In this document: positions 1-64,000 of the stretch, piece by piece | Position numbering within the stretch: position 1 is the stretch's first letter | How the letters are laid out: each line of letters begins with the position of its first letter | Origin: Punctularia strigosozonata HHB-11173 SS5 | Taxonomy: Eukaryota > Basidiomycota > Agaricomycetes > Corticiales > Punctulariaceae | Assembly: GCF_000264995.1 (NCBI RefSeq) | Contig: NW_006767439.1 | Coordinates: 26,470 to 90,469 of the forward strand | Direction: 5' to 3' | DNA: 64,000 nucleotides | Translations under genes and position numbers: made by a program | Notes under the pieces: model-generated | The model's input: the letters and a program-made list of their open reading frames with translations, nothing else | Database searches by the model: none | Told to the model about the DNA's origin: nothing

Positions 1-131
1 GACATGGATGGATTGCTCCTATCCACCTCGCACACTCATGGCTAGCGATGATAAGTCTACAGGTTGCATGATTGAAGTATCTATAAATACACCCGTTGCA
101 CTGTCGTGGTACATGGATCGAGGGATCCGCA

Positions 132-1789
132 TCAAGGTCCAGGCAGTTTATGCATGTCCTTCAGGGGTATAATCGTCGACACGGGCTCGTTCCTACGATA
201 CCGCGACGGCGCGCGTTCGCGACGAGTTATCTGCGAGTCCATGTAGTACTCCTCGTCTAGTTCGTCAATCACCGGCTCGCCAAGATTGCCTACGACACGC
301 CTCCAGTCTGTAAACTGGTGACTGGTGTAGAGACCTGTGGCATCCGCCGTATGGGCGAAGGCGAGCGATGCGTGCTGAGACGCGACCGGTTGCATGAACG
401 TATCATCGTCTGCTGACCGAGGAGTATACCCTCGTAAGTTGAGTACAATCCTGTAGAGGAAGTTGTAGGTCGTCAAATCATCAACATCAGTAAGCTGTCA
501 CGCACCGCGAGATCATGATTGAGGTCATCAGCTCTGAGAATGGGGCAAAGAAAGGTTTCAAGGATTCGTCTTTGACGCTCTGAGGGCTCGTTATCGGCAA
601 AATGACCTGCGTTCAGAATTCGGAACGCACGAAATAGACCACAACGTTTAATAAGTTCACTGAAAAAATGACGAAAAAGTACGCAATCCCATCCTGATAG
701 AAAGATTAGAGCAACCATTGGCAACATGGCGAAGAATCGCCGTACTCGGAGGAATAGTCTGAAGGTACTGGAGGAATCTCCTTGAGTACCATCCTATCCG
801 GTGAGATAATTTCACTCACGGCATGCTAGCACCTCGTTGTAGGTACTCCTTTGATCGCCAAAGGGTAAGCAGAAAAATGCAGCTATCGGTGACGAGTGGT
901 CCAATCCAAAGGCCAGCATAGACTGATGTTCTGCCGATAAGGATACATCCCGTAGGAATTGGAACTTGCAGGGCTGTGGGGGCGATCAGAGTTTCATATA
1001 GGGATTGCGCTTCGGAGACTCACGAATGCCTTCTGCGAGAACTGCAGCCTGAACGCCGATTTGCGCCAGAAATACCAGGACAAGCACGAGCAGAACCAGC
1101 TTATTGCCTCCGTACAGCGCGTAAACTCGAAGTATCATGACGACTATCCCGGATAAGCGTCATGAGGCGCACGAAGGTTTCGGGCAAGTGGAACCTACTC
1201 TGACATATCCCAGTAACCGTAACAGAACCGGCACCTTCGTATTTCACGAATCGTCGGCATCTAGCCTATATTGAGTGATGACGACACTGAAGGACGAGAA
1301 GGAGCTTACACCTAGCATGTGGTTGTCAGCGAGCAAGCTAATCTCCGTCCTCAGCGGATGTCCTTACCTCCGCAGGCCACTCCGACTGGAACGCGGTCAT
1401 CACCACGATGAATTCCAGTGGCGTCAGATACCGATTCAATACGAACAAAATGGATGCACCGGTCCATGGTTTCTTCCAGATTCTCTCGACCTAGAGAAAG
1501 AAAATAGCGTCACATATACATGGACTCAACTCCGCTCTGCATGAGCGCACCTCCTCTCCGAAATTCAACACTATCATACACGTGCCAATTAGTGGTTTGA
1601 GCGAGTATGCTCTGTACGGAGGAGCACGTACAATGGTCATATATCAGCAGGCTGAAGAGACCGGTCTGGAACATATTCTGCATCTGCCTGTTTCCCAATA
1701 TTCATTACCATAATCTGAGTACATGCGCGGGGTACGTACAAGTCATTCTTGAAGGTAACCAGTGCAGGTGGTAGAGGGGCGCCATCCAT
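132..1789 (-). CDS. DUF6533 multi-pass membrane protein (intact copy A)
   Basis: This is a predicted integral membrane protein of the basidiomycete DUF6533 family, function unknown. I rebuilt 11 exons (1740-1789, 1632-1687, 1551-1570, 1368-1490, 1199-1265, 1024-1143, 820-973, 746-767, 631-693, 506-579, 132-450), giving 355 residues, with all phases agreeing and all introns GT-AG. Family hallmarks are IYDHLLNFGEEVERIWKK, then LFVLNRYLTPLEF, CRRFVKYEGAG, MILRVYALYGGN, FFVIFSVNLLNVVVYF, and near the end WRRVVGNLGEPV. At least five hydrophobic segments precede an acidic cytoplasmic-type tail. The start ATG at 1789 is the first in frame. The exon/intron plan matches the copy at 28.5-30.1 kb. An apparent in-frame TGA (816-818) lies inside a 52-bp intron (768-819). 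It is not an STE3 pheromone receptor; the family is distinct. Confidence 0.82.
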
Positions 1790-4700
1790 CGCGACTCCGA
1801 AAGCCATCAGGCTCGTCCGGGTGAATCGTAGAGGTAGGAACAGCGCAAGGGTACTCCCAAATGCATCGTCTACTTATGTACTCAGAGTCAAATGAGATGA
1901 TCGCGAAGTTAAAGCCTCCAAAACGATCTTGCTGCGAACGTCAAGCACTTCCAGGACGCAAGAAGTGATGGCAAGCCATGTTGGTAGTCTTAGCTCTCAT
2001 GAACTCCCGAACAGGGATAGCCGCTTCGGTAATGCCGATTGGCTCGGCCGGTGGCATGGTGCATGCCGAAGCCTACCATCTGCAAGATACAGATAAACAG
2101 TCCACCAGCACACGTGCAAATCCGAATCTTTCGCAGACCTGTGCCAGGTTCCTCAACTCCGTTTGCCCAGCGCTACGGTACATCCCACCTCACCCACTCC
2201 GACTACGGGACGACGATCCACCCCATTCCCGACGAAGAGCTTGTAGACAGCTGATTCGGACCTGGGTCTCCACGCGACGGTCTGGCACGTCTCAGAGACA
2301 GGATATCGATCCTCCGATGGCTTCCTGTTATAGCTTCGACGAGTGGCATTGATGATAGCCCAACCTATCGGTAGGAAAAGTGATCGCCAGCGATCCTCCG
2401 ATCAGAATCCGACGGTGTGAGGCGGATGTTATCGCGGGCGGTCTCGGTGAACATGGCTTTGCCATGGCTGTCAGGTGCAGAGCGTTGATATGATAAGATG
2501 CGCAAATGTTGAGCCTAACGTGCTCCCAAAGTCAATGGAACTTGCAGCTGAGCACTCGGGCATGTCGCGATACTCGTGGAAGCTGCAGTTAGGTAATCAT
2601 CACCAGTGAGATCAGGAAGCGGCGTCTTTGGGATACTACTTGCTCCTTGAGTAGGTTACAACGACACGGGCCCCACATACCAGGGTCTGGCCGTGTTAAC
2701 AACAGCTCAGCGCTCAGATTTCACACATGTTCCCCAAGAGATTGATATTCTACCTGGTGCGCCGGTTACGGTTGCGAGCGGGGTCAGGTCACTGAAAAAT
2801 AAATTTGCGCGCGTTCGACCCGGGCCGGAGGAGATTGCTTGCCTATCGGGGTCAGCTCTACTTGCCCTGGTTAAAGGACCCCTATAGACCTAAATCTAGT
2901 GAACTACTCCTTCGCCCATCCTTCGCCTAATACACAACGAAACTGTACATTATACTGGTACTCGCCGGAGTGCCTGCTATTTTGTGATCCGTTTTACCTC
3001 CTTCTAGTCGCACTTGTGCCTTAGTACAATTGCGTGGAGGGTGAATGAGACGGCTCTCCAGGCCTTTTACATCAGGGGGAGTGGAAAGACCATCCCGTGC
3101 TCAAAGCTATACATCAGGCTCACAAAGAAGCAGGCAAGCAAGACGTGGTATCATCCTTTTATATGTGACCGTGGGAATTATAAATGTGATGCGCTTCACT
3201 TCAAGATGGTCGGGACCAGTGAGAATAAGATTCCCACGAGTATTTGAGGTAACCTGTTCAAGTGATGGAAAAAATTTCTCCGACTTACCTACCTACCACG
3301 TCCAAGCTCAGATCAAGCTAAAACCTTAAAAAATATATTAATTGTACCATACGTACTCATACGAGACGCATATGCTGCATGCCCCGGAGTCGAACACGCG
3401 CAACTTGACCCCGCTCGGCAACCGTAGCCGGTGCCGCAGGATTTCAGTAGTACAATGCTTCCGTCAAAGGCCGTAGAAGTATTAACTGGAATATTTACCC
3501 GTGTTTATCGTTGTTGGTGGTTCACCGAATCAGAAAGGCTTCATTCTACGATAGTAAACATGGCTACATCCTGAGTCACCCGTGAATCGTGGAAAGGTAA
3601 TGCAAGGATACCGCACACTCGTAGATGACATTCCAGTGACCGTCTATTCTCAGATATCAGGGACATGGAACGATAAAACACAGGTCGCAAGCGCCTACGT
3701 GCCATGACAAGCTGAGGCCGGCATGGCTCGAAGACTTCCGCGAGCCTCGACTGCGCAGCTTCTAGAATGAGCGGATCGCAGGTTGGGTGCCAAGAAAACC
3801 GGCGCGCCGTCGTTGTTTGCGCCATCATGGCAAGCGGCGAGCTTGGGCAAGCATCATCATGACGGGCACACGGAACCTACAGTGATCTCATGCAGATGTC
3901 ATTAACCGTTGAGTGACAAGAACCTCTTAGTAGCAATGTCATGAAAGCATCTAAACCCGCATGGGATGTCGCATCATACGACCTAGAGCGCGCCTCGTTA
4001 GCACATAACGGCAGGACACTCCACGGCACCTTCGTAAATCGACGACGAGTCCGGGCCTCTGGCTGCGGCTACAAAAGGCGCGAGATGGGCATGTTTGAGT
4101 CGGCTTCGGATGGGAGGAAACATAGTAACCTGGCACACATGATTGGTCCGGCTGGGTGGTCTGGTGACCACCTGACTGCGATGAAACGTCATCAGTGCGA
4201 AGTCGACGGGAAGATCTGCCATGACGCTCTCGTCGAGCGAACAGGTCCACGAACTCGACACCTGATAGAACGAAGAGACATTCAATGCCAAGATGTGCCA
4301 CTCTAGCCTAGGCCATGGAGCGAGAGGATAGTCTTTCATCAGGGAAGGCGATCGACTGCGAAATCGGCGCCAACTTGTCGAACGCGTCTCACCACACATC
4401 ATGCAAACCTAGTGCTGTTGGCTAATACGCAACGACCACCGGGAGAAGAAGAACGCCGGTGAGAGTCGAGTAGCCCGCTGCATTGGCGGCCGCTATCTCA
4501 AACCGATCTTGAACACATACGATGTCCAGATTGAAGCAGGTCTGTCTATGTCTACTGCATCTTTGAGCGTCTATCAGAAGCAATTTTAGCGTCACGGGGT
4601 TAACACTCTCACTTTCCACGGTCCTTTGCAGTTGAGGGGTTCGCACGGACGAATGGCTCGCCATACAATAGACAGAGATGCTGTCCAAGCCAATACGAGT

Positions 4701-4930
4701 ACAAAGTGATTGTGCTTCGCGAACCCCTCCCTTGAATGGCGAAGCCAACCTTGGTGGTGGGCAGTGGGCGCTGAGGGTATGCAGTTGAGAAGACGTGACG
4801 GTACCGGTCTCCATTTCCGCCTCACGGATGTAACACATGCATGTGTCCCCCTCACAGTAGCAAGGCTGCGGAGACAGCATAGAAGAAGCAGCGACAAGGC
4901 ATTTCCATCCATGCAAGGAGCAAGAGGCTA
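1790..4930. other. 3.1 kb without a supported gene
   Basis: I see only short open frames on both strands (the longest about 120-190 codons near 3.9-4.9 kb), with no recognisable domain, no coherent exon chain and no tRNA. The stretch may hold decayed sequence or the long upstream region of the two flanking divergent genes. Confidence 0.5.
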
Positions 4931-5176
4931 GATCTGATCCTGATGAGCGAACTGACTGTCGGAGGACACGCGAACTCTTCATATCGCTGTTACCGATCGG
5001 TAGGAGATGCAGAACGTGTTGTCGAGATGAGTTTCAGCGCGAGACCATAACTTGATCTGATCCTGATGAGCGAACTGACTGTCGGAGGACACGCGAACTC
5101 TTCATATCGCTGTTACCGATCGGTAGGAGATGCAGAACGTGTTGTCGAGATGAGTTTCAGCGCGAGACCATAACTT
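4931..5176. repeat. Perfect 123-bp tandem duplication
   Basis: The 123-bp unit at 4931-5053 is repeated directly, with no difference that I can see, at 5054-5176. Both copies begin gatctgatcctgatgagcga and end gagaccataactt. The unit length is a multiple of three, but no supported gene crosses it. It lies about 0.8 kb upstream of the gene starting at 5974. Confidence 0.93.
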
Positions 5177-5637
5177 GGATCGCGAGTCGATGGAGTACAC
5201 AGCTGCCAGCCCATCGCCGCCGGCCGGTCCCGTCCGAAGTTGACAAAGTTGGGACAAAGAGAGCAAGTAGCGATGACACAGCCACGGATTGCGCCGCCAT
5301 CATTGTCCCGGGCTCTGCAACGGCGGGTCTTCCTCGCAATTGTACAACAACAGCCTGCTGGCGGTACGGACAGCACCTCACGGATATAAGACCGGGCAGG
5401 ATATGTCGGTTCGCTCTCAACCAACACGGTGCCCCACTCTCCCAACGGCTGTCGTCATTACGCGGTTCTCGCGCTGTTCCGGTACGCCTCGTTGCAAGAA
5501 GGTCCCGCGTTTCTCTCCAACAACTCGCAACCGAAATACTAGACCTGCGCACGCATCACCTGAGTTGTCTGCGCATTCAGTCCCGGTCTTGGGCCCCGTA
5601 GGACCTCGACCCGACCCCTCCCCCCACAAAGAGCGCA

Positions 5638-5643
5638 TATAAA
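5638..5643 (+). promoter_or_regulatory. TATA box of the 5974 gene
   Basis: TATAAA sits 331 bp upstream of the ATG at 5974 and downstream of a GC- and C-rich stretch. It implies a 5' leader of about 300 nt. No ORF with support overlaps it. Confidence 0.5.
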
Positions 5644-5973
5644 CCGGCAAGAGATTTCTCGTCTCGGCACCTTCGCCCACCCCGTGTCAATCACCTCGAG
5701 GCTTTGATCCACGTAAAGCCCCTCGGACTCTCGGACGTCAACCAGTAAAAGCGTAATCCGCTTGCACATTTTGCATAATCCACTGGGTAGGCCGCAACAC
5801 GCCCCGGGACGGTCCTCCGAGCTTCATGTCGTTGACGGTTCTCCCCTTCCTTCCGTAGGACTACAAAACCCCCAGCTGCTTCTCCGCCTCCTGCCTATTC
5901 TCTCGCATTCCCCACATCGCCAATCCCGGACGCCCCGCACTGTTCCTCCCGCTCCCTGTGACGGATCCGCGAT

Positions 5974-6811
5974 ATGACCGAATACGACTACTCCCCCGAC
6001 GCCTACGAGAAGTACCTCGCCAGGCAGCAGCGCATCGCCGACTGGGTCGACTCCACCAACTCCCAAGCGCACCGATACAAGAACCCCTTCGTGCACGCGC
6101 CGTCGTCCATCGCGCCGTCTACCTCGTCGGATTCGTCGCATTTTTCCCGCCGCCCCTCCTCGCGGCACGACCGAGACCTGCGGAGGTCCAAGACGCTGAG
6201 CCCGACCCGCTCCGCAACGCGGGCGCTCTCGCCGTCCAGCCCCCGTTCTTCCCATTCGCACGCCTCCCCTACATCGTCACATCAATCCCATGCGGGCTAC
6301 GTATACAGTCCCCCGGCGACATACACGTATCCGGCGGCAAGCCATGCCACCGCCCAACACGTGGTCTACTCTCCGCAGGCGCAGTTCGCGTACTCGTCGT
6401 CGCCGCCTGGACAATACTACACGACCTTCCAACCGTCGAGCTCTCATGCACCCCCCGGCTCCACGTCCTACTCGTCCACCAACCCGAATGTGCGATATGT
6501 TACCTACGATGCCTCCGCGCGGCGCGTGGAGATCCCGGCACCCCGACCAGGACAAACCTATATCGTGTATCCTCCCCCCGGCGGTCGCGTTGAAGTCATG
6601 GTGAGTCTGCTTCCTCGTCATTTCGTAACACGCGCTTACGTTTCGTCTTGTTTTCCTTCTCTAGTCGAGCTCTTCGCGGACGTCCTCGTCGCCAACCTCT
6701 CCCATCTCGCCCACTTCCTCGTCAAGGTTGACAAAGAAGAAGGATCAACCCATCATCGGTTTCTTCAAGAACCGTATATCGCGCGACCCATCCAAGGGTC
6801 GTCGCACGTAA
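5974..6811 (+). CDS. MTEYDYSP-family protein 1 (disordered, Ser/Pro-rich)
   Basis: Function unknown. Exons 5974-6600 and 6665-6811 (64-bp intron, phase 0) give 257 residues. The N-terminus MTEYDYSPDAYEKYLARQ with the following RIADWVDSTN is shared with genes at 15.6-16.6 kb and 26.5-27.5 kb. The middle (about residues 40-170) is Ser/Pro/Tyr-rich and probably disordered. Before the intron comes a second conserved block, YVTYDASARRVEIPAP then PGQTYIVYPP (about residues 175-205). The short second exon is Ser-rich, then basic, ending IIGFFKNRISRDPSKGRRT. All three paralogues carry their single intron at the same place, after the second block. There are no membrane segments or signal peptide. The next gene downstream (8517) is DUF6699 on the same strand. 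Confidence 0.8.
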
Positions 6812-8275
6812 TCGCCGTGATGAGCGCCCACGTTCGCACATCGCCGACAGCGTCGACGGTGTCGATCATTTTTTGATGGGCAGGCAGGACACGACCTTTG
6901 TCATTCCTTTCACTTGCTCCAGGTTGCTCCGTGTCTGGCCTTCGCCGCCTTTCGGAGAGCAGATGGATATCCCGTCACGAATACCTTGCATATAATGAAG
7001 ATACCTCCCGGGTACCGAAAAGAGCAGCTTCTGTGTATAATAAGGAACACGGTTTGTAGATGATGTAGAACATAAGGAATTGTACTTTTAGTTAGAACGT
7101 TACGATAGGATCATAATGAATCTCACGAACGGAACGCCGGTTTGCCCAACACGAACACATTCTGATCATCGATTTCCGTACGTGTATCGCCCAATGCCGC
7201 CCAATCAGTGCCTCCTCTAGGTGTACGACAAATTTGATCCGCTGCCGAACATAAGCAAGTTTCATCTTTCTGCGCCGTGTGACAAACTGCAAGAGAGTTT
7301 AATGGTTTCAGCTTGCGAATTTGCAGTGCTACTACGGACTCGGTTGCGGCACGCTGTATTGAGTACTTACGCCATGTTCTTGAGACTGGACATGCCAAAC
7401 TTGTACTAACACAATGTAGTACCGGTACCTTGCTCTGAGTCCCGAAAGCGATACCGTAAACTTGCCTTATCCCTTTCAGTTGCCTAAGCCACCTCGCGGG
7501 GTTGCGGGTGCACCGGCATGACGATGTTCACAGTTACCAAGTTCCCGTGCACATGCGTCCCATTCCGGGTTCCTTACTTATGCCGTCGTCGTCGTCGAAA
7601 TCACGGTGAATGGAGGGATCGCGCACAGACCGCAGCTAGGACTGGTGTACTCGCCTCTACCGTATCATTCAGACGATCACGGACGTCACTGGCGTTCTCA
7701 CTGCCGGCAGCTCCCATACGCACCTCATATAACTTTTCCTGGCCGCCATGGCAGGCATCGATGTTGCCGACCGAGGCCAAGTATAGCGTCGGTCAAGTTG
7801 CGCTCACCACGTCGCCAAGCGCTAGCTTCGACCTTCGAAGGACCGCGGTCTACCGGTGCGCCAACGGTACACGCAAAATTTCGGCGTTGCTTGCAAGCTG
7901 CAGCCCGGGTCGCAGCGAAGGGCCGGACCGTCAGTGCATGAGATGCATCGGTGATGGGCGTCGCCACGGTGGTTTCCCCTGGAGGCTGTGTTCCGACTCC
8001 GGGCAACCGCTCTCGGCGGTGCCTCGGCGACGGTGCGGGGGCCTGTGCACGCCGACTCGAGGAGATCTCCTCCACTTCCTCTCCCAGCCCAATTGGATCT
8101 GCGTGGACGTCCTGCTCGTTAGGCTTTGATCGGTAGGTGCGCTCACTCACATAGCCCGCGCCTTGACATGTTCCCGTCGCGACGCCGGGGTCTTCGATCG
8201 CTGATCTGGAATTCACCGAAAGGCTCGGAAATCATCGATACTGGGTGCAATCAACCGTTAGGCGCCCGCGGGATG
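6812..8275. other. 1.5 kb intergenic region
   Basis: It holds the 3' flank of the 5974 gene and the upstream region of the 8517 gene. Open frames at 7518-8216 overlap on both strands without domain or codon support. I see no gene here. Confidence 0.5.
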
Positions 8276-8281
8276 TATAAG
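8276..8281 (+). promoter_or_regulatory. TATA box of the 8517 gene
   Basis: TATAAG lies 236 bp upstream of the ATG at 8517, in a stretch without stable ORFs. Confidence 0.45.
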
Positions 8282-8516
8282 ACATAACGCTGGCAGATAC
8301 CCAAAGCAAAAAGGCTCAGATTATTCTCTGCCCCTTCGTCGGCTCCACCTTTACTTGTTTTCTGCTCCTCGCAAAGCCGGGACCTCGCACAGCAAAGTGC
8401 GGGCCTGTGCGCTCTCTCTACTCGTTGCACACAGCCTCAGGAGGCGCAAACGCATCCCTTTTGAGACACCAGCGTCGGGGGCGGGATAGAAATTCCTGGC
8501 GATCAGCCCATCCGCG

Positions 8517-9606
8517 ATGTCTGGCCCATTCGTGTACAATCCCCCCGCGTACGTTCCAAGCCCGTACCTAGTGCCGTACTTCAACCAGGCCCCGCCGTCG
8601 CCTTTCATCCCGCCCCAGTTCGCGCCGGCACCACCGTCTACCGGGAGTTCGCGTCGCGTGCGCTTCGAGGATGACGACGACGTCCCGCCCCTGACGTCCC
8701 GGCCGCGATCATGGCACGCGCCCCCGATGCAGGTTCCTTCCTTCGCGACGCCTCCTCAGACCTTTGTGCCCCTGCCCCAGGCCGGGTATCTTCACCCCCA
8801 GGCCGCGTTCGCACCGGGGCATCACAGGAGCCGGTCGTTCGGGGGATCCACGGCCACACCACCCATGTTCACTCAGCCATGGTACCTCTGCACACCCACC
8901 ATGCAGCCGGTGATGCAGCCTATTTCACCCATGCCGGTATCCCCCATGCTGCTGCCGGCCGCAACACCCCCGCCTCCTCCTATGCAGATTCACCCGTACC
9001 TGAATGGCGCATCACCCCGCCCGGACTTTGTCTTCGACCTCAGCGCGAGCACCTTTCGTCCCATGAAGATCCGCCACGACGGCGAAGCGGTTCCCCTCGC
9101 GGTAGCGGACTTTGACCAACCCGCAACCCATCCGCCGGTTTACCGCATGCGCATCACCTGCGACGCCATACCGCAATGGCCGATCGACCTCGAATACTCG
9201 CGTTCTCCGAGATCCGTGCTTCTAGAGATCCCGAGCCCGAGTGGCGGTTCTATGGTTCCTATCACCCTGCGTGATGTGCTTCTCGCTGTCTATCAGCATC
9301 TGCAAACTCAAATCACCCATCTCGAGTATGTTCCGTCCTTTATCGATATGAGGACACGTGTTGATAACTTCTCTACGCAGTTGGGCACGCTTGTCGTACT
9401 CGGAGGAGGTAGCCATATCTCGCGCCTACACTCGCCGATGCCGTGCGGCATCTAATCGGGCTGTAATGGCTGAGCAGGCGGAAGCGAGCCAAGGAGTTAA
9501 GAGGATCGACTATTTATTGGACCGTTACATGTTCAAGGGTTTGGTTCGCGCGGGAGCGGCACACGAAGGATTCGAAAACGTGAAGCTGATGGTGGGACCG
9601 CGCTGA
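8517..9606 (+). CDS. DUF6699 domain protein 1
   Basis: The protein has a C-terminal DUF6699 domain of unknown function behind a long disordered, Pro-rich N-terminus. Exons 8517-9325 and 9381-9606 (55-bp intron) give 344 residues. Residues 1-165 are Pro/Gln/Met-rich with one acidic patch (VRFEDDDDVPPL). The domain runs from about residue 168 (PDFVFDLSASTF) through ITLRDVLLAVYQHLQTQITH to the C-terminal signature VKRIDYLLDRYMFKGL. The intron lies inside the domain. Splicing turns the unspliced tail into LDWARLSYSEEVAISRAYTR, which fits the family well. The gene ends 166 bp from the convergent GH5 gene. Confidence 0.85.
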
Positions 9607-9771
9607 CGATCTTGGACGACGACTATGTGCATGACAAAATCTATATATATCACTTCCATTGCTCTCCTTCGTACGTATGATCTAGATTGGAAAGGACAGT
9701 ACATTACCATCGCTACGACTATGTTTATATGTACAATATGTAGGACGATGTCGATGTGAACTGGATGACGT

Positions 9772-11615
9772 TCAACAGTAGTACTGGCAAAAATCTGCCT
9801 TTGCTTGGTCGATCCCTTGTTTGACGCCGTGCTCTGAGAGAACATCATCAACTGACGGCCAGATTTCATAAGATGTTTTGACCCACCCAACTCCCAAGCA
9901 CTCTTTTCGCCGCCTTTCTCGTTCACATGCGCAGAGAGGCGCAGTTTCACCCAAGCGCCCTTGAGCCCGATCTCAGGAACCGGTATGCCCGGAGACACTG
10001 AGGTGAAGAATCTGTACGCGTCGTCCCACCCAGTGACAAAACCTTCTCCGAAACGCCAGTGTTCATAATGGCCCGGATATTGAGACCACCAATTAGAATG
10101 GTCCGCTATCATGGTCTGATGAGCATAGGAGCCAAGGCGGCTAAGTTTTCGTCAGCGTACCCAACGACTTATCCCGCGCGGCGTCCCGCCTTTCCTGGAT
10201 TTCGTTCGGGTCGTCGACGGTACGAGAAGCTCGTAGACCTATCCAGGGAGGAAACACGCCTTGCTCCACCGCCGTCCGCCAGCTCCATCCCGTATCGCCC
10301 CCATGTTCCTTCTTGTACGTCCAGAAGAACCATCCTGAGCATAGGCGCTCGAAGAGATCGAGCTCTGCTTTGACGTAATCCCTTTTCGCCGCCGACTCGT
10401 TGGACCCGAGCCCTTCGAGCGACTTCGGATTCAGCGCTCCTGACCATTCTCCGACGATCAGGCCACCGCCGGCGCTTTCGAGTTTCTCCACGGCCGTAGC
10501 GAACTGTTTCGGCGTCCCCGCGTTGGTATCCGACAAGTTCTGTATGTGTTGCGAGACGGGCGTTGCCGCATCCCCAGATGTGAAACAGCGGTAAAGATGA
10601 TGGTCGATCACGAGTAGAGGCGTCTTCGCGCTTGCGACGTAGTTGACATAGTTCTCCGTCCACCAGCAATCGCTGAGGACGATGGGAATCGTGCTATCGA
10701 TCGAGCGTAGCGCTCGGGTAGCGTCGGTGTACCAGTTTTCCAGAGCCTTGTGGTTGCCGTTCGGCTGCGGCTCGTTGAGGAGCTCGATGCCCACCACATT
10801 AGGTAACGGGGGAGACCTGGAATTGCAGAAGGCCTTGACTTGAGAGAGTAGGACCTCAAGAACGTGCACGGCGTGATGCATGTGCTTTTTATTGGAGAAG
10901 AACTTTGGATTGTTCGAGGTACCGGCATGCGAATCGTGGTTCTGTTTACCGGGAGCGGCGTGGAGATCTAGCAAGGGAATTAGTGGGGAAGGTTGCGCGA
11001 ATGTGCAACAGAATACCTAAGAGTACGCCAATACCATGTCGGTAAGCGCTCTCGATTGCAGCAGTGATACGAGGCCATGCTCCCTCAAATACGTGCTGGA
11101 AGTCCGCGAAGTCGGTCCCAGGTAGCACAGAAGGGTCCGCTCCGCAGAGGTGATAATAACCAATCTGCCCATGCGATCAATGAAGACGAGAATGAACGAC
11201 GAGAAGCTACGTACGGGGATTCGGACGGTATTGATGCCCTTACTTGCGACATAAGCCCAGTCCACATCTGTGATCCAGGTGTCCCAGTGGTGCTCGAGGA
11301 TAGCCCTTGCATTCTCGCCACGGGCGACGTCGAGGTCGCTTGAGCCTGGAGAAGCCGCTGACCGGAAGGGGCTGTCTGCTATCCACTTCTCGAGAACAAA
11401 CCATGAACCTGATACAGATTACGCCATCAGGTGAGAGACTTGAGTTGCGATTCATGTTCACAATACTGACCGAGGTTAACACCGCGCTGCTTGCGGTATC
11501 GGTATATATCCTGTTCTTGGGGAAACGCATCATTTGCTAGATGAACTTGCGCGGAGACATCTCCTTGAGACTGAGATCTGACATGTCCTTTGATGAATTT
11601 CGATATCTTCTGCAT
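9772..11615 (-). CDS. Glycoside hydrolase family 5 protein, exo-1,3-beta-glucanase-like, probably intracellular
   Basis: Six exons (11471-11615, 11215-11408, 11017-11164, 10161-10967, 9887-10105, 9772-9833) give 524 residues with consistent phases. GH5 features: the opening RYRKQRGVNLGSWFVLEKW, then DVDWAYVASKGINTVRIP, GVLLDLHAAPGKQNHDSHAG, the acid/base Glu in LLNEP (E228) and the nucleophile Glu in LIVGEWSGAL (E336). The C-terminal part SQYPGHYEHWRFGEGF, followed by a W-D-D motif, resembles cytoplasmic exo-glucanases of the fission-yeast Exg3 type (established family knowledge; assignment inferred). No signal peptide is seen in the N-terminus MQKISKFIKGHVRSQ, which supports an internal location. 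An in-frame upstream reading exists, but 11615 is the first ATG giving a normal family start. A role in cell-wall glucan turnover is likely, though the substrate is unproven. Confidence 0.88.
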
Positions 11616-12034
11616 GGCGAACGAGATGGTCAACGAGGAGTCCTGAACACAACCTGCCCGGCGTACCGTCGCAGTACATATAGCACGTAGCCATGATGAC
11701 GTTGAGTGTAAGCCAAGGTGGGACCGGTTGGGGTTAGGGTCACTGCGAATTCGGACTTGGGCGCTTTGCATTCTACCGCATTGCCGCTGCATTGCCGCGA
11801 TGATCACAGCTCTGTCCTGGCGGTCACTACGACTGCCTTCGTCGAACAACGTCGGCTCCTTGGGACCGAATACAGGTAGCGTGAGCACCATATCATACCC
11901 GCCAAGTTTCACCCTAGATGCTCGGCAGGTTGTGCAACGTTGACTGAACCGGTAGCGTTTCCCTCAGCGAGAAATCGTTCGTACTGGATCTGCGCTGGTA
12001 ACTGATCCTGGGCGTGTCATCTCTCCTACTCACA

Positions 12035-14058
12035 ATGTCTGGACGAGTTCGCGCTCATGGAGAAGGCCTCCTTCAGATCAATCGCCGGGAATACGAGGTG
12101 GATGCCGCTCATGAATAGTCGATAGGCGCACTGAACGAACGATACGCAGAGACTATCAAAAGCTGCTCGACCGCCATACGCGACGATCACCGACTTGCGA
12201 CGATTTGTAACATTCGTTGACCTTCATCCGGAGTTCCGATCCGATGCTACTCCAATTTTCTGTCTTCACCTAGACTCTAAATCGGTGCCTTCTGTCGGCC
12301 CTGATGGGCGTACCGACAATACGTCGCGTCTGCAACCTGCATTTGCTCTAACAGCGCTCATGGGACTCTCTGGAATTGCTGTCGTCGATGAAGCTGAAGC
12401 CAGGATCCTACTTCCTCACATCGCAGACATCTCTGCCTGGATCGTCTTCATCATCAGGCAATGCATACTCCCCAAGGAAGCACACAGACGCCCGTCCGTC
12501 AAGCGCTCCCTCCGCCCCATTTCCGACGTCTTCAGGCCACTTTGCGCCATCGGTGCGGAGATGGACCTCCTAGGTTTAAACCTCGTTCGGCCTGTCGCGG
12601 ATCTGTGGATCTTGGCTGCGCAAAGATCCAAAATCAATGCCGTGTGCCGCCAGGGCTGGGAATACAGTGCTATCAATGCCTTCTGGGCATCTGCCATAGC
12701 TAGCCACGATCCACCTCTTAGATCGTTCCTATCCGCTCTCGTCGACTCTGATGTCCCGTCCTTTGTTTCGTCCGCGCTCTGCCATCTTTCGCGGACGATC
12801 AACAACATGGACGGAAAACTCACTTCGCACTACGACTTGACGAATGACATGGATGTTGTTTACTTTTTGTCCCTATACGGAGAGCCCACGCTGTCTGATA
12901 TAGTCCAGTCTCTCTTGGAGAAGGGTGCAATGACGCTCATGTCTAAAGGAGCTGGCTTGTTGGCCAAGGCGGTTCACTCTCCGATCCATGCACACCATGT
13001 TCTGGCGGGCATCACAAAATCCGCCGGTTTCTTCACTATAATGTCGTGCGTGGCGCCGGGTCGCCCATGGGTGATCCAAGCCGTCAAGAACGGCATCATC
13101 CAAGCCTTGGTACAGGCGGCATATCTAATCCAGTTCGTGAAAATAGAGACGGCCGTTGAGGATTATGTCCGCGGCGTCCAAGAGGCGCTGCATCGTCTGT
13201 GCGCGTACTTGGTGTACAGGTCGGTGCTGCGGGTGGTATTGAAAGCGGTGGAGACGATAGACGAGAGCCGCTTATTTAGGTCGGATCCCAGGATGAATGC
13301 CGTCTGGGACTTGTGGGAGACGTTTATGGTGCTGGTGATGGAACGCGACATCCTTTACACCGCAGCGAAACCGCGCGTCGTCGTCGTCTGCAAATCGGTT
13401 CGTTCTCTCCACTATGGCAAGCGAGAGGTCCACGCTGAATACGCCGTGCCAGTGCGGACTGAAGGACTCTGGAGACACGTTCATGCGATGCTCTGGATGC
13501 GTCCATACCTGGTACTGCTCGTCGGCATGCCAGGAGAATGATTGGAAAGCCGATCACCGGGAGTTTTGTACCGACTTCAAGCTGAGATCTCGACGTGAGC
13601 CCGAAGCCCGGTTCTCCTACTTGCTTTCGCTCATCGCACGCCCGACTTTTTTTCCAGTGGGCGACTTGCACACGCTGAGCTTTCGAGACTACGAGATGGT
13701 CAAGGCCGTGACGCGGTACGACCTGTCCCGACGAAACGACGAGATCAAGGCGCAGCTGCGCCTGCCCGACCGCTTCTTCCCGCCCGTGATCGAGCTCAGC
13801 TACATGATGCACCCGGTCCAGCTCAAGGTGATGACCGTCGCGGAGCACGCCGCGTACCGCGCGATCGACCCGGACAACCCGTCGTACGACGCCGCGCTGG
13901 AGAAGGTAAGGAAGGGCAAGGGCCTGTTTGCGCTCGCGCGCACGCTGCTGCCGCTCGGAAACCGGTGGTTCGACGCGAACTTTTGGGCGCAGATTGTGGT
14001 GAGGGAGGCGGAGACGCCGGAGGAAGAGGAGATTTTGCGCGAGGTGTTGTCGTGGTGA
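12035..14058 (+). CDS. MYND-type zinc finger protein
   Basis: Model: exons 12035-12097, 12150-13328 and 13366-14058, 644 residues. Residues 1-410 are helical and largely hydrophobic, the usual N-terminal part of basidiomycete MYND proteins. The MYND finger is complete: C442-x-C444, C456-x2-C459, YC465-x3-C469, H478-x3-C482. MYND fingers bind proteins through proline-rich motifs; the target is unknown. The first intron (52 bp) joins LLQINRREYE to RLSKAARPPYATITDLRRF. The second is only 37 bp; it repairs a frame change just before the finger and has a good 3' end (tttacaccgcag), but its 5' site is weak, so a one-base frameshift is the alternative. The gene is divergent from the GH5 gene, 420 bp apart. 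Confidence 0.78.
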
Positions 14059-15562
14059 TCTCAGTCTGTTTGCCGTCGATCGGTTGGGTTGTCGTCCGCG
14101 GCGATGCATTTGTTGTTGTACGTTACATGCACTTAGATAGGCGTCCCTGTCGTGTCCGAGGATCAATTATCTGGTGATGAGACTTCTCTTCCTCGATCAA
14201 AGGCGTAACGATCGTTGGCATTGCATCTCGTCTCGTCTATTACTCTATGAAGAGTGGGGTATATTCTACTTTCTACAGAGCCGACCGCGCTCGCCCTCGG
14301 CCGCAGGCCAAAGGGTTCGTCAGGCTTAGCCGACTCGCGGGGCAAGTATGGCGAAGTCGGGAAAAGGGTGAAGAGGAAATGTACACGGAAGCTGTTGCTA
14401 CATATGAAAACAATGGGTGGTCGTGGGGTGTCTCTTTGCATGAACCGAGTCATAAGATAACGGATCCGTGAAGGGTCAAAAGGTCCGAGGCGATGTACAA
14501 ATAACGATTAAGGGAGGGGAGGCTCTATATGCCGCCGTGTTTTGGATGGACGTGGTGGAGGAGACGTGGAGATGACCTCATGAACGGGTAGAGGGCACAT
14601 GGTGTCTATGAGATGGGTTGGATGCATGCAAACCAGGTAAGAGGGCCATGCACGTTCGAGTGAAGGAGAGGGAGCTCATGACGCGGGTGGAGTGCATGTC
14701 GTCTTGACCGAAAGCTCAGGATGCGAGAGCCGTCCGAGCGTTGACGAGAGCACGTCAGGCGTCATGATGACGAGTTGGCGTCCTGAGATACCCGCGGGAA
14801 AGCGCCGGGATGACCGCGGGCAAATCCGTGCGGCATCGCATGGCTGCCCGGATCAGGGCAGAGGGCAACGATCCACGAGAGGCGGGACAAATCTTGACGA
14901 AACTGATCCAGCACGTCCATCGTGAAGACGAGGAGAGGAGTAAAACCGCGTGGCCCGACACGGGTTTTTTGCCGACGCACGATCGCAATGACGACAGCCT
15001 CGCGCTTGTCGTCGGCTGTTCGTCGGTATGCTAGCGCCGGAGTAGGCAAGCGTTGCGTCGCAAGATGCCGGAGAGATCTCGAGGAAGCTTCGGTAGCAGT
15101 CTGGCGTGCGGCTTGCAGCAGGCCAACCCGCGCCCATACGGAAGCCTCTCGGGCTTGCGCAATACGGATATCGCTGAGGATATCGCTGAGGGTGGTGCCA
15201 AGTGCGGGTACCGATGCGATGTTTCTCGAGCTCGTTCCCCGATCCCTCCCGATCCACGCAGGATCAAGGTCTTTTCTTCCCCGTGTGGGCTAGTAGCCTG
15301 GACGATACGGATTCCGCTGAGGATATAGGTGTTGTTGCGGTGGTGCCGGATACGGTTGCGGCTGGCGATGCAGCGTCGTCCCCGTCGCCCTTCCTCGATC
15401 GTTGGCGATCCACGCGCCCGCCGAAGCTCCTCTCCTCCCCGTGTTCGGGTTCGAAATCACGTTCGAAGCCGCTGGTGTCGGCACCTTCCGCGTCGCCTTC
15501 CGCCCACGTTCCTGATCCTTCCTACCCTCTCCCGCGCCGCCTGCCGCGGCAGCCTGCACATC
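14059..15562. other. 1.5 kb between convergent genes, no gene seen
   Basis: It contains short overlapping ORFs only. A 12-bp unit gatatcgctgag occurs twice in tandem near 15.17 kb. The last part is probably the 3' UTR of the minus-strand gene. Confidence 0.5.
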
Positions 15563-16595
15563 CTAGTAGCTCCTCCTCCGCGCGGGCCTCCAGAAACCAC
15601 CGCTGGAGGTGCCGTTGGTCTCGACGCGGGTCTGCTCGCGCCCGCGACGGTCCCAGCCGCCGATATGGTTCGTGAGCAGCCGTTTCAGCAGCGGCTGCGA
15701 CTTTTTGCTCTTGGCGGGCGATATGGGCGCGGGCGATTGAGACGAGCGCGAGGACGAGCGGGTGCGAGACGAGTGGGTCTGTCCAAAAAAAAAACCCATT
15801 CGACGAACGTGTTAGCTACGCGAGGGCGAAAGAGAAGCGAGCGGGAGAGGGACGCACGGCGAGCTCGGCGCGGTGGCCGCGGGGCGGGATGACGACGTAC
15901 TGCTGGCCCGGCGCGGGCGCGGGGAGGCGGACCTCGCGCCCCGAGCGCGGATCGTAGGTCTGGTACTGCACCGCGGGCACGCTCGCCCCGCGCGCGTGGC
16001 CGTGTTGGTGGGCGTACGCGGCCGTCGGCGGGTACGGGTACGTCGTCGTCGCGGAGGTCTGGGCGCGCCGGGAGGTGGACGAGGTGTGCTTGGGCGGCTG
16101 GCCGGCGTAGACGACCGGGACCGGGGCGGGCGCATGGTGGTGCGGCTTGGGATACGGGCCGTACATGGTCTGTTGCTGGGGGACGGTGGTGTAGGCGGCG
16201 GCGTAGGTCGGCCCTGGCGGCGGTTTGACCGGCGTCGGGGCGTAGATATGCTGCTGCTGTTGCGGATATTGATGCGGCGTGGTCATGGACCGCGTCGGGC
16301 CGGGCCTCGAAGTGGACGGGCCGCGGGAGGGGCTGACGGTCTTGCTCCGGGTGCTCGTCCGGTAGGGGACCTGAGCGGGCGCGTTGGATATCCGGCGCTC
16401 GCGCGTCGTGGGGCGGTACTCCCTCGGTGCGGGCGTTGGAGGACCCGAAGAGGAGGAGGAAGAGGAGGAGGAGCGGACGAAGGGGTTGGCATACTGGCGG
16501 GCGTGGGCGTTGGTGTTGTTGACCCAGTTGGCGATGCGGGCCTGGGTGGCCATGTACTTTTCGTACGCCTCCGGGGAGTAGTCGTACTCGGTCAT
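15563..16595 (-). CDS. MTEYDYSP-family protein 2
   Basis: Exons 15858-16595 and 15563-15778 (79-bp intron, phase 0) give 317 residues. It begins MTEYDYSPEAYEKYMATQ and continues RIANWVNNTN, nearly identical to protein 1. The middle is Ser/Pro/Thr/Tyr/Gln-rich. The second conserved block is QTYDPRSGREVRLPAP then PGQQYVVIPP, just before the intron, as in the other two paralogues. The last exon is Ser-rich then basic (SKKSQPLLKRLLTN) and ends FWRPARRRSY. Several long opposite-strand frames over this GC-rich gene are shadows. Function unknown; no membrane segment. Confidence 0.82.
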
Positions 16596-16823
16596 GGTGG
16601 GCGAGAGGAGGAGGGATGGAGAGAGGCAGGGCCGGCGAGGGAAGGCGTGCTGGGTAGCTTATGTACCTCCCTGCGAAAGGTGAGGGAGGATAAAGAGATG
16701 GTGAGGAGTGGTGCCGGTGCACAGCGTAACGGCTACTGACCGGGTTTGGGAGATGGAGATGAGACCTGGCGGTGGCGGCGGGGCGTGGCTGTCCGGGTGG
16801 CCCGCGGGTGCTGGGACGCGGGT

Positions 16824-16831
16824 CTTATATA
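16824..16831 (-). promoter_or_regulatory. TATA box of the 16595 gene
   Basis: On the minus strand it reads TATATAAG, about 230 bp upstream of the start codon. Confidence 0.5.
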
Positions 16832-18601
16832 TCTGTATCTCGCTGGCCGAAGAAGGGATGGGATCGACCCTTGAAGTTGTGCTGCGCGGGACGGCACGAA
16901 GCTTAATCTCGCAGGAGAAGCGGCGGAGGTGGGCTTAGCGAGCGTGCGGAAGGGTGAGTAGGTAAGCGGCGGACGGCTGGGATGCAGAGAGGGATGATCC
17001 GGGTGAGCGACGAGGTTGATAACGATCGAGGGATGGGGCGCGCGGCCGACTCACGGTGGATTGGGGGGACGTGCGTGCGCTGCGTGATTCGCTGGAGCGG
17101 TTGGCTGGCTCGCTTGGCTGGCTGGAAGTGCTCGCGGGCCTTCCTGCGAGTTAAATACGAACCGTTGCGGCAACTTGAACGGGAGGACGAGCCCAGACCG
17201 CGACTATTGTGTGCTGGTCCTGCTGGCCACCTTCGCATGTGAGCAGATCTGATCAGGGGGGACGCGGGACACGCGTGGACGACGCACCGGAGAGGCGTGT
17301 TTTCTGTCGGGCGATGACGAACCGCTGGTGCGTCTGAGACTGGCTCGTCTGTGTTTTTCTGGTTTATAGCAGCTGGTACAGCCCGTGTACCACCGCTCGT
17401 GTCGCTCGTAGAGGAGAAACACTCCACCCGGGCGGAAACAGAACAAGGGCCACCGACAAGGTTTGGGTTTGGGGGTTGGCTCTCGGAGGCAAACTGGCGG
17501 TGGCGGTGCTCCTCCTATTCTCTCTTTCCCTTTTCGGGACGCACCGGCCGAAGTACCTGCTCGACTGTCCTGGACGGGGAGGCGACGACGACGAAGGGGC
17601 GACGGCTGTTCGACGCGGGGAAACACGATGCTACCAGACTCTCAGCTGCCCGCTATATATTTCTGCGTGCTCGCTGTGCCAACCGCGCCGCCATCTGTTA
17701 CGGTGATATTCCTGGCGTAACTGGACAGTGCCTCCTTTCCTGCTCTTGTTCCCCCATTCGGCCGGCGGCTCCTGCTCCCGAACGACCTTGCCTGCCGCCC
17801 CACGGCCTTCAGCGTCCCAGAGCTAGGCCGCAGTCCCCCCGTGAGGGTCAGCTGTGCAGCATCCGACCGCGTTCGTTGGAATGGACGTCATGACGCCGTC
17901 TACGAAAAGCTCTCGAAACACGCGCCCAACAAAGCAACGCCACATCTCCAGCCGTGGAGCGACCTGCGCGTTTTCTCCGTTCATCCTTGCGCACCCGTGA
18001 GTCAATCCGCATCTTGTCACCATCCTTACGAACGCCGTCTGACCCCTTCGAAGACGGCCGTGAGCAAACGCACAAGAATAACCTACCCTCCCTGCAGAGC
18101 TGAAACGCTCGTTCGCAATCGATACCAGAATAGACGAGAGCGGAGCGCCATACATACTACGGCTAATCAGCCTCGTCTTCTGCAACGCCGGGCTTACAGC
18201 CCGGTCTGACCGTATCGCTCGAATCCTCGTTCGGACCCGATCCGCGTTATGGTCGCGGGAGCATCGTCGGCGCCTTCCAACTCAAACTTCTACGCATCAT
18301 AGGAGGTGGTCCCATGATATCCCAACCCGTCAGCGGACTTTACGATTAGGAACCCGTCCTTTCCGTTCAGTACGTCACGCCATCGACACCTCTGCATTTC
18401 ACCTGACCTAACCTTCCCTTCGTTCCTCCAGATACGCACGTTGTGTAACCTGACGTGTCGGCTGCGAGCGCCACGAAGCCACGAAGGTCCAGCGACCTTG
18501 CTGATGATGTCTCCCCGATCGTCATCCACTCGGATATGAATTCGTCCGCAGCCACCTCGGCTTGCTGATCGAGCGCCGTACGACCTCTCGACCGGACCCT
18601 C

Positions 18602-20904
18602 TTGTCCTCTCAGTCAGATCCACAGCGGCGGTATGTCTCATCTTTCCGCGGCCCGCAGCCCTATCCGACTCTGGTTGCTGACGGTCCTGTTGCAATAGAC
18701 CCCCGGATCTCCCCTTCCTCCCTTCAAAGCCTGCGCAAGGAGGATCGTCCAAGCAATCCGTCGCTCTCACGCGACAAGGCGCATCACACGACCCCGATGT
18801 CATCGTCATCCCAGCGCCAGAACATCGTTCGATCGCCCTCGCCTGGACCCGAGAACTCCCACTGGCCCCCATCATCTGTACGTCCTTTGCTTTCTCCCCA
18901 ACACATCTACGTTCGCTCAATTCATTGGCCAGCGTTCTGCCCCAGCACCGGCAACCCAACGCGCGACTCGTACACGCGACCAGCACGTTCACCCTCTCCC
19001 CCATGACCCCTCCCGAGCGCCACGAAGTCTCCAGCGATACCAAGTCTGGACGGATTGTTCAATGAGGATCGCACACCGGCTGGCTGGACCTACAGCGGGC
19101 GCGGGACGTGGCGTTCTTCTCGTTTTCTCGACAGAGCAGTCTCCTCTGACGTCCGCTCAGATCACGTCCCCACACCGGTATCACAAGACCTCATCTCGCC
19201 CTTGCCCATCCAGAGGCCTCAGCGCCGCCTTTTCCCGGTTCCCCCCGTCTGGCGGGTATCGCGAGTCGATGCATTCCGTACATGAATCGCATATTGCATC
19301 ATCGCCTGCTTGCCGCCCGTCGGTCCGATGACCCAGGAACGCCGTGTCAGAAGGACAGGATGAGAGGAGAACGACCGCTTTGCCCTCGGTATTCCCACGC
19401 GACACGTGAACCAGCGGCTCCGCAACCCGCTACTGAACAGAGCCAACCTCCAACGTTCATATATTGAAACCCTTGCGCGACAGCCGCCTCTCCCTCTCCG
19501 CTCTTAACACCTCGGAGCGCCGCCCACTCACATACCCTTTGCCCCTCTCTGCCCAGTCCAGAACGCAACCTCTGGCCGGTTTCTGATCGAGCTCAGCAAC
19601 CGCGCGTTCAGCACGTTTCTACGTACCTCTTCTTCCCACACTCCTCTCGTACTCGTACCCCACGAGAAGCTACCCGCGGAGTGCGGAGAGCGGGGGACTG
19701 TTGCGGGGGTTGAGCGGAGCTCCCTTCGCGAAGGTTGCGGGTCAACGGGCCGTCCCGTGCTCGTCGGACGAAAGACGTTTCCAGACCAAGATATGAAACC
19801 TGGGTGAAGCCGTCTTACATGAAGCTGCGGTCTCGTATGTATTCCGCATCACAAGACCTCCACCGTCATCCAGCGCCCAGATACGTGCGTCGGCTCTGTC
19901 GCCCTAACCTGAACCCGGAGCCGGAGCACTCTCCCAGGCCCATCGCTGGTCCCGTGGCCTATCGACGCCCAACGGGTCCCAGAGCCGACCTCGCGAAACG
20001 ATATCCTTCCCTCCGTTCAAGCCGCCCGGTCTTCGTCGATCAAGACACGTCCTTTTGACGCGTCCTTGGACCTCAACGTGCATGCCCGACCATCGAATAC
20101 AGATTACAATAGGTCCCTTGCACGGCCAGGTTGAAATCAGAGGCTGCACCCACCCGGCGAGAGTCACGCCTCGTGAAGTCTCAAGTCAGACGCACCTCAT
20201 ACCTCGCGGCCCGCAAGTCTCACCGCGAGCGGTCCGATGAAACTCGATCTTGGACTGGCAGCTCTCGCCCTGTATTACCACCTCGTCGTTAGGAATAGTC
20301 TGCACTCCTCTGAAGACGCTGGTCGGTGGCCCAGCGAACATCGCCACTCGCACATCATCGTCGTTCGAGGATCTGCTATTCACCAGCAATGTCGAACTCT
20401 TGGCCCATGGAACCGCGCCAACTCGACCGAAAACCAGAGGAGACCCTTCTATGAATCGCCCCTGGGACTCTCCGTTGATGTTTCCCCGTGAACACCTCGG
20501 ACTGTCCGCCCGCCAGCTGCAACCATTTACGGCCCGATGGATCATCCTTGCCTGCACGCCACTTTCCAATCGGCTTTTCCTGCCGCAACTTACGGCCTGC
20601 ACGCGTTGCATCCCGTCTCGCCGCTCTCTCCCGGGCATTACCCAACGAGAAGTCATCAAGTGCGGGAACTGCGTACGCACCGGGACGTCCTTCACAAGTT
20701 TCGCGGATGACGCTCGTTCCGTGTCCGTCGACCCTTCGGATACGTGGTCCTGGATGGTCGAGGACGCAGGGTTTGGCCCTCGACGCCTTGTCGCATCAAC
20801 AGGAGGCTGTTGTGACTTGCTCTCTAACTCCGGACGAGGCGCAGTTTAAATCCTACGGCCTGCTTATTCCGGCTATGGGATTGGAAAGGCTGTCGTTCAT
20901 ATGA
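18602..20904 (+). other. Ser/Pro/Arg-rich coding-like stretch, unresolved or decayed
   Basis: No clean gene can be built, but the plus strand shows coding-like peptides in changing frames: one rich in Ser/Pro ending SPGPENSHWPPSS before a good donor (gtacgt at about 18878) with an acceptor near 18931; another containing LDGLFNEDRTPAGWTYSGRG near 19.05 kb; and an end reading SLTPDEAQFKSYGLLIPAMG near 20.85 kb. The composition resembles the disordered N-termini of the DUF6699 and MTEYDYSP genes, but neither conserved core is present. It may be a relic of such a gene, or a live gene with introns that I cannot place. The flanks, 16832-18601 and 20905-21983, show nothing firm. Confidence 0.25.
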
Positions 20905-21983
20905 ACGGTAGCTCAACTTTTAGAGCGGGACCGGCAATGGCTCCTTGCTTATGTTATTCCACCGCGACGCATGGGGCCACTGATGGAATGCATCGGCGAG
21001 GATTGTGTCCTTTCACGCATTATTGCTCCTGCGGTCTAGCGCGCCTTTCGTGGGTTTCTGGGGGCCTTCCCGCGCGCAATAGCTTCAACGTGCCATTTTT
21101 GGCAGCAGGCCGTATCCAACTCTATTCTCAACGATAAGAACGCGTACCCAGCAATAAGGACGCATACTCTGAGGAACACACATTCGCAAGCTCATGTGTA
21201 TCAAAGTAGGCTGTTCACGTGGACAGTATAGACGAGGCGCTGACGATGATGGCACACTCCCCACCAGGGTACGACATATATGTCCTTGCATTGCCCGTTA
21301 CCTCGCTGCGATGTAGTCGTACGAGCGTCGTCAGCAATCCCAACCTTTTTGCCCGTGCTCTGATAACATTGAGGATGGCGCGATTGTATGCATCGAGCAA
21401 CGTGCAATGCATCTCCGCGGTTACTCCGGCTTTTTGGTACCTCATATCCCTGCCTCGTTCTCCCAACCTCACAAACGTCCTCCAATCCATGTGGTGTATG
21501 TGCGAGAATTCTGTTCAAGCCACCGCCATAGCAAACAGCCTCCTCCTCATTTGCATTCCGGGGTACGATACGAAGTTACGCACTACGACGTGTACGCTTG
21601 TCCTCCACGAACGTGCAGCGAAGTGACTACTGGGATGAAAACACCCTTCGGCGAACATTTGTCCTTAGCCTCTCCTGGCCGTGGTAACAGATTGCGGATC
21701 GTGCAGTTGGCGTCGTCGACAATAGGTCAGGACGACTTGCCTTGCGGAGACCCTCGCAGACTGCCGTGTTGACCGTGAATCGTTGTCGCACATCTATCAT
21801 TGCAAATTCAACCTGTCGAGTGAGAACGCGATTGAACACCGATTCGATGAGGCTGCAAAGTGAGAGAGCGCCTACTATACATCGTGCGTGTATCGGTACA
21901 TGGATGTAGCCCCAAAGCTGAGCCGTACATAACCCCTCAAGCAAAAAAACAAATCGGACAAGATCGGTGGTGGTGTGGTGGAC

Positions 21984-23396
21984 TCATGGTACCACCACTA
22001 TGTGCTCAATGCCATAGAAACGCCTCATAGCGCGACGCATGTCCTCCGACTCCAGTTCCACGACGGCTTCATGCGATCCCCTGACTCGCCCTGGAATCCG
22101 TCGAGCGCGGTATGAGCTGGCCGATATCTCCCGACCAGATCTCGTCCAAAGGAGTTCGATACGTTCGATCGGCCTTATCAAGTCGGCAACGAAGGTGCAG
22201 AACGCAGAATGCTCCTGTACCGCTCCTATGGATATGACAGGATGGTGACAGTCGAATTCGAGGCAGAAGTACTTGATTGGTAATCCAGATATGCATGGCT
22301 AGCAGACGCTGTAAGTAAATGGATCTTGAGCGAGAGAATATAGACGTACCAGAACCGTCCGCAAGATGGCCATATCCGTGTCCACCAAAAGCGTCAGATG
22401 CAGGACCTCCAGCCTTGGCGCACAAATTGCGACGCGCAGCCAAAACTCGGACTCCTCCGATAGGATGGGCATCGACAAATTCATGGGCCCAGATGCCGCC
22501 AGACCGGAGAAGAAACTCTCACGAAGGCGATCCTGCTGAGCGTGATACAACGCGGTCGATCCAAAACTGGTCACCTCCAAGCGCCTGACATTCGAGTATA
22601 ACGGGTAATGATACATGCTGAGGAGATCCACGGTGGCGGCGTCAAGATGTGGCCATGCAAGACGCACGTCGCATGTGTTCTGTGCATGTAGGTCTTCAAC
22701 GACTGCCATGTCCTCCAGGTGCAACTGGCGTAAATTCGGGAATGCGACGTAGAGCAAGGCGCGCTTCACTCGAGGAGCGAACAGAGCAAGGTGGGTCAAC
22801 TGGGTCCAGCGAGCTTGGAGAGGAATACTCGTTGCCGCGAAGTCCGAAAGTTTCAGGCGCCTCAGGGTCGATCGCCACGGAAGGATCATCTCGAAGTTTG
22901 GGGCAGGGGCCATCCGTCTCCCAATGATGAGAGAGGAAAGAGGCGACGTCAAAGACCGTAGCATCGCGTCCGCTAGTTTACCTGCGCCTTCTCCCAGAAC
23001 CAGGCGGACCATGCTTGTGCGAGATGCAATGGCCGCCCGTATTCGGGGATCATTGAACATCATCCGCTCGGAGTCCCACAAAAGGACTTCCTCCAGCCCC
23101 GTTGCTTGCGTCAGGAGGTCCGCGAGCAGGCCGACATCCATTGGAAACTTGAGCGCGCTGCCCGAGAGATCGAGAGTCCGCAGAAAACGAGGGATGTGCT
23201 TGGCTGCGCGCGAAAGGGCAAAGTGACAGAAGCTGGAGAGCTGAAGAGGCGTACGAAGAATCACAGATGACGCGAGGATGGGCAAACCCAGGTCATACGC
23301 GGTATGGTTGGTGACCATAAACTGACGCAGGGTTGGTTTGTCGAATTCCGCTATGATTTGCACCAGGACGTCATAATTCAAGTCAAGTAGGCCCAT
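21984..23396 (-). CDS. F-box-like / leucine-rich protein
   Basis: Exons 22350-23396 and 21984-22298 (51-bp intron, phase 0) give 453 residues. The N-terminus MGLLDLNYDVLVQIIAEFDK followed by TLRQFMVTNHTAYDL is the usual basidiomycete F-box-like opening. It is followed by leucine-rich segments (FLRTLDLSGSALKFP, LRRLKLSDFAA, LRQLHLEDMAVVEDL), as in substrate-receptor subunits of SCF ubiquitin ligases. The second exon, read after the acceptor at 22299, gives a continuous frame ending FYGIEHIVVVP, which the unspliced frame does not. Substrate unknown. These proteins form large, fast-evolving families in mushrooms, so a specific function cannot be inferred. Confidence 0.75.
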
Positions 23397-25251
23397 CCTC
23401 CGTGATCTCCTCCGGGTATTTCCTGTAATAACGTGTAAGCTCTCAGGATCTGCTGATACGCATGGCCGCGAGAGACTGACTAAGGATCATCCGCTGCATT
23501 TTATAGGATAATGATGCGCTTGAGGAGGCCCATTTACTAGAGACAGTCGCCTAATTGTCCTCTTGCTCAAAGGAGAGTTCGAGCCTCGCTAAGAATCGGA
23601 AATTGGTCGTGCAACTGCTCTGAAATATATGCCTCGCTAGCCCCGACCGTTTTCCTCCTAAGCAAGATACTGTTAACCATGAAGGCTCGAATGATTATGG
23701 ATGTTGAGGAATGATACCTTTCCGGCTGTGCTAAGGCAACCCCAAATACGGGATGCGGCCTGCGAACGTCGTGCGATGATCCCTCCAGTATTTTTCTCCC
23801 TTCCTTCAAGGAATTCGCCTGAATTCATCGTAGGGTTGTCAGCAAAGGGTCCGCGAGCATCAGCCACGCGTTGGCGAGAGACAATGCGCACGGTATCAAT
23901 ATATCGAGCTATGACTGGCTCGGCAGGCTATGAATGTCCTTTGATCGACGCGCTAGCCAAGAAGGGTTGTCCTGTGCTGACGTTCGATCCTTGCTTGATC
24001 AATGGCGGCGCCAATTCCGTCGAAAGCGACCCACTTCTTGGTGGGGTCGTGCTTATATGGCATCGATATAAGAGGTGATGACCACCATGATAAGAGACCC
24101 GCTGGGAGTTTTGTCGAACGGCGCTTTCTCGGTGACGGGGGAAGATCATGCCGTCGCTCGCACAGAGGTGGCTGAACGAGGTTGATCGGTATTGAGAAGA
24201 GATTCCTCCGAGACTCGATATGGGCGAAGCTTAATGACAAAACGGGTCAACAGTAAATGTCCATCCGAAACAGCCGCATTCGTGGTGCAGAAGCATAGAT
24301 AATGGGGCCAGCAGGCGTTCCCCTGAATCATAGGATGGGCATTTGGTTGTTGCATAACTAATGCGTGTGTAAGGCCGAAGTAAGTCGTCCACCGTCCGAA
24401 TTCGGATCGACTTTGGTGTGAGTAATACCATGTGACCTGTGACCACGACGCGTGCGCGTCGCGTCTTAGTCGACACCGCGAACCTACTGCTGCCTCCTCC
24501 GTGGTCAGTAGTCTGTGCTGGGTCAGCTATTCTCAGATTCTGGAGTATGTCTCCCACTCGATATGCACATTCTGCCCTTCGCTTGGTAATACACCATGAC
24601 CTAGGTGCGGCAATTATGATCTACATCTTCTGAGTACGCACAGTTTCACTACCGGTCGCATCATGCGCCCGTACGGCTGCCTTGGCCCGATAACGTGTCG
24701 TATCTCTTACTACCGTCGCCCAGAACCTAGCACAAAGTCGCCGTTGCATTCTCAACACGTCACGCTACACACATCATCTTACGCTGCTCCCTGACTTCTC
24801 CGACCTTTCCCCGAGAACATGGTTGGCCGCCTCTCTAAGATGTGGTATGAGTTGCTTAGCGTGCTCAAGAATGTAATCACCGTTGGTTACAACCCCAATT
24901 CCTCTTCGGAGGATTATTCGAGGATTATCCGCGTTACTGACAGTATAATGCCTATCTCGCTTTATAGCTCTGCCTAGCATTGATCTCTTCATATACGTTC
25001 ATTTTGTTTTTAGTATCGCCCGATGTGAGATAACTGTGTCCTGGTGCCTACTTGATCGGATGCTAATACAACGTTTGATGCGGCTTACGGGGTGAACTAT
25101 AATAAATTAGTGTGGGCGAAAGCAACCGTATCAATTTTTTGTAGGTTGCCTAATTCAAAAATATCTGTGATGTCGGAATATGCAGGTGGCTGTATCCCTC
25201 CAGTGCGACCGAGCACGACGCACACCGACACACCTCCACCTGGACTCTGTA
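23397..25251. other. 1.9 kb without a supported gene
   Basis: Open frames up to 125 codons occur on both strands (23.7-24.2 kb) with no domain and no consistent splicing. The region is less GC-rich than the flanks. Confidence 0.45.
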
Positions 25252-25914
25252 ATGCTCGCGGCTCTTCGCCCAGCTGCGTCAAAAGCAGCTCTGGCGGCTG
25301 CATGTCGTCGAGCCGTCTCTACCCTCCCAACCTCTCCCGATGCTCCCGTTAATCTCGGAGCCTACATCGAATCCCTGCCGCCCAAGAGCGAAGAACGACC
25401 TGCCTTCACTCGCGCAACACGGGAGAAACACGAATGGCTCAACATACCTCCCGCAGAGGACCCTTTACTGCACTTCCTTACGAACCTGATTATGAAGCAC
25501 GGAGAACGCGCGAAAGCGGCTCGCGCCACGAGCAGCATATTGCTATGGATCCATACCTTCACCCGCGCTCCGCCGCTGCCCATTCTGCGGCAGGCCGTGC
25601 TCAACGCCTCGCCCGCAGTGCGCGTCAAGTCAATCAAAGTGGGAGGAAAGACGGTGCACACGCCCGTAGCGTTGAGCGAGAGGCAGAGGACACACTATGG
25701 ATTGAAGTGGATGCTGAAGGGTAGCGACCATAGACCGGGGATGTACGTGGGCGAGAGGTTTGCAAGGGAAGTCATTGCGGTGCTTCAAGGCGACAGCACG
25801 GCTCTAGCGAAGAAGCTTGAAATACACAAGACTGCAATGACCAACAGGTACGTCGGCTGGTCTTACTGCTCGTCGTACTGGCGCTGATGATCATTCAGAG
25901 GAAAGAAAACTTGA
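25252..25914 (+). CDS. RSM7: Mitochondrial small-subunit ribosomal protein S7 (uS7m)
   Basis: uS7m binds the 3' domain of small-subunit rRNA and nucleates assembly of the mitoribosome head. Exons 25252-25847 and 25899-25914 give 203 residues, against about 156 for bacterial S7; the excess is an N-terminal targeting peptide rich in Ala/Arg (MLAALRPAASKAALAAACRR). The S7 core is visible: LHFLTNLIMKHGERAKAARA, the segment ILRQAVLNASPAVRVKS, and the C-terminal helix KKLEIHKTAMTNRG. An upstream in-frame extension without ATG is ignored. The last exon is only five codons plus one base; without splicing, the tail would be replaced by an unrelated one. The symbol follows yeast nomenclature. Confidence 0.88.
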
Positions 25915-26519
25915 GCTTCTTCTCCCGCCACCGTATCAACCCTGCTGTCAAGTACATTATGTTAATGCTTTTAATCGACGGCGTTCCATCGATCAACTTG
26001 TCCCGTCTTCGGCTCAGAAACTATCTATGAAATTGTGGGATGATCAATGATACGTCCACTAGGTCAAGTCGGGTTGAGGGCGTGAACTCGCATGTTCTTC
26101 AACGTTTTCAACCACTGGCATACATTTGCCACCATGGCTGTCGCCCGCCACTCCAGTGGTGTCAGGCACTAAGTCGGCCTATTGCTTAGACACTCTGGAA
26201 TCGCCTTGGAGGATGCAGGTAGGGCCCGCGTTGACCTACAAATTGATGTGTACCAAGTATTTCACTGATCACACGAGTGTCCTTACCGTATTACATTCCA
26301 GGTCAATTTCTGACGTTTTCATATTCATAAACATGACGTTCATAATAGGGATAAAGTACCACATCAGGGAAGGAGAGAAGGTGAGCGGAAGGGAGAAAGA
26401 AGGGATGCAACAACAGAATGCCATCTAGTCCAAAGCAAGGCTGATATCTGTAAGTTCGCCCATGTATTCGCCATCTCCGCCAACTGCCCTTTAGCTCCGA
26501 TCGAGTACACAACGATTCA

Positions 26520-27522
26520 TTACAGCGAAGACATCTTATCCCTGATCTTATCGACGAAAGACCGTTTCTTCTTCAGGGCTCTCTTGTCGGCAGGAGACAG
26601 GGGGGAAAGATTTGCCGAAGATGCATGGGAAGGGGCTGGGGACTGTACCGGAGACGGAGCCAGCGAGTGCGGGGAAGGATGGCGAAGATGTGTAGGCGGC
26701 GTGTTCGGATGGTTCAAATACTGTGGGACAAAGGAAGTGAGCAAAACGAAGCCAGCGAGAGGAAATTTGAGAACTCACGAAGACTGTCGTCCCATCGGGA
26801 ACTGTCAGAACTCCCGGCGTGTTGAGCACGACCACCGAATTGGCGGGAGCAACGACGCTCCTGACCTCGTTTATGGGGGTGCCATGAACCACGGGCGGGG
26901 CAACGCGACTCGGGGATACATTTGCTGAGCGGCACGGTGGCGGGGAACCCGGTAGCGAGGTACCGACGAACGGCGCTGGGTCAGCGTGATGCTGAGGGGA
27001 CGCCGCAAGTAATCGAGGCGTTGATTTAGAGTTCCGTAATGTCTTCCGTGGTGTAGCCAGCGCCATGTCGATTTGCGGAACAGGGAATGGTGGTGGATTG
27101 CTGTCCGTTTGTTTGTCATATCGAGGTTTCCTCTTCGGAGGTGACGAAGCCGGCGACGCGATACTGGAAACAGGTGACTGCGCGTACTCTGGGTAGAAAC
27201 CACCGATTAAGGGAGGAGTCTGAACGCGGGCCGTGGCGGAATCCTCAAGTCCGAAACTTCCATGGGCTACACGAGGCGACCTGTGTGATAGACCGGAGGT
27301 TAGGCCGTGGACATCAACCAGGTCGTCCGCCGCTCGATGAGACGCCTGCGATGTAGAGAAGCAGGACGGAACAGCCGTGGGAGGAGGGACGATGTGTTCT
27401 GGCGGATATCTGGCCTTGGACGCCGAGATGTCAGGCCGAATGCCTTCGGCCCACCGCTTGATGTCGGCGTTCTTTTCCTTCTGCCTCTTGTAAGCTTCGG
27501 GAGAATAGTCGTACTCGGTCAT
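26520..27522 (-). CDS. MTEYDYSP-family protein 3 (diverged)
   Basis: Exons 26779-27522 and 26520-26720 (58-bp intron, phase 0) give 314 residues. It opens MTEYDYSPEAYKRQKEKNAD, keeping the first ten residues of the family but diverging after. The middle is Pro/Ser-rich. The pre-intron block is weaker (VVVLNTPGVLTVPDGTTVF) but stands at the same place, residues 225-248. The last exon is Ser/Pro-rich then strongly basic (ADKRALKKKRSFVDKIRDKM) and ends SSL. The ATG is placed at the conserved motif although the frame stays open upstream. It lies head-to-head with the DUF6533 copy B, 1.0 kb apart. Function unknown. Confidence 0.8.
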
Positions 27523-27696
27523 AGTGGACTGGAAAGGACGATGGCGCGAATGGAAGACAATACAGACTGCACGGAAATCTGAGCTCAGGAAACTTGTCAG
27601 CACTAAGGCGACATAACAAGGGGGGGTTAGCTGCTAACCTTGCTGAGCGTTTGCCGTCGTGACAAGGGGCGCGCTGGTCCGAAGGGGAGATGGCCG

Positions 27697-27702
27697 TTTA
27701 TA
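27697..27702 (-). promoter_or_regulatory. TATA box of the 27522 gene
   Basis: On the minus strand it reads TATAAA, about 175 bp upstream of the start codon. Confidence 0.45.
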
Positions 27703-28530
27703 TTCCCAAGCCAATCGCAAGGCCACCGGAAGGCTCGCTTCTTGGCCCGTACATTATGGGGTGGCCACGCAATATTTTGTAGATTGGTTCACGGGTGGCA
27801 AGGGTTTGCCGAGGCATTGCAAGCCATCGCGAGTGGAACGAGGCATTCGATGCGGCTCGCCCTGGCGTCGACGCGGTTGAAGAGTTGCAGCGTTAGTGTA
27901 CGATCGCCGACAATGCACGAGAGGTGGTGATGGTGGTCGAAGACAATGGAGGTGCGCAGCAGACGATGACCAATTCACCGGTGGACGTTCTGGCCCGCCG
28001 TGATGCCGGCAACGTAAGGGGTATGGACTTCGGCGGGAGAACCATGGCGGTGCAACTTCAAGCTTGAACGTTCGAACCACGATATGCCTGCATACTGTCT
28101 ACGGCGTCAGATCGCGCTCAGGACTTCGCCACTGATACCGCAGCATCAGCAACTAATGCTATTCCCAAGTACTCGCTGGACTCGAGCTTGAGGCATCGCC
28201 TCAGATGCCAGTAATGCGGCTACAGCTGAAAGTGGCTAACATTCGCCCGTGAAACCTGCGCAATAGACTTGAATTGGTGAGGTAGTCTTGTCTTCGTTCA
28301 TCATATCTGCTTCTCTGCCTGATGATCGCTGGTCCTGCTACGAGAGCCCCGTAAACGGCTTCGTACTTACCTCTGCTAGCACGTCTTCCGCGTTCATTCG
28401 TCACACCGCGCACAGTCGTTGTCGATGGATCAATATATAACCCTGAAACGCTGGTGCCCTTTGCTGTCCAACCAGTGGCCAGTGCCTTGCCGCTCTCACT
28501 TGATATTCACAGTGCACGTCGATTTCCACC

Positions 28531-30068
28531 ATGAACGGAGTGCTTTCGACGCACGCGCTCAGGAGTACCAACCAAGACATGTGTGTACTGTCGATCTGAT
28601 ACTCACTTGTTTGGGCTGATCGGGAGTTAGTCAGGCGCAGGGCATGTTTCAGAGTAGCCTTCTCAGCATATTGCTATATGATCATGGTATGTAGTTGTGC
28701 TATAAACACGCTACAGGTTGATTCAAGAATCGCAGCACTCACCCTAGGAGACGAGGTGTGGTACGATGTTTCGTGTCTGATTAAACCATGACACCGGTGC
28801 AGGTCGATAAGATATGGAACCTGCCGTTCGCCAGCGTATCGGTGCTATTTGTTCTGAACCGCTATTTGACTCCTCTGGTATTCATGGTCACTCTGGTTGC
28901 ATACCAGTCGGAGTGGTCTGCAGAGGTAAGCAGATATAAGCGGAAGTGAATGATAATCGATTGATCTGGCGGGGACTAGATGTAAGCATACTGAATGGAT
29001 GGTGTATTGTCTACTAAGCACGAATCGTCATTAGATGCCAACGGTTTGTGAAGTACGAAGGTGCTGGTTGTGCAGTAGTCATGGCAATATGTCAGAGTAC
29101 GTGCTGTCTCTGGAGGATTATGCGTTGTTCACGATATTTGGAATGCTAGTCGTTATGATCCTTCGCGTCAACGCGCTTTACGCAGGCAATCGACTGGTTC
29201 TACTCCTTCTCGTTACACTTTTCATGGCACAGGTTGGAATACATGCCGCCGTTATTACCGAAGGCATACAAGCGTCTCGATATTGAGATTTCTGTACAAG
29301 TTCTAACACATACTGCAGCTCTACAAAAACCAATAGCCATCGGATGTGTTCTCGCCGCTCGATCCTCCATATACGAAGGCATATGGATCGTGCCGCTCGT
29401 GGCTGATAGTCTGATCATCATCCTGACACTCTGGAAGCTGAGGAAATACTCACAAGGAGGAGGTAGAATGCCGTATGTGCAGTACAAAAGTAACATGGCG
29501 TTAGAACTCATAAATACACCCAGGACTATGCATAGATTCCTACGAGTAGGTTGCATACAGCCAAGGGTTCTTGTCTACGGCTGACTGCGCCTTATCTCTT
29601 AGGACGGGATCGCCCATTTCGTCGTTATTTTCTCAGTCAATCTATTGAACGTCGTCGTCTACTTCGTGAGTCTGGGTTCACTACTGATTTCGTTCGTTCC
29701 GACTCAGACCGAGACTTCTCAGAGTGTCGAAGATGAGTCCACAAAAAACCTATTCGGCTCATTCTCGGAGGTGTTGACGTCGATGACAGTTTCCCGGTAC
29801 TTATACACCTCATCTTTCGCACAACGATCCCTGTTACTAAATCCTCTTACATGCAAGCATCATCCTGAGTCTACGAGGGTACAGACCCCATGGGGCGGGA
29901 GCAACAACCTTTGCCGACGCTTTAGACGTCTCCGACCAATCACTCGCATTCGCCGATCCTTGGGACATGGCAATTCTCTACCAAGATCAAGAACCCGCCA
30001 TGGACAGGGATAGATCGGCGGGTAGCGATTGCAACGAGCATGATTGGCATACGACTAACAATGCCTAG
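28531..30068 (+). pseudogene. DUF6533 membrane protein copy B, splice sites damaged
   Basis: This is a clear paralogue of the gene at 132-1789: ILLYDHALTLGDEVDKIW, LFVLNRYLTPLVF, CQRFVKYEGAG, MILRVNALYAGN and FVVIFSVNLLNVVVYF occur in order with the same intron positions, and the frame ends at TAG 30066-30068. Three lesions appear on comparison. The start exon does not join in frame to the second. The acceptor of the intron after QSEWSAE (donor 28926) is lost, so the only AG nearby (29034) shifts the frame. The donor GT expected at 29270-29271 is AA, so the frame runs into a stop at 29284-29286. The other junctions, including 51-bp and 42-bp introns near 29.5-29.7 kb, are still good. It could be expressed with unusual splicing, but a decaying copy is the simpler reading. 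Confidence 0.68.
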
Positions 30069-30256
30069 TGAATAACTAGCATGCCCTTATCTGGTCTGAC
30101 GCGATAACAAGTAGGCTTTGGTACTGCATAGCCGTATTGATATGCAACAACCTCACAATACACCTGCGATTGAGTCCATAAGGATAGATATGAATAAGAC
30201 AAATATTTATCACAAGACGGGTATCAGAAGTAGCCGATGGGTATCATCCTACCGCC

Positions 30257-31630
30257 TTAATATGGCTTCAAGTATTTTGGTTCCTCGGAAATGTGTCCAG
30301 GCGAGGGGAATGGAATACGTTCCGAAGGATCGTAAGGATCGACGAAGGACATTGGCGGAGGCGGGGGATCGAGGCTCGCATAATGTTCTCGGCCATTCCT
30401 AGTCATTTGTGCCGCCGCAGGAAGTTCAGCGGCCTTGTATTGTTTCTGTGCAGCCCTTTTCGCTATGAAGTTCCTGCAAGCTCCGTAGATTTTGACTACC
30501 ACGTAGGTCAAAAATATCAAACCCAAGAGTGCACCGATGACTATGCCTGCAATTGCCGCCTGCGAGAGGTGCTTTTTGTGGGCCGGGTCGATCAGAGGAA
30601 GACTAGCAGCGATGGTGGTATTGAGACAGGCTAGGAAAGTCGTGTTGACAGAAGCAGGTAGAGGGGTGACAGATATGTTGGGTGGGGCAGTTGTATTCGA
30701 GGGCGGCATATTCGATGGTAAAGCGGCCGTGTTGTTGTATCCATCAAGAGAGAGCCCGAAGGACGAGGCGCGGTACCACTGCACGAACTGCTCTGGTTTC
30801 GGAAGCGACGAGTTTGATTCGTTGTCAAACCCGGTGAAAGGAGTGATAGACGAGGTGGAGTTGCTTGCGCCACATTGGGCGATTATGGCCTCCAAAACGG
30901 TAGTCACAGACGACTTGTCGCCGATGAGACGGTACGTCTGGGTTGTGGTGGTCACATTGGAGGTGACTGTGGCAGTCGTCGTGTTCCCCCCTGGCCGTTG
31001 ATCTTCGTGTTCGTGATACTTCGAGATGCAGACATGTGAGCTTGCAACGAGTGTCAATATTGATGCGAATACGCACTTCATCGCATCCATAGTAATGCTG
31101 GTGCACCGGAACGGGCCAAAAGACATACGGAAACGGCCGCTCTTCTACCCAGTAGCCACCACCACCGTACGTGTAGCCGCTACCGTAGCGCGACGTGCCA
31201 TAGATATCGTTCTGCGAGTAAGGTACTGAGATAGAGTTCTTATCGGAATCAAGGTTCGTACCCTGGTTCCACCGCCTGCACGGCGTCCCGCGAATGGATT
31301 TCCGCTCGGTAGCTTGAAGGGTTTGCCACCGCCACTCGATAAGGACGACGCTTTGCGCCCTCCGCTCGACGATCCTAGGGAAAGGCTGCCGATGCGCGAG
31401 CCACTGGACTTCGAGCCGCTGCTGGACGACTTTCCACTGGACGAAGAGGACTTGCCCCCAGACGAAGATGATTTACCACCAGATGACGAAGACTTCCCGC
31501 CATGTCCACCGCCATGCCCTCCACCGCCGTGACCGCCACCTCCTTTGCGAGGAAACAAACCTAGTGAGCGGAGGAGCGAGTGGACGTGGGAGGACCGGTC
31601 AAAGGGTTCGGGGCGCAGAATTGCAACCAT
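30257..31630 (-). CDS. Gly/Ser-rich single-pass membrane protein A
   Basis: This belongs to a widespread but uncharacterised mushroom family. Exons 31262-31630, 31077-31211 and 30257-31018 give 421 residues, all junctions phase 0. Exon 1 is Gly/His-rich, then carries GGKSSSS repeats and ends in the family signature FAGRRAGGGTR. Exon 2 (45 codons, the same length as in its paralogue) reads YGTSRYGSGYTYGGGGYW, then RPFPYVFWPVPVHQHYYG. Exon 3 is an N-glycosylation-rich ectodomain with two conserved Cys (C217, C299) and PEQFVQWYRASSFGLSLDGY, a membrane helix at about 322-344, then a 75-residue tail with DPPPPPMSFVDP. No signal peptide is visible. A TATA box at 31705 puts the transcription start downstream of the next ATG (31692), supporting the start at 31630. 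Confidence 0.82.
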
Positions 31631-31704
31631 GGGAGGGTCTCGCGAGTGAAGCGGCGGAGAAGTTGGACGGGAAAGATGGAGAGAAGTAGCATGTAGCGGG
31701 CGCT

Positions 31705-31710
31705 TTTATA
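31705..31710 (-). promoter_or_regulatory. TATA box of the 31630 gene
   Basis: On the minus strand it reads TATAAA, 75-80 bp upstream of the ATG; a start site about 30 bp downstream leaves a short leader. Confidence 0.55.
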
Positions 31711-33301
31711 CAAAACTTGCACAATGCAAGTCCGGACAGAAGAGAACAGATGGTGGCGATGATGACATGTACAGCCTGTATAGGCGCTGATGCGACCGGC
31801 CACGCGGCGCGCACTGCCGGACATGCAGCCCTTGAGAACAGCCAGTTACAGCTAAACAGCAGTGATCTGACGTAGATCGCCTTCGCTGGATAGACCGGAG
31901 CACACGAGCATTCAATCACCGCATATTGCTGAGACCGAGAGACAATCGGATTATACTGTTACCAGGTTGCCGAGCGACATAACTTCTTTCACTCTATGTG
32001 GACTCACATGCAGTGGCCTTGTTCGATCGAGCGGCGATCGTACCTACTACACAACACTGTGCTGATAACAGAACAACGCCGGATACAATAAGTAGGAGAG
32101 ACAGGTGGAAGTAGCACTATGGCAATATTGTTTTGCGGTGTGGCTCAAGGGATTCTGAGACGCTACCGTGGACAATCCGCTATGTCAGGAAAGAGCCGTC
32201 AGCGGGACAACGAATATGGCTTCGGTGGCAGCAACCGGTAGGCCGAGCAGAATCGTCCCACGGCGTACAAGAACGCTGTATCTTGTACGTATAGGGCTTC
32301 GGAGACTCGCCTGTAAATCCAACAGTTAGCCAATCCTGGTCATCGCAACGATGTGGGTTTCGCGTTCCATGAGAGCATGGCAAAACGAGAATCAACTAAT
32401 ATCACCAACAAATGTTCGCTGCGTACGCCCCACGAACTTGCCGTTGGCACAGGTGCTCTCTGGTTACACGGACGCGTTCCTCATGAGACGTGTATGCGCA
32501 ATGTCGGGGGACCCACCCATCGAAGTTGTCGGGCTCGAGTTAGTTGTTGCCCCGAGCAGTGCGCAGTTTGCAGCAACCTGCCGCGTTAAATAGCGTCGCG
32601 TGCATTCCAGGCCGTGGCACACGGAGTTGAGGAGGCTGAGCGCGATGCGGTATTGGCACAGATTGACGTTGGCTGATACACCGTCCCAGGCGGATGAATG
32701 GTGCGTGGTCCCAACGCACCGAGGGTTCTATCAGACTGCAGAAGGCGAGCTGCGCTGCGGCAGTGAATGGAGAACGTCGGTGATCGGAAGCCCTCTGCCC
32801 ACCTTGCCCAGCTCGGCCGGAAAACTTCGCACATACATGTTCATAATAGGCGGAAGCGCGATAAACGATCGTGTGTTCGACATGCTCAAGACACGCGGTT
32901 ATCAAGGTTGGGCTGCGATAATCTTCGGCATTCAAGAAGGACGAGTTCATAGATGCGAGCCTGATAGACTCCAGAGCTCCAGTCACGCTGACGTGCCGTC
33001 ACTGTCGATCGTAGGATCGTGCATGAGGTTCCTGGAGGCGATTCCGACGAAGAAGTCGTCGTTCAAGATGAAGGAGAGCTGGAAAATGCCGTACGTGTAC
33101 TGATACCCGCTCGTTTCACGTGACGGACTTTTGGCTGTATCGGCGTTGACTCCTCTGTTCCGTTATACGCGGTCCCTCGTCTCCATCGAGGGAGGTTGAC
33201 GCGGACGATCCACGCGATTGCCGTGAAACTGAACGCGACCGGGAGGCTTGACCGCTCCTCTGACAAGATTGCTCGTACACTGCTGTTTCATTGCGGAGAC
33301 T
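31711..33301. other. 1.6 kb intergenic region
   Basis: It lies between the divergent membrane-protein and BUB2 genes. Frames at 32540-33103 on both strands (up to 167 codons) have no recognisable domain or splice support. Confidence 0.45.
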
Positions 33302-34599
33302 ATGTCGTCGGCGGCGGCTACCGCCCACTCGTTCAATAAAATACTCGCTCTCCCAAAGCTAGCCTCTAAGCACAGGACTACCGCAGACATCGACGAGGCT
33401 ATCAAGAAACTCAGACGCTTGATTCTAGTGGAAGGCATCCCTTCAGCCATAGTGCGTAGGCAATGAGTATAGCCAACCATGCACAGCTTGACGATGCTCC
33501 ATAGGATCCTACACTACGGCCGCGGATATGGAAGATCCTACTGGGGCTAGGCCCCGATGATATACCCGCAGACCTCTTCCTGTACTACGTTGGTCGCGGA
33601 CCATGTGAAGTACGCGAGAAAATCAGGAACGACACGTTCAGGTGAGTATCTTGTCGTGGCCACGGAAATGTCTGCCGGTATGCTTGCGTACATGCCAGTT
33701 TACGGATGTCATATTCGTTACAGGACGTTGGCCACGGACCGCGGCTTCAAGGAACGTGTGCGTGAAGACATGCTGGTTCGGCTCCTTGATGCCTTCGTTT
33801 GGCGCTCGCAAGGTGAGATCAGGCCTTTGCGTCGCGAAATGTCCGCCTGAGTTGCTACCCAGATCGTCCTGAACAAGCCCTTGGTTTCACTTACGTCCAA
33901 GGCATGAACGTCCTCGCCGCACCTTTCTTGTACACCTTGCCGTCCGAAGTCGAGGCATTCTTCTGCTTTGCCAAGTTCATAGAGGAATCATGTCCCTTGT
34001 ATGTTCAACCGACGCTAGAGGGTGTCCATCGCGGCTTGAAGGTGCGTGGGATGCGCATGCGTAGTTTAGCGCGTTGCTGACGGGGAGTGCACAGTTACTG
34101 GATCGTTGCCTGAAGATCGTCGACCCTGAGCTGTATGCATACCTTCGGTCTAAAAGGCTTTCTGCTGAGATCTATGCCTTCCCATGTGAGATCGCCGCAA
34201 AGTGTTGTGGAACGGATGCTGACCTCCATTCCCTTTCCATCAGCTGTACTGACCCTATGCGCTTGCACTCCTCCCCTCGATCAAGTCCTTCAGCTATGGG
34301 ACTTCCTGCTCGCATTCGGCGTCCACCTGAACATACTCTGTGTGATCGCGCAGTTACTTCTCATCCGAGATGATGTGATGGCGTGCCCATCGTGGGTGTT
34401 TCAGCCTTACCACCGCTCTTAGATTGCTAAGAATATCACATTGATCAGGCCTATGCGAATGCTCCGGACATTCCCCCCGTTAGATGCTCAGCCGGTTATA
34501 GGCATCGCGGTGACCCTTGTGCGGGATCTCCCTCCAGAGTTGTATGACGAGCTCGTTAGGCATCCATACGAGCTTCGCGGGAACGAAGGGGGACGCTAG
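33302..34599 (+). CDS. BUB2: BUB2/Cdc16-type TBC-domain GTPase-activating protein
   Basis: Bub2 acts with Bfa1/Byr4 at the spindle pole body as GAP for the Tem1/Spg1 GTPase, holding back mitotic exit or septation (known for yeast Bub2 and fission-yeast Cdc16). Seven exons (33302-33451, 33505-33641, 33724-33812, 33863-34041, 34095-34185, 34244-34391, 34449-34599) give 314 residues, close to 306 and 299 in the yeasts. The two TBC catalytic motifs are intact: IxxDxxR as IRNDTFR (residues 90-96, arginine finger R96) and YxQ as YVQGMNVLAAPFLY (136-138). Further family blocks are IYAFPSVLTLCACTPPL and VLQLWDFLLAFGVHLNILC. The start context is gactATGTCG; an in-frame ATG at 33248 is possible. All introns are 50-82 bp with GT-AG ends. 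Confidence 0.92.
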
Positions 34600-37500
34600 T
34601 TCGCTGTCTCGTGTGGATCGCTCAAGAAAGTTGTCGATACTCTACTGCTATCTCGCTGTCAGGTCAGTCGCTCCCTGACCCGCATTGACTGCCGAACTGA
34701 CTCGATAAATTTGTACTAGTCGCTGTCGTTTCCGGAATCATGTATTCATAGCCGTGGTCATGTTGTGTATTCCCTAGCCGTTTCTCTTGGTATTGGATCA
34801 TCTGATGTTATTCACGAGCGACACCCTTACGATAGCGAGTAAGTCGACCCCCTCTCTGTGCTACGCCGGCACTCTGCTCATTCGCACATCAGGACTCGTG
34901 CAAATACTCCGCGAAACCGCTTCAACGAAAACGCGCTGGGCGAATGTCATCAGGCATGGCGAAGTCCACTTTGCTCCTCATGTATATCAACGAGCACCGG
35001 ACTGGCCAAAGCGGCGACTCCATCGCCCCAGACGTCGAGAAATTGTGAGTTCGAGTGGTGCCATTCGTCTATTCTGTGATCTAGGGTCCAAAGAGCGAGG
35101 GCGTTCCCTTCGTGCCCCAATTAGCGTCGTGGCGCGCAGAGCGTTCTCGGCCCTCCACTTTACCCGACCGAGCGCATATCTTGCTTCGTGCGTCCGACTC
35201 GCCTTGTGGCGCCGTTCCGACGTTCGAGCGTTCACACATCCTTCTCAGGGTTTGGGCGAGGTCGTTACCCCTTCGGGCCAGAAGCGTGGCCACAGCTCTG
35301 AAGCGGATGGGCGCGCCAATGCCTCGTTTGGTACCAATGGCGGTCTTGCCTTACGTCGTTGAGCGCAGCTGCGCCGCCGGCTGGGCCACGAGCTGGCACA
35401 GTTAACCCGGCTTTTGGCGCACGCCTCTGCATCTGGCATGCGTACATCTCGTTGGACGTTACCTTGTCTCGCAACAGCGGTATTAGGCATCAAGTTGCGG
35501 ATACTCGAGCACTCACGCGCCCCGATGGCGTTCCGGGACGTTCCTCACGCGACTGATTTTGCTCACAACATCCGGTAGCTAGCGTTGGCATGTCCCGTTC
35601 AGAAAGCGGAAGGACGCCAGTCCGAAGTCGCCATCAAGCTCTACCATCTCCAGCTTCTGGTCTATGTCGGACAAGTGGGCCCGAGACCTCGGGTGCGCGA
35701 TGGCGTCTCGGATCTCGAGAGGAGGAGGTTTGTATGCCGAGCTCGCATCGACATCCGACATGACCTGGAGCGATCCCGACCACCAACCAGGGAGCGCCCT
35801 TCTCTTCGATATGCCTTGGGTTTGAACGAAAACGTCGTCTGGAGAGGAGATAACCTACGTTGGCGTCGGTGCGACCAGTGAGACGCTCCTCGGACTAGTC
35901 TTTCTTGGCTGTCGGGCTGGCAGTAAGGTTAGGATGATTGTGACAAATCCTATCCACAACCGAAACGCACCTTTGTTCGCAGTCACACTCGCGCTTTGTG
36001 TGCTGTGGAGCTGGAGTGCGGCAAATCAAGGAAGGGAAATCATCTCCGCGTACGCTGCTGTGCTCCACGCTGGATCACACACCTTCTCCCAGCGAGCCTG
36101 AAAGGCGTCCGTACCATCAAGTGGTACCCTGTCGCGGGAGCGCGAATTGCCTTGCTCGATCATCACCTGAAACGGCTTCGTCGAAGAAAATAGACAAAGC
36201 ACAGCTCACGAAGGATGATTATCGACGAATGTGTAGTCTCTTATGCCAACCGGACCCATTAGCCATCGACGAGGCGGGCACTGCCTCACGCGACAGCCGT
36301 TCGTGATGGGCATGTTCGCTGGCTCTTGCAGGCGGGTGGAGGCGAGTGGATTGTTTCGTACGTCAAACAAGGGCCGGCGACGCTCATGAGAGAAACAGGT
36401 CTCCATTGCCAGCGGCTTGCGTTTTAACGCATGAAAGTACGGGTCCAGAGGTTCAGGAAGATGAAGACCCCGTCCGCCCGTTAACGCCGTGGAGCAACGC
36501 ACTGGGGCGAGGTCGCCGGTGGGATATTTCTTCCAAGGGGACGAGGGTCGCAGACTGCTGCGGGCAAGTTTCGCCAGGGTTTCACGCATGATTACGGCCC
36601 ATCTCCCTTCCCGTCATCCGGAGCAATTTTTCTCGTTCGCCTGTGCGTCACCCTGCGCTATGAATTCTCGTGCAGGCCAGGTCCCGACGTTTCGGCGCTC
36701 GTAGCAATGGGTGTGCAATGCCGGCAATGTGCAACGGTCGAAGCGCTGGCGAGCGCGCGGCCGCATCGCCGGCATCGTCTTCTCGAAGCGCTTTCGAGGC
36801 GCGCGATTACTCGTTGCCATCGTTGTCTAGAACCTGCGGCGGGAGGTCTGGACCGCCGCGGTGTGGGGTACCCGTCCATGCTCCCCCGCCCCGCCTCGAG
36901 GCAAAGCGACCTCGACTTGATTTGCCTCGACGTCACACGCCCAATTGTATGGTGCAGAGGTTTTATGCGATCGCGACGGTCCACGCGCTCACGGGTGGAC
37001 GTCTGCTCGGTTCAATGGCAAGGCGGGGTACGTGATATAGCACCACCGCGCCGTACGCGCGCTCCCTTTTGATCACAGATCCGGGTCCAAAATGAAAATC
37101 TCTGCTCGGATACGTTGGACCAAAATTGCCGACGGTGCCGCGATCGCCCGGGCACCCCAATTTGCAAACCAGGCAGGGCCTTTTACGCAGCGTCACCGCG
37201 TCCGCGCGCGAGAGCACGAGCAAGACGAGGTCCGTCCGGTCAACAGCAGGGCCTTCCTGATGGCCTATGTTAGCGCCTTGATGTATACCGTACGCTTGCG
37301 ACCTATCCATGTCACGAAACGAGACGTGATGGCGCGGGTCGTGGAGGATAAAACCCCCATTTTTGTTAGTCGTTACTCTATAAGGCGAGGAGTCGTGGCA
37401 GGTTTCTGATCGCGCGAAGGGGACGACGATCTCGAGAACCGCTGGCATCTCCAGGAACCACGCCCGTTATGGGAGCGTCATCGTCTTTCGGTCGGACTGA

Positions 37501-38200
37501 CCGGCATCTTAGATCCCCTCGGTAGAATGGGGTTTGTTACCGGGTCACCCTGATGGTCACCCGTGAGTGGTGTGTTACGTCGTCGGGTGGTCACGCTGGC
37601 TTCGCTCGGTTTGATCGCGCCACCGCGACGTTTCTATTTTCGTAGGTCTGGCGCGCCTCGTTGGACCCATGAGGCTCGGGCTATCGTGTCGCTGGACTTA
37701 CTGTGCTTACTCGCGCTCTCTCCGTATCTCGAGCTGCACAGAGTGTGGCGCCAGAGGGTATGATGCCATCCGCCCTCATCTCCGGGGATCCACGGGGGGT
37801 GGGCAAGGGCCTTATCGTGCGGGCACGGGGGCGCGCTCTCTGCGCTCCCGCACGTCCCAAAGACGGCAGGCCACGCGCGGAGCACGTTGCGGTCGCGGAA
37901 GGCAGCCGGCAGAGGTCGCACGATAGGCCTCGGGATTACTGCAATGGCCAGGACGCGGTGGGGTTCTCGGATACGTCGTGCTGCCACCTACTGGATCCGC
38001 TGCCAGCGCAGGAGAACGACCCGGGCCCAGAGCCCCTCGGCAATGCCACGACGGCAGCCTATTACCTCTTGTCCCTCCGCGTGCAAGGGGCTGATGCATC
38101 GACCAGCCTTGGGCCATTCATAACTCATCATCCACGCCATCCGCGGAAGACAGCGATCTCCAGCGCGCGCCTGGACCGTGGAACCCATCGCGACACCCAT
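34600..38200. other. 3.6 kb without a supported gene
   Basis: Arg-rich frames on both strands reflect GC content. Two weak coding-like pieces are noted. At 34944-35044 (+) a peptide MSSGMAKSTLLLMYINEH starts and ends at a fair donor (gtgagt 35045). At 35579-35870 (-) a frame contains DVFVQTQGISKRRALPGWW after an acceptor-like site and ends at 35579. Neither is recognisable. No transposon ends or tRNAs were seen. Confidence 0.4.
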
Positions 38201-38206
38201 TATAAG
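38201..38206 (+). promoter_or_regulatory. TATA box of the 38331 gene
   Basis: TATAAG lies 130 bp upstream of the ATG at 38331. Confidence 0.5.
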
Positions 38207-38330
38207 CCCTCCCGTCCGTCCACCGACGCTCCTCTGTGCCGTTGCGCTTGGAGTCTCCTCCTCCCTCTACTGTACAGCCGACCTTCGCGTCCTTAAACAA
38301 AACAAAACGAAGCCCAGCCCTTCGCCCCAA

Positions 38331-39594
38331 ATGCCCGCCTATCTCTACAACACCTCTGGCTCGTCGGCCGCCTCTTCTTCGCGCTACAACGTCTACGTCC
38401 CCCCCGGCACCGTCTCCTCCTCCCGGTCCGCCAGCAGCCTCGTCAAGCGCAGCACGAGCTGCTCTGCCCCGGGCACCCCGGCCCCGTCGTGCTACGCCCT
38501 CTACCCGGCAAGTTACTCGAAGGAGAACTGCTCGATCCGGGGGGTCGAACCCAGCCGGCGGTATCACCGGTCGTCCAGTCGCAGGACTCGCGAGCCAGGT
38601 CGGTTTACCCTCGCTCGACGCGTGCACGAGTCGCCTCGGCTCATCATCGCCTTCGTCTTTGCAGAGCAGAATTACTACGTCTCGGCCGTTCAGTACAGCC
38701 CCTCGAGCGCGTCCGTCACGAGCGCGTCGTCCTCCCGCCAAAGTCGCTCGACGGACGCCAAGCCGCTCAAGTCGTCCTTCCGGAGATCGCACTCGGCGGA
38801 CAAGCACGTCCACTTTCCCGACCAGCGACCGGCCGCGCCCCAGCGTCCCGTGCTCAAGCAAAGCCACACATGGCACGCCGGAGATTTCCAAAGCACCCCT
38901 CGCGATTGTGAGTTTTATTGAGAACGCGCGCGCGCACGGGTTCACCCAAGCTCACGATTATCCCTCCCCAGATGCCGTCCATGTTCCGCTCGACCATGCG
39001 TCTCATCATGCGCCAAAACCGCCCACGACGTCCTCGACCCCGCTCGTCGACATGCACCCGCTCTTCACGTCCACGCGACTCCACAACGCCCCCATCTCGT
39101 ACGACATCACCTACGCCCCCTCCGCCTCCTCCGTCCTCGACCGCAAGACGCACGCGCCCGTCGCCGGCGCGACCCTCGCCCAGCCCGCGACCGAGCCCGC
39201 CGTCCCGGTGACGTCCCGGCTCGTCCTCACCTCGCACAAGTTCCCCTGGGCCGTGGTCGTGAACCCGTCCAGCGCCGGCGGCCGGCACACCCACACCTCG
39301 CGCTCGACGCCCATCACCAACCTCGACGTCCTCCACGCCGTGCACTCCACCCTCGCCAAGCGCGTCACCGCCGAGGAGTGGAACTCGCTCGGGGCGGACA
39401 GCATGGTCCAGCGCAAGGTCCGGAAGGCGTACGAGAAGCGCTGCAAGAAGCTCGGCGGCGGCTGGGAGGGCGGCGTCCGCCGCATCGACTGGCTCCACGG
39501 CAAGACCCGCCTCGCCGGCGTCGAGGTCGACAAGAACGCCGGCGCCGGCGCCTCCGGCGTCTGTCGCCTCGTCTTCGCGAGTCCCAAGGACTGA
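38331..39594 (+). CDS. DUF6699 domain protein 2
   Basis: The ATG at 38331 (MPAYLYNTSGSSAASSSRYN) follows an A-rich leader. The secure intron is 38908-38971 (64 bp); the unspliced upstream exon gives 399 residues in total. The N-terminal half is Ser-rich and disordered with a basic patch (LKSSFRRSHSADKHVHFPD). The DUF6699 domain spans roughly the last 200 residues: VDMHPLFTSTRLHNAPISYD, RLVLTSHKFPWAVVV, TNLDVLHAVHSTLAKRVTAE, the RKAYEKRCKKL helix and the signature GVRRIDWLHGKTRLAGVE. A second, in-frame intron of about 66 bp (donor gtcggt near 38600, acceptor tttgcag) or a GC-AG intron starting gcaagt may remove an atypical insert at about residues 64-115; removal keeps the frame, so splicing there is undecided. 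Function unknown. Confidence 0.85.
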
Positions 39595-42500
39595 TGAACG
39601 ATCGCTCTCTCTCTCTGCTCTCTCGGGCGGGCATACACACGCCATGCACCTGTTTTTGTTTTCCCCTCGCTTTGTTGGCATTTCCCCCTCTTGCATCGGG
39701 TGTTCTCTCTCCTCGGCAGTACATAAGCGTCGCTCCGCGTACTCTCGCGTCACCCGGATGTGGGGCGCGTTCTGGCGGAGCCCGCAAAGGTTTGCGATTT
39801 CGGACTGGGCTCGGGACTATTTACTTGTGTACCATATGACGGCCCCCCACCTCACCCGCGATGTTGTTGTTTTTTTCACGATTCCAACGACTTACTACTA
39901 CGAATCGTTATGGCTGTAGCCTGCTGTACTCTAGCATCCGCCCTATACGGCAGCATTTTTGTATATATAGTCACATTATGGAAACCAAACACTCCTTTGC
40001 GCGCAACACGTACTCGAATCCCGCTTTCTGGGGCGACGCGCAAACGACAAAAACCCCGGAATACGTTCCTTCACATTCACATGGTGCAGCAGTGCGCGAA
40101 AACAGGACCTGTTTACTCCATGCGTCGAGCCTCATGACCGCAATAAATCGCACCGAAAACTGGGGTACACAGAAGGTGCCGACGTTCACGGACGTAAAGC
40201 CCGTTCATCGCCCCTCGCTGGCTGTAATGCTCTCACAAAGAAGACAGGGAAAAGGGGGGGTTATGTAGTCACCACGCTTTGCACTTTGTACGACACGATG
40301 TCAGCGACGTGCCTCTCATCTGACCTGGCGTCCTGACAGGACGAAAACGCTGATAACAGTTTGAGGGACATTGGCTCTATTCAGTCCGAGACCCCCCGTT
40401 ACAAGCACACGTATTACCACCATCCACGCAGTTCGGCCCACCCATTCAGTCTCTCACTTCATATGTGGCGCAAGTTGCGCATTCCCCGACCGCGCGTCAC
40501 ACGGCAGTTGGGACGCGCCGAGTAGCAACGCCAGAAGCTGTTTCGGCCAGGAGGGAGCTTATTTCCGGCAATCTTTGACCGAGCTATCCTCGTCGAGGTC
40601 GGACGTCAGCGATCCCCAGGGTTCTTCGCGTCATCCAACAAGTGCTTCTGGCATGTTAGGGTTTCACCCAGAAGGCCCTGTCCGGCAAGCTCGAGAGAAC
40701 GGGCGGGCACGCGTCACTACCGCGGGGTCGCACGCGTCTTTGATAGCGAGCTGCGCAAGCGTCCAACGCCATGGCGCGAAACGCGGCGGAAGTCATGTTC
40801 CTCTCCTACGAAGATGCTGATGGCGGGTCGCCGGGGTCTGGGTCCGCCCTCCGCAGCTGCCGTTCTGCCCAATGATGATGAGGATAGTTCGAGGAGGACG
40901 GAGATAAGCGCCAGGGAGAGCTATGAATGTCGTTCATCTCCCGTCGCTGCTTCGCAGCCGAATTAGTTTAACCTTAGAGGTCAGCGCGGACGCACGTTCG
41001 AGCACCGTCATCCCTTTTGCGGTAACTTTATCAGACTCGGGCGCTGAGTCAGTGTCCTAGGAGATCTGGCTTCGGATTCGTCGCGGCCCTGTCCGTTCCC
41101 AGTCGCGCCGTGAATACGGGCGGTTCGCGACGCGTCTCATGCCCGACTCCAACGCGGTCAGGGTGTTCGCGACCTGGATCGTGCTTCGGAAAGATAAGGT
41201 ACGCAAACATAGCGCCTACGACGTCATGGTCGCGAACGTCGGTAGCTGTGCCTAAGGATCCCTATAAGGAAATATGGACGGTTATCCAGTGCCGCCGGCT
41301 CGAAAAGTGAGAGAATACGTACCAGTTGGGCTCTCCGCGTGCTGGACAACATGAAACCGCAGATAACCTTGGATAGAGTCTACGAGGACAGGTACGCGTC
41401 GTTCCCTCAGTCCCAAGCAGAGCCTTGAGTGAGAGTATCTGCGAGCGGTCCCTTGTGTGATACTGCAGGACCAGAGACGCTACAACGGAAGACAGCCTGC
41501 GACATCCCACACTCCATGCCCCCAGCATGAGCATAACAGCTCGCCTTGCGCGTTGACCTAGAGAATTGTCATATGATTGTGTGCTCAGGAAGCAAACGCT
41601 TTCATCACTCACGGATCCGCGACATAGAGGGCCTGAATTCTGCAATATAGACACCGATTGCATCTTCATGTGCAGCATCCGGATGACGGGACTGCGTTCC
41701 GTTCGCGTAAACGTTGGTCAAGCTTGAGCATGCTCGTGGAGACCGTCGCCACGCTCAACCCATGCGAAACAACTCTAGATAGACGTTCCAGGCGGCTTGG
41801 AGGACGACGTGCGAACGTACGGTCCTTGTCGGGCTTCTGGCCGAAGCATATTGATAGCCTACACACAGCAAACGTCCATGAACCACGATTGCAACAGCAT
41901 GTCCTGGCTTCTGGCAAAAATTGTCGGCTACATGGGCGTACTATCGGGCCCATCGATCCTCTATCCGCATTAACCTTGTCTGCGCGAATTGACAACTGCT
42001 GCGCATCCTGAAGAGAAGGGGGCGGACATTGAGGGGAGCGTCATCAGAGCGACGCATGTCGAGACCCGTTGATCGCCAGTGCGAATGCCGGCGCGCAGGA
42101 TCGACGCCGTGCGGACTGGCGCGGCGAGACTGCGGGCGGCGCTTTGGCCAGGCCTTCATTGCGCATGGCGACGGTGCGCCATCTCCGAGGAAGAAGCTCC
42201 CACGCTCTGAGACGTGCAGCGAGGCGACAATAATCTTTACCGAGTCGTGGCGCCGTCCCGAGCTCTGGGTTTTGACCTAAAGCGGCTAATGGCGGGAGGG
42301 GGGAAGGGTGTGGCGGGAGGCAAAAGAGGTAAACGCGCCTTGCACGTGCAGCGCGCCTGCAGGGACCGCAATTCCCACGCCGCTTTTCATGCTCGGTTCC
42401 ACCTTGCTCCTGCACTCTTCGCTCTGCTGTTCGGTAATAGAGCACGCGGAGGAACTAGCCAGACTTTGATAGCGCAAATCTACTCCTCGGCGGCTCGGAT

Positions 42501-42760
42501 GAGCGTCTGCGGTCCGATTCCCCATCCAGCTCGCCAGATGCATGCAGAAGGATCAATTCTGTTTGCGTACTCGCACGCAGGGATGGGAATGCATCATCTG
42601 CGCGGCAGATACGGATTCACTCTCGTACTCATGCTCTGCATGCTTGATAGGATGGACGGGACGCCCCACCCGAGACCGCCTTTCCAGGGCTTAGGGATGC
42701 TGTGAACGCTGATCGTGCTGTGCAGTCACGTCAATGCTATGCGGGTAGCGCAAACGTGCG
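39595..42760. other. 3.2 kb without a supported gene
   Basis: Beyond the 3' UTR of the DUF6699 gene I see only short or composition-driven frames (for example 40371-40820 and 42214-42705, both plus) without domain, membrane topology or splice support. Confidence 0.45.
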
Positions 42761-43400
42761 GGAAAGGCGCTTTGTTCTTGTCTTCGCGATAACAACGATC
42801 GGACTGGAGCGATGGGATCCATGCGGCAACCAAAGTGACTGTACGATCGACGGTTCGGCTTATTCTTACGTATCCGGCGAATAAACGCGGTGAGCCTGTA
42901 TTCCAGCCCTTGTACGCGGTAACGCTACGTATGTTCGTGTCCATGCCATACTAGTTTACGGCTAGCAGCGCCTTGTCTTGGCTCATGGGAACGAAACGGA
43001 CCTGGCTTGTTCCTCTCCGATTTGCACGACAGCAACGCAGATTGTTCGGTAGCGAACGCAACGCCATAAGCGCCTTGTTCCAGTTGATGCTGGGAGCTGT
43101 CGAGCCGGACTCGTAGGCCACGACTCGCACTTCGCCCGGTAACGAATGTTCACGGCCCTTGTGGTTCATCATTGACTCTCGTTAGCATGGCAGCAGCCTG
43201 CACAGGCCAAAAACGTTTTGTCGGGGTTCCTGTTACAATCTGTGTGGCGACCAGAAAAAGCTGTAAAGTAAGGCGCGTGGGCAGTCACTGGCGCCTTGCC
43301 TCGATACCGACATCGGCCAGGTTTGTCTTGATTATCCACCAGCTGGCAGCCTTGCTCATTATGCTCTAGCCTGCGCAAGGCCAAAAGACGCTTTGTTTCT
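42761..43400 (+). repeat. Degenerate repeated motif near GCGCYTTGT upstream of the 43585 gene
   Basis: Six related short segments lie on the plus strand in 640 bp: GGCGCTTTGTTCTTG (about 42766), AGCGCCTTGTCTTGG (42967), AAGCGCCTTGTTCC (43069), AACGTTTTGTCGG (43208), GGCGCCTTGCC (43290) and GACGCTTTGTTTC (43387). The 43190-43260 and 43365-43440 stretches also share a longer, diverged context (agcctgc, then gcca followed by an A run, then the motif). They end just before the TATA box at 43485. They could be a decayed tandem array or binding sites; the function is unknown. Confidence 0.4.
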
Positions 43401-43484
43401 TCTGGGACTAGGAGCTATTCTGTGAGTATAGAGCTGTAGAGTGGCCTTGTGCGGCCCCCGGAACGCCACATAAAATGGCCCACG

Positions 43485-43490
43485 TATAAA
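43485..43490 (+). promoter_or_regulatory. TATA box of the 43585 gene
   Basis: TATAAA is 100 bp upstream of the ATG, the same short spacing class as in the paralogue at 31.6 kb. Confidence 0.55.
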
Positions 43491-43584
43491 AGCTCGAGAT
43501 CGACGCCTCAACTCCGCGGTCAGGTTTCCAGCATCTGGCAACACCAACATCTCTCTTTCTGCTCTTGAAATCCTGTATAGCAAC

Positions 43585-44656
43585 ATGGTGATGCCCATGA
43601 TCTCATCGCCCAAGGCCTTTCTTCAGCCGCGTGGCGCTCACGGTGGTGGTGAAGGTGGCGAAGGGGGACGGGGTGGAAGTGGCGGCTCTGGCGGAGGAGG
43701 CGGAGAAGGGAGTGACGGGAGCACGGGTAGGGGGATGCCAGTCGAGGGTTCCACTGGCAGCAAAGGTGTTACAGCGTCCTCTAAATCGAAAGGTGGAGGA
43801 CACCCCCATAAGCTCGGCAAGAACTCTCCGTTCAAGGGCAGGTTAGCAGGTGGGGGCACCAGGGTATGTTTGAACTATGTCGCGTGGCACGGGTGCGTGC
43901 TGACGATTCGCCCTTAGGATGAAATTGTAGGAACCTCGCGGTACGGCAGCGGCTGGCCTTACGGCGGCACTGGCACTTTCGTGGATCAACGACCGCTTCC
44001 CTTCATCTTCTGGCCTATCGCGATTCATCATGGATATTATGGGGGCGATATTGTACGTGGCATAATGACCGTTTTATGATGTTGCTCAAGTATGACGACA
44101 GTACTACCGGGAGTCTCAGCGACCCGGGGGAAACACCTCGACCATGGCCATACCGTCTCCCGACAATGCCACTGTGATTTACCGCGTCACTGGGGATTAC
44201 ATGTCCGTGAGCGCGATATTCGACGCGCTCGAGCTCAACTGCCTGCCCGGCAACGGTACGTACAGTATCGCAACGTTCGGCGGGTTCAACAACGACAGCG
44301 ACACGGTCTTCCCAAAACCCGAGCAAGTGGTGCAATGGTATCGCGCCTCGTCTTTTGCGCTCTCGCTGGACGGATACAACAACTCTGCGGCGCTGCAGTC
44401 GCGGATGCCGGCCAACTCGACGGATAACTCGACGCTGATTCCGCTAAGCGAGGATACCCCGCTACCGCCCTACATCAACTCGACTTTCCTCACTTGCTTG
44501 AACCAAACAATCGCGCAGAACCTACCGCTGATCAATCCGAAACACCATCACCTTTCTGCTGGAGCCGAGACTGGCATCATCTTCGTCGGCTCACTTGTTG
44601 GTTTCGTGGCACTGATCCTCTTGTGCTGTAAGTGTTGCCCACGTAGCTACTACTAA
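43585..44656 (+). CDS. Gly/Ser-rich single-pass membrane protein B
   Basis: Exons 43585-43863, 43918-44052 and 44102-44656 give 322 residues, phases 0/0, the same plan as the gene at 30.3-31.6 kb. Exon 1 is Gly-rich and ends FKGRLAGGGTR. Exon 2 (45 codons) has GTSRYGSGWPYGG and RPLPFIFWPIAIHHGYYGG. Exon 3 starts YYRESQRPGGNTST, proving the acceptor at 44101 rather than the earlier AG. It then shows sequons (NST, NGT), two Cys in the same relative places, and PEQVVQWYRASSFALSLDGY. The membrane helix (TGIIFVGSLVGFVALILL) is followed by only CCKCCPRSYY, a Cys-rich end that could be palmitoylated, instead of the long tail of copy A. It ends 266 bp before the polymerase gene on the same strand. 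Confidence 0.83.
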
Positions 44657-44922
44657 CGGTGGTAGAGTGGTGTATGGACCTATATCTATGTTATCATGGC
44701 GTATGCAGCTAGTAATGTGACCCGATATACCCGTCCTTTCCGAGCTTGCCGTGAACTCTGTTCGCCCGTGTGGCTGTGTCTTCCAAGCGCCCAGAGGCTT
44801 CGGCGCTTAGTTTGCGTGCACATTTTTGACGCAACTTAGCCGAGACCGTAGAACCGGCTCGGCCAATTCGCCGTCCCCTGCAAACCTCCTTCTCTGGTCC
44901 TGCGACGTGTTGGATGCTCTGA

Positions 44923-47900
44923 ATGAAGAGGATCTCTCGTTACTCTTCCAAGAACCGTTTCTCTCGTTCTCTCCATTCTTCGGCCCCCTCCTCGTGGATT
45001 GCTCAGCTCCGCAAGTCGCAGGACCAACCTCGCCAGCATGACCGTCCCAACAGGAACAGACGCGACCTGGAGCTTGAACATTTGTCAAACGAGGTAGCGG
45101 AATCTGTGCGCGATGTTTCGAAGACCGACAAACATGGTATGTGCTATCTATCCCTACTTAACGCACGCCCCCTGATCACTATATAGTCCCGCGCAACCCA
45201 CTAGGTGTCCAGCTGCTGTCGCCAAGTCTACATGAACAGACATTTCGCGACGCCTGGCCCCGTCCTCCTCCCAAACAATATATCCGCATCGCCCGCGAAC
45301 ATCTCGAAGCGCACGGTCTCGACCCCAGTCAGGGGTCGGTCCTCCCCGATGTTTCGTTCACGCTCCCCCCTCTCTGGGGTGACAATATCGACGAGCACTT
45401 TCATTTCATCGGCAGCACCATATACCAACCCTGGATCACCATTGCTGAGGATTTCGCCACGGAGAAGCTCCTTCCCAAGCCCGAACACTGGGAGCTGCAG
45501 CCGGGGTGGACCAAATATCACTACCGCGAAGACGGATCGAGCTATAGCGAGGCAGTCCCGTACCCGATGCACGACGGCGAAGTGGAGAGAATGCTGGTGT
45601 TCGACGTGGAGACGATGCCTGAGTACTCGCCCTATCCCGTCATGGCCTGCGCCGCCACCCAGAATGGGTGGTACGCGTGGATATCACCCTGGCTACTTGG
45701 GGAATCAAAAGACCCTCAACATCTCATAACGTTCGGCGAGCCCGGAGAAGAACGCATCATCGTCGGGCACAACGTCTCGTATGACCGTGCTCGCATCGCC
45801 GAGGAGTACCGGCTCGAAGGCACCAAGACCCGTTTTGTAGATACGATGTCCCTCCACGTTGCCGTCAAGGGCATTTCCTCCCATCAACGGCCTGCTTGGA
45901 ACAAGCACCGCAAGGCAAAGGACAAAGCGCGGGAGCAGAGGGAGGAGGCGATGGATACCGTCTTGCAGATGCTGAGGGATGCTAAAGAAGCTGAATTGAA
46001 GGCAAAAGGCGAGGAGCGGGAGAGGCTGCGCCAGCTCATAGCTGGTTTTGAGGAGAGCCTGCCCGCGCTGAACCGAGCGATGCAAGAGGACCTCCCCGAC
46101 GAGGCGGACTCCGGCAATTCGGATGAGGTGGAGACTAAGCGCTGGGAAGACCTCACTTCTGCCAATTCGCTCGCGGACGTCGCTTCTCTATACTGCGGTA
46201 TCAAGGTCGAGAAGGAGATCCGGAGCGACTTTATGACGCACTCGCGCGAGGAGATCCTGGAGGGCGTTCAGGACTACCTCAACTACTGCGCGAACGACGT
46301 GGACGTGACTCACGCCGTGTACTCCAAGGTGCTCCCTGCGTTCCGGGAACGATGTCCGCACCCTGTCTCTTTCGCGGGTATCCTCACCATGGGCTCGAGC
46401 TTCCTGCCGGTCAATCAGGAGTGGGAACGGTATCTCGAGAACGCGGAGAGGACGTACAAGGAACTCGATGATGGGGTGAAGAGCCGGCTCGTGGAACTCG
46501 CGGAGCAAGCTCGCGGTATGGCGGAGACAGAAGCGTGGAAGGAGAGCCCGTGGTTAAGTCAGCTGGACTGGACTCCGAAGAAGGTGGGCGCTTCCAGAGG
46601 AAATGGGGTGCGTCAGACCTGCATTGCTTATCGCTCCTATTGATATTTTCTATAGGCGGTAGCATCTACGTCGCAAACTATGCGGTCTACGGAGCTCGAT
46701 ACCCCAAATATCCCGGAGTCCGACACTCTACCTGCTTGGTACAAGGCAATCATCGAGGACGGCCCAATCTCCAAGAAAGTGCTCAACCTCACCATGCCAT
46801 ACCTTCTTCGACTCCAGCTCGACGGCCGCCCGCTCCGCTACTCGACAACGCGCGGGTGGTATTGTCGGCACCCCGATGGTGAAATCCAGCTCCCGGCAAA
46901 GCGCAGAAAGGTGTCGGCGTTCATAGGGCCCACGAATGGGCTGCCGTTGTTTGACAATGGCCGTGTCACATCCGACCGCGAGGGCTACGCTGAGCTTGCG
47001 CACGCGCTGGCCAAGGGATATGGATCGCCCATTTACTTGCGGCAGGTCCTGACGATAGCAAAGGAGGCGCTTGCGGCTGGCCCTCCGACTAAACCGCGTT
47101 CCGCAGACGACGAAGACGCCGATCCATGGGAGCTGCTCGATTGGACGGCGAATGGACCTAGATCTACCCGAGATTCGAAAAAATCTAAAGAAAAACCTAA
47201 AGCTGACAAAGTGGTATATTGGCCCAAGTGGTATTGGGACCTGACCCGGCCCCGCAAGGGCCACCCGCCTGGATCGCTCGATTTGACCGTCAGTAAGCGG
47301 ATATCTCCCCTCCTTCTCCAGTTGTCGTGGCAAGGCTGGCCGCTCTTCCATTCGCGCGAACATGGGTGGGCGTTCCGGGTGCCGCGGTCCGTTGCCTACA
47401 AGCCTGCGCGGACGTCGACACCGCTATACTTTGCTCACCAGGCGGATGCGAAGTTGGGCGATATGGCCTGCGAATTCGTGTTTTACAAGATGCCGCACAA
47501 GGACGGAGAGGAGGCGAACGTAGGCAATCCATTAGGGAAGACGTTCATGAAGTACGCGCAGGACGGAACGATGACGAGCCCCAGCGACGCAGCCAAAGAC
47601 GCGTTGGACATGAACGGGCAATGCAGCTACTGGATCAGTGCGCGCGACCGGATACTGAACCAGATTGTGGTTTGGCAGGATGCGAAGCGGGAGCTCGGAT
47701 TCCCGACGTCCGGTGAGGATGAGAAGTGGGGCGTCATTCTGCCGCAGATGGTGACGATGGGCACGGTGACGCGGCGGGCCATGGAGCGCACGTGGCTGAC
47801 GGCGTCGAACGCGAAGAAGAACCGGGTCGGGTCGGAGCTGAAGGCCATGGTGCGCGCCCCGCCAGGATACGCTATCGTGGGCGCGGATGTGGATTCGGAG

Positions 47901-49139
47901 GAGCTGTGGATCGCGAGCGTGCTCGGGGACGCGCAGTTTGGGATGCATGGCGCGACCGCGCTCGGGTGGATGACACTCGAGGGCACGAAGGCGGCGGGAA
48001 CGGACCTGCACTCAAAGACGGCGTCGATCCTCGGCATCTCGCGCGACCAGGCGAAGGTGTTCAACTACTCGCGCATTTACGGTGCGGGCATGCGACACGC
48101 GGTGCAGCTGCTGTTGCAGAACAGTGCCGGCATGAGCGTGGAGAAGGCCCAGGAGCTCGCGACCGAGCTGTACGCGCGTACGAAGGGGAAGAACACGCAC
48201 CGGAAGGACCTATTCGGCCGCAAGTTCTGGTACGGCGGGACGGAGAGTGTGGTATTCAACAAGCTCGAGGCGGTCGCGCTTGCAGACGTCCCTCAGACGC
48301 CCGCGCTCGGATGTGGCGTGACGGATGCGCTCACGAAGGCGTACCTCACCGAGGGCTTCGGGACGGACTACATGACGAGTCGAATCAACTGGGTCGTGCA
48401 GTCCTCCGGAGTGGATTACCTGCATATGCTCATCGTCGCGATGGAGCACCTCATGCGCGACTTCAACATCCGTGCGCGGTACCTCATCAGCGTCCATGAC
48501 GAGCTGCGGTACTTGGTCAAGGAGGAGGACAAGTATCGCGCGGCGCTCGCGTTGCAGATTGCGCACTTATGGACGCGCACTATGTTCGCATACCGGCTCG
48601 GGTTGGATGACCTCCCGCAGGGGGTGGCATTCTTCAGCGCGGTGGACGTGGACAAGGTGCTGAGGAAGGAGGTGGACATGCCGTGCGTGACGCCGAGCCA
48701 ACCGAACCCGATCCCGCCGGGAGAGAGCCTGAGCATCGTGGACGTGCTGAAGAAGACGGACGGCGGGTCTCTATACCCCGGGGGGCCAATGCCGTCTCCG
48801 GAGGAATGGGCAGACGAGAATCGAGACTTGACGGTGCGGATGATCTTGAACGCCACCAATTACGTCCCGCCGAATACCATGCAACACCGGGCGGAGAGCG
48901 CGTACTTCTTGCGCGCCCAAACAACGTCAGAGTTAGCAGAAGTGCGGATGCTCGCGCGGCAGGCGCAGCGGCGAGCCGACCCGACGAAGTCGTCGTCGAC
49001 CGGTAAACGGAAGGCGAGCCAGACTAGGAGGTCGGCGGGCGACAAGAAGGTGCTCTCGGTTGTGAACGTGCTGGAGGTGCCCGAGCTGGTGGACTTGACG
49101 GAGCGGTATTTGGCGTGGCAGGGGGAACACCGGGTGTAA
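44923..49139 (+). CDS. MIP1: Mitochondrial DNA polymerase gamma, catalytic subunit
   Basis: This family-A polymerase replicates mitochondrial DNA. Exons 44923-45136, 45187-46607 and 46656-49139 give 1372 residues (yeast Mip1 1254). The N-terminus is a basic, Ser-rich targeting peptide (KNRFSRSLHSSAPSS). Exonuclease motifs: ExoI FDVET (210-214), ExoII VGHNVSYDRA (H266-N267), ExoIII YCANDVD (438-444). Polymerase motifs: A DVDSEELW (956-963), B R1008DQAK1012VFNY1016SRIY1020GAG, C HDE (1159-1161). All catalytic residues are present, so proofreading and polymerisation should both work. In motif B, Ser1017 replaces the Gly of yeast and human (NYGRIYGAG). A charged insert (about 305-395) and a Lys/Ser-rich tail extend it. 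It is convergent with the next gene, 159 bp apart. The symbol follows yeast. Confidence 0.95.
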
Positions 49140-49298
49140 CACTATTCATTCGTATTTCCGGTATATATGCATATAGTCAGTATAATGTCCGTCGATTGCT
49201 TGTTTTGCACATTGCTATAAATTACATTAGTCGGTGTTGGTACGTTAGGACTACGCGTGAATATGATGAAAGCATCTCTCTTTCATTCCTGTCCGTCT

Positions 49299-50419
49299 TT
49301 AACCGTCTTTGACGATGAATGTTTCGGTCCATTTCTCCTTCTTCTTCGGTGTAGGTGATTCCGGCCGGCAGCGGTCGCGGGTCGTGGTGTGCAACCACCA
49401 CTCAGAAGGGGAGCGCATCTCCAACCCGCGAAACCAACGGTGGTTACCAAAGACATCGCGCATGAGATACGGCGTGTCACCGAACGCTGGGGCTTTTATC
49501 ATGGAACCCATGCGTCGCTGATGCTCGGCGGCGACGGCGTGTCGTGTACGATATCCAAGGGCTTGGTACTCCCCTACGGTGAGACGCTGCGTCTGAAGGA
49601 AGGAGGCGAGCTCGAGCAGGAGCAGGCGAAGGTCGATCGCGCGGGGGCGCGGCGTGGCTAGGTCGAACGCAAGGGAGGGCGCGCAGGCTAGCCGGATGCG
49701 GATCGAGCGGAGGGGCGGGGCAAAGGCGGGGGTGGCAAGCTCCAGGGAGGCGAGCGGGATGAGGGCCGAGGAGGTGAGGGCCGAGAGCGAGGCAGCGTCG
49801 AGCGGTGCGGTGAGGTCCCAGAGAAGCTCGGGATACTGGTGCTCGGCGTGAAGCGCGAGCGCGGGATGGACGAGCGGAAAGGTCGGGTCGCACGCTGTGC
49901 CGCGCAGTGAGAGGTCATCCGGGTGGGCGGAGGGGGTCGGGGGGACGTACGTGCGCGCATCTGGGCTTTGGTGTACGCGGCGAACGCGGGATCGTCGTTG
50001 GCGTGGGCGACGGACTCGGGGACGTCTGCAAAGAACGGGCTCGCGCCGGAGGTAGTGTGCACGCCGCCGTGGAGACGGACGCCAGATTCGGGAGACCAGG
50101 CGGGGAGAAAGCCGAATGGGTGGCCGCACGCGTCCTGCTCGTCGCGCGTACGGAGAGACCGACGATGCGCCGGTTCGAACGAACGCCAGAGAGCGTCCGG
50201 GTCGTCATGCGCGAGTGGGGCATATACCCAGCCGGGCGGCGGAGAATAGTACGGCCATTGGGCATAATGCAGGTCGCGTGGGAGGGGCGGCGAGGGTGGC
50301 GATGGAGGGCGGGCGACGGTCGCGGAGGACGGGCGTCGGGCGCTCGGCGGGCGGGCGTCGGGGGAGGCGAGGGGGATCTGGGTGGATGTGCTGGACTGGA
50401 CGGCGATGCTGGGGCTCAT
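49299..50419 (-). CDS. DUF6699 domain protein 3
   Basis: Exons 49951-50419 and 49299-49894 (56-bp intron, gtacgt donor, gcacag acceptor, phase 1) give 354 residues. Residues 1-60 are Ser/Pro-rich; then comes an aromatic segment LHYAQWPYYSPPPGWVYAPL. The DUF6699 domain starts near YPELLWDLTAPLDAASLSAL, with SLELATPAFAPPLRSIRIRL, LLLLELASFLQTQRLTVGEY and the end FGNHRWFRGLEMRSPSEWW. The usual R-[IV]-D of the C-terminal signature is not obvious here (PYLMRDVFGNHRWF instead), so it is the most diverged of the four. Unspliced, the gene looks frameshifted at a C-run; the intron explains this fully. It is divergent from the DUF6699 gene at 52638. Confidence 0.82.
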
Positions 50420-52480
50420 CGTCGAGGACGCTGGGACGGGAGAGCCATCCTCTGCGAGCCGTGGACGAGCACAGACGGCAAAGGGCTAATCTCGTGGCGG
50501 TGTCTGCTTTATCCGTTTTCTCAGCATACTTCACCGACCGAGTCTGTTAACGTACCACACCAAGCAGTGTCTGTGAATAAAGCCCTGTCGGGTGCGTCAG
50601 TTTTGCAGACACATTACTAGGGGCCATCTCTTTCCTGCACTCACAGGCTCGCGTTCGTACCTTTTCTCGGTCGACACAAGGGTCGTAGCATCCCTGATCA
50701 CCGAACTCACATCGCTGAGGCATCAACCTGACACAGTCCTCGGCCACGGAAGAGTCTCCCAATGCTGTGCTACTTCTATATCACACCGGCGACGTACATG
50801 AATCTCTGCATCTCGTCTCTGCGATGTATACCGCAAGCCTAGGCTCCACGGGTACGTAATCGCTCAAGCCGTTCGAATTTTGGTATTACAGCTTGAAATA
50901 TCGTCTCGTTAGCATAGCAGCATGGCAGGTCCATCCGTACTGCAAGACACCGACTAGATTGCCGGATGCGCCGCCTGGATCGCCCAATCACGATGGGGGA
51001 CGTCGTTAACTCGGCGACGTTGTGCATCACATGCGACCTATATCTGATTCGGGCTGCATTCAACTTGGTCGTCAGGGCAACTCTCGCGCGGAGGCATCCT
51101 CGGCGGAGCCACGGCTTGCCCAACGAAATGCCCAAAGCTCAAAACGTTCTGCTTGGACACGCTGGCATGACCTCACCGAATGCGCGATTCGCGGACCGAA
51201 CGCTGACGCGCCGGCCGCATATTACCTTCCTAGCGCCGGGAAGGGCCCGCGTCCTAGTAGTCTCTTCGCTAGCGTCGCACCCGTGGCTTTCATATCCAAG
51301 TATGACCCTGCCAGCGATGCCATCAGATCAGATTGGTGGCGAAATGATATGACAGTTACTGCACGTAACAGAGGTAAAGCGACCGTGGCCTCTGGCTGGA
51401 CGAAGGCCCCATACGGGTGTGCGCATTGGACACGCACATCCTGCTATTCCCAGGCGCTGTAGCTGCTGCGAGACCTTGTGGGCAGGGTGTATCAACGAGC
51501 GAGTCAAAGCTGCAGAGATGGGGACATTCCATTGTTGTATTACTTAAAACCGTCAGTGCGATTGTTCAACCACTGCCGGCAGCCTTTCTTGGGGCTGGGA
51601 TATCGCAAACCTAGGACGCAAAGACGTGCGTCATGCTGTCTAGATGTCACTACAGTAAATGTAATGTATAGAACCCAACCCATGGTGGTGTTACTGAAAC
51701 CCCGAGTCTATGCTGGCGGAGAATTTTGTATGGTTCATAGCACTTTTGTCGAGCTATACAGATATATACTAGCAACTACTCTCTTTCGTTGCCCATTAAT
51801 AGCACTTGAAAACGGCGCCAATCTCAGAATATTCTGGCAAAGATTTGTGCAGCAGTGATTCAGACGGACGCCGTCACTGGTGTATTCCTCCCACAGCATT
51901 TGCTAAGGGATGCATTGTACACGCATTGTCCAAAGCGCTAGCTGCAATCTACCCATATCCGGATGTACGACAGCATTTGCATCTATGCTACGGAACCTAA
52001 AATACACCACTGCATGACATTCGAATCTGTGTTTCACGGCCCAGCCATGTCTGTGCACAAGCCAACGTCAGAGCGAGCTATAACCGGTTTGACAATGTTA
52101 CCGCCCATTATATAACTGCATTTGCTGCAATGGTCATTGTCGGAACATCGAGGAGGCCACCGACAATGGGCGTTCGGCCGCGCCGACGGGCGGGCGGCGG
52201 GATCAGCTGGCTGGGAAGGCGCCAACGCATCAGCTTCGGGACGTGACGGGATCGTGAGAAAGCCGACTATCATTGCTATATCGGGTATAGCGCTTCCGCC
52301 GACCGACGCGGGACGCCCATCTTTAGCACGTTCCCTCCTTATCTTCCCTTCTTTGGTATCATGCCGAGCCCCATGCGCCGCCCTGACTCGGTTGAGAGCT
52401 GCACTCTGCACGGCGCCGCCGGGCGTCGGCGGTCACGCCTGCCGTGGGCGACAGCACAAACTGTCGCAAATCCCCCGCCG
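50420..52480. other. 2.1 kb shared upstream region of two divergent DUF6699 genes
   Basis: It contains only short frames without support (for example 50839-51462). The part before 52.1 kb is AT-richer; a GC-rich block begins near 52.15 kb. Confidence 0.45.
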
Positions 52481-52486
52481 TATAAG
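52481..52486 (+). promoter_or_regulatory. TATA box of the 52638 gene
   Basis: TATAAG lies 157 bp upstream of the ATG at 52638, inside a short palindrome-like ccgccgtataagaacggcgg. Confidence 0.5.
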
Positions 52487-52637
52487 AACGGCGGCGGCCC
52501 CCCTCCGACGAGTCACCAACCGCCGACGGCCAACCCGCCCACCGCGCCGCCCCCCGCCATTTCTCCCGGCCCACACCGCCCGCTCTAGCCCACATCCTCC
52601 TCATATCTACGCATTAGCCCCCCTCCCATTGGTCACT

Positions 52638-53404
52638 ATGAGCCGCTCCACTAGGAACACCTTCAGCCCGGCGTCGCAGACCGCTTCCCCGCCGTGGTCC
52701 GTCGGGTCCCTCGACTCCGCCCCCGGCGCGCCGCCGCTCTCGCCGCTCTCAACCGGCAGCACACAGTGGCTCTCCGTCCGGAGGCCGTCCGACCCGACCC
52801 AGGCGCCGCATATGGGCACCGTCCCGCTGCCCGACGTCGCCGCGCCTTCATGTATGTCCCTTATCTTCACATCTTCCTAGACGAACCCTTGCTGAACTTG
52901 CTTTTATCCCGACCAGACGGATTGCCCTCCCCGCCCGTCTCTCCTCAAAAAATCCGTACAGCTACTCCCCTCTCAGTCAACCCCGCCATCGCCTACGGTT
53001 CCTGTACGCAGTTCGACCTCGGACTCTCCGTCCCGGGCGTCCTCACCGTCTCCGAACCTGCCTTCTCTCCCTCCGTTCCCCGCGTCCTCATTCGTATCCC
53101 GGGCACGCCTACCCCAATCCTCGTGACCCACCCCACCGGCCAGCCGCTCACCGTCAGGCGCACGATGCACGACATCTGGACCTTCCTCCACGCACCCATC
53201 GACGGCGCTGAGTTCAGAACCTGGCCCGCTCAGATTCAAGCGGCCGCCAGCGTCGCGTTCCGTCAGCGTGCCTCCCTAGGCGGATCCTCTGACTTCTCGC
53301 AAGGTCTCCGTCGCGTGGACGTTCTCGGCCAGAACGTCGTATTCGCCGGACTCTCCCCCTTGGCGGACGGCAGTTTGATGCTTTGCTTGGGCCTCAGGCA
53401 GTAG
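52638..53404 (+). CDS. DUF6699 domain protein 4 (short)
   Basis: Exons 52638-52851 and 52917-53404 (65-bp intron, phase 1) give 233 residues. The N-terminal 70 residues are Ser/Pro-rich (MSRSTRNTFSPASQTASPPW). The domain shows QFDLGLSVPGVLTVSEPAF, VPRVLIRIPGTPTPILV, LTVRRTMHDIWTFLHAPIDG, AASVAFRQRASLGG and the signature GLRRVDVLGQNVVFAGLS, ending in CLGLRQ. The frame stays open far upstream, but the TATA box and composition place the start at 52638. It is the only one of the four with its intron before the domain. Function unknown. Confidence 0.84.
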
Positions 53405-54291
53405 GCCCATCCTTACTAACATTTACATCTAATAGCTTCTAGAGGAACGGCGAAATACCCTACTCTGCCTCGATCTCAAAGATCTCTCAAGGATCTCCTG
53501 CTATATGGACCGCGCTGCACGGACGCTTCTGTCTCTCTATTCCTGTGTTCTCGCTCTCGCTTGTCGTCGCTGTCGTGTATCGCTATCTCTCGCTGTGTAT
53601 CTTCCGCATGTATCACCCACCTCTCCTGTTTCTGTAAAACCCATCGCCCTACCCAGCTCGTATCGTTATCCAAGCTATCTACTCCAACCCTTTCTCTTAC
53701 CCAAATGTAACGTCCTGATGACTGTGTAATCGAAGGTCCCATCGCTTCTATTGCGTGTTTCAATCTGAAGGTCGTGGAGAATATTGCGCATTCAAATGCG
53801 AAGTATTGCACCAAATGCACTCTACCAGTACCGCGCCCACGCTCTATCTGACGCGGACCTTGATTTCTTGATCTCGTACTTCCACGATTGCACACGACAT
53901 GAAACTTTGGGCGCCATCTTCAAAGCGATGTCACACCTATCTAAGTCGGTCCTCTGCATCAGCACCCACCACGTCGGTAGGCTGCATGAGTCCAGCTTCA
54001 TGCTGCTAGGCAGATTCGAGGCTAGACTCCAGTCGGTAGAGCTCGCATGTTGCAATCGAGGGTTTCATACCTTGGGAGACGCTAGCCACATGTGCTTCGC
54101 TACATACTCTTTCGGCGGACGTCCTTGGTAGACGGCATACGGGTCTCCGGAACAGAGAGAATGATGTGGGTATGGGACATGTATCGAACCCGGGTGATTA
54201 TGTATGACCCATGCGTCAAAACCCAGGGCGCTAGCCAGGACACTCACACTACATATACGCGGGGTGATACACAACCTCAACCTCCAGATAA
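53405..54291. other. 0.9 kb intergenic region
   Basis: It holds the 3' UTR of the DUF6699 gene and upstream sequence of the acetyltransferase. One frame at 53784-54131 (+) of about 110 codons lacks an ATG at its start and any domain. Confidence 0.4.
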
Positions 54292-55052
54292 ATGGCCCCC
54301 GTGTCATACCTTCATCCCGACTCCGTCGGCGCCGTCGTCGACATCCGCGTTCTCGACGCGGAGTCATTCAACTCCAATTGCCCACACCTTCGTGACCTCC
54401 ACATAACATGCGTACAAGCGAATGCCCTTCTCGGCTTTCTCAAGTCAGCGGCAACTCCGGAGGCCGTCTTGTCTTTTTGGACCTCTTTGGCTCCCGACGT
54501 CACCTGCGGGAAAGTCTCCGTCGCGGTTGCTGTTGCTAAAACGGATCTGGTGGATGAATCGGAACTGGTCGGCGTAGTGTATCTGGTTCATGACCAGGCG
54601 ACCAATGGCCGCCACAGAGGCGAAATATCAAAGCTTATGGTGCACCCTCGATGGAGAAAACGGTAAGAGACGATATCGGAGATTAGCACATGGCATCGCC
54701 AACCTGTTGCTCATTTTTCTCGAGCAGAGGTATTGCACGGCGGCTGATGGAAACGATCGAAGATGTCTGTCGTCGAAAGGGTATCAAGATTGTGGTACCT
54801 CACCTTCTATCACACTGACTGACCCGTTTCTGATGTGTGTTGCAGACCTTGGGTACAGAAAAGGGTAATGCGTCCAATATGTTGTACCGTGGATTGGGTT
54901 ATACCATGGTAGGGGATTGTCACAAGAATCCGGAATCGTATCGCATTCGCTCTGACAAAGGATGCATACAGTACGGCGAGCTGCCGGGGTGGTCATGGAC
55001 TCCTGATGGAGACCAATTGGTAAATATGGTCTGCTATTATAAACGATTTTGA
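54292..55052 (+). CDS. GNAT-family N-acetyltransferase
   Basis: Exons 54292-54662, 54728-54794 and 54846-55052 give 214 residues. The GNAT fold transfers acetyl from acetyl-CoA to an amine; the substrate here is unknown. Motif A is clear: ISKLMVHPRWRKRGIARRLM, with the R-x-x-G-x-A pyrophosphate loop made by joining exons 1 and 2. The following strand and helix, TLGTEKGNASNMLYRGLGY, is the usual motif B, then a short substrate-side C-terminus ending NMVCYYKRF. Unspliced, the frame stops at once after HPRWRKR, so both introns (65 and 51 bp) are needed. No targeting signal is seen. It resembles the small antibiotic- or amine-acetyltransferase type that is common in basidiomycetes. Confidence 0.85.
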
Positions 55053-55726
55053 CGAAACGGCGATGCGTCTTCGGGTCTGTGTAACGCGGATGGGCTCTCC
55101 AGAAGGCGTGGTGCCGTGCTAGCGAGCTGGATGAGCCGATCCTTCTATCGCGCATACATGATACCGCCTGAAAGCGAGGATCAACCTTGCACATGAGAAA
55201 TCAGGTTATGACAAGACTACTTCGATCACCGAACCGACACGGATGTGTTCATTCATGCCCAATGGTAAAAATCTGTACTATTCCGCCAAAATCGTGTCTT
55301 TAAACGATCAGCTGAGGAAGGAATTCCATCCGGACATGCTCGAATCCGAGAAAACGCTAGTGAGAAGGACGCATGAGACAATCGGTGACAAACGCTGTGG
55401 GGAGTCTTACCGATGGCTCGCCTTCCTTTGTCGGGGACGACGCACAGAATCCTGCAATAGGTAGTCGGTGGTTCGGGACGAAGCAACTGAGTTCAGTGGA
55501 GGCGGTAGACAGCCGTCCTCCATTGGCCATTCCGACCTGGAGAACCATGTAAGAGATAAAGCAGATAGCAATCTTGAACTGACCTCGACGTCAAATGCGT
55601 TCCTCCCGTGCTATATGGCGACACGCCAGCGCTGATGCTGGAGAGGCTAGACGTTGCTGACGGTGTGAGCGCCATAGATCTGCACGTCTGTCAGAGGCGT
55701 TCGGAGCAGGGGATGTACGGAATAGC

Positions 55727-58494
55727 TCACATGCTTGAGGTTGACGTCGGCGTCCCTCTTGATAACCTATCGCCGAACGATTGAATCGATTGCGACAGTG
55801 GGGACCGGACACCGACACGCTTGTAGATCTGTGTAATCTCTTCATCTTCGCGCAAGTCCTCCTCGTCTATGTTCTCCAGAGCTCGGCGATGTGATTTCAC
55901 AAATTTATCGCGGAAGGAGACCAGCCCTTTCAGCGAGAGAGGTTCCTCAATCGTATTCTGGAAACCAGTCAAACGACTGTATAAAGAATGACATTACTGG
56001 GGACTTACATAGTCGAAGTGGTTCAACAGAATGTCGATCATGAGGAGTAATTTATCATCCACCCCACCGACAACCTGCAACTGAGGAAGAGCTTGACATA
56101 GTGCGCATAGGAATCCGTCTACAAACTATCACAGAATGTCACAATGTAAGCCAGATCCAGAACCTACCATGTTGATCAGGATCATATAGGGCCTCCAAAA
56201 TGTCTTTTGCTAGTAACAGATGGATATTGACCGGCTCCGTCTCCCCCGCTTGAATCCTACAAGATTGACACCGGTTATGGGCGCCACGCATGTTTCAAGC
56301 TCTGACTAACCATGTCATCACGTTCCGAGGATCAGTCCAAGTAAGGAGCTCTACGACCAAGTCGTGTAATGGCAGAACGTTAGATTCTCCGGAATCATGA
56401 ACTTCGCTGATACCGGCTAAGCGATTAGCGATATCCAGGAAGGACTGAAAAGGGGGAAAGCAATCAGCGGCATCGAGAAGCTTTTTTGTTCTTTTCGTCT
56501 TACCTGTCTGAGGAAATTCTGGTTCTCGGAGGCCTGGGAGCCAAAGACTGAAAAAGAATAGGACAACTTGTGTCGTAATCTACCATTGGCAGCCACATGA
56601 GGGCTCGCATATACACACAGCATAGCAGCCATAACCTGTTGGTCGTAATGTTACGCATCGAAGAACTAACGAGATTGAGTGCCTACCCTTTTGTCGCGAA
56701 GAGACGTGTTGAGCAGTAGTTTGCAAAACCCAGCACATATCAAATCTGAGATATCCGTGCTCTCGTTGCCTTCCAAGGTATACATGAGAAGAGACAGGAC
56801 AGTGTCCAACTAACGATTTCATCAGATATCGGAGTACATATAAGGCTTACGAAACGGAGGAATACCTTGTTACAGCAGGTCACGTCGAACACCATCAGAA
56901 TATCAAATAGTGCTGAGATGACCAGAACTTGATTTCTTGCGGTTGGCGACTGTTGCAAGATGCTTAAGAAAGTATCGAATGAACCACCCGCCAGGGACTA
57001 TGAGAACCAGCGTAAATGCGCAGATATCCCTATCGTACACACCATCGCCTTACCTTGTCCGACAGACAGTATAAGCACAGTGCTTTAACCCCGCGCTCCT
57101 GCAATAAGCGATGGCCATGCTTCGCTGCAGGGATGACGAGATCCATCAAAAGAGCGCGAATGTGAGGAGCGTCGTCCAAAATCTACGATTCGGGTGAATT
57201 CACGCTGCACATACGACAACCCTGAACGCACAACATGAGAATGACGCAGCATCTCTGATAGCAGCTCGAGACACCTGCAGTCTCTGGCTTCGATAGCTTT
57301 GCTTTCGTTGGTAATTTTGGTACCCGAATCTTGACTTCCGAGGAGTCGGTCGCAGGTTTTGGGCGATAACTCAGTCGAGCTTGGTGGATCCCGCTGCGCA
57401 AGAAAAGTTGGCCCGGTGCTTCATCGGTATGGGGAAAATACAGAGATAGTGGCTCACGGAAGTCTGAGAGTGCACGATCGAATATTCGTCTCGGATATCG
57501 GATATGATCTCGACTACGATGCGCGTGTATTCGCGCTCATTCTGAAGGAGCTTCTGCAGGAGCTCCAGTGCAGGTTCTATCACACCCATGGGGAGTGAAG
57601 GGTTAATTAGCGCGGTTCCTACGGCAACGTAAGTAGAGTCGATGGCCTTCGGAGAGATACGGTGATCACTGACGTATAACGAGAGACATAGACCGTCTTC
57701 CAACTTCATCGCCTAAATCCATAGATCCCGCGAGGCACATGAGCTGAGTTGCTACAACTAAACGTTCCTGAACGTCGGGCGGAAATTCCTGTGTATCTTC
57801 CACGTGTCCTTGATCGATCATTTCATCTTCTACCTGAGGGATGCACGACAAGAGGACGTCCAGCACCGCCCTCAGTTGAGCCGCTAGTTGTGTCAAATTC
57901 GGCACCGAAGCATCTTCCAGGAAAGCCTCCCATCGCTCTTCAGAGTAATTCTTGTGACAGTGTAACAAAAACGCGCGCACGAGCGAAATGGACTCCAAGG
58001 TTGGATGCGAAAGTGTGCCTATGACGAGGCTCAATATGGGACATGCGGAGGTCACAGGGTGCGAACCTTCGAATGTTAGCTCACGGAAGATCCTTGGGCG
58101 TTCCGTGAAAATGGCGTCCAAAGCGTCCATGATGACCTCAACGCCGGTGTTGTAGGTGTCGTTCGCGTGTACGAACAAACATGTCGCCATCAAACGACCA
58201 AAGCGGGTGAGATCCAAGAAAGGTGTACGCTCGTTATCATACCCACACTTTTCGGCATCAGGGTCAGCGGTCAAGTCGAACCACGCCAAACAGAACCTTC
58301 GCGCAGCGCTGCACACGGACGCATCGCAGTCGGCGAGTCCCGATCGTAGGAGCCCACGAAGTTCCACGGCGTTCAGCTCTTCCAAACATTGGCCGGGCGA
58401 TAGGCGGAAGAACGCGGCTCGACGTACGCGCGCGCTTACATCTCTTGTACGTAGCAATAGGATCGACATCCTAATCGATTCGGCGTGCGATAAC
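55727..58494 (-). CDS. YCG1: Condensin complex subunit 3 (Ycg1/CAP-G), 5' part cut off by a retrotransposon
   Basis: This HEAT-repeat subunit of condensin binds the kleisin and DNA and compacts mitotic chromosomes. Eleven exons remain (57674-58494, 57458-57618, 57232-57393, 57054-57182, 56866-56997, 56687-56809, 56504-56635, 56311-56444, 56168-56256, 56009-56118, 55727-55957), about 740 residues with every phase and splice site intact. Diagnostic stretches are LLLRTRDVSARVRRAAFFRL, GDEVGRRSMSL, ALELLQKLLQNEREYTRIVV, DCRCLELLSEML, LDTVLSLLMYTLEGNESTD and LSYSFSVFGSQASENQNFLR. Yeast Ycg1 has 1035 residues, so roughly 300 N-terminal ones are missing. The frame is open up to 58494, where the LTR begins. 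The rest should lie beyond 64 kb. The ATG at 58469 is an internal Met, not the start. Confidence 0.87.
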
Positions 58495-58855
58495 TGTAAC
58501 AGACCTGAGTAGAAGTAAGTAGAATCATGTAGAACGCACCCGAATAGCGTAGCTTATCGTAGGATAGCGTCGCATCTGCGTACGCTGACTCATCTGACTC
58601 ATACTCGCAAGTATAAGATAGGCGCTTAGCGCGCCTCCCGAGCTCTCGGAGCTCCCGTGTACAACTTAGATAGTAATTGATTTATTCTATTGAGTGCTTC
58701 GTTGTATGAAGCATCCTTAGATAGATTGAATACTCACTGAATTTACGATCGTTTTACTCAAACCGAAAGGCCTCGCCGACTGATCAAAGAACCTAGCTCT
58801 TATCTTATCGGTAACCAATAGATTAGATAACTATCTATCTACTGCTACCGTTACA
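58495..58855 (+). repeat. 5' LTR, 361 bp
   Basis: It is bounded by the 6-bp inverted ends TGTAAC (58495-58500) and GTTACA (58850-58855), with the usual TG...CA termini. The left edge coincides with the end of the condensin reading frame. The five bases before it, ataac (58490-58494), are the expected target duplication; the matching copy would lie beyond the window. No second LTR is present to confirm the borders. Confidence 0.82.
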
Positions 58856-58857
58856 CT

Positions 58858-58870
58858 TGGTGACCACCTT
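58858..58870 (+). other. Candidate tRNA primer-binding site
   Basis: TGGTGACCACCTT begins two bases after the LTR, where a sequence complementary to a tRNA 3' end starting TGG is expected. I cannot assign the tRNA. Confidence 0.45.
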
Positions 58871-58980
58871 GGTTCAGTCGATCGGGACTCAAACTTACTT
58901 GCGCAACACATCATCGAATTGTCCCGAGGGAGATTCGATCCGAAGACATCAAAACATCTTTTGAATATCAGCAATACGAC

Positions 58981-61900
58981 ATGTCAAACACTGAGAACCG
59001 CTCTGAGCGCGGATTTACATCCTTCGACATACCTGAGCCGCGAGATCGCGAGGACGATGCGCCGCAATCACAGCAAACACATATTTCTGGCACGCCTCTG
59101 GATAGAACTGTGCCCCTGACCGATCCACCCTTGAGACCTCCGGGCTTGCCACCGCTTCAGAGACCCGATACGGCTCCACCATCGCCGGATTATTCGTATC
59201 TAAGGGTACCAAGACGTGAGATGGAACGTCTATTACATCCCGACAACTCACGCGATTCGAATCACGCATTTTCGATGATTTTGAGGAATATTATTGTCGA
59301 TATCTTCGAGAAGAATCAACGAATCGAATCAGTCGTAGATATAATGAGCAAGAAAATGGATTCACTGACCGAAGACGTAGCAAAGCTTTTGAGGAAGCCC
59401 GCCAGACCTACGACGATATATCATTCGAATGCCGAAGATTGTGAGAAAGAAATGAAAGACATACGGGAGAAACTCGAAGCACTTCGGATTCGGCAGGATC
59501 GACACATCCTCACGACGATCGAGGCGCGAGAGGATGCTAACAGAATTCTGGAAGCGATTCAAAGGTCACAACAGCCTATCAAGATAGAAGAAGGCGTACC
59601 TGTATATCACACAACGAATGTCGCACCTGAAATCCGACGCGATCCGTTGTTACACAGAGTACAAACACCGTCTTCCGACGAATCCACTATAGCAGAAGTC
59701 GAGGAGCCTGAAGGGAGAACATATCGCGGCGTCAATGAGACGCATTGTCATTGTGACTGCACACGCATACTCCCAGATATAGAAACTCACCTGGATCAAT
59801 TAACACAGTTGGTACACCATCAGAACGAAATGAGGAATCAAGATTCGGACCAAGCAACGTTGAGATGGGCCGATCAGGCTGAGATGAACGGTTTCGTCGG
59901 AGAAACTCTGAATAATCTCCAGCAGGAGATCCTCGAGATGCGTGGTGCGATCGACGATGTACAGCGAAATTGCGCTAGGATACAAGACCTCGACGAGATA
60001 CGGATCTCGAGGGAAGACACACAGCACGAGGATGAACCAGCAGCTACACAAGCTCCAATACCAATACAGACCGAAGAACCAAGAAGCGAGCACGATGGAC
60101 AGCTTCGAAGATCGCCGCATGTTGCCTTTTCGAATATGGAACGCCGACCAGCACAAAACATCGGAAGTATCAGTGGCTTGGCACAGCAGCCCGTGACGCA
60201 GCAAGGCACCAGCAACTCTAATTCCAATCCGATCGGACCGCAATTAAACTCCGCGACTCCCGCTTTCATGCCGTTCACGCCATACCTCACTAGTACTCCT
60301 CGCGGACAAGCTCTAGTCACTCCGGCAACAAACTTACCCACCTCTGCTTCATTTCTCACTGGTCTAGACGATGGTCGCGTCAAACTCAAGCCTGCGGACT
60401 TTCCTAAATTTGGAGGAAAGGACGAGGACATAGATCGTTGGTTAGAGCAAGTAAGTACCATTAAGGATCTTGCTCGAGCTGACGACGATGCTCTACTGCG
60501 AATAATAGCCCTTCTGCTGAAAGGAGACGCTAGTAAGTGGCTCACTACGCTATCTTATGCTGAACGAAGCCGCTTAATTACCTGGCAAGACTGGCAAGAT
60601 GCGCTTCGCGCAGAGTATCGCAAGGCCAACTTCGAAACTCACAAGGAGGAAGAACTTCGCCAGCGCATGTGGTATCGCAATGAGAGCTTTGCCGAATATT
60701 ATACAGATCGGAGGTCACTACAACGGTATGTCTTAGGTGAACGAGCGGATGATCAACGATTAATTAGTGACATGATGCTCGGCATCCCTCAATCGATGCA
60801 AACGCTCATCAAGACAGCGACAGGGCAAGTTCTCAACAAGAACTTGACTATTACTGAATGGAAACGTTTAGTGATCGATGCCGAACCCGGACTCATTGCA
60901 CAATACGGCCATTTACGTCCCTACAAGCCGCGGACGGATACCGAACGGAATGCAAATCAGTCTCGGGGACCGAGACCTTTCTACCGAGGGGGGTACCAGT
61001 CGAACACACCGTCGAATTCAAATTCTAACGATAGATCATTCACGCCATCATCTCAGAACACTCAGAATCGAAGCCAGGGACAAGATAGCAGGAACACGAC
61101 ACCTGTACAGAATTCGAGAGGCGTAAATACGCGGCAAGACCAAGGTCAGAATAGAGATTATCGTCCTCGCAATGATAATCGAAATTCTAATTCGTTCCGA
61201 CGAAACGACAGATACAGTGGTAACCAGCGACCTCAGTATAACTACAGGAATAATAATCAAGGTCGCAACAATCCCGCCCGAGCGAACGTCACTACAACCA
61301 ATGCGGAGGATAGTTCGACTCAAACAGCTTCGAATAATATCACAGTTGGTGTGTACAACCAGTACGACTCCGAGGAAAGCGAGCACTACGCTATCTCTAA
61401 CTTTGCAGACTGTGTAGAAGTTATACAAGCTGAACCGGTCACTCGAAAATCGTCACGCATCCAGCAGTCCTCAAACAATCCAAACTACAAGCTTACTCGT
61501 TCACGAAGACCTAACAAGGCTCGCATTGCATCAGACGTAGCCACAAAGGGCAGTGAGCGTCCAGAACACTCCGAAAATGGAATCCAGGCTGACCAGACGG
61601 CTTTGGAGAATTCACAGGACGCAAAAATGACTGTCGCTTCGGATCCAATGGACATTACTTACGAAGACAAGACACCAGCCTTCGTACTAATCTCTATCGA
61701 AGGACAGGATACATCCAGGGTATTCAAGGGATGCATCGACTCAGGTTCGTCAATTAGCATGATTGACCGCGAATTTCTGAAGATACATTCGCCTTTGACT
61801 CGATTACAGACATGCTCGACTATCAGAGTGAATGGCATAGGAGGCAATTCGTTCATCACCTCCTTTGTCACCCTCAACGTCGCGCTCACTGATCTAGCGG

Positions 61901-63981
61901 GCCACATAATCCAATATCCGGCCAAATTCTATGTTAACCCGGCGAGTACCACGAAAATCATCATAGGAAACGACTTCCTAACACATTACGGAGCCGTGAT
62001 CGATGTAGACGAAGGGCTTCTGAAATTGCGAAGGGACTCATCCAGCAAATCTTCGTTTAAACTAGAATGTAAGCCGTCTTTGCCTCCGGATGTTAAAGTA
62101 ACTGAAAGCTTTACCATTCGAGGATATCATGCCGCTCGAGTTCCAATTCGTATTGATGGATTGGTCAAGACGCCGCACTTCTACCTGGATCCCAAACCTA
62201 TTCGAGAGGGTGAGTACGCTGTCTCCGCTGCAAAATTAATCGGTAACACATCTGACACCAAGGTTGTCGAGGTATATAACCTTGAACCGTTTCCGATAAC
62301 CCTACACGAAGGAGAAACTATAGGGACAGCTCACTCGCTTGATACTCGCCTCCCTACGTCTGTATCATCGAATAACACTCCAATTCACGCTTTGGACCGT
62401 TCAGAAGACTTGTCTGAATTTCGAAAAGCGATTCAATCAATGGATATCAACCCTACGCTCGACGGATCTCAACGACGCAAATTACTAGAGATTCTAGAGA
62501 AAAGACGACATGCTTTTGCATACGGCGATAGGAAACTTGGTGCAGCAAATATCGATCCGATTCGCATCGATACAGGAGATGCACACCCTATCTCTACACC
62601 TCCCTATCACGCTTCGCCTAAGGGTAAACAGATTGTCGAAGATACCGTTGCCAAATTATTAGCAGACGATATCATCAAGCCCTCTGAGTCCCCATGGGCA
62701 TCTAACGTCGTTCTCATATCACAGAAAGATAAAATCAGATTTTGTATTGACTACAGAGCACTCAATGCCGTTACCAAGGCAGATCAGTACCCGCTACCTT
62801 GGATCGACGATTATCTGAGTCAATTCGAAGGCAAGCGTTACTTCACAACGTTTGACGCAAATTCAGGATTTCACCAGCTGCCTGTGGACGAAAGGGACCG
62901 CGAGAAACTCGCCTTCAGGACACACAACGGACTATACCATTACAAGAGGATGCCGTTTGGAATTCGGAATGGACCGTCAATCTTTCAGCGAGCCATGGAT
63001 AAAGCGCTAGGACCTACAAAGTGGAACTTCGCTGTAGTATATATTGATGATATCATCGTGTATTCTGCAGATTTTGATCGCCATCTCTCGCATCTCGATC
63101 AGATCTTGGATCGCATAATTAAATCTCGATTCACTTTGTCAATCCCAAAATCTCATGTGTGCTACCAAGAGATTCATGCGTTAGGACACAATGTGAGCCG
63201 CCTCGGGATAGGTATGAAACACGAGAACGTCAAGGCTATATTGGAATTTAGACAACCGGCTTCGGTGAAGGATGTACAAATATTTCTGGGCATGACAGGC
63301 TATTACCGACGCTTCGTGAAGGACTATGCAAAGATTGCAAGACCACTAACCGCTCTACTGGCCAAGGACAAAGTATTCGTGTGGTCAGCTCACTGTCAGG
63401 ATGCTTTTGAACGCCTTCGAGATGCTCTGGCAAGTGATCCGATTCTTGTCCATCCTAATTATGACAAACCGTTCATAGTATACACCGATGGATCGAAGAT
63501 AGGACTTGGAGGAGTACTGGCTCAGATCGGAGACGACGGGAAGGAGCACATGATCAGTGCTGTGTCCCGACAGTTGAATGCACAGGAAGAAGGGTATACG
63601 GCAACAGAACTCGAGTGCTTAGCCGTCTTGTGGGCTCTAAGAAAATTCCATCCCTACATCGATGGTATGACAGACGTCTCAGTGATCACAGATCACATTG
63701 CGCTTCAATGGATCTGGAATTACAAAGGCACTAATGCTCGATTGAAACGATGGAGTTTAGAGCTACAACCATACAAATACACCGTTACTATTAAGCATCG
63801 GCCAGGAAAGACACATGCCAACGTCGATGCTCTATCCAGAGCACCTCTGATCAATACAGCACCACCCGAAAACGATGCAGACTGCTTTAATACACTTGTT
63901 ACGACCATCCCTCCGCAATTCTTCAAACATACAGAACGATACTTACAAGACGAGTATTTGCGCCCATCTATGAGCAAATGA
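58981..63981 (+). CDS. Gag-Pol polyprotein of the Ty3/gypsy element (Gag, protease, RT, RNase H)
   Basis: It is one 1666-codon frame. Residues 1-470 are acidic and disordered with possible coiled coils (about 150-200 and 300-345). A retrotransposon Gag capsid-like segment follows (about 470-640, from DEDIDRWLEQ to MLGIPQSMQTLI). Residues 640-790 are Asn/Arg/Gln-rich; no CCHC zinc knuckle is visible, so RNA binding may rest on this basic stretch. Protease: DSGSS at 920-924. RT: RFCIDYRALNAV (about 1253), then YIDD (1354-1357). RNase H: YTDGSK with D1503. The frame stops at TGA 63979-63981, before the integrase, while another frame starting near 63964 stays open to the window end, so a one-base shift or a frameshift site is likely. 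A Gag-Pol fusion without a stop between the parts is common in fungal gypsy elements. Confidence 0.93.
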   Translation: MSNTENRSERGFTSFDIPEPRDREDDAPQSQQTHISGTPLDRTVPLTDPPLRPPGLPPLQRPDTAPPSPDYSYLRVPRREMERLLHPDNSRDSNHAFSMILRNIIVDIFEKNQRIESVVDIMSKKMDSLTEDVAKLLRKPARPTTIYHSNAEDCEKEMKDIREKLEALRIRQDRHILTTIEAREDANRILEAIQRSQQPIKIEEGVPVYHTTNVAPEIRRDPLLHRVQTPSSDESTIAEVEEPEGRTYRGVNETHCHCDCTRILPDIETHLDQLTQLVHHQNEMRNQDSDQATLRWADQAEMNGFVGETLNNLQQEILEMRGAIDDVQRNCARIQDLDEIRISREDTQHEDEPAATQAPIPIQTEEPRSEHDGQLRRSPHVAFSNMERRPAQNIGSISGLAQQPVTQQGTSNSNSNPIGPQLNSATPAFMPFTPYLTSTPRGQALVTPATNLPTSASFLTGLDDGRVKLKPADFPKFGGKDEDIDRWLEQVSTIKDLARADDDALLRIIALLLKGDASKWLTTLSYAERSRLITWQDWQDALRAEYRKANFETHKEEELRQRMWYRNESFAEYYTDRRSLQRYVLGERADDQRLISDMMLGIPQSMQTLIKTATGQVLNKNLTITEWKRLVIDAEPGLIAQYGHLRPYKPRTDTERNANQSRGPRPFYRGGYQSNTPSNSNSNDRSFTPSSQNTQNRSQGQDSRNTTPVQNSRGVNTRQDQGQNRDYRPRNDNRNSNSFRRNDRYSGNQRPQYNYRNNNQGRNNPARANVTTTNAEDSSTQTASNNITVGVYNQYDSEESEHYAISNFADCVEVIQAEPVTRKSSRIQQSSNNPNYKLTRSRRPNKARIASDVATKGSERPEHSENGIQADQTALENSQDAKMTVASDPMDITYEDKTPAFVLISIEGQDTSRVFKGCIDSGSSISMIDREFLKIHSPLTRLQTCSTIRVNGIGGNSFITSFVTLNVALTDLAGHIIQYPAKFYVNPASTTKIIIGNDFLTHYGAVIDVDEGLLKLRRDSSSKSSFKLECKPSLPPDVKVTESFTIRGYHAARVPIRIDGLVKTPHFYLDPKPIREGEYAVSAAKLIGNTSDTKVVEVYNLEPFPITLHEGETIGTAHSLDTRLPTSVSSNNTPIHALDRSEDLSEFRKAIQSMDINPTLDGSQRRKLLEILEKRRHAFAYGDRKLGAANIDPIRIDTGDAHPISTPPYHASPKGKQIVEDTVAKLLADDIIKPSESPWASNVVLISQKDKIRFCIDYRALNAVTKADQYPLPWIDDYLSQFEGKRYFTTFDANSGFHQLPVDERDREKLAFRTHNGLYHYKRMPFGIRNGPSIFQRAMDKALGPTKWNFAVVYIDDIIVYSADFDRHLSHLDQILDRIIKSRFTLSIPKSHVCYQEIHALGHNVSRLGIGMKHENVKAILEFRQPASVKDVQIFLGMTGYYRRFVKDYAKIARPLTALLAKDKVFVWSAHCQDAFERLRDALASDPILVHPNYDKPFIVYTDGSKIGLGGVLAQIGDDGKEHMISAVSRQLNAQEEGYTATELECLAVLWALRKFHPYIDGMTDVSVITDHIALQWIWNYKGTNARLKRWSLELQPYKYTVTIKHRPGKTHANVDALSRAPLINTAPPENDADCFNTLVTTIPPQFFKHTERYLQDEYLRPSMSK

Positions 63982-64000
63982 CAATACCGATACGAGGACC

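Follow-up and report, generated by a model that had tools for sequence, protein, structure and literature searches.

An LTR retrotransposon interrupts a divergent second condensin CAP-G gene in Punctularia strigosozonata

The closest described counterpart of the gene analysed here is the condensin I subunit CAP-G (Ycg1/Cnd3, NCAPG). Two patches of this protein contact DNA, i.e. YC1 (Sc K70 and K71) and YC2 (Sc K849; Ct K916 and K917), and charge reversal at either of them strongly reduces DNA binding, according to the available text of PMC5651216. Additional copies of condensin I genes have been described for animals. The grasshopper Eyprepocnemis plorans carries a CAP-G pseudogene on its B chromosome (PMC5732253, accessible part), and condensin I subunits are duplicated in some insects (PMC6759200, accessible part). 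For fungi, a search of the open-access literature, partly at the level of titles or abstract beginnings, yielded no species with two CAP-G genes.

The locus described here is situated in a window of 64,000 nt of the Punctularia strigosozonata genome, where an LTR element interrupts a CAP-G gene that is encoded on the minus strand. The genome contains a second, uninterrupted CAP-G gene; in the following, the uninterrupted gene is called A and the split gene is called B. Both resemble the described CAP-G proteins in the Cnd3 domain, the lysine pair of YC1, and the similarity to solved subunit 3 chains. In contrast to the described systems, two genes are present in one genome, and one of them, B, evolves about twofold faster judging by the tree and has been split by an element. 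As in E. plorans, an inactivated extra CAP-G gene exists beside a normal one; however, the available text on the grasshopper describes a pseudogenic version on an extra chromosome, whereas B appears to be an old divergent paralog that was broken by a retrotransposon. The duplications of PMC6759200 are similar in that some species have extra subunit genes, but they concern insects, and the accessible part of that paper does not mention a retrotransposon insertion.

We confirmed that the LTR element cut gene B at one point (Table 1). An earlier note on this DNA, made from the window alone, had placed the split at position 58495, with the frame open to 58494, and had predicted a 3′ LTR past the window end, a 5-bp repeat of ATAAC, and the N-terminal exons of the gene on the minus strand beyond that LTR; all of these were found. 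The two LTRs are identical at 361 of 361 positions, which limits their divergence to <0.83% (95% bound from 0 differences in 361 sites), the element is bordered by ATAAC at either end, and it measures 19,594 bp from one outer LTR end to the other. When the empty site was rebuilt by removal of one ATAAC copy, the two flanks formed one continuous CAP-G frame (...DIRQALI/QLSHAESIRM..., the slash marking the junction), and the remaining two frames over the junction have stops 19 and 7 codons beyond it. Chance is not an issue here, as identical LTRs, a duplicated target site, and two protein halves that meet in frame all coincide. At the present locus, the N-terminal frame crosses the LTR edge by one codon and then reaches a stop, so that it comprises 223 residues. 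The intron preceding the insertion terminates with ...CTGTAG and is followed by 24 bases of exon 4 up to the duplicated target site, which places the element 29 bases into the coding exon and not in an intron, one of the options of the earlier note. Another of its options, a very recent insertion, fits with the identical LTRs, although gene conversion could be an alternative source of this identity.

Table 1. Features of the split gene B and of the inserted element. Plain numbers are window positions; C7 is the contig, C7 coordinates equal window position + 26469, and the window corresponds to C7:26470-90469.
Feature	Position	Strand	Remark
B exon 14 including stop codon	55727..55957	-	hand-made model
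B exon 13 (110 bp in both genes)	56009..56118	-	model and alignment; GFLCALCQ, Leu-Cys at YC2 position
B exon 12 (89 bp in both genes)	56168..56256	-	hand-made model
B exon 11	56311..56444	-	hand-made model
B exon 10 (132 bp in both genes)	56504..56635	-	hand-made model
B exon 9 (123 bp in both genes)	56687..56809	-	hand-made model
B exon 8	56866..56997	-	hand-made model
B exon 7 (129 bp in both genes)	57054..57182	-	hand-made model; part of Cnd3 domain
B exon 6	57235..57393	-	hand-made model
B exon 5	57458..57618	-	hand-made model
B exon 4, portion on window side	57674..58494	-	frame open throughout; 58490-58494 is the duplicated target site
Target-site duplication ATAAC, left copy	58490..58494	.	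abuts 5′ LTR
5′ LTR, 361 bp, TGTAAC...GTTACA	58495..58855	+	identical to 3′ LTR
gag-pol-like open frame of element	58864..63981	+	stop closes frame at 63981
Retrotrans_gag (PF03732)	about 60502-60786	+	Pfam match in gag-pol frame
RT (PF00078; PF17917 and PF17919 among matches of same frame)	about 62728-63195	+	Pfam
RNase H	about 63460-63774	+	Pfam match in gag-pol frame
3′ LTR	C7:104197-104557		same contig, past window end
Target-site duplication ATAAC, right copy	C7:104558-104562		just after 3′ LTR
B exons 1-3 and start of exon 4	C7:104558-105379	-	beyond 3′ LTR

The gag-pol frame of the element was run against Pfam as separate pieces. Apart from the matches listed in Table 1, the aspartyl protease family PF13650 was matched only below its cut-off, and no integrase family was matched in the frame up to 63978, including the region between gag and RT. 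As gag, RT, and RNase H occur and no integrase is recognized in the gag-RT interval, the element is Ty3-like; this domain content is that of the readable frame 58864-63981, the stretch C7:90470-103658 (13,189 bp) reading as N. It shares with Ty3/Gypsy LTR retrotransposons the TG...CA LTRs, the 5-bp target duplication, and the order of gag followed by RT and RNase H. In contrast to these, the outer LTR ends are 19.6 kb apart, suggesting a compound insert.

For comparison, the assembly (33.57 Mb, 32 contigs) was searched with the LTR sequence. Seven places were found, i.e. the pair at the split gene, a pair on contig C9 (C9:233897-243567), and three single or partial LTRs. The LTRs of the C9 pair are identical to each other and 92% identical to those at B, and CGAAG is present on both of their outer sides, so recent activity of this LTR family at other places in the genome is likely as well. 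With 9,671 bp for the C9 pair, the insert at B is longer by 9,923 bp and thus about twice as long. Based on this comparison of lengths, the insert at B is probably compound, with a nested insertion as a likely origin.

The exon models of A and B were made by hand, and the splice sites were partly guided by the comparison of the two genes, which favours agreement between them. On the window side, B comprises eleven exons (the rest of exon 4, then exons 5-14; 55727-58494) encoding 739 residues. In this hand-made model they contain no stop and no frameshift, and all ten introns are GT-AG, in agreement with the earlier statement that the retained exons are undamaged. The number of missing N-terminal residues had been overestimated at about 300: the part past the element has 222 codons. 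One codon is common to both halves through the target duplication, so that the whole of B has about 960 residues; the complete hand-made model is free of stops and frameshifts over about 960 codons and has 13 GT-AG introns. Exon 4 alone matched no Pfam family at E 0.1, and its match to condensin subunit 3 (E 0.14) ranked below a chance match to GMP reductase (E 0.05). Exon 4 by itself is too divergent to be identified, and B is recognized as a CAP-G gene from its other exons. A putative cyanate hydratase gene, spotted by eye, adjoins the start of B (L004:5780-6660).

Gene A (C7:174321-177944) lies about 69 kb from B on the same contig and strand and is open across 14 exons. With a last intron of 55 bp it encodes 967 residues, a model that fits B better than the version with a 34-bp intron (974 residues). 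The intron between exons 10 and 11 of A (C7:175009-175061) is a probable GC-AG intron. A Cnd3 profile search of the assembly yielded five exon matches, three in A and two in B, four of which were over the cut-off, and the genome thus has at least these two Cnd3 genes. Exon 4 of B gave two further places in the assembly, and the frame of the first exon gave one further place. A third CAP-G place, on contig C16 (C16:614333-615899; L016:4334-5900), is a fragment of A in two parts with 98.6% and 96.6% DNA identity, separated by 156 other bases; it is probably a broken copy of recent origin.

The Cnd3 domain has its full length in both genes, with scores of 295.4 bits for A and 179.4 bits for the C-terminal half of B (Pfam cut-off 25.8). 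For both, the best PDB match is condensin complex subunit 3 (306 bits for A, 88 bits for the C-terminal half of B). The N-terminal half of B matched no Pfam family at E 0.01; it aligns with A at 32% identity across 241 columns (E 1e-29), and a second alignment of A and B has 27% identity over 733 columns. Both genes agree in the position and phase of 12 of their 13 introns; the intron after EFG occurs in A only, and the one before RDPP in B only. Five exons are equal in length (129, 123, 132, 89, and 110 bp). An identity of 27-32% together with shared introns rules out that B is a relic copy of A, and the uninterrupted state of A rules out that B is the sole essential YCG1. The earlier note had regarded an intact second YCG1 as a sign that the split gene is a relic; the second gene does exist, but B is a divergent paralog and not a relic.

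To place both genes, a tree was calculated with five sequences, i.e. A, B, and the CAP-G proteins of budding yeast, fission yeast, and human, covering the larger part of the Cnd3 region as well as the sequence in front of it. A groups with B (SH-aLRT 91.7, bootstrap 92), with branch lengths of 0.67 for A and 1.49 for B, and the yeast node is weak (37.4/55). Judged by its sequence, A is the conserved form of CAP-G and likely the essential one, and B is apparently an old, fast-evolving paralog that was coding until recently. The two DNA-contact patches were placed by eye on pairwise alignments. The YC1 lysine pair is present in A and B (motif KKxxxxxDRIVK), and the YC2 position is occupied by Arg-Lys in A and by Leu-Cys in B. 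The basic pair of YC2 is a conserved functional site but does not define a protein as CAP-G. Given the loss of this pair and an N-terminal half without a Pfam match, the function of B may already have been altered or reduced before the insertion.

The other condensin subunits were also searched for, and the counts are lower bounds. We found at least one gene for CAP-H (contig C11, three adjoining matches), at least one for CAP-D2 (C7:129.6-130.1 kb, two adjoining matches), and at least four loci with SMC hinges (five matches). The condensin II families PF12422 (Condensin2nSMC) and CNDH2_N had no match in the genome, in searches in which no control genome was matched either. An assignment of B as the condensin II subunit CAP-G2 is not favoured, because B matches Cnd3. 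A, B, and the CAP-D2-like gene are all located within 100 kb (C7:82-178 kb), in about the first tenth of the contig.

We favour the reading, with a probability of about 0.86, that B was recently knocked out by a retrotransposon, that A supplies the essential function, and that B was functional until then. A Ty3-type LTR retrotransposon would have recently entered coding exon 4 of the divergent second CAP-G gene and destroyed it, the stop just inside the LTR leaving an N-terminal stub of 223 of about 960 residues. The loss of B would be tolerated because A would supply the essential condensin I function, and B would have been a functional, faster-evolving duplicate until the insertion. The earlier note had argued that the essentiality of condensin leaves only three cases, i.e. 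a second intact allele in a dikaryon, a very recent insertion, or an insertion in an intron that is spliced out. This constraint does not hold with a second intact CAP-G gene on the same contig.

A heterozygous insertion in a dikaryon or diploid, with an intact B allele on a haplotype outside the assembly, is a possibility to which we give clearly less than even odds. The identical LTRs would fit a young, possibly segregating insertion, and a collapsed or single-haplotype assembly would equally be expected to contain exon 4 of B only once, as is the case. However, no second B allele and no empty site were found in the assembly, in which the 21-base empty-site junction has no match, and a second B allele is not needed because A is uninterrupted; heterozygosity is thus compatible with the favoured knockout of B, but not demanded by it. 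It is improbable that decay of B into a pseudogene had set in ahead of the insertion. Its longer branch, the lost YC2 pair, the weaker domain scores, and a contrast in GC content among codon positions that is less marked than in A would be in line with decay. In contrast, the hand-made model is open over its whole length with regular introns, the GC content is lower at second codon positions in B as it is in A, and conserved residues are preferentially retained. Of the 77 residues common to A and both yeasts, 49 are retained in B, compared with about 106 of 442 in the other A-B columns, and at the 149 columns where the two yeasts agree, B keeps 65 and A keeps 77. This is the pattern expected from selection on a protein and not from free decay.

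Two further explanations have very little probability. The element might be spliced out as an intron, or the halves might be translated separately and still come together, as plausible splice sites have been kept in both halves and the C-terminal half has a Met (...IRM) at residue nine. However, the element is within coding sequence, the N-terminal frame ends just inside the LTR, and an intron of 19.6 kb would be far beyond the 46-69 bp of the introns of A and B (with 55 bp for the last intron of A). Equally doubtful is a misjoin of the assembly through a repeated LTR, which could be suspected from the identical LTRs and from an insert about twice as long as that of the other pair, but unrelated places would not give the same 5-bp repeat on both outer flanks and gene halves that join in frame. 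An artefact confined to the interior of the element is possible.

A recent knockout of B beside an uninterrupted A removes the apparent paradox of an essential gene that is cut by a transposon, and it supplies a rule for reading such loci, i.e. to check for a paralog before a dikaryon is inferred. The surprise that remains is a long-lived second condensin I CAP-G in a fungus in which one CAP-H and one CAP-D2 were found. Tentatively, and with odds well below even, the lineage may have long kept two condensin I CAP-G proteins, a canonical one and a fast one with an altered DNA-binding groove (YC1 kept, YC2 lost). The two would compete for the single CAP-H, and the fast one would form a variant condensin I complex that might serve in meiosis or at a particular chromosome region; it would just have been lost in this isolate as a natural knockout. 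If relatives hold intact orthologs of B, they would be an example of fungi in which CAP-G exists as two subunits, and the isolate would carry a natural loss-of-function allele with which the role of the second subunit could be addressed.
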